A DNA stretch of 40,396 nucleotides, from contig JAMFTA010000136.1 of NCBI GenBank assembly GCA_026225565.1, positions 1 to 40,396 on the forward strand. The letters are read 5' to 3'. The position numbers were made by a program, and so were the translations under genes. The notes under the pieces were generated by a model. It was given only the letters and a program-made list of their open reading frames with translations, searched no databases and was not told the DNA's origin. Shown here one piece after another: positions 1 through 40,396 of this stretch (position 1 is the first letter of the stretch; the number at the start of each line of letters is the position of its first letter). The stretch is from Caulobacter sp. (GTDB taxonomy: Bacteria; Pseudomonadota; Alphaproteobacteria; Caulobacterales; Caulobacteraceae).

Positions 1-28
1 CATGTAGGCCCTAAGCGCAAGGCCCCGC

Positions 29-511
29 TTAAGCGCAGGGACCGGGCGACCAGTTGTACTTGTTCTGAGCGGCGCTCCAGACCCACTGGCCGCAAGCCTG
101 TTGTTGCTGAGGCGCGGCATTGGCGGGTGCGGGCGGCGATTGATAGGCCTGACCGGGGGGTGGCGCATAGCCGGGAGGCGGGGCGTAATAGCCTTCGTCC
201 TCGTACATCGCGTCATCGTCATAGGGCGAGGCCCAGTAGGGATCGTAGCCATAGCCGTAATAGTAGGGATAGCCGTAGCCATAGGCGCCGAGCGCCAAGC
301 CTAGGCCGAACGCTCCATAGCCATAACCGCGATAGCCGCCGTAACCGCCGCGGCCGCCGCCATCGTGGAAGCCGCCGCCGTGAAATCCACCGCCGCCGCC
401 AACATGGCCTCCGCTCCCGCCCGCATGGCCGCCGCCATGGGTTTGGGCCGATGCGGCCATCGGCGCGGCGGCCAGCGCTGTCGCAAGAAACGCCGCTGCA
501 AGATTTTTCAT
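29..511 (-). CDS. Exported Gly/Tyr-rich protein of unknown function
   Basis: A 160-residue protein with a clear Sec signal peptide (MKNLAAAFLATALAAAPMAA, predicted cut after Ala-Ser-Ala). The mature part is low complexity: a Gly/His-rich block, a Gly/Tyr block (GYGYPYYYGYGYD), an acidic patch (YDDDAMYEDEGYY), a Pro-rich stretch (repeated APPPG) and a conserved-looking C-terminus with two cysteines (CGQWVW...NWSPGPCA). The ATG at 511 starts exactly at the signal peptide; a start four codons upstream is also open. It is transcribed away from a second exported protein. I do not recognise a named family; an envelope or surface role is inference from export and composition only. Confidence 0.72.
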   Translation of the reverse strand: MKNLAAAFLATALAAAPMAASAQTHGGGHAGGSGGHVGGGGGFHGGGFHDGGGRGGYGGYRGYGYGAFGLGLALGAYGYGYPYYYGYGYDPYWASPYDDDAMYEDEGYYAPPPGYAPPPGQAYQSPPAPANAAPQQQQACGQWVWSAAQNKYNWSPGPCA

Positions 512-557
512 CGTAAACTCCAACTCTTAGGCCGCCGCCCTGCAAAGAATGTTGGGC

Positions 558-571
558 GCGCAAGGTTGCGC
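558..571. other. 14-bp palindrome between two divergent exported-protein genes
   Basis: GCGCAA-GG-TTGCGC is a perfect inverted repeat in the spacer between the minus-strand Gly-rich protein and the plus-strand Spy-like protein. Position suits a regulator site or a leader hairpin; no binding protein can be named. Confidence 0.35.
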
Positions 572-633
572 TTCAAGGCCGCAATCGGAATATGTCGGCG
601 TCTGCGTCCCCCATCCCCAAGGCTGAAACAAGC

Positions 634-1110
634 ATGTCGCGATTTCTACTGAGCGCCCTCACCGCCGGCCTTCTAGCGTCGATGGCCGCGCCCATCGGCG
701 CTTGGGGGCAGACGCCCGGCCTGGCCCAGGCCCAAGCGGCGTCCACCGCGGCGCTCAACGTGCAAAGCCTGCATGACTCCCTTCACTTGACCCTACCCCA
801 GGAGGACGCTTGGCGCGCCTATCGCCGGGCCTCCGCCCCCGATCCGGAGGCGCAGGCGCGCCACCGCGCGGCGATGACGATGATGCCCTCCCTGACCACC
901 CCCCGGCGCGTCGATCTGATCGCCGCCGAGATGCAGGCCAATCTGGATGCGGCCAAGCGCGGGGGCGAGGCGGTGAAGGCCTTCTACGCCATCCTCACGC
1001 CCGAACAGCAGCGCACCTTCGACCATCAGACCCTGCAGGCCGGCGGCCCCCCCGCCGACAAGCTGCGCCAGCCGCCGTCGGGCCAGGGCCTGCCCAAGCC
1101 GGGGCAGTAA
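634..1110 (+). CDS. Spy/CpxP-like periplasmic protein (LTxxQ motif)
   Basis: A 158-residue exported protein. The ATG at 634 begins a typical signal peptide (MSRFLLSALTAGLLASMAAP). The mature part is helical and charged, and near the C-terminus carries LTPEQQRTFD, the LTxxQ signature of the Spy/CpxP/CnrX group of periplasmic chaperone or metal/stress-sensing proteins. A QTP..AQAQAA linker follows the signal peptide and the tail is Pro/Gly-rich. An alternative ATG at 592 would add 14 residues ahead of the signal peptide, which is less likely. Divergent to the Gly-rich exported protein, so the two may share envelope-stress control (inference). Family assignment rests on one short motif plus architecture. 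Confidence 0.68.
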   Translation: MSRFLLSALTAGLLASMAAPIGAWGQTPGLAQAQAASTAALNVQSLHDSLHLTLPQEDAWRAYRRASAPDPEAQARHRAAMTMMPSLTTPRRVDLIAAEMQANLDAAKRGGEAVKAFYAILTPEQQRTFDHQTLQAGGPPADKLRQPPSGQGLPKPGQ

Positions 1111-1119
1111 GCGCTAAGC

Positions 1120-1217
1120 TGTCATCCCGGAAAGCGCGCGGCGCTTCTCCGGGACCCAGCGCTTTACCCTGCACCCGCCGTCTGGGTCCCGGATCGACTC
1201 CGCCGTCCGGGATGACA
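1120..1217. repeat. Dispersed palindromic repeat, family A, copy 1
   Basis: About 98 bp bounded by TGTCATCCCGG and CCGGGATGACA, with an inner inverted pair GGGACCCAG / CTGGGTCCC. Each half can fold on itself and the whole can fold as one long hairpin. It lies between convergent genes, where it could also end transcription from both sides. Other copies: 4797-4893, 16860-16956, 39698-39799. Confidence 0.85.
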
Positions 1218-1230
1218 GGAGGTGAGTAGG

Positions 1231-2460
1231 TCAATCCACCACCACGATACGCGGCGGCGGCTTTAGCAGGCTCTTGTCCTTCAATCGCTCGGCCACTTCG
1301 GCGGCGATGGCCAGGAAGGCCTTGGCGGCGCTGCTGTCCGGCGCGACAGCGGCCACGGGCGCGCCCGCGTCCCCGGCCTTGCGCAGCGCAATGTCGATGG
1401 GAATTTCGCCAAGGAAAGGGGCGCCGACTTCAGCCGCCACGCCGCGCGCGCCGCCCCGGCCGAAGATTTCGATGGGCTCGCCGGTGGCGGGGTCTGGGAA
1501 ATAGGCCATGTTTTCGATCACGCCCAGGATCGGGGTCGCCGTCTTCTGGAACATGGCGACGCCCCGGCGCACGTCGATCAGCGCCACCTCTTGCGGTGTG
1601 GAGACGATCACCGCGCCGTCGAGGCGCACCTTTTGCGCCAGGGTCAGCTGTACGTCGCCGGTGCCCGGCGGCATGTCGATCACCAACAAATCCAGCGGCT
1701 CGGCCTCGCTGCCCCAGGCGACGTCGTTCAAGAGCTGGGTGATGGCGGAGGAGGCCATCGGCCCCCGCCAGATCATCGGCGCCCCCTCCTTGACCAACAA
1801 ACCGATGGACACGGCCTTCACCCCGAACGCTGTCGGCGGGATCAGCTTCTTGTCCGGGCCGATCTCGGGCTCATCGACCAGCCCCAACATGCGCGGCACC
1901 GAGGGGCCATAGACGTCGGCGTCCAAAAGCCCGACGGCGTAGCCCATCTGGGCGAAGGCGGCGGCGAGGTTTACGGCGACGGTGGACTTGCCCACCCCGC
2001 CCTTGCCCGAGGCCACGGCGATCACTTGCCGAACGTGGGCGGGCTTCATGGTCGCACCGAGCGTGGGGCGTGATTTCGACGGCGCCGGGGCGTGGACATG
2101 ACCGGCGTTCGGCGCGGCGCGGGGGTTGACGTTATAGGCGGCGACGCCGTGGGATGGGGCTGCGTCGGCGGTGGTGAGCACCACCTGAGCCTGGTCGACG
2201 CCCGGCACGCGCGCCAGCGCCGCCTCCGCCGCCGCTCGCACGGGGTTGTAGAGCGTCACGTCCTCGGCCGCGACTTCAAGCATGAAACCTGCGCGCCCGG
2301 GACGCACCGCCAGGCCGTGGACCAGGCCGGCGGCGGCCAACCCCTGCCCACTCTTTGGATCGATAACCGTATCCAACGCGTGCAGCACCGCAGCGCGTTC
2401 AGGCGTCGCCGAAGCCGGCGGCGGAGGCGAGGGCGGTGAAGGGGGCAGGGGAGCAGTCAT
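1231..2460 (-). CDS. apbC: Mrp/ApbC Fe-S cluster carrier ATPase
   Basis: A 409-residue P-loop ATPase of the Mrp/NBP35 family, which carries and transfers [4Fe-4S] clusters to apo-enzymes in the cytoplasm. Residues about 20-97 form an N-terminal MIP18/DUF59 domain. A Pro/Ala linker follows, then the deviant Walker A SGKGGVGKST (151-160), switch LLDADVYGPSVPRMLG and the DMPPGTGD motif near 262-269. The Pro-rich N-terminus starts at the ATG at 2460. Oddity: the CxxC that normally follows the ENMxYF segment and ligates the bridging cluster is absent; residues 322-325 read PDPA. Such variants are, as I recall, common in Alphaproteobacteria. Convergent with the Spy-like gene across repeat A1. Confidence 0.93.
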   Translation of the reverse strand: MTAPLPPSPPSPPPPASATPERAAVLHALDTVIDPKSGQGLAAAGLVHGLAVRPGRAGFMLEVAAEDVTLYNPVRAAAEAALARVPGVDQAQVVLTTADAAPSHGVAAYNVNPRAAPNAGHVHAPAPSKSRPTLGATMKPAHVRQVIAVASGKGGVGKSTVAVNLAAAFAQMGYAVGLLDADVYGPSVPRMLGLVDEPEIGPDKKLIPPTAFGVKAVSIGLLVKEGAPMIWRGPMASSAITQLLNDVAWGSEAEPLDLLVIDMPPGTGDVQLTLAQKVRLDGAVIVSTPQEVALIDVRRGVAMFQKTATPILGVIENMAYFPDPATGEPIEIFGRGGARGVAAEVGAPFLGEIPIDIALRKAGDAGAPVAAVAPDSSAAKAFLAIAAEVAERLKDKSLLKPPPRIVVVD

Positions 2461-2551
2461 GATCAAGGTTCGCCAAACGGGCGTCCCTCATCCCGCCGCC
2501 GCCGCTCGGTAGCAAGCGCTTAAGCCGTCGCCGGGAGGTTTTCCGTGGATG

Positions 2552-2974
2552 TCAGAGGTCCAAGCCCCCGCGCCCTAGCCCCGATTGAGAGGAGAAGGGC
2601 GCAGCGTCCGCCTTGATGCTGAAGCCTTGGCCGGCCTCTGTGGCGATGCGGATGGCGCGCAGATCCTCGGCGATGCGGAACACCGCCAGATAGAATTCGC
2701 TCAGCCCTCGCCAGATCAGGATCAGCGCCGCCAGCACCAGCAAACCGGCCACCAGCGTGACGAAGGCCAGGGCGATCCCGGCGACGGAGCCGTCGCGAAT
2801 GCCCAGGCCCACCGCGCCGCCGATGATGGCGAAGCCGATCAGGGTGATCAGCCCCAGCCCCGCCCAATAGATCAAATGGGTGACCGGTCCGGTCATCAAC
2901 TTGTCGAAGGTCAAAAGGTCCCACAGAAAGGCGCGGACGGGATGTTTGGGGACCGTGTGGTATGGCGCAGGCAT
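2552..2974 (-). CDS. DUF4282 family membrane protein
   Basis: A 140-residue protein from the ATG at 2974. It has the DUF4282 layout: a short N-terminal FDKLMTGPVTHLIYW segment, then two strongly hydrophobic helices (GLGLITLIGFAIIGGAVGLG and GIALAFVTLVAGLLVLAALI), followed by the RxxxEFYLAVFRIAEDLRAIR motif. An in-frame TTG further upstream (3013) has no supporting ribosome site. Function of the family is unknown; it is an inner-membrane protein. It is divergent from trxB, with about 150 bp between starts. Confidence 0.82.
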   Translation of the reverse strand: MPAPYHTVPKHPVRAFLWDLLTFDKLMTGPVTHLIYWAGLGLITLIGFAIIGGAVGLGIRDGSVAGIALAFVTLVAGLLVLAALILIWRGLSEFYLAVFRIAEDLRAIRIATEAGQGFSIKADAAPFSSQSGLGRGGLDL

Positions 2975-3070
2975 GGGGAGGTCTCTGAACTTCGGCCGCG
3001 ACGCGTACCTCAACTAAAATCGCTATCAGCGGATCGCGGTTCGCGCAACGGCGCCGCCCATCCGCGGGGA

Positions 3071-3100
3071 GTTTCGCCCGGGCTTCTCCATCGCTACATA
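3071..3100 (+). promoter_or_regulatory. Possible sigma-73-type promoter of trxB
   Basis: GCTACATA at 3093-3100 matches the Caulobacter sigma-73 -10 consensus GCTANAWC at 7 of 8 positions. The upstream -35 match (GTTTCGC, about 15 bp away) is only partial. The start codon follows 27 bp downstream of the -10. Confidence 0.3.
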
Positions 3101-3127
3101 TCCGGATCAATCGCGAGTCTCAGAGCC

Positions 3128-4141
3128 ATGTCCGAAGTCCATCAGTATCCCCGGCCCGTCCGCGTCGCCATCGTCGGCTCCGGCCCCGCCGGCTACACCG
3201 CCGCCATCTACGCCGCCCGCGCGCTCCTTCAGCCAGTATTGATCTCTGGCATAAACCCCGGCGGCCAACTGACCATCACCACCGACGTGGAGAACTATCC
3301 GGGCTTCGCCGACGTGATCCAGGGCCCCTGGCTGATGGAGCAGATGAAGGCCCAGGCCGAGCATGTGGGAACCGAATTCATCAATGACATCGTCATGGAG
3401 GTGGACTTGTCGGTGCGTCCCTTCCGCCTGGTCTGCGATAGTGGGGCGGTGTTCCTGGCCGAGACGCTGATCATCGCCACCGGCGCGGAGGCCAAGTGGC
3501 TGGGCCTCGATAGCGAGCAGGCCTTCCGCGGTTTCGGCGTTTCCGCCTGCGCCACCTGCGACGGCTTCTTCTATAGCGGCAAGACTGTCGCCGTGGTTGG
3601 CGGCGGCAACACGGCGGTGGAGGAGGCGCTTTTCCTCACCAGCTTCGCCTCGAAGGTCACCCTGATCCACAGGAAGGGTGAGCTGCGGGCCGAGCGCATC
3701 CTGCAGGAACGCCTGTTCGCCCACCCCAAGATCGAGGTGATCTGGGATTCAGAGGTGGTCGAGGTCTTGGGCGACGATAACCCTAAGGGCGTCACAGCCG
3801 TGCGCCTGAAGAATCACAAGACCCACGAGCATACCGACCTAGCGATCGACGGCCTGTTCGTCGCCATCGGCCACGCGCCCGCGTCGGAGCTGTTCAAGGG
3901 CCAACTGCACACCCATGCCTCGGGCTATCTGAAGGTGAAGCCGGGTACGGCCTCAACCGACATCGAAGGGGTGTTCGCCTGCGGCGACGTCACCGACGAC
4001 GTCTATCGTCAGGCCGTCACCGCCGCCGGCATGGGCTGCATGGCCGCCCTGGAAGCCGCCCGTTTCCTGGCCGAAGAAGACCACAGATCGGCCCACCACC
4101 CGATCAGCCACAAGGAAGCGGAGAAGATCGGGACCTGGTGA
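3128..4141 (+). CDS. trxB: Thioredoxin-disulfide reductase
   Basis: A 337-residue FAD/NADPH flavoenzyme that reduces thioredoxin in the cytoplasm. It has the first dinucleotide fold GSGPAGYTAAIYAAR (17-31), the FAD-contacting GGQLTITTDVENYPGF, the redox-active CATC pair at 141-144, the NADPH fold GGGNTAVEEA (158-167) and the C-terminal GVFACGDVTDD FAD motif. The reading frame is open far upstream, but the first ATG giving a family-length protein is at 3128. All catalytic elements are present and the length is normal for the family. Convergent with the FMN reductase gene, so the two redox enzymes are probably separate units. Confidence 0.97.
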   Translation: MSEVHQYPRPVRVAIVGSGPAGYTAAIYAARALLQPVLISGINPGGQLTITTDVENYPGFADVIQGPWLMEQMKAQAEHVGTEFINDIVMEVDLSVRPFRLVCDSGAVFLAETLIIATGAEAKWLGLDSEQAFRGFGVSACATCDGFFYSGKTVAVVGGGNTAVEEALFLTSFASKVTLIHRKGELRAERILQERLFAHPKIEVIWDSEVVEVLGDDNPKGVTAVRLKNHKTHEHTDLAIDGLFVAIGHAPASELFKGQLHTHASGYLKVKPGTASTDIEGVFACGDVTDDVYRQAVTAAGMGCMAALEAARFLAEEDHRSAHHPISHKEAEKIGTW

Positions 4142-4151
4142 GGCGCCGCCT

Positions 4152-4742
4152 TCAATAGGGCGGAGGTCGGCGCGCGCGCTGGGCCTTAGCCGCCTCCGTC
4201 CACCAGCGCAGATCGTCGGCGAAGCGCAGGAAGGCGTGTTCCAGCGCCTCTCCGGCCGGGCCGGTCGGGCGCGCCGCGGCGTCCAGGGCCTGGGCGATCG
4301 GGCCGACGGTGAGGGTGGCGGAGGTCACCACCATGCCCATTTCCGACAGGGTGCCATGCCAGGCGCTGTTGGAGCGCGCGCCCGAGAGCCGGCCCGCCGA
4401 ATAGCTGGCGACAGCGGCGGGGCGCCAGAACCACTCCTCCAGGAAATGATCCGTGAGGTTCTTCAGCCCCGGTTGAACGCCCCAATTGTATTCGCCGGCC
4501 ACGAAGACAAAGGCGTCGGCGGCGCGGATTTGCTCGGCCAGGGCCTGCATCGCCGGCGGCGCCTCGCCCTTGGGGTATTCCTTATACATGCGGTCCAGCA
4601 TCGGCAGATCGACCGCCTTAGCGTCGACGAGCGTCGCTTCATCCCCTCGGGCGCGCAGGCCGGCGACGATATAGTCCGCCAGACGGATGCCCATGCGATC
4701 GCGACGATAGGACCCGTAGAAGACCAGGATTTTATCCGACAT
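4152..4742 (-). CDS. NADPH-dependent FMN reductase family protein
   Basis: A 196-residue flavodoxin-fold protein. The N-terminal KILVFYGSYRRDRMGIRLADYI is the phosphate-binding loop region of the NADPH-dependent FMN reductase/azoreductase family. GEYNWGVQPGLKNLTDHF (near 103-120) is the conserved flavin-contact motif, variant of the usual PEYN..PGxLKNxxD. Expected to reduce flavins or quinones with NAD(P)H; substrate unknown. Length is normal. It ends 10 bp from the trxB stop in convergent orientation, and repeat A2 lies just upstream of its start. Confidence 0.85.
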   Translation of the reverse strand: MSDKILVFYGSYRRDRMGIRLADYIVAGLRARGDEATLVDAKAVDLPMLDRMYKEYPKGEAPPAMQALAEQIRAADAFVFVAGEYNWGVQPGLKNLTDHFLEEWFWRPAAVASYSAGRLSGARSNSAWHGTLSEMGMVVTSATLTVGPIAQALDAAARPTGPAGEALEHAFLRFADDLRWWTEAAKAQRARRPPPY

Positions 4743-4796
4743 GCGTCAGTCCTATCGCATTACGGCTCACTGCCCCACAGCCTCTCGCGCCACCAT

Positions 4797-4893
4797 TGTC
4801 ATCCCGGCCCCAGCGTAGCGTAGAGCCGGGACCCAACGCTCTTGCTAGCGGTGCTGGGTCCCGGACAAGCCCTGTGGGCTTTCCGGGATGACA
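4797..4893. repeat. Dispersed palindromic repeat, family A, copy 2
   Basis: Same ends (TGTCATCCCGG / CCGGGATGACA) and inner GGGACCCA / TGGGTCCC pair as the other copies. Unlike copies 1 and 3, it lies between divergent genes, upstream of both, so a pure terminator role does not fit this copy. Confidence 0.85.
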
Positions 4894-4975
4894 GGTGAGT
4901 TCGACGCAATTCGTGATCGGGCATTTTCCGCCGCCGCTCTTGCCGCATGACAGGATTGCGACTAGATAGGGGCAT

Positions 4976-4992
4976 ATGCTCAGTTGAAGCAT
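4976..4992. promoter_or_regulatory. Upstream operator-like palindrome of nadA (imperfect)
   Basis: ATGCTCA-GTT-GAAGCAT: the left arm is identical to that of the perfect palindrome at 5042-5058, and five of seven bases of the right arm pair. The two copies start 66 bp apart. Probably a regulator site for the NAD operon; alphaproteobacterial nadABC operons are known to be controlled by NadQ-type repressors, but matching this site to NadQ is inference. Confidence 0.5.
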
Positions 4993-5000
4993 AAGTCGTC

Positions 5001-5030
5001 GGCCGGAGCTCAGGCGTTCCGGCCTTTATT
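5001..5030 (+). terminator. Terminator-like hairpin between the two nadA operator copies
   Basis: GGCCGGA (5001-5007) and TCCGGCC (5018-5024) form a perfect 7-bp GC-rich stem with a 10-nt loop, followed by TTTATT. It could be an intrinsic terminator or attenuator ahead of nadA, for a transcript begun near the upstream palindrome. The U-tract is short and interrupted. Confidence 0.4.
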
Positions 5031-5041
5031 GGGTTCCAATA

Positions 5042-5058
5042 ATGCTCAATATGAGCAT
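5042..5058. promoter_or_regulatory. Operator-like perfect palindrome just upstream of nadA
   Basis: ATGCTCA-ATA-TGAGCAT, a perfect 7+3+7 inverted repeat ending 14 bp before the nadA start codon and overlapping a -10-like CATAAT. Best candidate for the repressor site of the nadABC operon. Confidence 0.6.
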
Positions 5059-5072
5059 AATATGAGATCGCC

Positions 5073-6179
5073 ATGCTTAACGTCGCTACGAAGGTCCCGC
5101 CGGTCCGCCCCGCCTTCCTGTTCACGCCGCAGGTGGAAGCCGAAACCAGCGCTATCTGGCAGACGGTGCGCTCCCGCGTCACGCCTCTGGAATGGCGCCT
5201 GCAGGCACCCCTGATCGCCGAGATCAACCGGCTGAAGCGCGAGAAGAAGGCGGTGATCCTGGCGCACAACTATATGACGCCGGAAATTTTCCATGGCGTC
5301 GGCGACTATGTGGGCGACAGCCTGGGCCTGGCCCGCGAAGCCCAGCGCTCGGACGCCGCCGTCATCGTCCAGGCCGGGGTGCACTTCATGGCCGAGACCT
5401 CCAAGGTGCTCTGCCCCGACAAGCGGGTCTTGATCCCCGATCCAAACGCCGGATGCTCGCTCGCCAGCTCCATCACCGCCGCCGACGTGCGCCTGATCAA
5501 GCAGCGCTATCCGGGCGCGCCGGTGGTCACCTACGTCAACACCACCGCCGAGGTGAAGGCCGAGACCGACATCTGCTGCACCTCCGCCAACGCCGTGCAG
5601 GTGGTGGAATGGGCGGCGAAGGAGTGGGGCTCGGACCGGGTGATCCTGATCCCCGACGAGTTCCTGGCCAAGAACGTCGCCCGTCAGACCGATGTGAAGA
5701 TCATCGCCTGGCGCGGCCGCTGCGAGGTGCATGAGCGCTTCACCGCTTCTGACATCCTGGAGCTGCGCGCTGCCTATCCGGACGCCCAGGTGCTGGCCCA
5801 CCCCGAATGCCCGCCAGAAGTGCTGGAGGTCTCCCACTTCACCGGATCGACCGCCGCCATGACCGACTATGTGGCGACGCGGAAGCCGAAGCAGGTGGTG
5901 CTGATCACCGAATGCTCCATGGCCGACAATGTGGCCTGCGAGGCGCCGGAGACCGAGTTCATCCGCCCCTGCAACCTCTGCCCTCATATGAAGATGATCA
6001 CCCTGGAGAACGTCTACGACGCCCTTCTCTACGATCGCTACGAGGTGACGGTGGATCCGGTGCTGGCCGTGCGCGCCGCCGCCGCCGTGCAGCGGATGAT
6101 CGACCTGCCGCCCCCTGCCGTCCCCGCCCGCTACGACCTGGTCAAGGCGCGCCACCATGTGGATGTGGAGCTGATCTAA
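5073..6179 (+). CDS. nadA: Quinolinate synthase
   Basis: A 368-residue [4Fe-4S] enzyme that condenses iminoaspartate with dihydroxyacetone phosphate to quinolinate, the second step of de novo NAD synthesis. Visible signatures: ILAHNYMTPEI, GDSLGLA, the Cys-bearing VLCPDKRVLIPDPNAGCSLA, the second Cys in DICCTSANAV, and the C-terminal CNLCPHMK segment with the third ligand. Length fits the long alphaproteobacterial form. First gene of a nadA-nadB-nadC operon. The start is the ATG at 5073; the ribosome site is weak. Control is probably through the palindromes at 4976 and 5042. Confidence 0.97.
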   Translation: MLNVATKVPPVRPAFLFTPQVEAETSAIWQTVRSRVTPLEWRLQAPLIAEINRLKREKKAVILAHNYMTPEIFHGVGDYVGDSLGLAREAQRSDAAVIVQAGVHFMAETSKVLCPDKRVLIPDPNAGCSLASSITAADVRLIKQRYPGAPVVTYVNTTAEVKAETDICCTSANAVQVVEWAAKEWGSDRVILIPDEFLAKNVARQTDVKIIAWRGRCEVHERFTASDILELRAAYPDAQVLAHPECPPEVLEVSHFTGSTAAMTDYVATRKPKQVVLITECSMADNVACEAPETEFIRPCNLCPHMKMITLENVYDALLYDRYEVTVDPVLAVRAAAAVQRMIDLPPPAVPARYDLVKARHHVDVELI

Positions 6180-6201
6180 TCCCGTCCACCTACTCCGCTC
6201 A

Positions 6202-6219
6202 TCCCCGCGGAAGCGGGGA
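6202..6219 (+). other. Hairpin with GGAA loop between nadA and nadB
   Basis: TCCCCGC-GGAA-GCGGGGA: perfect 7-bp stem closed by a GNRA tetraloop, followed by CCCAGG. Probably one copy of a small dispersed repeat or an mRNA-stability/processing element inside the operon; no U-tract follows. Confidence 0.5.
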
Positions 6220-6241
6220 CCCAGGCTTTGAGGGCTTGCCA

Positions 6242-7786
6242 GTGTCTTTCCCTAAGAATCTCCCCCGTTTGAACGTCGATGGCCCGCTGATCGTCGGGGC
6301 GGGCCTGGCGGGCCTCTCCGCCGCCCTCGCCGCCGCCGGCGAAGGCGCTAAGGTGCTGGTGCTGGCCGCATCGCCGCTTGGCGAGGGCTGCTCCTCTGCC
6401 TGGGCCCAAGGCGGCATGGCCGTGGCCATGGCGCCCGATGACAGTCCCGCTCTGCACGCCGCCGACACTGTCGCCGCCGGCGCCGGCCTGGTCGACGCCG
6501 CCATGGCTGCGCTGCTCGCCGAAGAAGGCCCTAAGGCCGTGCGTCGCCTCGCCGCTCTCGGCGCGCCGTTCGACCGCGACGCCGACGGCCGCTTCTTGCA
6601 GGCGCTGGAAGCGGCCCACTCCCGCCCCCGCGTCGCCAAGGTGGGCGGCGACGGCGCCGGCAAGGCCATCATGGCGGCGGTGATCGCCGTCGCCCGCGCC
6701 AACCCCGCCATAGAGATCTGGGAAGGCGCCGATGTGCGCGCGCTTCTTCAAGACAAGGCTGGCAGGGTGCGCGGCGCCCTGGTGGCGCGGAACGGAACCC
6801 TGACCGAGGTGGTCGCGCCCGCGACCCTGCTCGCCACCGGCGGCCTCGGCGGCCTCTATGCGGTGACCACCAATCCAGCCGAGGTGCGCGGCGCGGGCCT
6901 GGCCCTGGCCGCCATGGCCGGCGCGGCGATCGTCGATCCGGAGTTCGTGCAGTTCCACCCCACAGCCATCGACGTCGGCAGGGACCCCGCACCGCTCGCC
7001 ACCGAGGCGCTGCGCGGCGAGGGCGCCACCCTGGTGGATGCGGCGGGCGTTCCCTTCATGCTGCGCTATGACGTCCATGGCGATCTGGCCGCCCGCGACA
7101 TCGTCGCCCGCGCCATCCATCACGAGATCGCGGACGGCAGCGGCGCCTTCCTCGACGCCCGCGCCGCCGTGGGCGCCCACTTTCCCGTGGCCTTCCCCTA
7201 TGTGTTCGCCGCCTGCATGGATGCGGGGGTCGATCCCCGCACCCAGCCGATCCCGGTCGCCCCCGCCGTCCACTATCACATGGGGGGCATCCAGACCGAC
7301 GCCCACGGCCAGACCACAGTGGCGGGTCTTTTCGCCGCCGGGGAATGCGCCTCCACCGGCGTCCATGGCGCCAATCGCTTGGCCTCCAATTCGCTTTTAG
7401 AAGCCGCCGTATTCGGAACCCGCGCTGGGCGGGCTGCCGCGGCGGCCGTCGATCCGCACACCCCACCGCTGCCGGCCACGCCCATGCCCCACCTGCCGGC
7501 CGAAGCGTTGCAGACCCTGCGCCGCGCCATGAGTCGTGACGCAGGCGTGGTGCGCGACCACACCGGCCTCACCCGCCTGCTGGCCGAGATCGCCGCCATG
7601 CAGCGCGCCTACGGTCCGGCCACCGAGCTGATCGCCGCCCGCCTGGTGGTCTCCGCCGCCCTGGACCGCCGCGAAAGCCGGGGCGGCCACTTCCGCCAGG
7701 ACCATCCGGGGAGCCTCACCGCCGAGCACACGGTGATCAGCCTCTATGCTCCGAACTTTGAATCCTTCGCGGTAGCGGCGGGATGA
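6242..7786 (+). CDS. nadB: L-aspartate oxidase
   Basis: A 514-residue FAD enzyme that oxidises L-aspartate to iminoaspartate for NadA. It starts with the dinucleotide fold [18 protein letters not shown] and carries [10 protein letters not shown] (FAD contact), EFVQFHPTA, and the C-terminal [14 protein letters not shown] signature of the succinate dehydrogenase/aspartate oxidase family. The frame is open further upstream through nadA, but GTG at 6242 gives a normal N-terminus about 13 residues before the FAD fold; a TTG two codons earlier is an alternative. Tandem with nadA (62-bp spacer holding a hairpin) and overlaps nadC by four bases. Confidence 0.95.
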
Positions 7787-8634
7787 CCCTGCAGCCGCTG
7801 CCCGATCTGTTGATCGAGCCCATCGTCCGCATGGCCCTGGCCGAGGACCTTGGCCGCGCGGGCGACGTCACCGCCGCCCTGATCGATGCTGACGTGCGCC
7901 TATCCACCGTGTTCGCCGCGAGGAAAGACGGCCGAATCGCCGGCCTCGCCTGCGCCCGCCTGGCCATCCACGCCCTAGACCCCACAGCCCTGGTCGAGAT
8001 CCTCTTGCCCGACGGCAGCGACGTCGCTCCCGGCGCGGCGGTGGCGCGGGTGGAGGCCAATGCGCGGGCGCTGCTGACCGCCGAGCGCACGGCGCTGAAC
8101 CTCTTGGGCCATCTCTCGGGCGTCGCCACCCTCACCCGCGCCTATGTGCGGGCGGTGGAGGGGACGCGGGCGGTGATCGTCGATACGCGCAAGACCACCC
8201 CCGGCCTGCGGGCGCTGGAGAAATACGCCGTCCGCTGCGGCGGCGGGGTGAACCACCGCTTCGGCCTCGACGACGCCATCCTGATCAAGGACAACCATGT
8301 GGCCGCCTGTGGCGGGATCGCGGCGGTGCTGATCCGCGCCAAGGCCAGCGCCGGCCACCTGACCCCCATCGAGCTGGAGGTGGATTCCCTGGAGCAACTG
8401 GCCCAGGCGATTCCCTTCGCACCTGCGGTGATCATGCTCGACAACTTTGCTGTGGATGATTTGCGCCGGGCTGTGGATATGGTTGACGGCCGCATCAAGC
8501 TGGAGGCGTCGGGCGGGGTATCGCTCGCCACCGTGCGCGCCATCGCCGAAACCGGCGTGGACGCCATCTCCGTCGGCGCCCTGACCCATTCGGCCCCGAC
8601 GCTGGATATCGGGCTGGACGCGGTCGCCCCATAA
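7783..8634 (+). CDS. nadC: Nicotinate-nucleotide pyrophosphorylase (carboxylating)
   Basis: A 283-residue quinolinate phosphoribosyltransferase, which converts quinolinate and PRPP to nicotinate mononucleotide. Motifs: [15 protein letters not shown] at the N-terminus, [16 protein letters not shown], the substrate-binding [39 protein letters not shown], and the C-terminal [20 protein letters not shown] phosphate-binding region. Its ATG overlaps the nadB stop (ATGA), which implies coupled translation. Last gene of the operon; repeat B1 follows the stop. Confidence 0.97.
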
Positions 8635-8636
8635 AA

Positions 8637-8700
8637 CCCCTCGCCCCCTCTGGGGAGAGGGAGGGGCCCGCGCCGCGCAGCCGCGTGGGAGGGTGAGGGG
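8637..8700. repeat. Dispersed palindromic repeat, family B, copy 1
   Basis: Begins CCCCTCGCCCC and ends GGGAGGGTGAGGGG, with inner CCTCTGGGGAGAGG and GCGCCGCGCAGCCGCG stems. Related copies in the other orientation are at 19075-19137 and 30016-30089. It lies between the convergent nadC and PfpI-family genes. Confidence 0.75.
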
Positions 8701-8729
8701 AACCGCGGCGAGACGTCAGCGCACCTGTT

Positions 8730-8778
8730 CCCCTCATCTGTCAGCTGCCCTGACATCTTCTCCCCGGAGGGGGAAGGG
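8730..8778. repeat. Second palindromic element next to repeat B1
   Basis: CCCCTCATCTGTCAGC...ends GGAGGGGGAAGGG; contains TGTCAG-CTGCC-CTGACA and a CTCCCC/GGGGGA pairing. It resembles the short hairpin repeats that often sit beside family-B elements; only one copy is seen here. Confidence 0.5.
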
Positions 8779-8791
8779 TTTGGGAGTGAAT

Positions 8792-9481
8792 TCACCCCAT
8801 CGCCGCAGCCGCCTGCCGCACCTGGGCGAAGCGCTTGTCCAACAGCGGCGCCATGCGGGCTTTGACCGCCGCCAGCACCTCTGTCGGCGCGGTCTCCGGC
8901 CGACCGGCGCTGAAGGATGGGGCAGGGGCGTATTCCAGACCCAGCTGCAGCTCCTGGGCGAAGGCGTCGCCGGCGATCTCTGCCACCAGGGTCAGGGCGA
9001 AGTCGATGCCCGCCGTCACTCCGCCGCCGGTGAAGATATGGCCGTCGCGCACCACCCGCCCATCGTCGGGAATGGCGCCGAACGCGCTCAGCATAGGCCG
9101 CCAGGCCCAGTGACAGGCGGCGCGCTTGCCCTTCAAGAGGCCCGCCGCGCCAAGAATCAGTGAGCCGGTGCAGACCGAGGTGACGTAGCGGGCGCTTAAG
9201 GCCAGCCGCCGCACATGGGGCAGGTAGTCTGCATCCAACGCCGCGTCGGTGCAGGCGTAGCCTCCGGGCACGCAGATCAGGTCGCAGGCGTCGATATCGG
9301 CCAACCGCACGGTGCGGGCGAATACCATGCCGCCTTCCGCCTCAACCTCGCCGCCCTGGGCCGAGGCCAGGATGATCTGAGCGCCCGGCAGGCGGCACAG
9401 GAACTGATGCGGCCCGGTGAAATCCAGTTGGGTCAGACCTGGAAACAACGGGAATACGATCACGAGCGGGGCGGGGGACAT
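8792..9481 (-). CDS. DJ-1/PfpI family protein, isonitrile-hydratase-like
   Basis: A 229-residue DJ-1/PfpI-fold protein. The ATG at 9481 has a GAGGAG ribosome site six bases upstream; an earlier in-frame start lacks one. Signature regions: IVFPLFPGLTQLDFTGPHQF at the N-terminus and the nucleophile elbow VTSVCTGSLILGAAGLLKG with the reactive cysteine, followed by HWAWRPML. This pattern is that of isonitrile hydratase (N-substituted formamide-forming) and close relatives, not of Hsp31 or YajL. The actual substrate cannot be read from sequence. Divergent from a GlxA-type regulator whose sensor domain is of the same fold, which suggests it is that regulator's target. Confidence 0.85.
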   Translation of the reverse strand: MSPAPLVIVFPLFPGLTQLDFTGPHQFLCRLPGAQIILASAQGGEVEAEGGMVFARTVRLADIDACDLICVPGGYACTDAALDADYLPHVRRLALSARYVTSVCTGSLILGAAGLLKGKRAACHWAWRPMLSAFGAIPDDGRVVRDGHIFTGGGVTAGIDFALTLVAEIAGDAFAQELQLGLEYAPAPSFSAGRPETAPTEVLAAVKARMAPLLDKRFAQVRQAAAAMG

Positions 9482-9560
9482 GGGCGGCTCCTCTGTTGAC
9501 GGCCCCAAGGTGTCACGGCAGGGTGGCGGCTGAAATGACAATGATCCCTCCTATTCTGCC

Positions 9561-10535
9561 ATGAACGTAGCTTCACCCGCCCGCAGCATCGGCCTGCTGA
9601 TCTTTCCGGACTTCCAGCTCCTCGACGCCGCCGGGCCGATCGCGGCGTTCGAGATGACGCGCGGCGTCAGCCCTCCGCCCTATCGCCTCAGCGTGCTCTC
9701 CAGGGCGGGCGGGGCGGTGCGCAGCTCTTCCGGCGTGACCATGGGATCGGACCCCTTCGGCGAGGCGGCTTTCGACACCTTCATCGTCGCGGGCGGGGAG
9801 GGGACGCGGGGGCCGGCGATCTGCGCCGAGACCCTGGATTTCGTGCGCGCGGTGTCGGCGCGAGCGCGGCGAACAGCCAGCGTCTGCTCTGGCGCCTATG
9901 TGCTGGCGGCGGCGGGACTGCTCGATGGGCGGCGCGTCACCACCCACTGGCGGCGGGCCGCCGACCTGCAGCGGCGCTTTCCTCGGGTGAAGGTGGAGCC
10001 GGACCGCATCTACGTCCACGACGGAGCGACCTGGACTTCGGCCGGCATCACCGCCGGCATCGATCTGACCCTGGCCCTGATCGCCGACGACCTAGGCGAA
10101 TCGGCGGCCAAGGCGGCGGCCAAGGAGCTGGTGGTGTTCCACCGGCGCCCCGGCGGCCAGTCGCAGTTCTCGGCCCTCTTGGCGCTGGATCCCCACTCAG
10201 GCCGCATCGCCCGCGCCCTGGCCTTCGCCCGCGAGCACCTGTCCGAGCCCTTGCCCGTCGAGCGGCTGGCGGCGGCGGCCAGCCTCAGCCCCCGCCAGTT
10301 CGCGCGCGCCTTTCTGGCCGAGACCGGGCAGACGCCGGCCCGGGCCGTCGAGCAGCTCCGGGTCGAGGCGGCGCGAATCGTCATCGAGGATGGGGCGGAG
10401 GGAATGGATCGGGTGGCGGCGCAGACGGGCTTCTCTGATCCGGAGCGGATGCGGCGGGCGTTTCTGCGTGCGTTCGGAACGCCGCCCCAGGCCTTGCGCC
10501 GATCCGCCCGCGAGGAGCGGTCGGCGCAATCCTGA
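9561..10535 (+). CDS. GlxA-type AraC-family regulator with DJ-1/PfpI domain
   Basis: A 324-residue transcription factor. Residues 1 to about 195 form a DJ-1/PfpI-like sensor (IGLLIFPDFQLLDAAGPIAAF; elbow SVCSGAYVLAAAGLLDGRRVTTHW). The C-terminal part (about 215-315) is an AraC double helix-turn-helix: LPVERLAAAASLSPRQFARA and MDRVAAQTGFSDPERMRRAF. The sensor retains the cysteine at the elbow, so ligand or thiol sensing is possible (inference). It is transcribed away from the isonitrile-hydratase-like gene with 79 bp between starts, the usual layout for a regulator and its target. Confidence 0.9.
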   Translation: MNVASPARSIGLLIFPDFQLLDAAGPIAAFEMTRGVSPPPYRLSVLSRAGGAVRSSSGVTMGSDPFGEAAFDTFIVAGGEGTRGPAICAETLDFVRAVSARARRTASVCSGAYVLAAAGLLDGRRVTTHWRRAADLQRRFPRVKVEPDRIYVHDGATWTSAGITAGIDLTLALIADDLGESAAKAAAKELVVFHRRPGGQSQFSALLALDPHSGRIARALAFAREHLSEPLPVERLAAAASLSPRQFARAFLAETGQTPARAVEQLRVEAARIVIEDGAEGMDRVAAQTGFSDPERMRRAFLRAFGTPPQALRRSAREERSAQS

Positions 10536-10558
10536 CAGAGGGCGGGCCTGATGGGCGA

Positions 10559-10574
10559 CCGGCCAATCGGCCGG
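10559..10574. terminator. Hairpin between convergent genes
   Basis: CCGGCC-AATC-GGCCGG, a perfect 6-bp stem in the 45-bp gap between the GlxA-type gene and the cell-wall hydrolase gene, which converge here. It could stop transcription in either direction, although no U-tract is present. Confidence 0.4.
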
Positions 10575-10580
10575 CGGCGT

Positions 10581-11735
10581 TTAGGCCGGGTTGGAGACGG
10601 TCTTCATCGCCTCGTCAGACGCCGGAGCGGCGGCTTGCGGCTTGGCGGCGACCGGGGTTGTCGTGCTCTTGCTGTCGGCGGCTGGCGAGACGTCCTTGGC
10701 CGCGTTCTCCACCGCGTTCGCTGCGTGCTCCACCGCCGCCGAAGCGGAGGCCAGGAGCTTGGCCGGAGAGACCGAGGCGCTGGACAAGGCCAGGCTGGCG
10801 AACACCGGACGGGGCGAAGAGGCCGCATCCGAGGGCTGCGGCTCATCGTGGAACATGGACGGCGCGCCCTTGTGGCCGCCGAAGCGATAGAAGACGTGGG
10901 CCCCGATCTGGGCCACCTGCATCAGGCCGTTGCTCCAGCGCGAGCCGGTGCCGGCAACGTGAAAGTGGGTGGCGTCGCCCACTTCGCTCATCACCTGGCC
11001 GCCAAGCGCCTGGGCCGCGACCTTTTCGGCGCGTCGCCACGAACTGTTGTCCAGTGGATGGTGGGGCTGGCCGTCGCAGGCGAAGGAGAATTGGCAACCG
11101 CCCGCCTTGGCGCCCTGGAACACCACGCCGCAGACGGATTTGGGGAAGGCGGGATGGCGGACGCGGTTGAGGATCACCTGGGCCACGGCCGCCTGACCGG
11201 CGGAGGGCTCGCCGCGCGCTTCGTAATAGACTGCCTGGGTCAGGCACTCCAGGTCGCGCGATTGGTCGAGCGCCCCGCGCAGATGGAAGGGTTGGGCGCC
11301 GCCGGCCGGCGCGTGGGCCTGCATCGTCGTCGGCCTGACGAAGTTCGCCTTCATCAGTTGGGGCTGAGAGGCCGGCTGAGCGGAGGCCTGCGCCGAAGCG
11401 CCGCCCCGGGCGGCCTGACGGGCCTGCAAACGATCGACCAGGTCTGCAACCTGTTGGTCGTGATCGTCGTTATTGTCGGTAGCGAGGGGGTCGTGGCGTT
11501 TGGCGATGGCCAGAACCGCCGGGTCGGAGTCCGCCGTCGCGCCGTTCAGCGCGGACTCGGTGAAACCGCCCGACGCAGCGCCGGCCAGCCTTTGGATCTG
11601 AGCGTGTACGACCGTGGCTCGCGCCAGGCCGCCGGCAAGGTAAGCGCCGCCAATCGCCAGGCCCACTGTGGACCCGAGCGCAGCCGCACCCACCAACGCA
11701 CGCACATTCGCGCGCGCTTGCGGTTTGATAATCAA
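10581..11735 (-). CDS. SleB-type cell wall hydrolase, membrane-anchored
   Basis: A 384-residue protein with an N-terminal membrane segment (VGAAALGSTVGLAIGGAYLA) and a central Hydrolase_2/SleB domain: CLTQAVYYEARGEPSAGQAA, VAQVILNRVRHPAFPKSVCG, VFQGAKAGGCQFSFACDG. The glutamate in YYEARGE is the expected catalytic acid for peptidoglycan cleavage. The last 80 or so residues are an Ala/Ser/Pro-rich, probably disordered tail. Start choice: TTG at 11735 has AGAGGAAAG at good spacing. A longer frame opens at TTG 11882, but that TTG is the first triplet of a TTGACA hexamer that looks more like a -35 box. Expected to act in the periplasm on cell-wall remodelling. Confidence 0.85.
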   Translation of the reverse strand: MIIKPQARANVRALVGAAALGSTVGLAIGGAYLAGGLARATVVHAQIQRLAGAASGGFTESALNGATADSDPAVLAIAKRHDPLATDNNDDHDQQVADLVDRLQARQAARGGASAQASAQPASQPQLMKANFVRPTTMQAHAPAGGAQPFHLRGALDQSRDLECLTQAVYYEARGEPSAGQAAVAQVILNRVRHPAFPKSVCGVVFQGAKAGGCQFSFACDGQPHHPLDNSSWRRAEKVAAQALGGQVMSEVGDATHFHVAGTGSRWSNGLMQVAQIGAHVFYRFGGHKGAPSMFHDEPQPSDAASSPRPVFASLALSSASVSPAKLLASASAAVEHAANAVENAAKDVSPAADSKSTTTPVAAKPQAAAPASDEAMKTVSNPA

Positions 11736-11925
11736 AACGGTCTTTCCTCTGCGGCGAGGGCGTTCGCCCCCCGACAGGTAATCGTCAAGCCCTTGGGCTT
11801 TTGCGACGGATGTTGCGGCCAGAGCACATGTTAGGCGGCCATGAGGTCTGTTAACCGGTGAAATGAGGCTTATTTGTGTCAAGGATGGTTTGCGAATTGT
11901 GCGTCGCAGGATGAACTAAAGACCT

Positions 11926-11939
11926 ATTGGGGCCCCAAT
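11926..11939. promoter_or_regulatory. Perfect 14-bp palindrome upstream of the autotransporter
   Basis: ATTGGGG-CCCCAAT, uninterrupted dyad symmetry about 170 bp upstream of the autotransporter start. A plausible dimeric regulator site; the regulator is unknown. Confidence 0.4.
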
Positions 11940-11961
11940 TCCTTTATAGCCAAGGCTGGAC

Positions 11962-11982
11962 ATCCGCCGGGGCGAGGCGGAT
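11962..11982 (+). other. Leader hairpin upstream of the autotransporter
   Basis: ATCCGCC (11962-11968) pairs with GGCGGAT (11976-11982) across a 7-nt loop GGGGCGA. It lies in the probable 5' leader of the autotransporter gene; no U-tract follows, so it is not an obvious terminator. Confidence 0.4.
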
Positions 11983-12108
11983 TGGCCTACATCGTCGCAC
12001 TAGGGTAATGTCGAACGGGGGTGGACCGAATGGAAATCAGGCGGCAAAACACCTTCGTCAGAGATGACCCCGATCCTTCTCCAGCCCTTTACGGCGAATC
12101 ACACCCTC

Positions 12109-15100
12109 ATGCGTAAGACCTTGTTCGCCGCCGTCGCGCTGGCTCCCATGTGGGTTCTAGCCAGCCAGAGCGCCGCTTTCGCTGCGACGACGATCACCAA
12201 TTCCATCTCCACCCCCCACACCACCGCCGCCGATGGGGACATCACCATCAACTCGGGGGCTGGAATCACGCCCACCACGCCGGGCACCTCGGCGGTGACC
12301 ATCGACAGCAGCAATGCGGTCAGCAACGCCGGCACGATCAGCTACAGCAACGTCAACAGTGTGAACGGCGTGCTCATGCTGGGCGGCAATACCGGGAGCC
12401 TGACCAACACCGGCGCGATCACCGTCAACGAGACCTACACCTCCTCGGATTCCAACAGCGACGGGGTCAACGAGGCGCCCTACGCCAGCGCCACCTCCAC
12501 CGGCCGCTACGGCGTGCGCCTGACGGGGAGTTCCCCATTCGTGGGCTCGATCGTCAACAGCGGGACGATCACCGTGCGGGGCGATTCGTCCTACGGGATA
12601 TCCCTGGAAGCGCCCCTGACCGGCAGCGTCAGCAATTCCGGCACCATCACCTTTACGGGCAACACTGGCGCGGCCTTCCGCGAGACCGCTGGCGTCAGCG
12701 GCGACGTCGCCATCTCCGGGGCGATTACGGCTATCGGTCAAGCCTCCAACGCCGTCATCTTGGGTGGAGCCGTCGGCGGACGGGTCAGCGCCTACGCGGC
12801 CATCACCTCCACCGGCTATGGCCAGACCACCCGCACGACCTCCGACACCGTGCTGCAGACCATCCAGAACACCGCCAGCGAAGTGCAGCAGGGCGGCTCG
12901 GCCATGGTGGTCTCGGGCAGCGTCGCCGGCGGCGTCTTCCTCGGCGCTGCGCCGGTCTACACCAATGCCGGCGACACCACGTCCGACCGCGACGGCGATG
13001 GCATCGTCGATTCCGCCGAGGCCACGGGCTCGGTCATCACCTATGGCTTGGCCCCAGCCCTGGTGATCGGCGGGGCGACGCCGATAACGATTGGCGACTT
13101 TGTCGCCACGCCTGTCTCCGGTCTGATCACCGGAACCGTCAACAACAGCTTTGGCCTGATCATCGAAGGTTCGGTCGAAGGGCTTGGCGTCTACGATACC
13201 TACTCGGCCACGGCGCTGCAGATCGGCGGTCTGGGCGGCGCGACCACCATCGACGGCGGGATCAGGATCAGCGGCACGGTGGAGGCCCAGTCTTACGCCG
13301 CCAACGCCACGGGCATCTCCATCGGGGCAGGCGCCACAGTACCGACGATCGATAACTCCGGGGCCATCGACGCCACAGTGCTCCCCCCCAACACCACCAC
13401 CAGCACCATCAACGCCTATACCGCCGCCGCCACCGGCATCACCATCGCGGCAGGCGCCAACGTGACCAACCTGATCAACAGCGGCACGATTTCCGCCTCT
13501 CTGACCGGCGATTCCAACGACGCCATCAGCGCCACGGCGGTCGTTGACCACAGCGGCACCCTGTCGTCGGTGACCAACACCGGCTCGATCACCGCCAACT
13601 TCACCGCCGACACCACCGGGGCCACCTCGCCGACCACGGCGACCTATACGGCGCTGGATCTCAGCGCCAACACCACCGGCGTCACCCTGACCCAGACCCA
13701 GGCGCCGACCATCGTGGTGACCACCACCACCACCAACAGCGTCCCCGCCGTGGTGGTGACCTCCACCCCTGCGCCGACCGGCGCCCTGACCTTCACCACC
13801 GCTTCGACCACCACCACGACCACCAACGGCAATGTGACGGTGGAGACGATCACGCCCGCCTCGCCCACCATCATCGGCGACGTGATCCTGGGCAGCGGAC
13901 CCAATACCGTGGACATCCAGGCAGGTGAGGTGGTCGGCGCCCTGAACGTTGGCACCGGGGCCGCGTCCTCGCTGACCATCGATCAAGGTGCGCTCGTCCT
14001 GGGCAAGGTGAGCTATTCGGGCAGCGCCCTGACGTTGAACGTCAACAATGGCACCCTCGACTACCTGGCGCCCCAGGTGATCAAGGCCTCCAGCGTCAAC
14101 GTGGGGGCCAGCGGCATCCTCTACTTCGGCGTCGATCCGGCCAACAAGACGGCGGCGCAGCTCGTGGTCTCGGGCCCGGCGACCTTCGCCACGGGCTCCA
14201 AGATCGGGCTGACCTTCGTTTCCAACGCCACATCGTCCCAGACCTACAATATCGTCAGCGCCAGCTCCCTCAGCGTGGACGAATCGGTCACCACCCTCAC
14301 CGGCGCGGTGCCCTATATGTTCAACGCGGCGGTGACCTCCAACGCGGCGGCCAACAGCCTCAGCCTGACCATCTCGCCGAAAACGCCGGCCGAGCTTGGA
14401 CTGAACCCCTCCCAGGCGGCGGCTCTTCTGCCCACCTACGCGGCGCTGAAGAACGACACCGAGGTGCAGCAGGCCTTCCTCGGCCAATACACCAAGGCAG
14501 GGTTCCTCGGGGTCTATAACCAGATCCTGCCGGACTATGCGGGCGGCACCTTCCAGGCAGCCAACGCCGCCTCCCAGGCCATCTCCCGCGCCACGGCGGA
14601 AGCCAACGATATCGAGAACCCCTCGGGCTCGCGCGGCGCCTGGGCCCAGGAGCTGTTCATCGGCGTGAACCAGGGCTCTGGCCAGACCAACGGTTTCCAG
14701 GGCGGCGGCTTCGGCTTCGTCGGCGGCGTGGAGACGGGCGGATCGGGCCTCGGCGCCTTTGGCCTCACCACCGCCTTCGTCTCCACCAGCATCGCCGACC
14801 CGCACGCCCAGGGCGACAGCCAGACGGCCATGTCGGAGCTGGAGCTCGGCGGCTATTGGCAGGGCGAGATCAACGGCTTTGTCGCCGACGCCCGCGTCGG
14901 CGCCGGTTACACCTGGATGAACGGCCGGCGCGAGTTCGTGCAGACCAACAGCACGGGCGACATCACCCTCGACCGCAAGGCCAAGTCGGACTGGGACGGC
15001 TACACCCTGTCGGGCCGCTTCGGACTCGCCTACAAGTGGACCCTGCCCGAGCGCTTCCTGGGCGGCGGCTGGTTCGTGCAGCCGCAAAGCCATCTGGACT

Positions 15101-15501
15101 ACTTCCGCCTCAGCGAAAGCGCCTATAGCGAAAGCCAGACCCAGAGCATCGGCGTCCTGGCCCTGGCCGTCTCCAGCCGCACCGGACAGGAAACCAGCGG
15201 CACCGCCAGCATACTGTTCGGCCGCAAGATCGGCACGGGCATCGTCTTCCGCCCGGAACTGGAGCTGGGCGTGCGCGACGTGTTCGGCGGCGACGCCGGC
15301 GACACCACCGCCCGCTACCTGTCAGGGGGCTCGTCCTTCACCCTTACGCCGGCCGATATCACGGGCGCGGCCGGCATCGCCCGCATCAAGCTGAAGGCCT
15401 CCAGCGAATATTACGAGCTGGGCGTCGAAGCGGGTGGGGAGGTGCTCTCCAGCCGCTATGAAGAGGGCGACGTGAAAATGTCGGTCCGCGTGCTGTTCTA
15501 A
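12109..15501 (+). CDS. Autotransporter with beta-helix-like passenger and C-terminal barrel
   Basis: A 1130-residue type V secreted protein. The ATG at 12109 opens a classic signal peptide (MRKTLFAAVALAPMWVLASQ); an ATG 15 codons upstream is less likely. Residues to about 740 form a passenger rich in Thr/Ser/Asn/Gly with recurring N-S-G-T-I turns (SIVNSGTITV, SVSNSGTITF, INSGTISA), typical of a right-handed beta-helix, plus Thr-rich spans. An EF-hand-like loop DRDGDGIVDSAE sits at 293-304. From about 845 to the end is the autotransporter barrel: GAWAQELFIGVNQGSG at its start, many alternating aromatic strands, and a terminal VRVLF whose final Phe is the BAM recognition residue. Passenger function (adhesion, biofilm) is unknown. 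Confidence 0.92.
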   Translation: MRKTLFAAVALAPMWVLASQSAAFAATTITNSISTPHTTAADGDITINSGAGITPTTPGTSAVTIDSSNAVSNAGTISYSNVNSVNGVLMLGGNTGSLTNTGAITVNETYTSSDSNSDGVNEAPYASATSTGRYGVRLTGSSPFVGSIVNSGTITVRGDSSYGISLEAPLTGSVSNSGTITFTGNTGAAFRETAGVSGDVAISGAITAIGQASNAVILGGAVGGRVSAYAAITSTGYGQTTRTTSDTVLQTIQNTASEVQQGGSAMVVSGSVAGGVFLGAAPVYTNAGDTTSDRDGDGIVDSAEATGSVITYGLAPALVIGGATPITIGDFVATPVSGLITGTVNNSFGLIIEGSVEGLGVYDTYSATALQIGGLGGATTIDGGIRISGTVEAQSYAANATGISIGAGATVPTIDNSGAIDATVLPPNTTTSTINAYTAAATGITIAAGANVTNLINSGTISASLTGDSNDAISATAVVDHSGTLSSVTNTGSITANFTADTTGATSPTTATYTALDLSANTTGVTLTQTQAPTIVVTTTTTNSVPAVVVTSTPAPTGALTFTTASTTTTTTNGNVTVETITPASPTIIGDVILGSGPNTVDIQAGEVVGALNVGTGAASSLTIDQGALVLGKVSYSGSALTLNVNNGTLDYLAPQVIKASSVNVGASGILYFGVDPANKTAAQLVVSGPATFATGSKIGLTFVSNATSSQTYNIVSASSLSVDESVTTLTGAVPYMFNAAVTSNAAANSLSLTISPKTPAELGLNPSQAAALLPTYAALKNDTEVQQAFLGQYTKAGFLGVYNQILPDYAGGTFQAANAASQAISRATAEANDIENPSGSRGAWAQELFIGVNQGSGQTNGFQGGGFGFVGGVETGGSGLGAFGLTTAFVSTSIADPHAQGDSQTAMSELELGGYWQGEINGFVADARVGAGYTWMNGRREFVQTNSTGDITLDRKAKSDWDGYTLSGRFGLAYKWTLPERFLGGGWFVQPQSHLDYFRLSESAYSESQTQSIGVLALAVSSRTGQETSGTASILFGRKIGTGIVFRPELELGVRDVFGGDAGDTTARYLSGGSSFTLTPADITGAAGIARIKLKASSEYYELGVEAGGEVLSSRYEEGDVKMSVRVLF

Positions 15502-15552
15502 CCACGACCACCGGCTGACTTGCCGCCAAGCCCACTTCCCGCCAGACTGAGG

Positions 15553-15565
15553 CAAAACAGTTTTG
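15553..15565. promoter_or_regulatory. 13-bp palindrome just upstream of the MFS gene
   Basis: CAAAAC-A-GTTTTG ends 10 bp before the start codon of the SHS-family carrier, next to its GGGGTGG ribosome site. Suits a repressor site or a small hairpin limiting translation. Confidence 0.4.
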
Positions 15566-15575
15566 GGGTGGATGG

Positions 15576-16853
15576 ATGGTGATCGTCGACGAGCTGAGGG
15601 AACTGAACCGCGAACAGCGGTCGGCGTTTATTGCAAGCCTGCTGGGCTGGACCCTGGACGCCTTCGACTTCTTCCTTCTGACCTTCGTGGTCAAGGAGGT
15701 GGCCCACGACTTCCACGTGGAAGGCTCGGCCGTTCTGCTCAGCCTGACCCTGACCCTCGCCGCGCGGCCGTTCGGGGCGCTGTTCTTCGGCTGGTTGGCG
15801 GATAAGTATGGCAGGAAGCCCATCCTGCAGATCGACGTGGCCCTTTACGCCTTCTTCGCCCTGATCTCCGCCTTCTCGCCGAACCTGATCTTCCTCCTGG
15901 TCATGAGAACCCTGTTCGGCTTCGCCATGGGCGGGGAGTGGGGCATCGGCGCATCCCTGGTGATGGAGAGCGTGCCGGCCAAGAGCCGCGGGGTGATCTC
16001 CGGATTGCTGCAGGAAGGCTATGCGCTTGGACAGCTCTTGGGGGCGCTGGTCTTCTGGTTCATCTATCCGCACTTTTCGACCTGGTTCCCCTTCGTCTCC
16101 AGCTGGCGGGTGCTGTTCCTCCTGGGCGTCGCCCCGGCGATCCTGGTGCTCTACATGCGCCGTCATGTGAAGGAGTCGCCGGCATGGGAGGCCACGCGCG
16201 GTCAGGCGAAAGCCAAGGTGAACGCCCTGGCCGCCATCGCCCTGCATTGGAAGCGGGCGCTCTACGTGGTCGTCTTGATGACCGCCTTCAACTTCTTCAG
16301 CCACGGCACCCAGGACAATTACACCACCTTCCTGCGCATCCAGCACGGCTTCACGCCGCAGATGTCGGGCATGTTGACGGCGGTGATGAACATCGGCGCC
16401 ATCCTCGGGGGCGCAGCCTTCGGCGCCTGGTCGGAGAAGATCGGCCGTCGCCACGCTATCGTCATCGCCGCGCTGATCGCCCTGCCGGTGATTCCTCTGT
16501 GGGCGTTTTCCGCCACCCCGCTCCTGCTCGGCCTTGGCGGCTTTCTGATGCAGATCTCGGTGCAGGGCGCCTGGGGCGTGGTGCCGGTGCACCTGAATGA
16601 GCTGTCGCCGCCCGAGGCGCGCGGCACCTTCCCCGGCGCGGCCTATCAGTTCGGCAACATGCTGGCCTCGGTCAACGCCGTCTTCCAAGGCCGCATCGCC
16701 GAGACCCACAAGGATGCCGCCGGCAAGGACAATTACGGCCTGGCGCTGGCCCTGGTGGCGGGAACGGTGGCCATCGTCATCGCCGTGTGTACCTGGTTCG
16801 GTCCCGAAGCCCGCGGCAAGAGCTTCGGGGCGGAAGAGGTTGAGGGGGCGTAG
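15576..16853 (+). CDS. MFS transporter, SHS (sialate/lactate:H+ symporter) family
   Basis: A 425-residue 12-helix inner-membrane carrier. The N-terminal LLGWTLDAFDFFLLTFVVKEVA and the loop GWLADKYGRKPIL (between helices 2 and 3) are typical of the SHS group (lactate/pyruvate and sialate:proton symporters). GGEWGIGASLVMESVPAKSRG in the helix 4-5 region also fits. The second half begins near ALHWKRALYVVVLMTAFNFF and carries the repeat loop GAWSEKIGRRHAI. A monocarboxylate substrate is inference from family. It follows the autotransporter by 74 bp on the same strand and may or may not share its transcript; the palindrome at 15553 suggests its own control. Confidence 0.9.
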   Translation: MVIVDELRELNREQRSAFIASLLGWTLDAFDFFLLTFVVKEVAHDFHVEGSAVLLSLTLTLAARPFGALFFGWLADKYGRKPILQIDVALYAFFALISAFSPNLIFLLVMRTLFGFAMGGEWGIGASLVMESVPAKSRGVISGLLQEGYALGQLLGALVFWFIYPHFSTWFPFVSSWRVLFLLGVAPAILVLYMRRHVKESPAWEATRGQAKAKVNALAAIALHWKRALYVVVLMTAFNFFSHGTQDNYTTFLRIQHGFTPQMSGMLTAVMNIGAILGGAAFGAWSEKIGRRHAIVIAALIALPVIPLWAFSATPLLLGLGGFLMQISVQGAWGVVPVHLNELSPPEARGTFPGAAYQFGNMLASVNAVFQGRIAETHKDAAGKDNYGLALALVAGTVAIVIAVCTWFGPEARGKSFGAEEVEGA

Positions 16854-16859
16854 CGATCC

Positions 16860-16956
16860 TGTCATCCCGGAAAGCGCGCAGCGCTTATCCGGGACCCAGC
16901 CTCACATCCATAGCGTCTGGGTCCCGGCTCTTCGCTTCGCTACGGCCGGGATGACA
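16860..16956. repeat. Dispersed palindromic repeat, family A, copy 3
   Basis: TGTCATCCCGGAAAGC... to ...CCGGGATGACA with inner GGGACCCAG / CTGGGTCCC. It lies in the gap between the convergent MFS and GNAT genes. The left half is almost identical to the left half of copy 1. Confidence 0.87.
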
Positions 16957-16968
16957 TCGGGGTGGCGG

Positions 16969-17250
16969 TTAGGCCACCAGGTCTTGGTACTGCTTATTCC
17001 GCGCGATGAAGGCCGCCGCATAGGGACAGCTGGGAACCACCTTCAGCCCCTCCGCACGCACCCGATCCAGCACCCCCGCCATCAACCGTCCGGCCGTGCC
17101 CTTGCCGCGCAGGGCTATGGGCGCCTCCACATGGGGAATGATCAGCACCTCGCCCCGGCGGACGTACTCGGCGAAGGCGATCTGGCCCTCCTCCTCCAGC
17201 TCGAAGCGGCTGTTAGCGGCGTTGTCGCGCACGCTGCTACCATCGCTCAT
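16969..17250 (-). CDS. Small GNAT-type N-acetyltransferase (YjdJ-like)
   Basis: A 93-residue minimal GCN5-related acetyltransferase domain of the COG2388 type. The acetyl-CoA pyrophosphate loop is visible as ALRGKGTAGRLM, followed by the family's conserved C-terminus VVPSCPYAAAFIARNKQYQDLV (CPY...YI..hpeY pattern). A strong ribosome site (GGAGGAGG) precedes the ATG. Such proteins transfer acetyl groups to unknown small molecules or proteins. It is transcribed in the same direction as folB and lies downstream of it by 46 bp, so co-transcription is possible. Confidence 0.87.
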   Translation of the reverse strand: MSDGSSVRDNAANSRFELEEEGQIAFAEYVRRGEVLIIPHVEAPIALRGKGTAGRLMAGVLDRVRAEGLKVVPSCPYAAAFIARNKQYQDLVA

Positions 17251-17296
17251 GATCGATCCTCCTCCGGCTCAACGCGCGCGCTAGTTCAGCCGTTCC

Positions 17297-17653
17297 TCAA
17301 CGCTTCAGCAAGACCTCGACCCCCGCCGCCTCCGCGCCCTCCAGCGCCAGGGGCTTCTCGATCCGCACGCGGGCGGAGCGGGTGTGGGGGTCGGCCAGGC
17401 AGGCGCGGGCCAGGTCCTCGGCGAAGGTTTCCACCAGGTCCACATGGCCGCCGGTGGCCAGGGCCCGAGCGCTGGCGGCCAGGGTCTCGTAGTTCACCGT
17501 GTCGCGGATCGAGCGGATGGGGCGGGGCTCCATGATCAGTTCGATGTCGATGCTCAGGGGCTGGGTGCGTCCCCTTTCATGCGGATGCACGCCGATCTCG
17601 GCCTCCACCTTCAGGCCGCGCACGAAGATCTTCAGCTCATCGGCGTCGGCCAA
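17297..17653 (-). CDS. folB: Dihydroneopterin aldolase
   Basis: A 118-residue enzyme that cleaves dihydroneopterin to 6-hydroxymethyl-dihydropterin in folate synthesis. It carries GVHPHERGRTQPL (substrate-binding Glu), the NYETLA segment, the HVDLVETFAEDLARACL helix, and the catalytic lysine in VRIEKPLALEGAEAAGVEV. Normal length. The start appears to be TTG at 17653, two bases past the stop of the upstream reductase gene, consistent with tight coupling; no ATG start is available that keeps the N-terminal strand. It sits in an operon with a pteridine-reductase-like SDR, which supports the pterin assignment. Confidence 0.93.
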   Translation of the reverse strand: MADADELKIFVRGLKVEAEIGVHPHERGRTQPLSIDIELIMEPRPIRSIRDTVNYETLAASARALATGGHVDLVETFAEDLARACLADPHTRSARVRIEKPLALEGAEAAGVEVLLKR

Positions 17654-17655
17654 GG

Positions 17656-18426
17656 TCAGGGCTCTATGATGTCAGGGGTTTTCCAGCCGAGGTGCTGGGC
17701 GCCGTCGACGGCGATCATCTGGCCGGTCACGGCGCGGGCCCCCGCCAGATAGAGCACAGCGTCGGTGATGTCTGAGAGCCCCGTCCGCCGTTGCAGGGGG
17801 ATGCCGGCCACCTCGGCGTCGAATGTCGCCTGGCTTTGGTGGATGGAGGGGAGGGTGGGGCCGGGGCCGATCCCGTTCACCCGGATATGGGGCGCCAAGG
17901 CCTGGGCCAGGGTCTGGGTGGCCGTATAGAGGGCGGACTTGGAGAGGGTGTAGCTGAAGAACTGCGGGTTGGGCCTGAGCACCCGCTGGTCGATGATGTT
18001 GACGATCGACGGGTCGGCATCCGACGCCAGCGACCCCGCCGCCGCGGCGAAGGCCTGCGCCAGGAGGATCGGGGCGAACAGGTTGGGGCCCATGTGCTCC
18101 GCCCAGCTTTGGGCGGTGAGGGTCTTTATGCTGTCGTCGCCGAAATGGGAGGCGTTGTTGACCAGAAGGGTCAGGGGTCCGACAGCGCCGACGGCGGCGG
18201 CGAGGAGCCTTTGGATCTCATCGGGATGGGAGAGATCGGCGGCGACCGACGCGGCGCGCCCGCCCGCTGCCGCGATCTCAGCGACCAGCGCCTGCGCCTC
18301 GTCGCCCTCGCCGCGATGGTGGATCGCCACGACGTAGCCTGAGGCGGCCAGCGCCAGGCTGATCGCTCGGCCCACCCGCTTGGCCCCGCCGGTGACCAAG
18401 GCGCCGCCGCGGTGGGGCAGCGTCAT
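17656..18426 (-). CDS. FolM/PTR1-like pteridine reductase (SDR)
   Basis: A 256-residue short-chain dehydrogenase. The nucleotide-binding motif is TGGAKRVG (12-19), the TGx3RxG form that marks pteridine reductases and FolM, rather than the common TGx3GxG. The catalytic set is Asp146, Tyr159, Lys163, with an Asp where most SDRs have Ser. The Asp-to-Tyr spacing of 13 and Tyr-to-Lys spacing of 4 equal those of Leishmania PTR1 (181/194/198). NNA is at 90-92. Expected to reduce dihydromonapterin or dihydrofolate-type pterins with NADPH. The start is the ATG at 18426, seven bases after a 26-codon ORF; folB follows immediately. Confidence 0.88.
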   Translation of the reverse strand: MTLPHRGGALVTGGAKRVGRAISLALAASGYVVAIHHRGEGDEAQALVAEIAAAGGRAASVAADLSHPDEIQRLLAAAVGAVGPLTLLVNNASHFGDDSIKTLTAQSWAEHMGPNLFAPILLAQAFAAAAGSLASDADPSIVNIIDQRVLRPNPQFFSYTLSKSALYTATQTLAQALAPHIRVNGIGPGPTLPSIHQSQATFDAEVAGIPLQRRTGLSDITDAVLYLAGARAVTGQMIAVDGAQHLGWKTPDIIEP

Positions 18427-18433
18427 GGCCTGA

Positions 18434-18514
18434 TCAGTCGACGCGGCCGAATTCGAAGAAGTTGATCGCCGCAAAGGCGATGACGAAGATGAAGATGGGC
18501 AGAAGGGCCGCCAT
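18434..18514 (-). CDS. Small single-helix membrane protein, 26 residues
   Basis: A short ORF from ATG to TGA, beginning MAALLPIF and ending FEFGRVD: about 19 hydrophobic residues, then a short polar tail, the layout of a one-helix membrane peptide. GGAG sits nine bases before the ATG, and a well-formed sigma-73-type promoter (18541-18569) would start the transcript about 20 bases upstream, so this would be the first gene of the unit. Its stop is seven bases before the ATG of the FolM-like reductase, so translation may be coupled. No known family recognised; a regulatory leader peptide is the alternative. Too short for ordinary gene calling. Confidence 0.6.
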   Translation of the reverse strand: MAALLPIFIFVIAFAAINFFEFGRVD

Positions 18515-18540
18515 GGGTCGGGTCTCCGAAAGGTGATCTG

Positions 18541-18569
18541 GCTTTAGCCCGTGGTCTCGCCCGCGACAA
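18541..18569 (-). promoter_or_regulatory. Sigma-73-type promoter of the small ORF-FolM-FolB operon
   Basis: On the minus strand: TTGTCGC, 14 bp, GCTAAAGC. The Caulobacter housekeeping consensus is TTGACGS-N10-14-GCTANAWC, so only one base in each box differs and the spacing is within range. The expected transcript start is near 18534, about 20 bases before the small ORF. Confidence 0.6.
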
Positions 18570-18597
18570 GCCGCGGCGGCCGATGTTAGGGAAGGAT

Positions 18598-19068
18598 ATG
18601 ACCTGGCGCCGCACGATCGAACCCTATGTACGCCCCCTGTTTCACGCCTATGCGCGGCGCAGGCGCGGTCTGGTGCTCGGCGTGCGGGGCCTGGTGCTGG
18701 ATGATCAAGGACGGGTGCTGTTGATCGAGCACACCTATATCAAGGGCTGGTACATGCCCGGCGGCGGGGTCGAGCGCGGCGAAACCGCCGAGCACGCCCT
18801 GGCGCGGGAAATGGTGGAGGAGGCCGGGGTGGAGATCATCGGCCGCCCGACCCTGCTGTCGATCCACGACAACCGCCGCATCTTTCCCGGCGATCACGTG
18901 CTGATCTATCGGGTGAATCGGTGGCGGCAGGGGACGGCGACCCAGCGCGGCGAGATTTCCCAGGCCGGTTTCTTTGCGCCGGACGCGCTTCCCGAAGGCA
19001 CGACGCGGGCGACGCGCAACCGAATCAAGGAAGCGCTGGCGGGGGCGGAAGTCGATTTGATGTGGTGA
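18598..19068 (+). CDS. Nudix hydrolase
   Basis: A 156-residue Nudix protein. The Nudix box is complete at 56-78 (G-x5-E-x7-REMVEEAGV), giving the Mg2+-binding glutamates needed to hydrolyse nucleoside-diphosphate-linked compounds. The N-terminus is basic (RRTIEPYVRPLFHAYARRRR), which occurs in a subgroup near the membrane or RNA; substrate unknown. The ATG at 18598 gives the usual start just before the Trp-Arg-Arg motif; another in-frame ATG lies five codons upstream, and neither has a clear ribosome site. Divergent from the pterin operon; no functional link is evident. Confidence 0.9.
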   Translation: MTWRRTIEPYVRPLFHAYARRRRGLVLGVRGLVLDDQGRVLLIEHTYIKGWYMPGGGVERGETAEHALAREMVEEAGVEIIGRPTLLSIHDNRRIFPGDHVLIYRVNRWRQGTATQRGEISQAGFFAPDALPEGTTRATRNRIKEALAGAEVDLMW

Positions 19069-19074
19069 ATCGGT

Positions 19075-19137
19075 CCCCTCACCCTCCCACGCGCTTGCAG
19101 CGCGCGGCCCCCTCCCTCTCCCCAGAGGGGCGAGGGG
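19075..19137. repeat. Dispersed palindromic repeat, family B, copy 2
   Basis: CCCCTCACCCTCCCACGCGC to GGGGCGAGGGG, with inner GCGCTTGCAGCGC and CTCTCCCCAGAGGGG stems. It is the reverse-orientation relative of the copy at 8637-8700 and the same orientation as the copy at 30016. Confidence 0.78.
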
Positions 19138-19151
19138 TTGTCGCGGCTGAA

Positions 19152-19186
19152 CCCTCTCCCCTGCGGGGAGAGGGCAGGGTGAGGGG
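19152..19186. repeat. Short hairpin repeat following B2
   Basis: CCCTCTCCCC-TGC-GGGGAGAGGG is a perfect 10-bp stem with a 3-nt loop, followed by CAGGGTGAGGGG, the same tail as family B. Very stable as RNA or as a DNA cruciform. Confidence 0.7.
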
Positions 19187-19247
19187 CTCAGTAGCGCTGA
19201 CGCTCTAGAAGGGTGAGGGAAGCGGCTAAAGCCCCTATATTCCCCCT

Positions 19248-21167
19248 ATGGACGACTCGACCTTCATCGCCGATACGCCGCGCCTGACCGGCATGGCCCT
19301 GATCCAGGACGAGGCCCGGCGCCTGCCCGACACCCCCGGCGTCTACCGCATGATCGGCGGCGAGGCTGAGGTGCTCTATGTGGGCAAGGCCCGATCCCTG
19401 AAGAAGCGGGTCACCCACTACGCCCAGGGGCGCTTCCACACCCAGCGCATCGCCCACATGGTGCACCTGACCCGCTCGATGGAGTTCACCACCACTCGCA
19501 CCGAAACTGAAGCGCTGCTGCTAGAATCCAACCTGATCAAACGGTTGAAGCCGCGCTTTAATGTGGTCCTGCGGGACGATAAGAGCTTTGCCGAAATCCT
19601 GCTCCGCCGCGATCACCCCGCGCCGCAGATCAGGAAGCATCGCGGCGCCCACACCATTTCCGGCGACTATTTCGGCCCCTTCGCCTCCACCTGGGCGGTG
19701 AACCGCACGGTCAACATCCTGCAGAAGGCGTTCTTGCTGCGCACCTGTTCGGACAGCGTGTTCGACAGCCGCACCCGCCCCTGCATGTTGCACCAGATCA
19801 AGCGCTGCTCGGCCCCGTGCGTCGATCTGATCACCCCACCCGACTACATGACCCTGGTGGAGGAGGCGCACGAGTTCCTCACCGGCAAGAGCCGGGCGGT
19901 GATGGGGCGGCTCTCGGCCGAAATGAGCGAGGCGGCGGAGAATTTGGAGTTCGAGCGGGCCGCCCGGGCGCGCGACCGCATCCGCGCCCTCTCGTCCATC
20001 TCCATGGAGCAGTCGATCAACCCTGAGACGGTGGTTGAGGCGGATGTCTTCGCCTTGCACGCCGAGGGGGGGCAGGCCTGCGTGCAGGTGTTTTTCTTCC
20101 GCGCCGGCCAGAACTGGGGCAACCGCGCCTACTTCCCGCGGGTAAACACCATGATCGACGCGGCCGAGGACGAGCCGGTGAAGGAGGGGCCGGACTTTGG
20201 CGAGAACGGCGCCATCCTCGACGCGTTTTTGGGTCAGTTCTACGAAGACAAGCCTATCCCCAGAGCCATCTTCCTCAGCCACGACGTCCCCAACCGCGCG
20301 CTCCTGGCGGAAGCCTTCACCGACAAGGTGGGCAAGAAGGTGGAGATCACCGTGCCCCAGCGCGGCGAGAAGCGTGAGCTTGTCTTTCACGCCCTGACCA
20401 ACGCCAAGGAGGCCTTGGGGCGGAAGATGGCGGAAAGCTCAGCCCAGACCACCCTCCTGGCCGGGGTCTGCGAGGTGTTCGGCCTGGAGAGCCCGCCCGA
20501 ACGGATCGAGGTCTACGACAACTCCCATATCATGGGGACCAACGCTGTCGGGGGCATGATCGTCGCCGGGCCGGACGGCTTTCAGAAGAACCAGTACCGC
20601 AAGTTCAACATCAAGAGCACGGAACTCGTCCCCGGGGACGACTACGGCATGATGAAGGAGGTGCTGCGCCGCCGCTTCTCTCGCCTGCAAAAAGAAGAGG
20701 AGGCGGGGGAGACGCCGCCGCGTCCCGATCTCGTGCTGGTGGACGGCGGGCAGGGGCAGTTGGACGTGGCGGTGGAGGTTTTGGCCGACCTCGGCCTCGA
20801 CGACATCGTGGTGGTGGGGGTGGCCAAGGGCCCGGATCGCGATGCGGGGCTGGAGCGCTTCTTCATGCCCGGCAAGCCCCAGTTCATGCTCGAGCCCAAA
20901 TCGCCGGTCCTCTACTACCTGCAGCGCCTGCGCGACGAGGCCCACAACTTCGCCATCGGCGCCCACCGGACGCGCCGCAAGATGGACATGACCAAGAACC
21001 CCCTTGACGACATCGAAGGAGTGGGCGCCGCCAAGAAGAAGGCCTTGCTGCACACCTTCGGCTCAGCCCGGGGCGTGAGCCGCGCGGCGGTGGCCGATCT
21101 GGTGAAGGTGGAGGGGGTGAGCGCGCCGCTGGCGGAGCGGATCTACGGGTATTTCCATCGGAGTTGA
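19248..21167 (+). CDS. uvrC: UvrABC excinuclease subunit C
   Basis: A 639-residue nucleotide-excision-repair nuclease that makes both incisions around a DNA lesion after UvrB loading. Domains in order: GIY-YIG nuclease ([10 protein letters not shown]...[13 protein letters not shown], about 30-110), a Cys region ([24 protein letters not shown]), the UVR UvrB-contact helix (about 215-250), the RNase H-like second nuclease ([20 protein letters not shown] ... [12 protein letters not shown]), and a C-terminal double helix-hairpin-helix ([30 protein letters not shown]). Full length for the family. A GCTAAAGC box 16 bp before the start resembles a -10 element but has no -35 at proper distance. Confidence 0.97.
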
Positions 21168-21173
21168 GCGGGG

Positions 21174-21446
21174 CTATGGCGCCGGTCGTTGGGCGCCGTG
21201 TTTGATCCGAAGGATGCGGACCACATCGTCTACGATCACATAGCGAATGATATAGGGGTAGATCACCGGCAGCTCTCGCACCAGGCCCGATCTGCGTCCT
21301 CGCTCAGGAAAGAGGGCAAGGCTAGCCACAGCGCTTTTAAGGCGAGCCGCCATCCGCTCGGCGGCGAGCGGTCGATCAAGGCTGATGTAATCGCGGACGG
21401 CGACAAGGTCGGTCGCCGCGCGGCGTGTCCAGATTACTTGAACCAC
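21174..21446 (-). CDS. ParE/RelE-family toxin
   Basis: A 90-residue type II toxin of the RelE/ParE superfamily: VIWTRRAATDLVAVRDYISLDRPLAAERMAARL at the N-terminus, then ALFPERGRRSGLVRELPV and IIRYVIVDDVVRILRIKHGAQ, the usual strand pattern with basic residues. The conserved C-terminal RILRIKHGAQ is closer to ParE (gyrase-directed) than to ribosome-bound RelE, but the target is not certain. The start is GTG, 13 bases inside the upstream antitoxin gene, so the two are translated together. The pair sits alone between uvrC and a flavoprotein gene. Confidence 0.88.
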   Translation of the reverse strand: MVQVIWTRRAATDLVAVRDYISLDRPLAAERMAARLKSAVASLALFPERGRRSGLVRELPVIYPYIIRYVIVDDVVRILRIKHGAQRPAP

Positions 21447-21616
21447 TTCGCGGGGGCGGCCTTTTCGTCAGGCTTGCCCCAGGTGTCGAGCCAGGCGGCG
21501 ATCTCCTCGTGGGGAATCACCCTTCCGGCTTCGATGTCCGCGAAGCCCTCAGCGTCTGCCGCGATTTCCGCAGCTTCGTCGAGTTCATCGAAAAAGGACG
21601 TGTCGCTGCTGGGCAT
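21434..21616 (-). CDS. Short antitoxin partner of the ParE-type toxin
   Basis: A 60-residue protein starting at ATG 21616. The middle reads GFADIEAGRVIPHEEIAAWLDTWG, a motif typical of the C-terminal toxin-binding part of ParD/CopG-type antitoxins; the end is KPDEK..PAKWFK. The N-terminal 25 residues are acidic (SSDTSFFDELDEAAEIAADAE) and do not show a ribbon-helix-helix or other DNA-binding segment, so autoregulation is doubtful. An open frame continues far upstream antisense to the flavoprotein gene, but this is a coding shadow. It overlaps the toxin start by 13 bases. Confidence 0.8.
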   Translation of the reverse strand: MPSSDTSFFDELDEAAEIAADAEGFADIEAGRVIPHEEIAAWLDTWGKPDEKAAPAKWFK

Positions 21617-21718
21617 AATCGCGACTATACCACTTTCGACGCCGCTTGGGCAGAGCTTTGAGTGCTCGGTGCTTCCCGACTGTAGCCCAGCCAGCCGGAA
21701 AACCGCTAAACGTCGCCC

Positions 21719-23353
21719 ATGTTGCGACTGACCGAACTGAAGCTGCCGCTCGACCACCCCGTTGACGCCATCAAGGCCGCCATCCTCGAACGCCTCGATC
21801 TGCTGTCCGATGAGCTGATCGACTACGCGGTGGTGCGCCGCGCCCACGATGCGCGACGCAAGGCTGCGATCCTGATGGTCTACTCGGTGGACGTGACGGT
21901 GCGGGACGAGGCCGCGGTGCTGGCCCGTCACGCCAGCGATCCGAAACTCCAGCCAGCGCCGGACACCGCCTATCGTTTCGTCGGTCGAGCGCCCGAAGGC
22001 ATGACCGATCGCCCCGTGGTGATTGGCGCCGGACCCTGCGGCCTCTTCGCCGGACTGATCCTGGCGCAGATGGGTTTTCGGCCGATCATCCTCGACCGGG
22101 GCAAGGCGGTGCGCGAGCGAACGAAAGACACCTGGGCCTTCTGGCGGAGAGGCGTGCTCGACCCGGAATCCAACGTGCAGTTCGGCGAAGGCGGCGCCGG
22201 CACCTTCTCCGACGGCAAGCTCTATAGCCAGATCAAGGACCCGCGGCATCTGGGCCGCAAGGTGTTGAACGAGTTCGTGCTCGCCGGCGCGCCGCCGGAA
22301 ATCCTCACTGAGGCGCACCCGCACATCGGCACCTTCCGTCTGGTCGGCATGGTCGAGCATATGCGCGCCGGCATCGAGGCGCTCGGCGGCGAATATCGCT
22401 TCGAGAGCAAGGTCGAGCAGCTGGATATCGAGACCGACGCCGATGGGGCGCGGCGGGTGCGGGGCGTGGAGTTGGCGGATGGGTCGCGCATCGCCGCCGA
22501 TTGGGTGGTGCTGGCCATCGGCCACAGCGCCCGCGACACTTTTCAGATGATCTACGACCAGGGCGTCCACATCGAGCCCAAGCCCTTCTCCATCGGTTTT
22601 CGCATCGAACATCCCCAGTCGCTGATCGACAAGGCGCGGTTCGGGACCTGCGCCGGGCATCCTGACCTGGGCGCCGCCGACTACAGCCTGTCTCACCACG
22701 CCAGCAACGGACGCTCGGTCTATAGCTTCTGCATGTGTCCTGGCGGCACGGTGGTGGCGGCGGCGTCCGAGCCTGGGCGGGTGGTCACCAACGGCATGAG
22801 CCAGTATTCGCGCAACGAGCGCAACGCCAACGCCGGCCTCGTGGTGGAGATCACACCGGCGGACTATCCCGACCATCCCCTGGCCGGGGTCGCCCTGCAG
22901 CGTCAATGGGAGGCGGCGGCCTACATCGCGGGGGGCGAGACCTATGCGGCGCCGGCCCAGCGGGTGGGCGACTTCCTGGCGGGGCGCCCCTCGACCGCGC
23001 TCGGTGCGGTGATCCCCTCCTATAGGCCAGGGGTGCATCCGACCGATCTGGCCAGCTGTCTGCCGGAGTTCGCCATCGCGGCGATCCGCGAGGCGCTGCC
23101 GGTGTTCGGCCGGAAGATCCCCGGCTATGACCACCCCGACGCCGTGTTGACCGGGGTGGAGACCCGCACCTCATCGCCAATTCGCATTCGCCGGGACGCG
23201 GCGTTCGAGAGCATCAACACCCTTGGTCTTTATCCGGCGGGGGAGGGGGCGGGCTACGCCGGCGGGATCCTCTCGGCCGCCATCGACGGGATCAAGGTGG
23301 CCGAAGCGGTCGCCCAAGCGCTGCTGGCGCCGCCGCCGCGGCTGGACGCCTGA
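21719..23353 (+). CDS. FAD-dependent dehydrogenase, COG2509 type
   Basis: A 544-residue flavoprotein of the uncharacterised COG2509 family. An N-terminal region of about 95 residues ([20 protein letters not shown]..., often seen as a small alpha/beta domain) is followed by the dinucleotide fold [17 protein letters not shown] (103-119), the [18 protein letters not shown] motif, [34 protein letters not shown] with two cysteines, [10 protein letters not shown] and the C-terminal [25 protein letters not shown] motif. The family has no settled function; a redox step on a cell metabolite is all that can be said. Divergent from the toxin-antitoxin pair. Confidence 0.9.
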
Positions 23354-23414
23354 GCGACGTGGCAAAATTGGGCCGACCATCTTGTGCTGACCGCCAAGCT
23401 CGACCACTTGAGGC

Positions 23415-23434
23415 GGGGCGGGGCGGGGCGGGGG
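23415..23434 (+). other. G-quadruplex motif in the ABC exporter leader
   Basis: Four runs of four or five G separated by single C: three GGGGC units followed by GGGGG. It lies on the coding strand about 75 bp before the start codon of the ABC ATPase, so it could form in DNA or in the mRNA leader. The rest of the 155-bp gap (23354-23508) shows only a short AGTC tandem at 23491. Confidence 0.6.
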
Positions 23435-23508
23435 CGCGATGGATCATCGGTTGGCGGCCGCACGATCCTTTTCAGCCAAGCTATTCAATCAGTCAGTCAG
23501 GTAGGCCC

Positions 23509-24438
23509 GTGGCCCCGTCGATCATCTCCATTTCCGGCCTGACCAAGACCTATGCGTCGGGGCACCAAGCGCTCAAATCCGTCGATCTGGAGATTCAGGC
23601 GGGGGAAATCTTCGCCCTTCTGGGAGCCAATGGCGCCGGCAAGACCACCCTCATCGGCATCGTCTGCGGCATCGTCAACGCCAGCTCCGGCCGGGTGGTC
23701 GCCGACGGCCATGACATCGGCGTCGACTACCGCGCCGCTCGCTCCAAGATCGGCCTGGTGCCGCAAGAGCTCAGCACCGACTCTTTCGAGACCGTTTTCA
23801 ACACTGTCAGCTTCAGCCGGGGCCTGTTCGGCAAGCCGCCCAACAAGGCCTATGTCGAGCAGGTGCTGAGGGACCTGTCCCTGTGGGACAAGAAGGACGC
23901 CCAGATCAAGGATCTCTCCGGCGGCATGAAGCGCCGGGTGATGATCGCCAAGGCCCTGTCCCACGAGCCGCGCATCCTCTTCCTCGACGAGCCCACCGCC
24001 GGGGTGGACGTGGAGCTGCGCCGGGACATGTGGGAGATGGTCAGAAAGCTGCGGGGCGCCGGCGTCACCATCATCCTCACCACCCACTACATCGAGGAGG
24101 CCGAGCAGATGGCCGACCGCATCGGGGTGATCTCCAAAGGCGAGATCATCATGGTGGAAGACAAGGTGGTTTTGATGGAAAAACTCGGCAAGAAGCAGCT
24201 GACCTTGCAGTTGCAGGCGCCCTTGACCAGCATTCCGCCTGAATTGGCCGCCTACGATTTGGAGCTGTCCGACGATGGGACCAAGATCGTCTACACCTTC
24301 GACGCCCGTCACGAAGGCACCGGCATCGCCGGCCTGATGCGTCAGCTGGCCGCCTCCGGGGTGGATTTCAAGGATCTGCAGACCAAGCAGAGCTCCCTTG
24401 AAGATATTTTCGTCAGCCTGGTGAGCACCAGATCATGA
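23509..24438 (+). CDS. ABC-2 type exporter ATP-binding protein (YadG-like)
   Basis: A 309-residue ABC ATPase. Walker [10 protein letters not shown] (39-47), Q-loop LVPQE, signature LSGGM (136-140), Walker B ILFLDEP (156-162) with the D-loop Asp, and the switch His in [11 protein letters not shown]. The C-terminal 80 residues match the DUF4162-like extension of the drug/polysaccharide exporter group (LEDIFVSLV). The start is GTG at 23509 with AGGTAGG upstream; the frame is open earlier but lacks homologous character. It overlaps the permease gene by four bases. Exports an unknown substrate with the next gene product; homology is to YadG/YadH. Confidence 0.93.
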
Positions 24439-25211
24439 GCAGCCAGGGCCTCAATATCCACGCCATTCGCGCCATCTATCGGTTCGAGCTGTCGCGCTGG
24501 TTTCGCACCTTGACCCAAAGCCTCCTGGCCCCGGTGATCTCCACCTCGCTCTATTTCGTGGTGTTCGGCTCGGCCATCGGCTCGCACATGGGGGCCATCC
24601 ATGGGGTCAGCTACGGCGCCTTCATCGTGCCGGGGCTGATGATGCTGGCGGTGCTGACCGAGAGCCTGTCGAACGCCTCGTTCGGCATCTACATGCCCAA
24701 ATGGGTCGGCACCATCTATGAGCTCCTCTCCGCCCCGGTGTCTTGGTTCGAGGCGGTGGCGGGCTATGTGGGAGCTGCGGCGACCAAGTCGGTTCTGCTC
24801 GGCCTGGTCATCCTGGTCACCGCCCGCATCTTCGTGCCCTTCCACATCCTGCACCCCTTATGGATGGCGGCCTTCCTGGTGCTGACGGCGGTGACCTTCA
24901 GCCTATTTGGATTCCTCATCGGCGTCTGGGCCAACGATTTCCAGAAGCTGCAGATCATCCCGACCCTGGTGATCACCCCGCTGACCTTTCTGGGGGGCAG
25001 CTTCTACTCGATCAGCATGTTGCCGCCGATCTGGCGGAAGATCACCCTGGTGAACCCGGTCGTCTATCTGATCTCGGGTTTCCGTTGGAGCTTCTATGGC
25101 GTCGCCGACGTCAGCGTGGGCGTCAGCCTTGGCATGACCCTGGGCTTCATGGCCCTGTGCCTTTGCGCCATCTGGTGGGTGTTCAAGACCGGCTATCGCC
25201 TGCGGACATAG
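24435..25211 (+). CDS. ABC-2 type exporter permease (YadH-like)
   Basis: A 258-residue inner-membrane protein with six hydrophobic helices of the ABC-2 fold. Features include the amphipathic N-terminal coupling region [36 protein letters not shown], the [21 protein letters not shown] segment, and [32 protein letters not shown] near the C-terminus, which is characteristic of YadH/NodJ-like permeases. It pairs with the ATPase encoded just upstream (ATGA overlap), and two of each should make the exporter. The substrate is not predictable. Confidence 0.93.
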
Positions 25212-25233
25212 AGCATGGACGATAGCCGACGCA

Positions 25234-26055
25234 TCACTCGGTGATGAAGTTCAGCAGATCTTGGTTCAGCCGCGCGCCGGCGGTGGCGGTCAGGCCGTGA
25301 GGTTCGCTGTCGTATTCGACGATGCGGGCGTGGGGGACCAGCGCGGCGATCCGGCGGGCTGAGACCTCGATGGGGACGGTCTTGTCGGCGGTCCCGTGGA
25401 TCACCAAGAGCGGTACGGCGACGCCCTTCAGATCCGCGCGAAAGTCGGTTTCGGAAAAGGCGCGCACGCAGTCCAAGGTCGCCTTGGGCGAGCCCAGCAG
25501 GGCCAGCGAGACGAACCATTTGAGCACCCCATCGGAAACCTTCTTTTCCAAGAGGCCGTTGCCGTAGAAGTTCGGAGCGAACTCGGTGAAGAACTGGGCC
25601 CGGTCCATCTGGATGCCGTGGCAGATGCCGTCGAACACCCGTTGCTCGACTCCGTCCGGATTATCGTCGGTCTGCAACAGATAGGGCGTCACCGCAGAGA
25701 TCAACGCCGCCCGCGCCACCCGCGCCGAGCCATGCCTGCCGAGATAGCGCGCCACCTCGCCCCCGCCCATGGAGAAGCCGACCAGGGTGGCGTTCTTCAG
25801 GTCCAAGGCGTCCATGATGGCGGCCAGATCGTCGGCCAGGGCGTCGTAGTCATAGCCATCCCAGGGCTGGTCCGAGCGCCCGAACCCGCGCCGGTCATAG
25901 GCGATCACCCGCAAACCCTGGTTGGCTAGGAAGGGCGCCTGGCTCTCCCACATGTCCGCGTCGAGCGGCCAGCCATGGATCAGCACCACAGGCGCACCCT
26001 CGCCCCAATCCTTGTAGTAGAGCTGGGTTCCGTCTTTGGCGGCGACGTAGGGCAT
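25234..26055 (-). CDS. Alpha/beta hydrolase, non-haem chloroperoxidase-like
   Basis: A 273-residue alpha/beta hydrolase. The triad is readable: Ser95 in GFSMGGGE, Asp224 in HGTADKTVP, His253 in SEPHGLTAT. The oxyanion segment is IHGWPLDADMWESQ, and the DRRGFGRSDQPWDGYDYD stretch after it is characteristic of the bromoperoxidase A2/chloroperoxidase group. These enzymes are esterases that can make peracids; natural substrates are seldom known. The ATG at 26055 has GGAG upstream; longer frames run into the regulator region. Divergent from arsR, so it may be controlled by the same palindromic site. Confidence 0.9.
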   Translation of the reverse strand: MPYVAAKDGTQLYYKDWGEGAPVVLIHGWPLDADMWESQAPFLANQGLRVIAYDRRGFGRSDQPWDGYDYDALADDLAAIMDALDLKNATLVGFSMGGGEVARYLGRHGSARVARAALISAVTPYLLQTDDNPDGVEQRVFDGICHGIQMDRAQFFTEFAPNFYGNGLLEKKVSDGVLKWFVSLALLGSPKATLDCVRAFSETDFRADLKGVAVPLLVIHGTADKTVPIEVSARRIAALVPHARIVEYDSEPHGLTATAGARLNQDLLNFITE

Positions 26056-26137
26056 GGGAGGCTCCAGAGAAAATCGGCGTTGCTTAAAACTATCCGAAAA
26101 GCGCTCCGTTCCGTCACCGCCGATGCTTGACTCTTCC

Positions 26138-26170
26138 GTTAGTATTGACTTACTGTAAGTGATGACTAAC
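26138..26170. promoter_or_regulatory. 33-bp nested palindrome over the arsR start codon
   Basis: Outer arms GTTAGT (26138-26143) and ACTAAC (26165-26170); inner arms ACTTAC (26148-26153) and GTAAGT (26155-26160) around a single central T at 26154. Both spacers are four bases, so half-sites on each side are 10 bp apart, one helical turn. It covers the ATG at 26162. Likely autoregulatory operator of the ArsR protein. Confidence 0.65.
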
Positions 26171-26488
26171 TCAACCCGTGCGATTGACGCCCTCTCCGCC
26201 CTCGGCGATCCGACCCGCCGATCCATCTTCGAGCGGGTGGCGGCGGGGCCGGCGGCGGTGGGCGCCCTGGCGGCAGGGCTGACGGTCAGCCGCCCGGCGG
26301 TGTCCCAGCATCTGCGCGTGCTGAAGGAGGCGGGGCTGGTGACCGAGAGCGCTGAGGGAACCCGGCGCATCTATCGGATCGATCCGCGCGGCGTCGGCGC
26401 CATGCGCGACTGGCTGGACCAGCATTGGGACCGGGCGCTCGCCGCCTTCTCGGATTTTGTCGATCAGCAAGTAGAGGAGACTCCATGA
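26162..26488 (+). CDS. ArsR-family transcriptional regulator
   Basis: A 108-residue winged-helix repressor: ALSALGDPTRRSIFERVAAGPAAVGALAAGL, recognition helix SRPAVSQHLRVLKEAGLVTES, wing EGTRRIYRIDPRG. No metal-binding Cys motif (ELCVCDL type) is present, so it is one of the non-metal ArsR proteins usually paired with an SRPBCC/AHSA1 gene, as here. The ATG at 26162 has no ribosome site, and a TTGACT at 26127-26132 placed 35 bp upstream suggests the transcript could begin at or near the ATG (leaderless). Overlaps the next gene by four bases. Confidence 0.93.
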   Translation: MTNSTRAIDALSALGDPTRRSIFERVAAGPAAVGALAAGLTVSRPAVSQHLRVLKEAGLVTESAEGTRRIYRIDPRGVGAMRDWLDQHWDRALAAFSDFVDQQVEETP

Positions 26489-26982
26489 CTATCGCCCCCA
26501 TCGTCAAGACCGTCGTGGTCAAGGCCCCGCCCGGCAAAGCGTTCGATCTCTTCGCTGCTCACATGAGTCAGTGGTGGCCAAAGGGAACGACCATCGGCAA
26601 GGCGCCCCACGAGGCCATCGTCATCGAACCCCGAGTCGGCGGGCGCTGGTATGAGGCGGACGGCGAGGGCGTAGAGGCTGTCTGGGGCGAGGTGCTGGCC
26701 TGGGAGCCGCCGACACGCCTGCTGCTCGGCTGGAAGCTTGATAGCCGCTTCACCTACGATCCCGATCTCATCACCGAGGCGGAGCTGACCTTCGTCCCGC
26801 AAGCCGGCGGGCGCACCCTGGTGACCCTGGAGCATCGCAATCTGGAGCGCTTCGGCGTTGACGCGGCGAAAACCGCCGAGCAGCTCGGCGGCGGCTGGCC
26901 GACCCGTCTGCAGAACTTCGCCGATTTCGCCGACGAGGCCAGATCGCCGGCCATCGAAAAGGGAAGGGACCTGCATCCATGA
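26485..26982 (+). CDS. SRPBCC (AHSA1-type) domain protein
   Basis: A 165-residue START/Bet v1-like ligand-binding protein of the AHSA1 group: VKTVVVKAPPGKAFDLFAAHMSQWWP, EAIVIEPRVGGRWYEADGEGVEAVWGEVLAWEPPTRLLLGW, and TLVTLEHRNLERFG, the typical strands and C-terminal helix of the fold. It forms a deep pocket for a hydrophobic ligand; the ligand is unknown. GAGGAGA precedes the ATG and the start overlaps the arsR stop (ATGA); it overlaps the downstream GST gene the same way, so the three are one operon. Confidence 0.92.
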   Translation: MTIAPIVKTVVVKAPPGKAFDLFAAHMSQWWPKGTTIGKAPHEAIVIEPRVGGRWYEADGEGVEAVWGEVLAWEPPTRLLLGWKLDSRFTYDPDLITEAELTFVPQAGGRTLVTLEHRNLERFGVDAAKTAEQLGGGWPTRLQNFADFADEARSPAIEKGRDLHP

Positions 26983-27632
26983 GCGACTTCATCATTCACG
27001 GCGTGCCCGGCAGCCCCTATGTGCGGGCGGTGTTGGCCACCCTGCACGAAAAGGGCCTGGCCTTCGCGTTCAGGGCCCTGGGGCCGGGCGGCGCAAGGCT
27101 GCCCGATCATCTGGCGAAGATGCCGTTCGGACGCATCCCGGTGTTCGAGCACGGCGACTTCATACTCTACGAGACCCAGGCGATCCTGCGTTATCTGGAT
27201 CGGATTGCGCCCACGCCCAGCCTGATCCCCACAGATCCTAAAGCGGCCGCGCGGATGGATCAGCTGATCGGGGTCAACGACTGGTACCTGTTCGGCGAGG
27301 CGGGCCGGGTGATCGGCTTTCAGCGCATCATCGCGCCGAAGTTCTTCGGCGCGGAGCCGGACGAGGCGGTGATCGCGGCGGCCCTGCCCAAGGCCGAGGT
27401 CTGCTACCGCGAACTGGACCGACTGCTGGGCGCGCAAGCCTTCATGACCGGCGACGCCCTCACCCTGGCCGACCTGATGATCGCGCCCCACCTCGATCTT
27501 TTGGCGAGCACACCCGAAGGCGCGGCCCTGTTGCGGCAGAACCCGCGCTTGAACGCCTGGCTGGAGCGGATGCTGGCGCGGCCCAGTTTCGCCGCCACCA
27601 CCTGGGCGGCGGTGGCCGCCCTAGCGGCCTGA
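26979..27632 (+). CDS. Glutathione S-transferase family protein
   Basis: A 217-residue protein with an N-terminal thioredoxin-like domain (HGVPGSPYVRAVLATLHEKGL; substrate-binding MPFGRIPVFEHGDFILYETQAILRYLD with the cis-Pro and the Glu-Thr glutathione contacts) and a C-terminal all-helical domain (GDALTLADLMIAPHLDLL motif, ending in NPRLNAWLERMLARPSF). A Ser in GSPY near residue 12 may be the activating residue. Likely detoxifies electrophiles using glutathione. Third gene of the arsR operon. Confidence 0.93.
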   Translation: MSDFIIHGVPGSPYVRAVLATLHEKGLAFAFRALGPGGARLPDHLAKMPFGRIPVFEHGDFILYETQAILRYLDRIAPTPSLIPTDPKAAARMDQLIGVNDWYLFGEAGRVIGFQRIIAPKFFGAEPDEAVIAAALPKAEVCYRELDRLLGAQAFMTGDALTLADLMIAPHLDLLASTPEGAALLRQNPRLNAWLERMLARPSFAATTWAAVAALAA

Positions 27633-27640
27633 TTCCGGGC

Positions 27641-28540
27641 CTATCCCCGCTGGCTGAGCTTTCGGATCAGGAATTCCGCCAGCGCCTCCACCCGCGCCGG
27701 TCGCGGCCCGCCAGGCGGGGTGACTAGGTGCAGGGCGGCCGAGGGCATGGTCCAGTCGGTCAGGATCGCCTCCAACCGTCCCGCCGCCAGATCCTCGTCG
27801 ACGATAAAGGCCGGCAGCATGGCGATGCCAAGCCCCGCGAGCAGGGCGGGGGTCAGGGCGTCGCCGTTCGTGACCCTCAACGGCCCGGAGGGCCGGATCG
27901 CCGCTTCTTCGCCATCTCTGGTGAACCGCCAGAGGTCAGGCGTCTGCTGATAGGCGTAGCCGAGGCAGGCGTGCTCGGCCAAGTGCAAAGGATGGGTCGG
28001 CCGCCCCCGCCGCGCCAGATAGGCCGGCGAGGCCACCACGTGCAGCGACATCGGCCGAAGGCGCCGTGCGATCAATGACGAATCCGGCAGGACGCCGATG
28101 CGCAAGGCCGCGTCGAACCCCTCGCCGATCAGATCGACCATGGCGTCCGACAGGTGCAGGTCCACCGCGATGTCCGGGAAGGCGGTGAGGAACTCCGGCA
28201 GGATCGGCGCCACCTCGCGCAGGCCGAATGACATGGGGGCCGCCAGCCGCACCAGTCCCCGAGGCGTGACCGATTGCGCCAGGCAATCGCTTTCCGCCGC
28301 CTCGCCTTCGGCCAGGATGTGCGCCGCCCGTTCGCTCAGCTGGCGGCCGGCGTCGGTCAGGGCGAGGCGGCGGGAGGTGCGGTTGAACAGCCGTGCGCCC
28401 AGCCGCGCCTCCAGCCGGCTGACCGCCTTGGAGACCGTGGCCTTGGACAGCTGCAGATCCTCGGCGGCGGCGGCGAAGGAGCGCAACTCCACCACCTTGG
28501 CGAAGATGGCGAGGCCTTCAAGATCGGGAAGCTTGGGCAT
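27641..28540 (-). CDS. LysR-family transcriptional regulator
   Basis: A 299-residue LysR protein. The N-terminal winged helix is LEGLAIFAKVVELRSFAAAAEDLQLSKATVSKAVSRLEARLGARLFNRTSRRLALTDAG-type (read in segments: FAAAAEDLQLSKATVSKAV is the recognition region), followed by the RD-I/RD-II effector domain with GLVRLAAPMSFG and a C-terminal strand region. It belongs to the subgroup that often flanks pirin/wrbA or quinone-reductase genes. Divergent from pirin with 110 bp between starts; GAAAC/GTTTC repeats lie between. The inducer is unknown, and quinones or electrophiles are inference from its targets. Confidence 0.93.
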   Translation of the reverse strand: MPKLPDLEGLAIFAKVVELRSFAAAAEDLQLSKATVSKAVSRLEARLGARLFNRTSRRLALTDAGRQLSERAAHILAEGEAAESDCLAQSVTPRGLVRLAAPMSFGLREVAPILPEFLTAFPDIAVDLHLSDAMVDLIGEGFDAALRIGVLPDSSLIARRLRPMSLHVVASPAYLARRGRPTHPLHLAEHACLGYAYQQTPDLWRFTRDGEEAAIRPSGPLRVTNGDALTPALLAGLGIAMLPAFIVDEDLAAGRLEAILTDWTMPSAALHLVTPPGGPRPARVEALAEFLIRKLSQRG

Positions 28541-28543
28541 TTG

Positions 28544-28567
28544 GAAACAATGAGTTTCGAAAGTTTC
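28544..28567. promoter_or_regulatory. GAAAC/GTTTC repeats between the LysR gene and pirin
   Basis: GAAAC-AATGA-GTTTC (28544-28558) and, overlapping, GAAA-G-TTTC (28559-28567), with TTTCGAAA at the junction. Located four bases from the LysR start codon, so LysR binding here could repress its own gene and activate pirin-wrbA. Confidence 0.5.
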
Positions 28568-28609
28568 TATTTATGCATCGATGATCGGACCTATCTTGTC
28601 CTCAAGCAA

Positions 28610-28624
28610 GGGGCGCTCCGCCCC
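28610..28624 (+). other. Leader hairpin 1 of pirin
   Basis: GGGGCG-CTC-CGCCCC, a perfect 6-bp GC stem with a 3-nt loop, 26 bases before the pirin start codon. Confidence 0.5.
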
Positions 28625-28632
28625 ACCCCCAT

Positions 28633-28647
28633 AAGCCTAGGAGGCTT
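28633..28647 (+). promoter_or_regulatory. Hairpin containing the pirin ribosome-binding site
   Basis: AAGCCT-AGG-AGGCTT, a perfect 6+3+6 inverted repeat. The Shine-Dalgarno AGGAGG (28639-28644) lies in the loop and 3' arm, four to ten bases before the ATG, so the fold would hide it from ribosomes. Confidence 0.55.
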
Positions 28648-28650
28648 GAG

Positions 28651-29349
28651 ATGATTGAACGCAGAACTTTCGACGGGCTCGGCGGCGCCGACCACGGCTG
28701 GCTGAAGGCCAAGCACCACTTCTCCTTCGCCAGCTACTACGACCCCAAGCGCATGGGCTGGGGCCCGATCCGGGTGTGGAACGACGATCAGATCGCCCCC
28801 AACACCGGCTTTCCGCCCCATCCCCATGAAGACATGGAGATCATAACCTACGTCCGCACCGGGGCCATCACCCATCAGGACAGCCTGGGCAACACCGGCC
28901 GCACCGAAGCCGGCGACGTGCAGGTGATGAGCGCGGGCACGGGGGTTCGTCACTCCGAATATAATCTGGAATCCGAGGACACCACCCTGTTCCAGATCTG
29001 GATCGAGCCGAGCCGGCGCGGCGGTCAACCGGGCTGGGGCGCCAAGCCCTTCCCTAAGGGCGATCGCTCGGGCAAGTTCGTCACCCTGGCCTCGGGCTTT
29101 GAGGACGACAAGGACGCCCTGCCGATCCGCACCGACGCCCGCATCCTCGGCGCCACCCTGAAGGCAGGCGAGAGCATGGACTACCCCATCGGCCGCACCC
29201 GCCATGGCTATCTCGTGCCGGCGGTGGGCTCGGTGGAGGTCAATGGCCAGTTGATTGGTCATCGCGACGGTGCGGCGATCCTGGGCGAGCCGAGCATCAC
29301 CATCAAGGCGCTCGAAGACGCCGAAATCGTTCTGGTGGACGCCGCGTAA
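28651..29349 (+). CDS. Pirin family protein
   Basis: A 232-residue bicupin. The N-terminal cupin holds the metal site of the family: FPPHPHEDMEIITYV with the His/His/Glu cluster, and VQVMSAGTGVRHSEYN with the other His and the conserved Gly-Thr-Gly-Val-xHSE. The C-terminal cupin carries TLKAGESMDYPI and GSVEVNG. Bacterial pirins can act as quercetinases or as redox sensors. It is preceded by a strong but hairpin-enclosed ribosome site and followed 51 bp later by wrbA, both divergent from a LysR regulator; together this suggests a response to quinones or flavonoid-like compounds (inference). Confidence 0.95.
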   Translation: MIERRTFDGLGGADHGWLKAKHHFSFASYYDPKRMGWGPIRVWNDDQIAPNTGFPPHPHEDMEIITYVRTGAITHQDSLGNTGRTEAGDVQVMSAGTGVRHSEYNLESEDTTLFQIWIEPSRRGGQPGWGAKPFPKGDRSGKFVTLASGFEDDKDALPIRTDARILGATLKAGESMDYPIGRTRHGYLVPAVGSVEVNGQLIGHRDGAAILGEPSITIKALEDAEIVLVDAA

Positions 29350-29400
29350 GCGGCGCTCGCCTTCCTTTCCAATCCCAACTTTCAAACCAAGGAGGCTCTC

Positions 29401-30000
29401 GTGGCCAAGGTTCTCGTTCTCTATTACTCCGCCTACGGGCATATCGAAAAAATGGCCGAAGCCGTCGCCGAGGGCGCCCGCGCCGCTGGCGCCACGGTCG
29501 ACATCAAGCGCGTGCCCGAGCTGGTGCCCGCCGAAGTGGCCAAGGCGTCCTATTACAAGATGGATCAGGCCGCCCCGGTGGCCACCATCGCCGACCTGAA
29601 GGAATACGACGCCATCGTCGTCGGCACCGGCACCCGCTTTGGCCGCATGGCCTCGCAGATGGCCAACTTCCTGGATCAGGCCGGCGGCCTTTGGGCCACG
29701 GGCGCCCTGAACGGCAAGGTCGGCGGCGCCTTCACCTCCACCGCCAGCCAGCACGGCGGCCAGGAGACCACCTTGTTCTCCATCATCACCAACCTCTTGC
29801 ACTTCGGCATGGTGATCGTGGGCATGGACTATGGCTATCAAGGTCAGATGGGCGTGAAGGCGGTGCATGGCGGCTCCCCCTACGGCGCCACAACCATCGC
29901 CGACGGCGATGGCTCGCGCCAACCTTCCGAGGTCGAACTGGAGGGCGCGCGCTACCAGGGCCGCAAGATCGCCGAGACGGCGGCGAAGCTGCACGGGTAA
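29401..30000 (+). CDS. wrbA: NAD(P)H:quinone oxidoreductase, WrbA type IV
   Basis: A 199-residue flavodoxin-like tetrameric quinone reductase that moves two electrons from NAD(P)H to quinones, avoiding semiquinones. The FMN phosphate loop is [18 protein letters not shown], and [33 protein letters not shown] and [20 protein letters not shown] are the other flavin and active-site signatures of WrbA. GTG start at 29401 with AAGGAGG upstream. Same strand as pirin, 51 bp apart; repeat B3 lies after its stop. Confidence 0.96.
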
Positions 30001-30015
30001 GGTAACGCGTCGGAA

Positions 30016-30089
30016 CCCCTCACCCTCCCACGATGCTGCGCATCGCGGGCCCCTCCCTCTCCCCGAAGGGGCGAGGGTAGGGTGAGGGG
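30016..30089. repeat. Dispersed palindromic repeat, family B, copy 3
   Basis: CCCCTCACCCTCCCACGATG ... GGTAGGGTGAGGGG with inner GATGCTGCGCATC and CTCCCTCTCCCC/GGGGCGAGGG pairings. Between the convergent wrbA and HlyD-family genes. Confidence 0.77.
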
Positions 30090-30090
30090 A

Positions 30091-31245
30091 TCAGCCGCGC
30101 CGCCCATCCACCCTCACCACCACCGTCGTCGACAACCCCGGCCGCAGGCGATCCAGTCCCGCCTGGCCCGGCTCAAACCGGATCCGCACCGGCACCCTCT
30201 GCACGATCTTGGTGAAGTTGCCGGTTCCGGGCTCGAAGGGCAGGAGTGAGAACTGCGAGCCCGATCCTGGGGCGAAGCTCTCCACCTCGCCCCTCAGTTT
30301 CACGCCGGGCAGGGCGTCGATCTTGATCACGGCCGGCTGGCCGGCGGTCATGCGGGCCACCTGGGTCTCCTTGAAATTGGCGGTGACGTAGAGCGAGCCC
30401 AGGGGCACGATGGTCAAAAGCCGCGTGCCCGGCTGCACATAGTCGCCCGCCTCTACCTGCCGGTCGCCGACCACCCCGTCGATGGGCGCGCGGATCACCG
30501 TGTGGGTCTGGTCCTGCTTGGCGAGGTTCAGCGCCGCCTGGGCGCGGGCGACGGCGGCTTCCGCTTGCCCCAGGGCGGCTTCCAGGGTCGCGCGTTTGGC
30601 GCCGGTGACGGCGGCCTGGTTGCGGCTGACGTCCAACAGGGCGCGGCTGTGGTCGGCGTCCGATCGAGCGGTGATGGCGGCGGCGCGGAACGTATCTGCA
30701 TCCCGCCGGGCCACCGCGCCGGAGGCCACCAGATTGTCATAGCGCTTGCGGTCGGCGTCGGCCCGCTGGCTCTGGGCGTCGGAGGCGCGGATGGTGGTCT
30801 CGGCGGCGCGGACGGACGAGGCCGCCAGCCTCTCCTCGGCGTCCAGCGACATCAGGGCGGCGCGGGCGGACTGCACCGAAGCCTCAGCATTCTGCAGATC
30901 GGCGGCGGCGGCGGCCACGCGCGCGTCGAACTCCTCCGGATCGATCCGCACCAGGGGATCGCCGCGCTTCACTGGCTGGTTGTGGCGAACCAGCACCTCG
31001 GCGACGAGGCCGCGCACCTTCGGAGCCGCGACCGAGCTATCGGCCGCCACATAGGCGGCGTCGGTCGACTGGCTGGACTTGGGTGCGGCGATATAGAGGG
31101 CGCCGCCGGCGGCGGCGAGCACGGCGGCGCCGACGGCGAGCAGGGCCTTGCGCTGGGGCCCCTTGGCCTTGGTCGCGGCGGGCGTCTGGGGCGGCGCAAC
31201 CTCCGGGCTCATTGTGCGGGGAGCGGTCAGGGCGGCGTCGGTCAT
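30091..31245 (-). CDS. HlyD/EmrA-family periplasmic adaptor of a drug exporter
   Basis: A 384-residue membrane-fusion protein: a single N-terminal anchor helix (LLAVGAAVLAAAGGALYIAA, near 35-54), an N-terminal lipoyl half VAAPKVRGLVAEVLVRHNQPVKRGDPLVRIDPEEF, a long Ala/Arg-rich coiled-coil hairpin, the second lipoyl half TVIRAPIDGVVGDRQVEAGDYVQPGTRLLTIVP, and beta-barrel strands ending in VRVDGRRG. It links an inner-membrane MFS pump to an outer-membrane channel. Overlaps the thioesterase gene by four bases and is third in the tetR operon; the matching MFS and NodT genes are on the other strand. Confidence 0.93.
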   Translation of the reverse strand: MTDAALTAPRTMSPEVAPPQTPAATKAKGPQRKALLAVGAAVLAAAGGALYIAAPKSSQSTDAAYVAADSSVAAPKVRGLVAEVLVRHNQPVKRGDPLVRIDPEEFDARVAAAAADLQNAEASVQSARAALMSLDAEERLAASSVRAAETTIRASDAQSQRADADRKRYDNLVASGAVARRDADTFRAAAITARSDADHSRALLDVSRNQAAVTGAKRATLEAALGQAEAAVARAQAALNLAKQDQTHTVIRAPIDGVVGDRQVEAGDYVQPGTRLLTIVPLGSLYVTANFKETQVARMTAGQPAVIKIDALPGVKLRGEVESFAPGSGSQFSLLPFEPGTGNFTKIVQRVPVRIRFEPGQAGLDRLRPGLSTTVVVRVDGRRG

Positions 31246-31691
31246 TGGTCTAGCACCAGAAGCGTGGAGGTGGCGGAGGCGTAGAGTTTGCCGGCGGCGT
31301 CGGTGAGCTTGGCTTCGGTGAAGGCGGCGCGGCGGCCGATGGTCAGCACCCGGCCCTCGGCGCGGACCGGGCCGGTGTCCTTGGTCATGGCCTTGTGATA
31401 GGCGACCTTCAGCTCAAGGGTGGTGTAGCCCTGGCCCGGCTTCAGCTTGGAGTGGGTGGCGCAGCCACAGGCGGAGTCCAAAAGCGCAGCAGCATAGCCC
31501 CCGTGGATGTTGCCCATGGGATTGTAGGCGTGCAGCCCTGGAATCCCTTCAAAGATCGCCCAGCCGTCGCCGGCGTCGACAATCGTGAAATCCAGGGTCT
31601 CGCCGATCGGCGCCCGCCCGCCCATGGCGATCATCGCCTTCAGCTGTTCCAGACCGGTCAGTCCCGGCTCCATTTCGGCCACGAGGTTCAT
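31242..31691 (-). CDS. PaaI-type hotdog-fold thioesterase
   Basis: A 149-residue hotdog protein. The long helix and catalytic loop read NPMGNIHGGYAAALLDSACG, the HGG-x-aaLlD pattern of PaaI acyl-CoA thioesterases, followed by TLELKVAYHKAMTKDTG and RVLTIGRRAAFTEAKLTDAAGKLYASATST, the strand signatures of that group. Expected to hydrolyse an acyl- or aryl-CoA in the cytoplasm. Unusual placement: it is between tetR and the drug-export adaptor with four-base overlaps at both ends, so it is made with the exporter. Confidence 0.9.
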   Translation of the reverse strand: MNLVAEMEPGLTGLEQLKAMIAMGGRAPIGETLDFTIVDAGDGWAIFEGIPGLHAYNPMGNIHGGYAAALLDSACGCATHSKLKPGQGYTTLELKVAYHKAMTKDTGPVRAEGRVLTIGRRAAFTEAKLTDAAGKLYASATSTLLVLDQ

Positions 31692-32284
31692 TGGGTCGTC
31701 TCCATCAGGCCCAGCCGTCGCTTCAACGCGTCGCGGGAGGTTTTCAGGATCAGGTCGGATTGCACCGGGTCGGCCACCGCCCGGGCGAGGGACAGGGCGC
31801 CGACCATTTCCGAGAGGGCGGACCGGGCGAGGGCCTCCGGATCGTCTAGACCGAGCAGCTGCAGATGGCCGGCCAGCCGTCCGGTCAGGGCCGCCACCCC
31901 CTGGCCATAGCGCTCTCGCGACCCGCCTTCCATGCGCGACAGGTCGGCGGAGAGGGCGGCGATCGGGCAGCCGGCGCCGCGCGCGTCTCGATGGGCGCGC
32001 GACAGGTAGAAGCGGATGTATCTCGCCAGCCCCTCCGCCGGGGGATTGTCGGCGGTCTCGTGCGCGAAGCGGCCGCGCGCGTCGTTGAACATCTCATCGA
32101 TGGCCGCGGCCACCAACTCGTCCTTGGACTTGAAGTGGGCGTAGAAGCCGCCGTGGGTCAGGCCCGCCTTGGCCATCACCCCGGCCACGCCGATGCGGTG
32201 GGGCCCTTCGGCGCGGATCGCCTTGGCCGCCTCCTGCAACACCCGCGCCCGGGTCTTCTGCTTGTGCTCGGCGTCGTAGCGCAT
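31688..32284 (-). CDS. TetR/AcrR-family repressor
   Basis: A 198-residue regulator. N-terminal helix-turn-helix: TRARVLQEAAKAIRAEGPHRIGVAGVMAKAGLTHGGFYAHFKSKDELV-type, with the recognition helix at GLTHGGFYAHF. The C-terminal ligand domain is of the group seen with drug exporters (GCPIAALSADLSR motif, AcrR/YxaF-like). The ATG at 32284 is 15 bp from a 17-bp palindrome that also covers the promoter of the divergent MFS gene, the classical autorepressor arrangement. First gene of the minus-strand unit. Confidence 0.93.
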   Translation of the reverse strand: MRYDAEHKQKTRARVLQEAAKAIRAEGPHRIGVAGVMAKAGLTHGGFYAHFKSKDELVAAAIDEMFNDARGRFAHETADNPPAEGLARYIRFYLSRAHRDARGAGCPIAALSADLSRMEGGSRERYGQGVAALTGRLAGHLQLLGLDDPEALARSALSEMVGALSLARAVADPVQSDLILKTSRDALKRRLGLMETTQ

Positions 32285-32287
32285 GGC

Positions 32288-32317
32288 TTGCGCCTCCGTT
32301 TATATGATGCATATAAT
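32288..32317 (+). promoter_or_regulatory. Promoter of the MFS pump with overlapping TetR-type operator
   Basis: TTGCGC (32288-32293), 18 bp, TATAAT (32312-32317), a perfect -10 on the plus strand. TTATATG-ATG-CATATAA (32300-32316), a perfect 7+3+7 palindrome, covers the spacer and most of the -10. It stands 15 bp from the tetR start on the other strand, so one bound dimer could silence both directions. Confidence 0.65.
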
Positions 32318-32362
32318 ATAATCGAAGCCGGCTTGGCAAGAGCGCTGGGGCAAGAGGGCGAC

Positions 32363-33979
32363 ATGACCGAAGCGACGGCCCATTTCGGGAGGCGGTTCTT
32401 CAGCGAGCCCGAGGTCATGGTCCTCCCGGCCGACCTGCCGACGGGGCGCAAGTTCCTGATCTTCGCGGTTATGGCCTTTGGCATGTTCATGGCCCTGATC
32501 GACATCCAGATCGTCGCCGCTTCCCTCAATGACGTGCAGGCGGGGCTGGCGGCCGGGCCGGACGAGATCAGCTGGGTGCAGACCGGCTATCTGATGGCCG
32601 AGCTGGTGATGATCCCGTTTTCCGCCTTCCTGGCCCAGGCCCTCTCCACCCGCTGGCTGTTCAGCCTGTCGGCCGCCCTGTTCACCCTTTCCAGCGCCCT
32701 TTGCGGCGCGGCTTGGGACATCCAGTCGATGATCCTGTTTCGGGTGATCCAGGGGTTTGTCGGCGGGGCCATGGTGCCAACGGTGTTCGCCACCGGCTAC
32801 GCCCTGTTCACCGGCCCGCAACGGGCGATGATCCCGGCCATCCTCGGCATGGTTTCGGTGCTGGCCCCGACGCTGGGCCCGACGGTGGGCGGCTGGCTGA
32901 CCGATGCGGTCGGCTGGCGCTCGATCTTCTACATCAACGTCGCGCCGGGGATCGCCGTCACCCTCCTCTCCATCCTGCTCGTCAAGGTGGATCGGCCCAA
33001 TCTGCGGATGCTGAAGAGCATCGACTATTCCCACCTGATCTCCATGGCGGTGTTCCTGGGGGGGCTGGAATATGTCCTGGAAGAAGGCCCCCGCCACGAC
33101 TGGTTCGGCGATCCCAATATACTGACCGCCGCCTGGGCGTCGGCGGTGGGCTTCGCCCTGTTCTTGGAGCGGTCGTTCAATTCCTCGGGGCCGATCGTCA
33201 AGCTGACGCCATTCCGTAAGCCGACCTTCGCCATCGCCTGCGTCTTCAACCTGGTGATCGGCTTTGGGCTCTATTCGGCCACCTACCTCGTGCCCGTGTT
33301 TTTGGGGCGGGTGCGGGGCTACGACAGTTTGCAGATCGGCACGACCGTCTTTGTAGTCGGGATCACCCAGGTGCTCTCCACCGTCATCGCCGCCCGGCTA
33401 TCGCAAAGCGCCGATCCGCGGGGCGTGATCTCCGTCGGCCTGATCCTCTTCGCCGCCAGCCTGTGGCTCGCCTCCTACATCACGCCCGATTGGGGCTTTG
33501 TCGCCTGGCTGGCCCCGCAGATGCTGCGCGGGTGCGCGGTGATGTTGTGCATCGTGCCGAGCGTCGGCATGGCGCTGGGCGGCTTCGAGATGGCCGAGCT
33601 GCGCTACGCCTCGGGCCTCTTCAACCTGATGCGCAATCTCGGCGGCGCCATCGGCATCGCCGTGGTCAACACCTGGCTCTCGGACAACACCCGCATCCAG
33701 GCGGCCCGCATGGGCGAGGCGCTGGGCGAGAACGCCCGCCGCGCCCCCGACTTCGTCGCCGCCCTGGCTCAAGAGATCGGCCAGCGGGCCGGCGATCCGC
33801 AACAGGCGCTGCTGGCCGCCCAAGGCGAACTGGCCCGGCTGGTGGGCCGCTACGCCCTCACCACCGCTTTCAACGAGGTGTTTCGGTTGATGGCCTGGCT
33901 GTTCATCGCCGCCTTGATCCTGGCGCCCTTCTGTCGCCCCGCCCCGCAAACCGGCGCGCCGCCCCCCGACGCCCACTGA
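32363..33979 (+). CDS. DHA2-family MFS drug efflux pump (EmrB-like)
   Basis: A 538-residue, 14-helix inner-membrane antiporter. The N-terminus (FLIFAVMAFGMFMALIDIQIVAASLNDV) has the DHA2 motif D1-type Asp-Ile-x-Ile. QTGYLMAELVMIPFSAFLAQALSTRW, RVIQGFVGGAMVPTVFATGYALF and GMVSVLAPTLGPTVGGWLTDAVGWRSIFYIN are motif A/C-like DHA2 signatures (motif C: APTLGPTVGG). Expected to expel hydrophobic drugs in exchange for protons together with the HlyD-type adaptor and the NodT-type channel. The ATG at 32363 has GAGGG upstream; the frame is open far earlier without sense. Confidence 0.94.
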   Translation: MTEATAHFGRRFFSEPEVMVLPADLPTGRKFLIFAVMAFGMFMALIDIQIVAASLNDVQAGLAAGPDEISWVQTGYLMAELVMIPFSAFLAQALSTRWLFSLSAALFTLSSALCGAAWDIQSMILFRVIQGFVGGAMVPTVFATGYALFTGPQRAMIPAILGMVSVLAPTLGPTVGGWLTDAVGWRSIFYINVAPGIAVTLLSILLVKVDRPNLRMLKSIDYSHLISMAVFLGGLEYVLEEGPRHDWFGDPNILTAAWASAVGFALFLERSFNSSGPIVKLTPFRKPTFAIACVFNLVIGFGLYSATYLVPVFLGRVRGYDSLQIGTTVFVVGITQVLSTVIAARLSQSADPRGVISVGLILFAASLWLASYITPDWGFVAWLAPQMLRGCAVMLCIVPSVGMALGGFEMAELRYASGLFNLMRNLGGAIGIAVVNTWLSDNTRIQAARMGEALGENARRAPDFVAALAQEIGQRAGDPQQALLAAQGELARLVGRYALTTAFNEVFRLMAWLFIAALILAPFCRPAPQTGAPPPDAH

Positions 33980-33989
33980 TGGTGATCCC

Positions 33990-35456
33990 ATGACCGCTTT
34001 CAAGTTTACGCCGAGCCTATGGCGCGCCGCGTCCGCGACCGTCCTCGCCGCCGCCCTGGCCGGCTGCGCGGTGGGGCCGACCTATCGGCGTCCGGAGATG
34101 GCCCTGACGCCCGCCTTCCACACCGCCCCGCCCGCCGCGTCCACGGCGACGACCTCGCTGGACGCCTGGTGGACCGGCTTTGGCGATCCGGAACTAACGG
34201 CGGTGGTGCAGCGGGCGGGAGCCCAGAACCTCGATCTTGCGGAGGCGCGCGCCCGGCTTTTGCAATCGCGCGCGGCGGCCAAGGCGGCGGGAGCGGCGCT
34301 CTTGCCCACCCTCGACGGCGCGGGCGCGGTCGCCGACGGGCGCCAATCGCTGAACAGTCCCTTGGGCGAGATCGGCCGCCATGTGCCGAACTTTCCCCGC
34401 GACTATGACGACTACACCCTCAGCGCCACGGCCTCCTGGGAGATCGACCTCTTCGGCGGCCTGCGTCGTCAGCACGAGGCCGCTCGCGCCGACGCCAGGG
34501 CCGATCAGGCGCAAGCCGAAGCGGTGAAGGTGGCGGTGCAGGCCGACGCCGCCGACGCCTATCTGCAAATCCGCGCCTATCAGGCTCGCCTCGCCGTCGC
34601 CCGCCAACAGGAGACGGTGCAGCGCGATCTGGTCGCCCTCCTGAAGCGGCTGAGCGGGGAGGGGGTCTCGCCGGAGCGGGAACTGCACCAGGCCCAGGCG
34701 GCTCTGGAGGGAGTGGCCGCCTCCATCCCGCCGCTCATCGCCGGCGAGGAGGCCCAGCTGAACCGGCTGGACGTGCTGATGGGCGCTCAACCGGGAACGT
34801 ATCGCGCCGAGCTGATCGCCGAGGCGCCCGTGCCCGCGCCGCCGGCCCTGACCGTCCAAAGCGCGCCCGCCGATCTCCTGCGCCGCCGACCCGACGTGAT
34901 CGCGGCCGAACAGCGCCTGATCGCCGCCAACGCCCGCATCGGCGCGGCCATCTCCGACTACTATCCCAAGGTCTCGCTCTCGGCCCTGTTGGGGGTGGAC
35001 AGTCTCGACTCCAGCCACGTCTTCTCCGGCGACGCTCTGCAGCGGCAGGCGGCGGCGGGCTTCCGCTGGCGCCTGTTCGACTTCGGCCGTATCGACGCGG
35101 AGGTCGCCGCCGCCAAGGGCCGCGACGCGGAGGCCCTGGCCGCCTATCGCCTCAGCGTCCTGAAGGCGGCCGAAGAGGTGGAGAACGCCTTCTCAGACGT
35201 GGCGCAAGACGAAGCGCGCGCCTCAGCCCTGGACCGTCAGATCCACGAGCTGACCGCCGCCCGCCGCCAGGCTGAACAGGCCTACGAGGGCGGGGTGATC
35301 AGCCTGATCGAGGTGCGCGACGCCGACCGTGAGCTCCTCAACGCCTCCGACCAGCTGGCCCAGGCGCGGGCCGGCGCGGCGCGGGCGGCGGTGGCCTCGT
35401 TCCGGGCGCTCGGCGGCGGCTGGGGCGCGGCCCCACTGACGGCGAGCCCTATCTAG
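33990..35456 (+). CDS. NodT/OprM-family outer membrane efflux lipoprotein
   Basis: A 488-residue TolC-like channel. It has a lipoprotein signal ending LAAALAGC with the lipidated Cys26, then VGPTYRRPEMALTP, the usual N-terminal motif of RND/EmrAB outer-membrane subunits. Two homologous halves follow, each with coiled-coil helices (LDLAEARARLLQSRAAAKAAGAAL... and PADLLRRRPDVIAAEQRLIAANARIGAA) and a barrel segment (YPKVSLSALLG). Ten bases after the MFS gene, so co-transcribed with it. It ends on a TAG shared with the stop of the convergent amidohydrolase gene (CTAG). Confidence 0.95.
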   Translation: MTAFKFTPSLWRAASATVLAAALAGCAVGPTYRRPEMALTPAFHTAPPAASTATTSLDAWWTGFGDPELTAVVQRAGAQNLDLAEARARLLQSRAAAKAAGAALLPTLDGAGAVADGRQSLNSPLGEIGRHVPNFPRDYDDYTLSATASWEIDLFGGLRRQHEAARADARADQAQAEAVKVAVQADAADAYLQIRAYQARLAVARQQETVQRDLVALLKRLSGEGVSPERELHQAQAALEGVAASIPPLIAGEEAQLNRLDVLMGAQPGTYRAELIAEAPVPAPPALTVQSAPADLLRRRPDVIAAEQRLIAANARIGAAISDYYPKVSLSALLGVDSLDSSHVFSGDALQRQAAAGFRWRLFDFGRIDAEVAAAKGRDAEALAAYRLSVLKAAEEVENAFSDVAQDEARASALDRQIHELTAARRQAEQAYEGGVISLIEVRDADRELLNASDQLAQARAGAARAAVASFRALGGGWGAAPLTASPI

Positions 35457-36754
35457 GGCGCCGCTGTCGCCGCTCCATCCTGGCGGTAGATCACTCCGCC
35501 CTTCATGACGAAGGCGATCTTCTCGAACTGGCCGGGGTCCTGCAAGGGATCGCCGTTGACGGCCACCATGTCCGCATAACGCCCGGCCTGCACCGAGCCG
35601 ATGCGGTCCGAGGCGCCGATCAAATCCGCCCCGTTGCGGGTGGCGACGAAGATGGCGTCCAGCGGGGTCATGCCATTGGCGATCAGAAGGCCGAACTCCA
35701 TGGCGTGGTCGCCCTCGCCGATATCGGTGCCGTAGGCGATCTTCACCCCGGACGCGATGGCCAGCGGCAGATTCCGCTTGGGCAGCAAGTCATTCGCCAG
35801 CTCCTTTTGCGCCGTACCGGGGGTGAGGAGCTCGGGATGGTCGCGGGCGGCGGCGTAGAAGACGTCGTAGACCGTCAGGGTGGGCACCAGATAGGTCCCG
35901 TGCGCCTTCATCAAGGCAAATGTTTGCGCGGTGGCGAAGGAGCCGTGCTCCACCGAATCCACCCCGGCCCGCACGGCGTTCTCGATGGCTTCCGGCGGAT
36001 AGATATGGGCGGCGACCTTCATGCCGAGACCATGGGCGGTGGCCACCGCCGTGGCCATCTCCTCATTGGTCATCAGCTGCAGGTGCGGATTGTCGCCGGT
36101 GGAGGCGATGCCGCCCGACGGCATCATCTTGATCAGGTCGGCGCCCCGCTCCTTGTGCTGACGCACGCGCAGGCGCGCCTCCTCGGGCGAATTGACGATG
36201 CCATTGTCCCAGCCGGGATGAGAGAGCGCGCGATCGAGCCCATTGCGCGGATCGCCATGGCCGGCGGTGGGGCCGAGCGGCTCCAGGGAGACCCACAGGC
36301 GCGGTCCGGCGATCTTGCCGTCGTTGATGGCGTCGCGCACCGACACCGTGTCGTCGCCCCCGCCCACGTCGCGGGCGCTGGTGAAGCCCTGCTGCAGCAT
36401 CTGGCGGGTGAAGACGGCGGCGTCGAGGGCGCGGTCGATCTCGGTGTGGGTCAGCCAGTCCTCGGTCGCATTGGTGCGACTGGGCAGCTTGGCCGCTATG
36501 TGTACGTGGCAGTCGATGAAGCCGGGCATGACGGTGGCGGCGGTCAGATCGACCACCTCTGCGCCCGGCGGGGTTCGATAGCCGGCCACAACCCCGGTGA
36601 TTCTGTCGTCGTGGATCAGGATCGACATCTGATGGGCCGGGGCGGGGCTGACCCCGTCGATCAGGGTTCCAGCGTGGATCACCAGGTCTTTGGCCGCGGC
36701 CGGTGTCGCCATCAGGGTCAGAATCAAGGCCGCCTTTGTGGTGTGCCGTCTCAT
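35453..36754 (-). CDS. Secreted metal-dependent amidohydrolase
   Basis: A 433-residue amidohydrolase-superfamily enzyme with a signal peptide (MRRHTTKAALILTLMATPAA). ATG at 36754 has GGGGAG upstream. Metal ligands: His83 and His85 in DCHVHIAAKL; a later His in KVAAHIYPPEAIENAV; His in DSVEHGSFA; Asp in YGTDIGEGDHAMEF. This set, with the N- and C-terminal beta-sandwich strands (VIHAGTLIDG; GRYADMVAVNGDPLQD), matches the imidazolonepropionase/Xaa-Pro dipeptidase-like subgroup. Probably a periplasmic peptidase or lactonase-type hydrolase; substrate unknown. Tandem with the CoA-transferase gene (57 bp downstream of it). Confidence 0.93.
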   Translation of the reverse strand: MRRHTTKAALILTLMATPAAAKDLVIHAGTLIDGVSPAPAHQMSILIHDDRITGVVAGYRTPPGAEVVDLTAATVMPGFIDCHVHIAAKLPSRTNATEDWLTHTEIDRALDAAVFTRQMLQQGFTSARDVGGGDDTVSVRDAINDGKIAGPRLWVSLEPLGPTAGHGDPRNGLDRALSHPGWDNGIVNSPEEARLRVRQHKERGADLIKMMPSGGIASTGDNPHLQLMTNEEMATAVATAHGLGMKVAAHIYPPEAIENAVRAGVDSVEHGSFATAQTFALMKAHGTYLVPTLTVYDVFYAAARDHPELLTPGTAQKELANDLLPKRNLPLAIASGVKIAYGTDIGEGDHAMEFGLLIANGMTPLDAIFVATRNGADLIGASDRIGSVQAGRYADMVAVNGDPLQDPGQFEKIAFVMKGGVIYRQDGAATAAP

Positions 36755-36811
36755 GTCGCGCTCCCCGAACGATGATGCGGGGTCGCATGATCGGATGGCC
36801 CTCACAAGCCT

Positions 36812-38350
<1,539 letters not shown>

Positions 38351-38411
38351 CTAAGCGATGCATAGCCCATCGGCGCGCAACGCGAAGGCTAGATCGCCGC
38401 AATCGGCGCGG

Positions 38412-39089
38412 TTAGCAGGTCGATCGCCCCTGAAAGGCCTTGGCCAGCCGCTCCCCCAAGGCGGCTTGTTCGCTGGCCAGGCGCGCGGCGAGGGTGGCCA
38501 GCAGGAAGGTCGCCGCCATCTCCGGGGCGGGTTCGGGCGGCGCCGGCGCCGGTTCGGGCTTGGCCCGGGGACGCAGGCGAGCCCGAGGGGCGGGATCGTC
38601 GGCAAGGTCTTCGGGGAAGAAGGGCGTCTCGGCGTGCAAGGGTTCGAACGGTCGTCTCGCTGGGGCGCTGGCCTCAAGCCCTCCCTGGGCGATCAATTCG
38701 CCGATGGCGTCGCCGCTCAAGTCCATCAGCATCAGCCGTTGCGGCGGCGAAGCTGGGGGCGCACGGGGATCCAAGGCCCCTTCGGCGCGCTGGCCGAAAG
38801 CGGGACGGCGCGGACAGAACTCGCCCAACAGAATTTCCGCCGGTATCGGTTCGGACGGATAGATGACCCGTTCCTCCAACCACAAGGGTTCATCCGATGT
38901 CCGGGTCGGCGGAGCGTCCGCGCCGGCGGGGGCGGTGAGTTCGAGCGGGCCTGGTTCGAGCGCGTCTGGGGCGGGCTTGGACGACCAGAGACGCGACAGC
39001 TTGCGCGCCAGGGTCGGCGGACGCGCCTCGGCCGCCGCAGACTGGGCGGCGAGCATGGCCCGAAGGTCTTGAATCTCTCGCGCGTCCAC
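38412..39089 (-). CDS. Hypothetical Pro/Ala-rich protein
   Basis: A 225-residue protein I do not recognise. The N-terminal 25 residues form a charged helix (DAREIQDLRAMLAAQSAAAEAR). A Pro/Ala-rich middle contains an acidic-aromatic patch (DEPLWLEERVIYPSEPIPAEILLGEF) and a predicted helix DLSGDAIGELIAQGG. A Pro-Ala-Glu spacer (KPEPAPAPPEPAPEM) leads to a C-terminal helix MAATFLLATLAARLASEQAALGERLAKAF-type amphipathic segment. Start at GTG 39089 with GAGGG upstream; an ATG at 39056 is possible. No signal peptide. The low-complexity spacer between two helices suggests a scaffold or adaptor (inference). Divergent from msrC. Confidence 0.65.
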   Translation of the reverse strand: MDAREIQDLRAMLAAQSAAAEARPPTLARKLSRLWSSKPAPDALEPGPLELTAPAGADAPPTRTSDEPLWLEERVIYPSEPIPAEILLGEFCPRRPAFGQRAEGALDPRAPPASPPQRLMLMDLSGDAIGELIAQGGLEASAPARRPFEPLHAETPFFPEDLADDPAPRARLRPRAKPEPAPAPPEPAPEMAATFLLATLAARLASEQAALGERLAKAFQGRSTC

Positions 39090-39184
39090 GGTCCCAAGCC
39101 CTCTAACCGCTTGAGCATGGCGCCGACCGCTCTATGTGTGGTGAAGGATCGGGGTTAACCCGCGAACACCCTTTGAGTATCCTT

Positions 39185-39685
39185 ATGACGGAAGCCTTTG
39201 CGCCCGATCGCCTGTCCGCCGACAAGGCTGCCCGTTACACAGAACTGGCGCAGGAGATCGCCGCCGTGCTGGACGGCGAGCCCAATCGTGTGGCCCGCAT
39301 GGCCACCGTGGCCTCCATGCTGGCCAGCAGCTTTGAGCACTTCTTCTGGACCGGCTTTTACGTGGTCGATGCGGATAGGCCTCGCGAGCTGGTCGTGGGG
39401 CCCTATCAGGGCACGCTCGGCTGCCTGCGCATCGCCTTCGGGCGGGGGGTGTGCGGCGCGGCGGCACAGAGCCGGCAGGTGCAGTTGGTGGACGACGTTC
39501 ACGCCTTTCCGGGCCACATCGCCTGCGACGCCCGCTCCCGGAGTGAGATCGTCCTGCCGGTGTTCGACCCGGACGGGACGCTGATCGCGGTGCTGGACGT
39601 GGACGCGACCGAGGTCGCCGCCTTCGACGCCGTGGACGCTAAGGGGCTGGGGCTGATCCTAGAGCAGACGTTTGGTGCCCTCTAG
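39185..39685 (+). CDS. msrC: Free methionine-(R)-sulfoxide reductase (GAF domain)
   Basis: A 166-residue GAF-fold enzyme that reduces free Met-R-sulfoxide, using thioredoxin. The three cysteines are Cys80 (LGC), Cys90 (GVC) and Cys114 (HIAC); their spacing of 10 and 24 is the same as in the E. coli enzyme (84/94/118). Other family motifs: FWTGFYVVD, GPYQGTLGCLRIAFGRGVCG, RSRSEIVLPVFDPDGTLIAVLDVD. ATG at 39185; an earlier in-frame start adds 17 residues of non-family sequence. A GGGTTAACCC palindrome lies upstream. Functionally it is served by the thioredoxin system reduced by the trxB product encoded at 3.1-4.1 kb. Confidence 0.95.
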   Translation: MTEAFAPDRLSADKAARYTELAQEIAAVLDGEPNRVARMATVASMLASSFEHFFWTGFYVVDADRPRELVVGPYQGTLGCLRIAFGRGVCGAAAQSRQVQLVDDVHAFPGHIACDARSRSEIVLPVFDPDGTLIAVLDVDATEVAAFDAVDAKGLGLILEQTFGAL

Positions 39686-39697
39686 CCAGGCCCCAAT

Positions 39698-39799
39698 TGT
39701 CATCTCGGAAAGCCCGTAGGGCTTTTTCCGGGACCCAGCAAGCGGAACGCTCCGAGCGGCTGGGTTCCGGCTCTGCGCTGCGCTTCGGCCGGGATGACA
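39698..39799. repeat. Dispersed palindromic repeat, family A, copy 4
   Basis: TGTCATCTCGGAAAGC... to ...GCCGGGATGACA with inner GGGACCCAGC / GCTGGGTTCC. One base in the left terminus (TCTCGG for TCCCGG) and one in the inner arm differ from the other copies. Located between the co-directional msrC and ettA genes. Confidence 0.83.
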
Positions 39800-39856
39800 G
39801 GATCATATTGCGTCGAACGCTGCAGCGTCTTCGTTGGCGGCCCATCCCTGCGTCAT

Positions 39857-39890
39857 CGCCCCTCTCGCCTTGCGCAGCAAGGCTGGGGCG
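39857..39890 (+). other. Two-tier hairpin in the ettA leader
   Basis: Outer stem CGCCCC / GGGGCG and inner stem GCCTTGC-GCA-GCAAGGC, 13 pairs in total with a small internal loop. It ends 48 bp before the ettA start. Could be a further repeat type or an mRNA leader structure; no U-tract follows. Confidence 0.5.
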
Positions 39891-39938
39891 GGTATCTCCC
39901 GGCCCAACTCCCCCATTCCGAAAACGAGGCCGCCCGCT

Positions 39939-40396
39939 ATGGCGCAGCAGTACATTTACCAGATGCAGGGCCTGACCAAGGCCTTCGCCGGCGGCAAGAA
40001 GATTTTCGAGAACATCTGGCTCTCCTTCTATTCCGACGCCAAGATCGGCGTGGTCGGCGTCAACGGTTCGGGCAAGTCGACCTTGCTGAAGATCATGGCC
40101 GGCATCGATCCGGAATTTACTGGCGAGGCGCGTCCCGCCGCCGATGTGAAGATGGGCTATCTGGCCCAGGAGCCGCACCTGGACGAGGCCCTCGATGTCT
40201 GGGGCAACGTCATTTCCCAGTGCGACGATAAGCATGTCTTCGACAGGTACAACGCCATAGCCGCCGAGATGGCCGAGGAATATTCCGACGAACTGATGGA
40301 AGAGATGAACGCCCTTCAGGAGATCATCGACGCCAAGGACCTGTGGGACATCGACAGCAAGATCGAGCAGGCCATGGAGGCCCTGCGCTGCCCGCC
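39939..40396 (+). CDS. ettA: Energy-dependent translational throttle protein EttA (5' part)
   Basis: The first 152 codons of an ABC-F ATPase, cut by the window edge. It begins MAQQYIYQMQGLTKAFAGGK, with the family-typical N-terminus, then Walker A GVNGSGKSTLLKIMAG, the YLAQEP Q-loop region, and the acidic arm-region helix DELMEEMNALQEIIDAKDLWDID that precedes the signature motif and is specific to EttA among ABC-F proteins. EttA binds the ribosomal E site and slows the first steps of translation when ADP is high. The start codon is ATG at 39939 with a weak GAGG. Confidence 0.93.
   Translation, partial: MAQQYIYQMQGLTKAFAGGKKIFENIWLSFYSDAKIGVVGVNGSGKSTLLKIMAGIDPEFTGEARPAADVKMGYLAQEPHLDEALDVWGNVISQCDDKHVFDRYNAIAAEMAEEYSDELMEEMNALQEIIDAKDLWDIDSKIEQAMEALRCP

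Follow-up and report, generated by a model that had tools for sequence, protein, structure and literature searches.

A 26-codon open reading frame (ORF) in front of a Caulobacter pteridine reductase gene almost certainly encodes a real protein rather than being a chance reading frame, judging from its conservation across genomes. It is very probably a single-copy gene for a single-pass inner-membrane protein of 26 residues, new to the libraries searched, that acts in trans. The ORF was studied within a 40,396-nucleotide stretch of one contig (the window). The peptide would regulate a larger membrane protein or serve it as an accessory subunit, with Asn18 and the C-terminal tail as its points of contact. 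In Caulobacteraceae its gene would have come to stand in front of folM-folB. This would be a local arrangement rather than the original function, and the translation of folM may be coupled to the peptide gene there as an additional effect. A conserved family of this kind would enlarge the known set of small proteins in Caulobacter and its relatives, a model bacterial group, and its motif is sharp enough for annotation in many genomes. It would also mean that reading sequence alone can pick out real genes below the usual gene-finder lengths. Should the peptide prove to belong to a membrane complex, one of the helices left unassigned in cryo-EM maps of these bacteria might, speculatively, already be this protein.

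A 26-codon ORF precedes the pteridine reductase gene

The ORF lies on the minus strand (18514-18434), runs from an ATG start to a TGA stop and encodes the 26 amino acids MAALLPIFIFVIAFAAINFFEFGRVD, a predicted single-pass membrane microprotein delineated from the ORF list, searches, codon conservation and dN/dS. Seven nucleotides (18433-18427) separate its stop from the ATG at 18426 of the second gene, a short-chain dehydrogenase/reductase (SDR) pteridine reductase of the PruA/FolM type (17656-18426, minus strand). The third gene, on the same strand, encodes the dihydroneopterin aldolase FolB (17297-17653; PF02152). The divergent upstream neighbour is a Nudix hydrolase gene (18583-19068, plus strand; Pfam/NCBIfam search), and uvrC is next beyond it.

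The reductase matched PF00106 in the Pfam/NCBIfam search. Its best NCBIfam model was NF006597, above the cut-off of that model, and it reached only 100.1 of the 249 bits required by NF005066, the equivalog model for dihydromonapterin reductase (FolM). It carries TGGAKRVG and YTLSK, which fit TGX3RXG and YX3K, the motifs of PruA/FolM pteridine reductases according to the available part of PMC13259868; this likeness belongs to the downstream neighbour and not to the peptide.

A GGAG ribosome-binding site (RBS), read from the sequence, is located 9 nt 5' of the ATG (18524-18527, minus strand). The complete 26-residue ORF, its own GGAG and the 7-nt distance to a folM-type ATG, as described in the initial annotation, were all borne out by the coordinates. 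Scoring against a consensus placed a -10-like GCTAAAGC (18541-18548, minus strand) and, 14 nt from it, a -35-like TTGTCGC (18563-18569, minus strand) in front of the ORF. Together, TTGTCGC-N14-GCTAAAGC (18569-18541) scored 12/14 against the Caulobacter housekeeping promoter consensus, in agreement with the sigma-73-type promoter proposed before; a generic sigma-70 scan of the window did not list it. An RBS-like tetramer at -16 to -4 was found in 75 of 77 upstream regions, compared with 13% of shuffles. The promoter score reached at least 11/14 in 38 of the 77, compared with 5.7% of shuffles that preserve two-base blocks only.

The peptide is conserved throughout Caulobacteraceae

A single-sequence search with the window peptide matched 319 of 390 same-family genomes at E <= 1. 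With a profile built from 22 peptides, 341 of 388 genomes of the family gave a match at E <= 1e-3, and all 22 genera were represented. Each matching genome had one copy, with the sole exception of a genome with 7% contamination and two matches. Ten of the 47 profile misses were re-examined with a reductase search and a wider profile. Nine had both the reductase and a 26-codon family match (E 1.4e-6 to 3.5e-3), with the reductase match beginning 1-40 nt downstream of the last peptide codon, and the tenth, a 500-contig draft, had neither. A kept folM beside a broken ORF, set beforehand as the case that would speak against the gene, was not found in these ten re-examined genomes, as all nine with folM had the ORF. 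The peptide was 26 amino acids long in 76 of 78 Caulobacteraceae loci; the Caulobacter segnis form (L197) is MLALAVIFGFIGVICALNFFEFGRID.

Codon conservation and selection on the peptide

The codon analysis was started with 143 loci, from which 6 with a score below 18 and 4 without a match, two of these only 10 bases long, were dropped to give 105 distinct sequences. It rests on profile hits, and the profile itself favours conserved residues, with the stop outside the scoring. A stop followed directly 3' of codon 26 in 103 of the 105 sequences, and codon 1 was ATG in 96. Asn18 was present in 105/105 via two codons, Gly23 in 103/105 via four, Asp26 in 102/105 via two and Arg24 in 95/105 via six. 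The 78 Caulobacteraceae loci had been selected with the pattern [LIV]Nx[FY]EFGRxD, so that the invariance at those residues (74/74) is circular, and it was set aside. The G+C content of the ORF spanned 0.19-0.67 in a motif-selected set (n = 139); some of the loci outside the order were, like this set, also picked with the motif expression.

The dN/dS of the peptide was 0.39 over all codons and 0.55 without the pattern-selected codons, measured in 32 disjoint sister pairs chosen on FolM identity. These values, from the Ka/Ks check that had been suggested for the ORF, indicate protein-level selection. They replaced an earlier, biased estimate on 36 pairs of low synonymous distance, several of which gave values above 1; the median of all close pairs was 0.57. 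FolM had a lower dN/dS than the peptide in the same 32 pairs (0.23), and synonymous divergence was 0.20 for the peptide vs 0.33 for FolM. Taken together, the low synonymous divergence and the dN/dS above that of FolM mean that some constraint may act on RNA or codons; the former could reflect codon bias or an extra RNA-level constraint.

Predicted membrane helix and C-terminal tail

Mean Kyte-Doolittle hydropathy of residues 3-20 was between 1.88 and 3.10 in 103 of 103 sequences (L104 and L132 left out as doubtful), which upholds the membrane-helix composition noticed in the window peptide. The peptide would insert as a single helix of residues ~3-20. A Lys or Arg was present at position 24 in 96/103 sequences and at position 19 in 15/103, and none preceded position 19. 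With Arg24 as almost the sole positive charge, the C-terminal tail is probably on the cytoplasmic side. The tail is conserved as N-x-x-[E/D/T/Q]-x-G-R-x-D-COOH. A constant Asn near the end of the helix and a constant tail that ends exactly at Asp would be expected if the peptide binds a larger membrane protein, and suggest that it does so.

Family libraries, known microproteins and literature

Searches of Pfam and NCBIfam returned no family for the window peptide at E <= 0.01 or at E <= 5, and of 32 members searched, single ones gave matches only at E >= 0.02. None of 177635 PDB sequences matched profiles A1 and A2 at E <= 10. CydX, KdpF and CcoM are single-pass bacterial microproteins that serve as subunits of membrane enzymes. 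The peptide resembles them in being shorter than 50 amino acids with one hydrophobic helix, and in belonging to a class that is often overlooked. However, the CcoM model reached only E = 0.17, for one of the 32 members, and none of the loci read placed the peptide in a constant operon with an oxidase or a transporter.

No paper on this peptide was found by title or abstract start, and six C-terminal peptide strings occurred in no main text searched. The available part of PMC10117765 does not mention ctaA, folM or DUF2842. Ribosome profiling of C. crescentus gave 94 new coding sequences (CDSs), the majority below 50 amino acids and some of them leader peptides, according to the part of the report available (Schrader et al., 2014; PMC4117421), and the peptide gene may be among these 94. 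Like the Caulobacter leader peptides and small upstream CDSs in that part of the report, it is a small CDS directly before a same-strand biosynthetic gene; it differs from them in a protein sequence common to nine families outside the order and in its varied downstream genes.

Gene neighbourhoods in Caulobacteraceae

A reductase match was found in 72 of the 78 Caulobacteraceae loci, a FolB match in 73 and a Nudix tblastn match in 39. All 72 reductase matches were on the same strand as the peptide, 65 within 150 nt of its stop and 7 at ~390-880 nt, so that the synteny expected from the window holds for 65/78 loci. A possible folM start overlapped the peptide stop or was at most 30 nt away in 58 of the 65 adjacent loci, which makes translational coupling plausible.

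The folM match was ~860-880 nt away in L197 (C. segnis), L202 (a Caulobacter metagenome-assembled genome) and L145. In L197 a long opposite-strand ORF intervenes, and the peptide gene is therefore probably transcribed apart from folM there. Reading by eye placed a FolB-like gene right after the peptide in L164 and L167, with the reductase match ~410-430 nt further along; the distance from peptide to reductase is similar in L172 and L180.

The six loci without a reductase match were the six genomes of one genus (g8). In five of them (L140, L137, L141, L142 and L144) an ORF of 108-124 codons adjoins the peptide stop and precedes folB. The likeness of this ORF to the reductase is confined to the C-terminal part with VTGQV (hmmsearch against six sequences, E 1.9e-8 to 6e-5; hhalign probability 90%). 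The g8 reductase is seemingly an in-frame remnant of ~110 amino acids that kept the VTGQV segment and not the nucleotide-binding and catalytic motifs. The g8 peptides were 62-73% identical to that of the window in five of the six genomes and 50% identical in the sixth.

Distribution beyond the family

The profile search of 299 order-wide genomes gave 204 matches at E <= 1. Many of the matches in other families of the order were at 1e-9 to 1e-4; many others were at 0.01-1 and are candidates only. A 32-row profile was run on 385 genomes from across the class. It matched 35 of them at E <= 0.05, 26 at E < 1e-4, and gave no match at E <= 0.05 in the other 350. Of the 26, 21 were outside the order, belonged to 9 families and matched over the full length (1-26); three of these 21 genomes are 1.4 Mb in size. 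A sample of 120 genomes from the phylum, some of them from this class, gave no match below E = 0.028 outside the class. This limit, together with the 341/388 matches in the family, places the ORF beyond chance, as first proposed.

Thirty ctaA loci from class genomes without a match were searched for hidden relatives and none was found (best 5.2 bits, where members retained in the codon analysis scored at least 18). The patchy distribution in the class means that the gene is either old with many losses, or diverged past detection, or moved between lineages.

Neighbouring genes in other families and tests of candidate partners

Twenty loci were read in the order outside Caulobacteraceae, from families f5 (6), f3 (12) and f4 (2). 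All six f5 loci had a folM match downstream, behind an ORF that looked antiporter-like by eye, and three had folB. The f3 loci had UvrC in 8/12, Nudix in 4/12 and folM in 1/12; the other 11 had no folM match within the fetched 3.5-5 kb. Neither f4 locus had folM, folB, UvrC, Nudix or an antiporter-like ORF. CtaA was absent from all 20 loci (3.5-5 kb each).

Of the 21 loci outside the order, 19 had a CtaA match and 18 a DUF2842 match, with both identities checked with Pfam on one locus. The exceptions include L125, at a contig end, and L114, of family f95. In L114 an antiporter-like and then a UvrC-like ORF follow the peptide (by eye), echoing the Caulobacterales neighbourhoods.

At the genome level, CtaA matched in 41 of 44 peptide-bearing genomes; those without a match were G395 (100% complete), G470 (98%) and G198 (82%). 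Of 40 peptide-free genomes sampled in the class, 31 also had CtaA. The ctaA/DUF2842 neighbourhood had led to the proposal of a subunit in the haem A pathway, which G395 and G470 weakened. DUF2842 was found in 21 of 24 peptide-bearing genomes and was absent from G495, G618 (where the peptide match itself is only E = 0.003) and G717, and these three speak against DUF2842 as the partner. G395 and G470 (loci L070 and L073) have the peptide and DUF2842 without CtaA, and the congeneric G462 has CtaA; DUF2842 is thus not simply a companion of CtaA. From the tests of CtaA, DUF2842 and the g8 folM, none of the neighbours examined appears indispensable to the peptide.

Alternative explanations

A chance ORF that owes its open frame to base composition or an overlapping element is very improbable. 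The ORF is short and hydrophobic, and 60 ORFs of at least 20 amino acids overlap 5 kb of the window in a mechanical list, but it is conserved, has a fixed stop and is under selection, and the two other forward frames contain stops in 57/74 and 29/74 sequences. We also consider it unlikely that the ORF is a cis-acting leader (uORF), whose translation would set folM expression by coupling or attenuation with the peptide itself unimportant. The 7-nt gap in the window, the many adjacent same-strand folM genes, the near or overlapping folM starts and the low synonymous divergence would all fit such a leader. However, amino acids, exact length and C-terminus are kept via synonymous codons in front of genes as different as folM, antiporter-like, FolB-like and DUF2842/ctaA genes and opposite-strand ORFs, and dN/dS and the fixed C-terminus show that the peptide is not free to vary. 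In addition, 7 nt leave little room for an attenuator, folM is distant in L197, L202 and L145, and g8 retains recognizable peptides where folM is missing or a remnant. We therefore prefer a microprotein that acts in trans: its sequence, its length and its C-terminus are maintained while the downstream genes differ, and its gene is retained where folM is eroded or ctaA is gone, which favours a free-standing microprotein over a leader peptide.

Two further alternatives, both rather improbable, are specific versions of this trans-acting microprotein. One is a membrane partner of the pteridine reductase, which would tether the enzyme or help reduced pterins to reach the periplasm. It would suit the folM and folB matches at most Caulobacteraceae loci and the folM matches in f5, and the available part of PMC13259868 calls the step by which pterins pass to the periplasm in the Agrobacterium PruA-PruR-DcpA system unknown. 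It is at odds with the peptides kept beside a missing or remnant folM in g8, with the f3 loci, where UvrC is common and folM nearly absent, and with the peptides beside ctaA/DUF2842 outside the order, although these genomes may carry folM at another place. The other would put the peptide in the pathway of haem A and the aa3-type cytochrome c oxidase, as a small subunit or an assembly factor. Single-helix small subunits of oxidases are of a known kind, and CtaA and DUF2842 accompany the peptide at most loci outside the order, with CtaA in nearly all peptide-bearing genomes. On the other side, G395 and G470 keep the peptide without a CtaA match, CtaA is also present in most of the peptide-free class genomes sampled, no CtaA match turned up in the 3.5-5 kb of each of the 20 order loci beyond Caulobacteraceae, and no PDB chain matches the peptide profiles.

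The initial annotation had offered a regulator or partner of the reductase, or a leader that controls pterin synthesis. The part that stood is a conserved peptide gene that is mostly just before folM in Caulobacteraceae. As a general explanation a pterin role did not hold, given the gene beside an absent or remnant folM in g8, the distant folM at 7/78 loci, the f3 loci and the DUF2842/ctaA neighbourhoods. It is a sizeable possibility, somewhat short of an even one, that the trans-acting microprotein is an undescribed core microprotein, found in the order and in nine or more other alphaproteobacterial families and retained even in genomes of 1.4 Mb. It would then be indispensable to some conserved machine of the inner membrane, as a small subunit or a regulator, and would be missing from the libraries searched because it has only 26 residues.

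Minor observations

DUF2842 (PF11003) is within ~1 kb of ctaA in many of the alphaproteobacterial genomes examined, including that of the window (contig C116), and none of the papers searched in full text names it. Between the Nudix gene and uvrC, the window contains at ~19075-19190 a G+C-rich, inverted-repeat-like element (ccctcaccctc ... ccctctcc ... gggagaggg ... gggtgagggg), which looks like a dispersed palindromic repeat.
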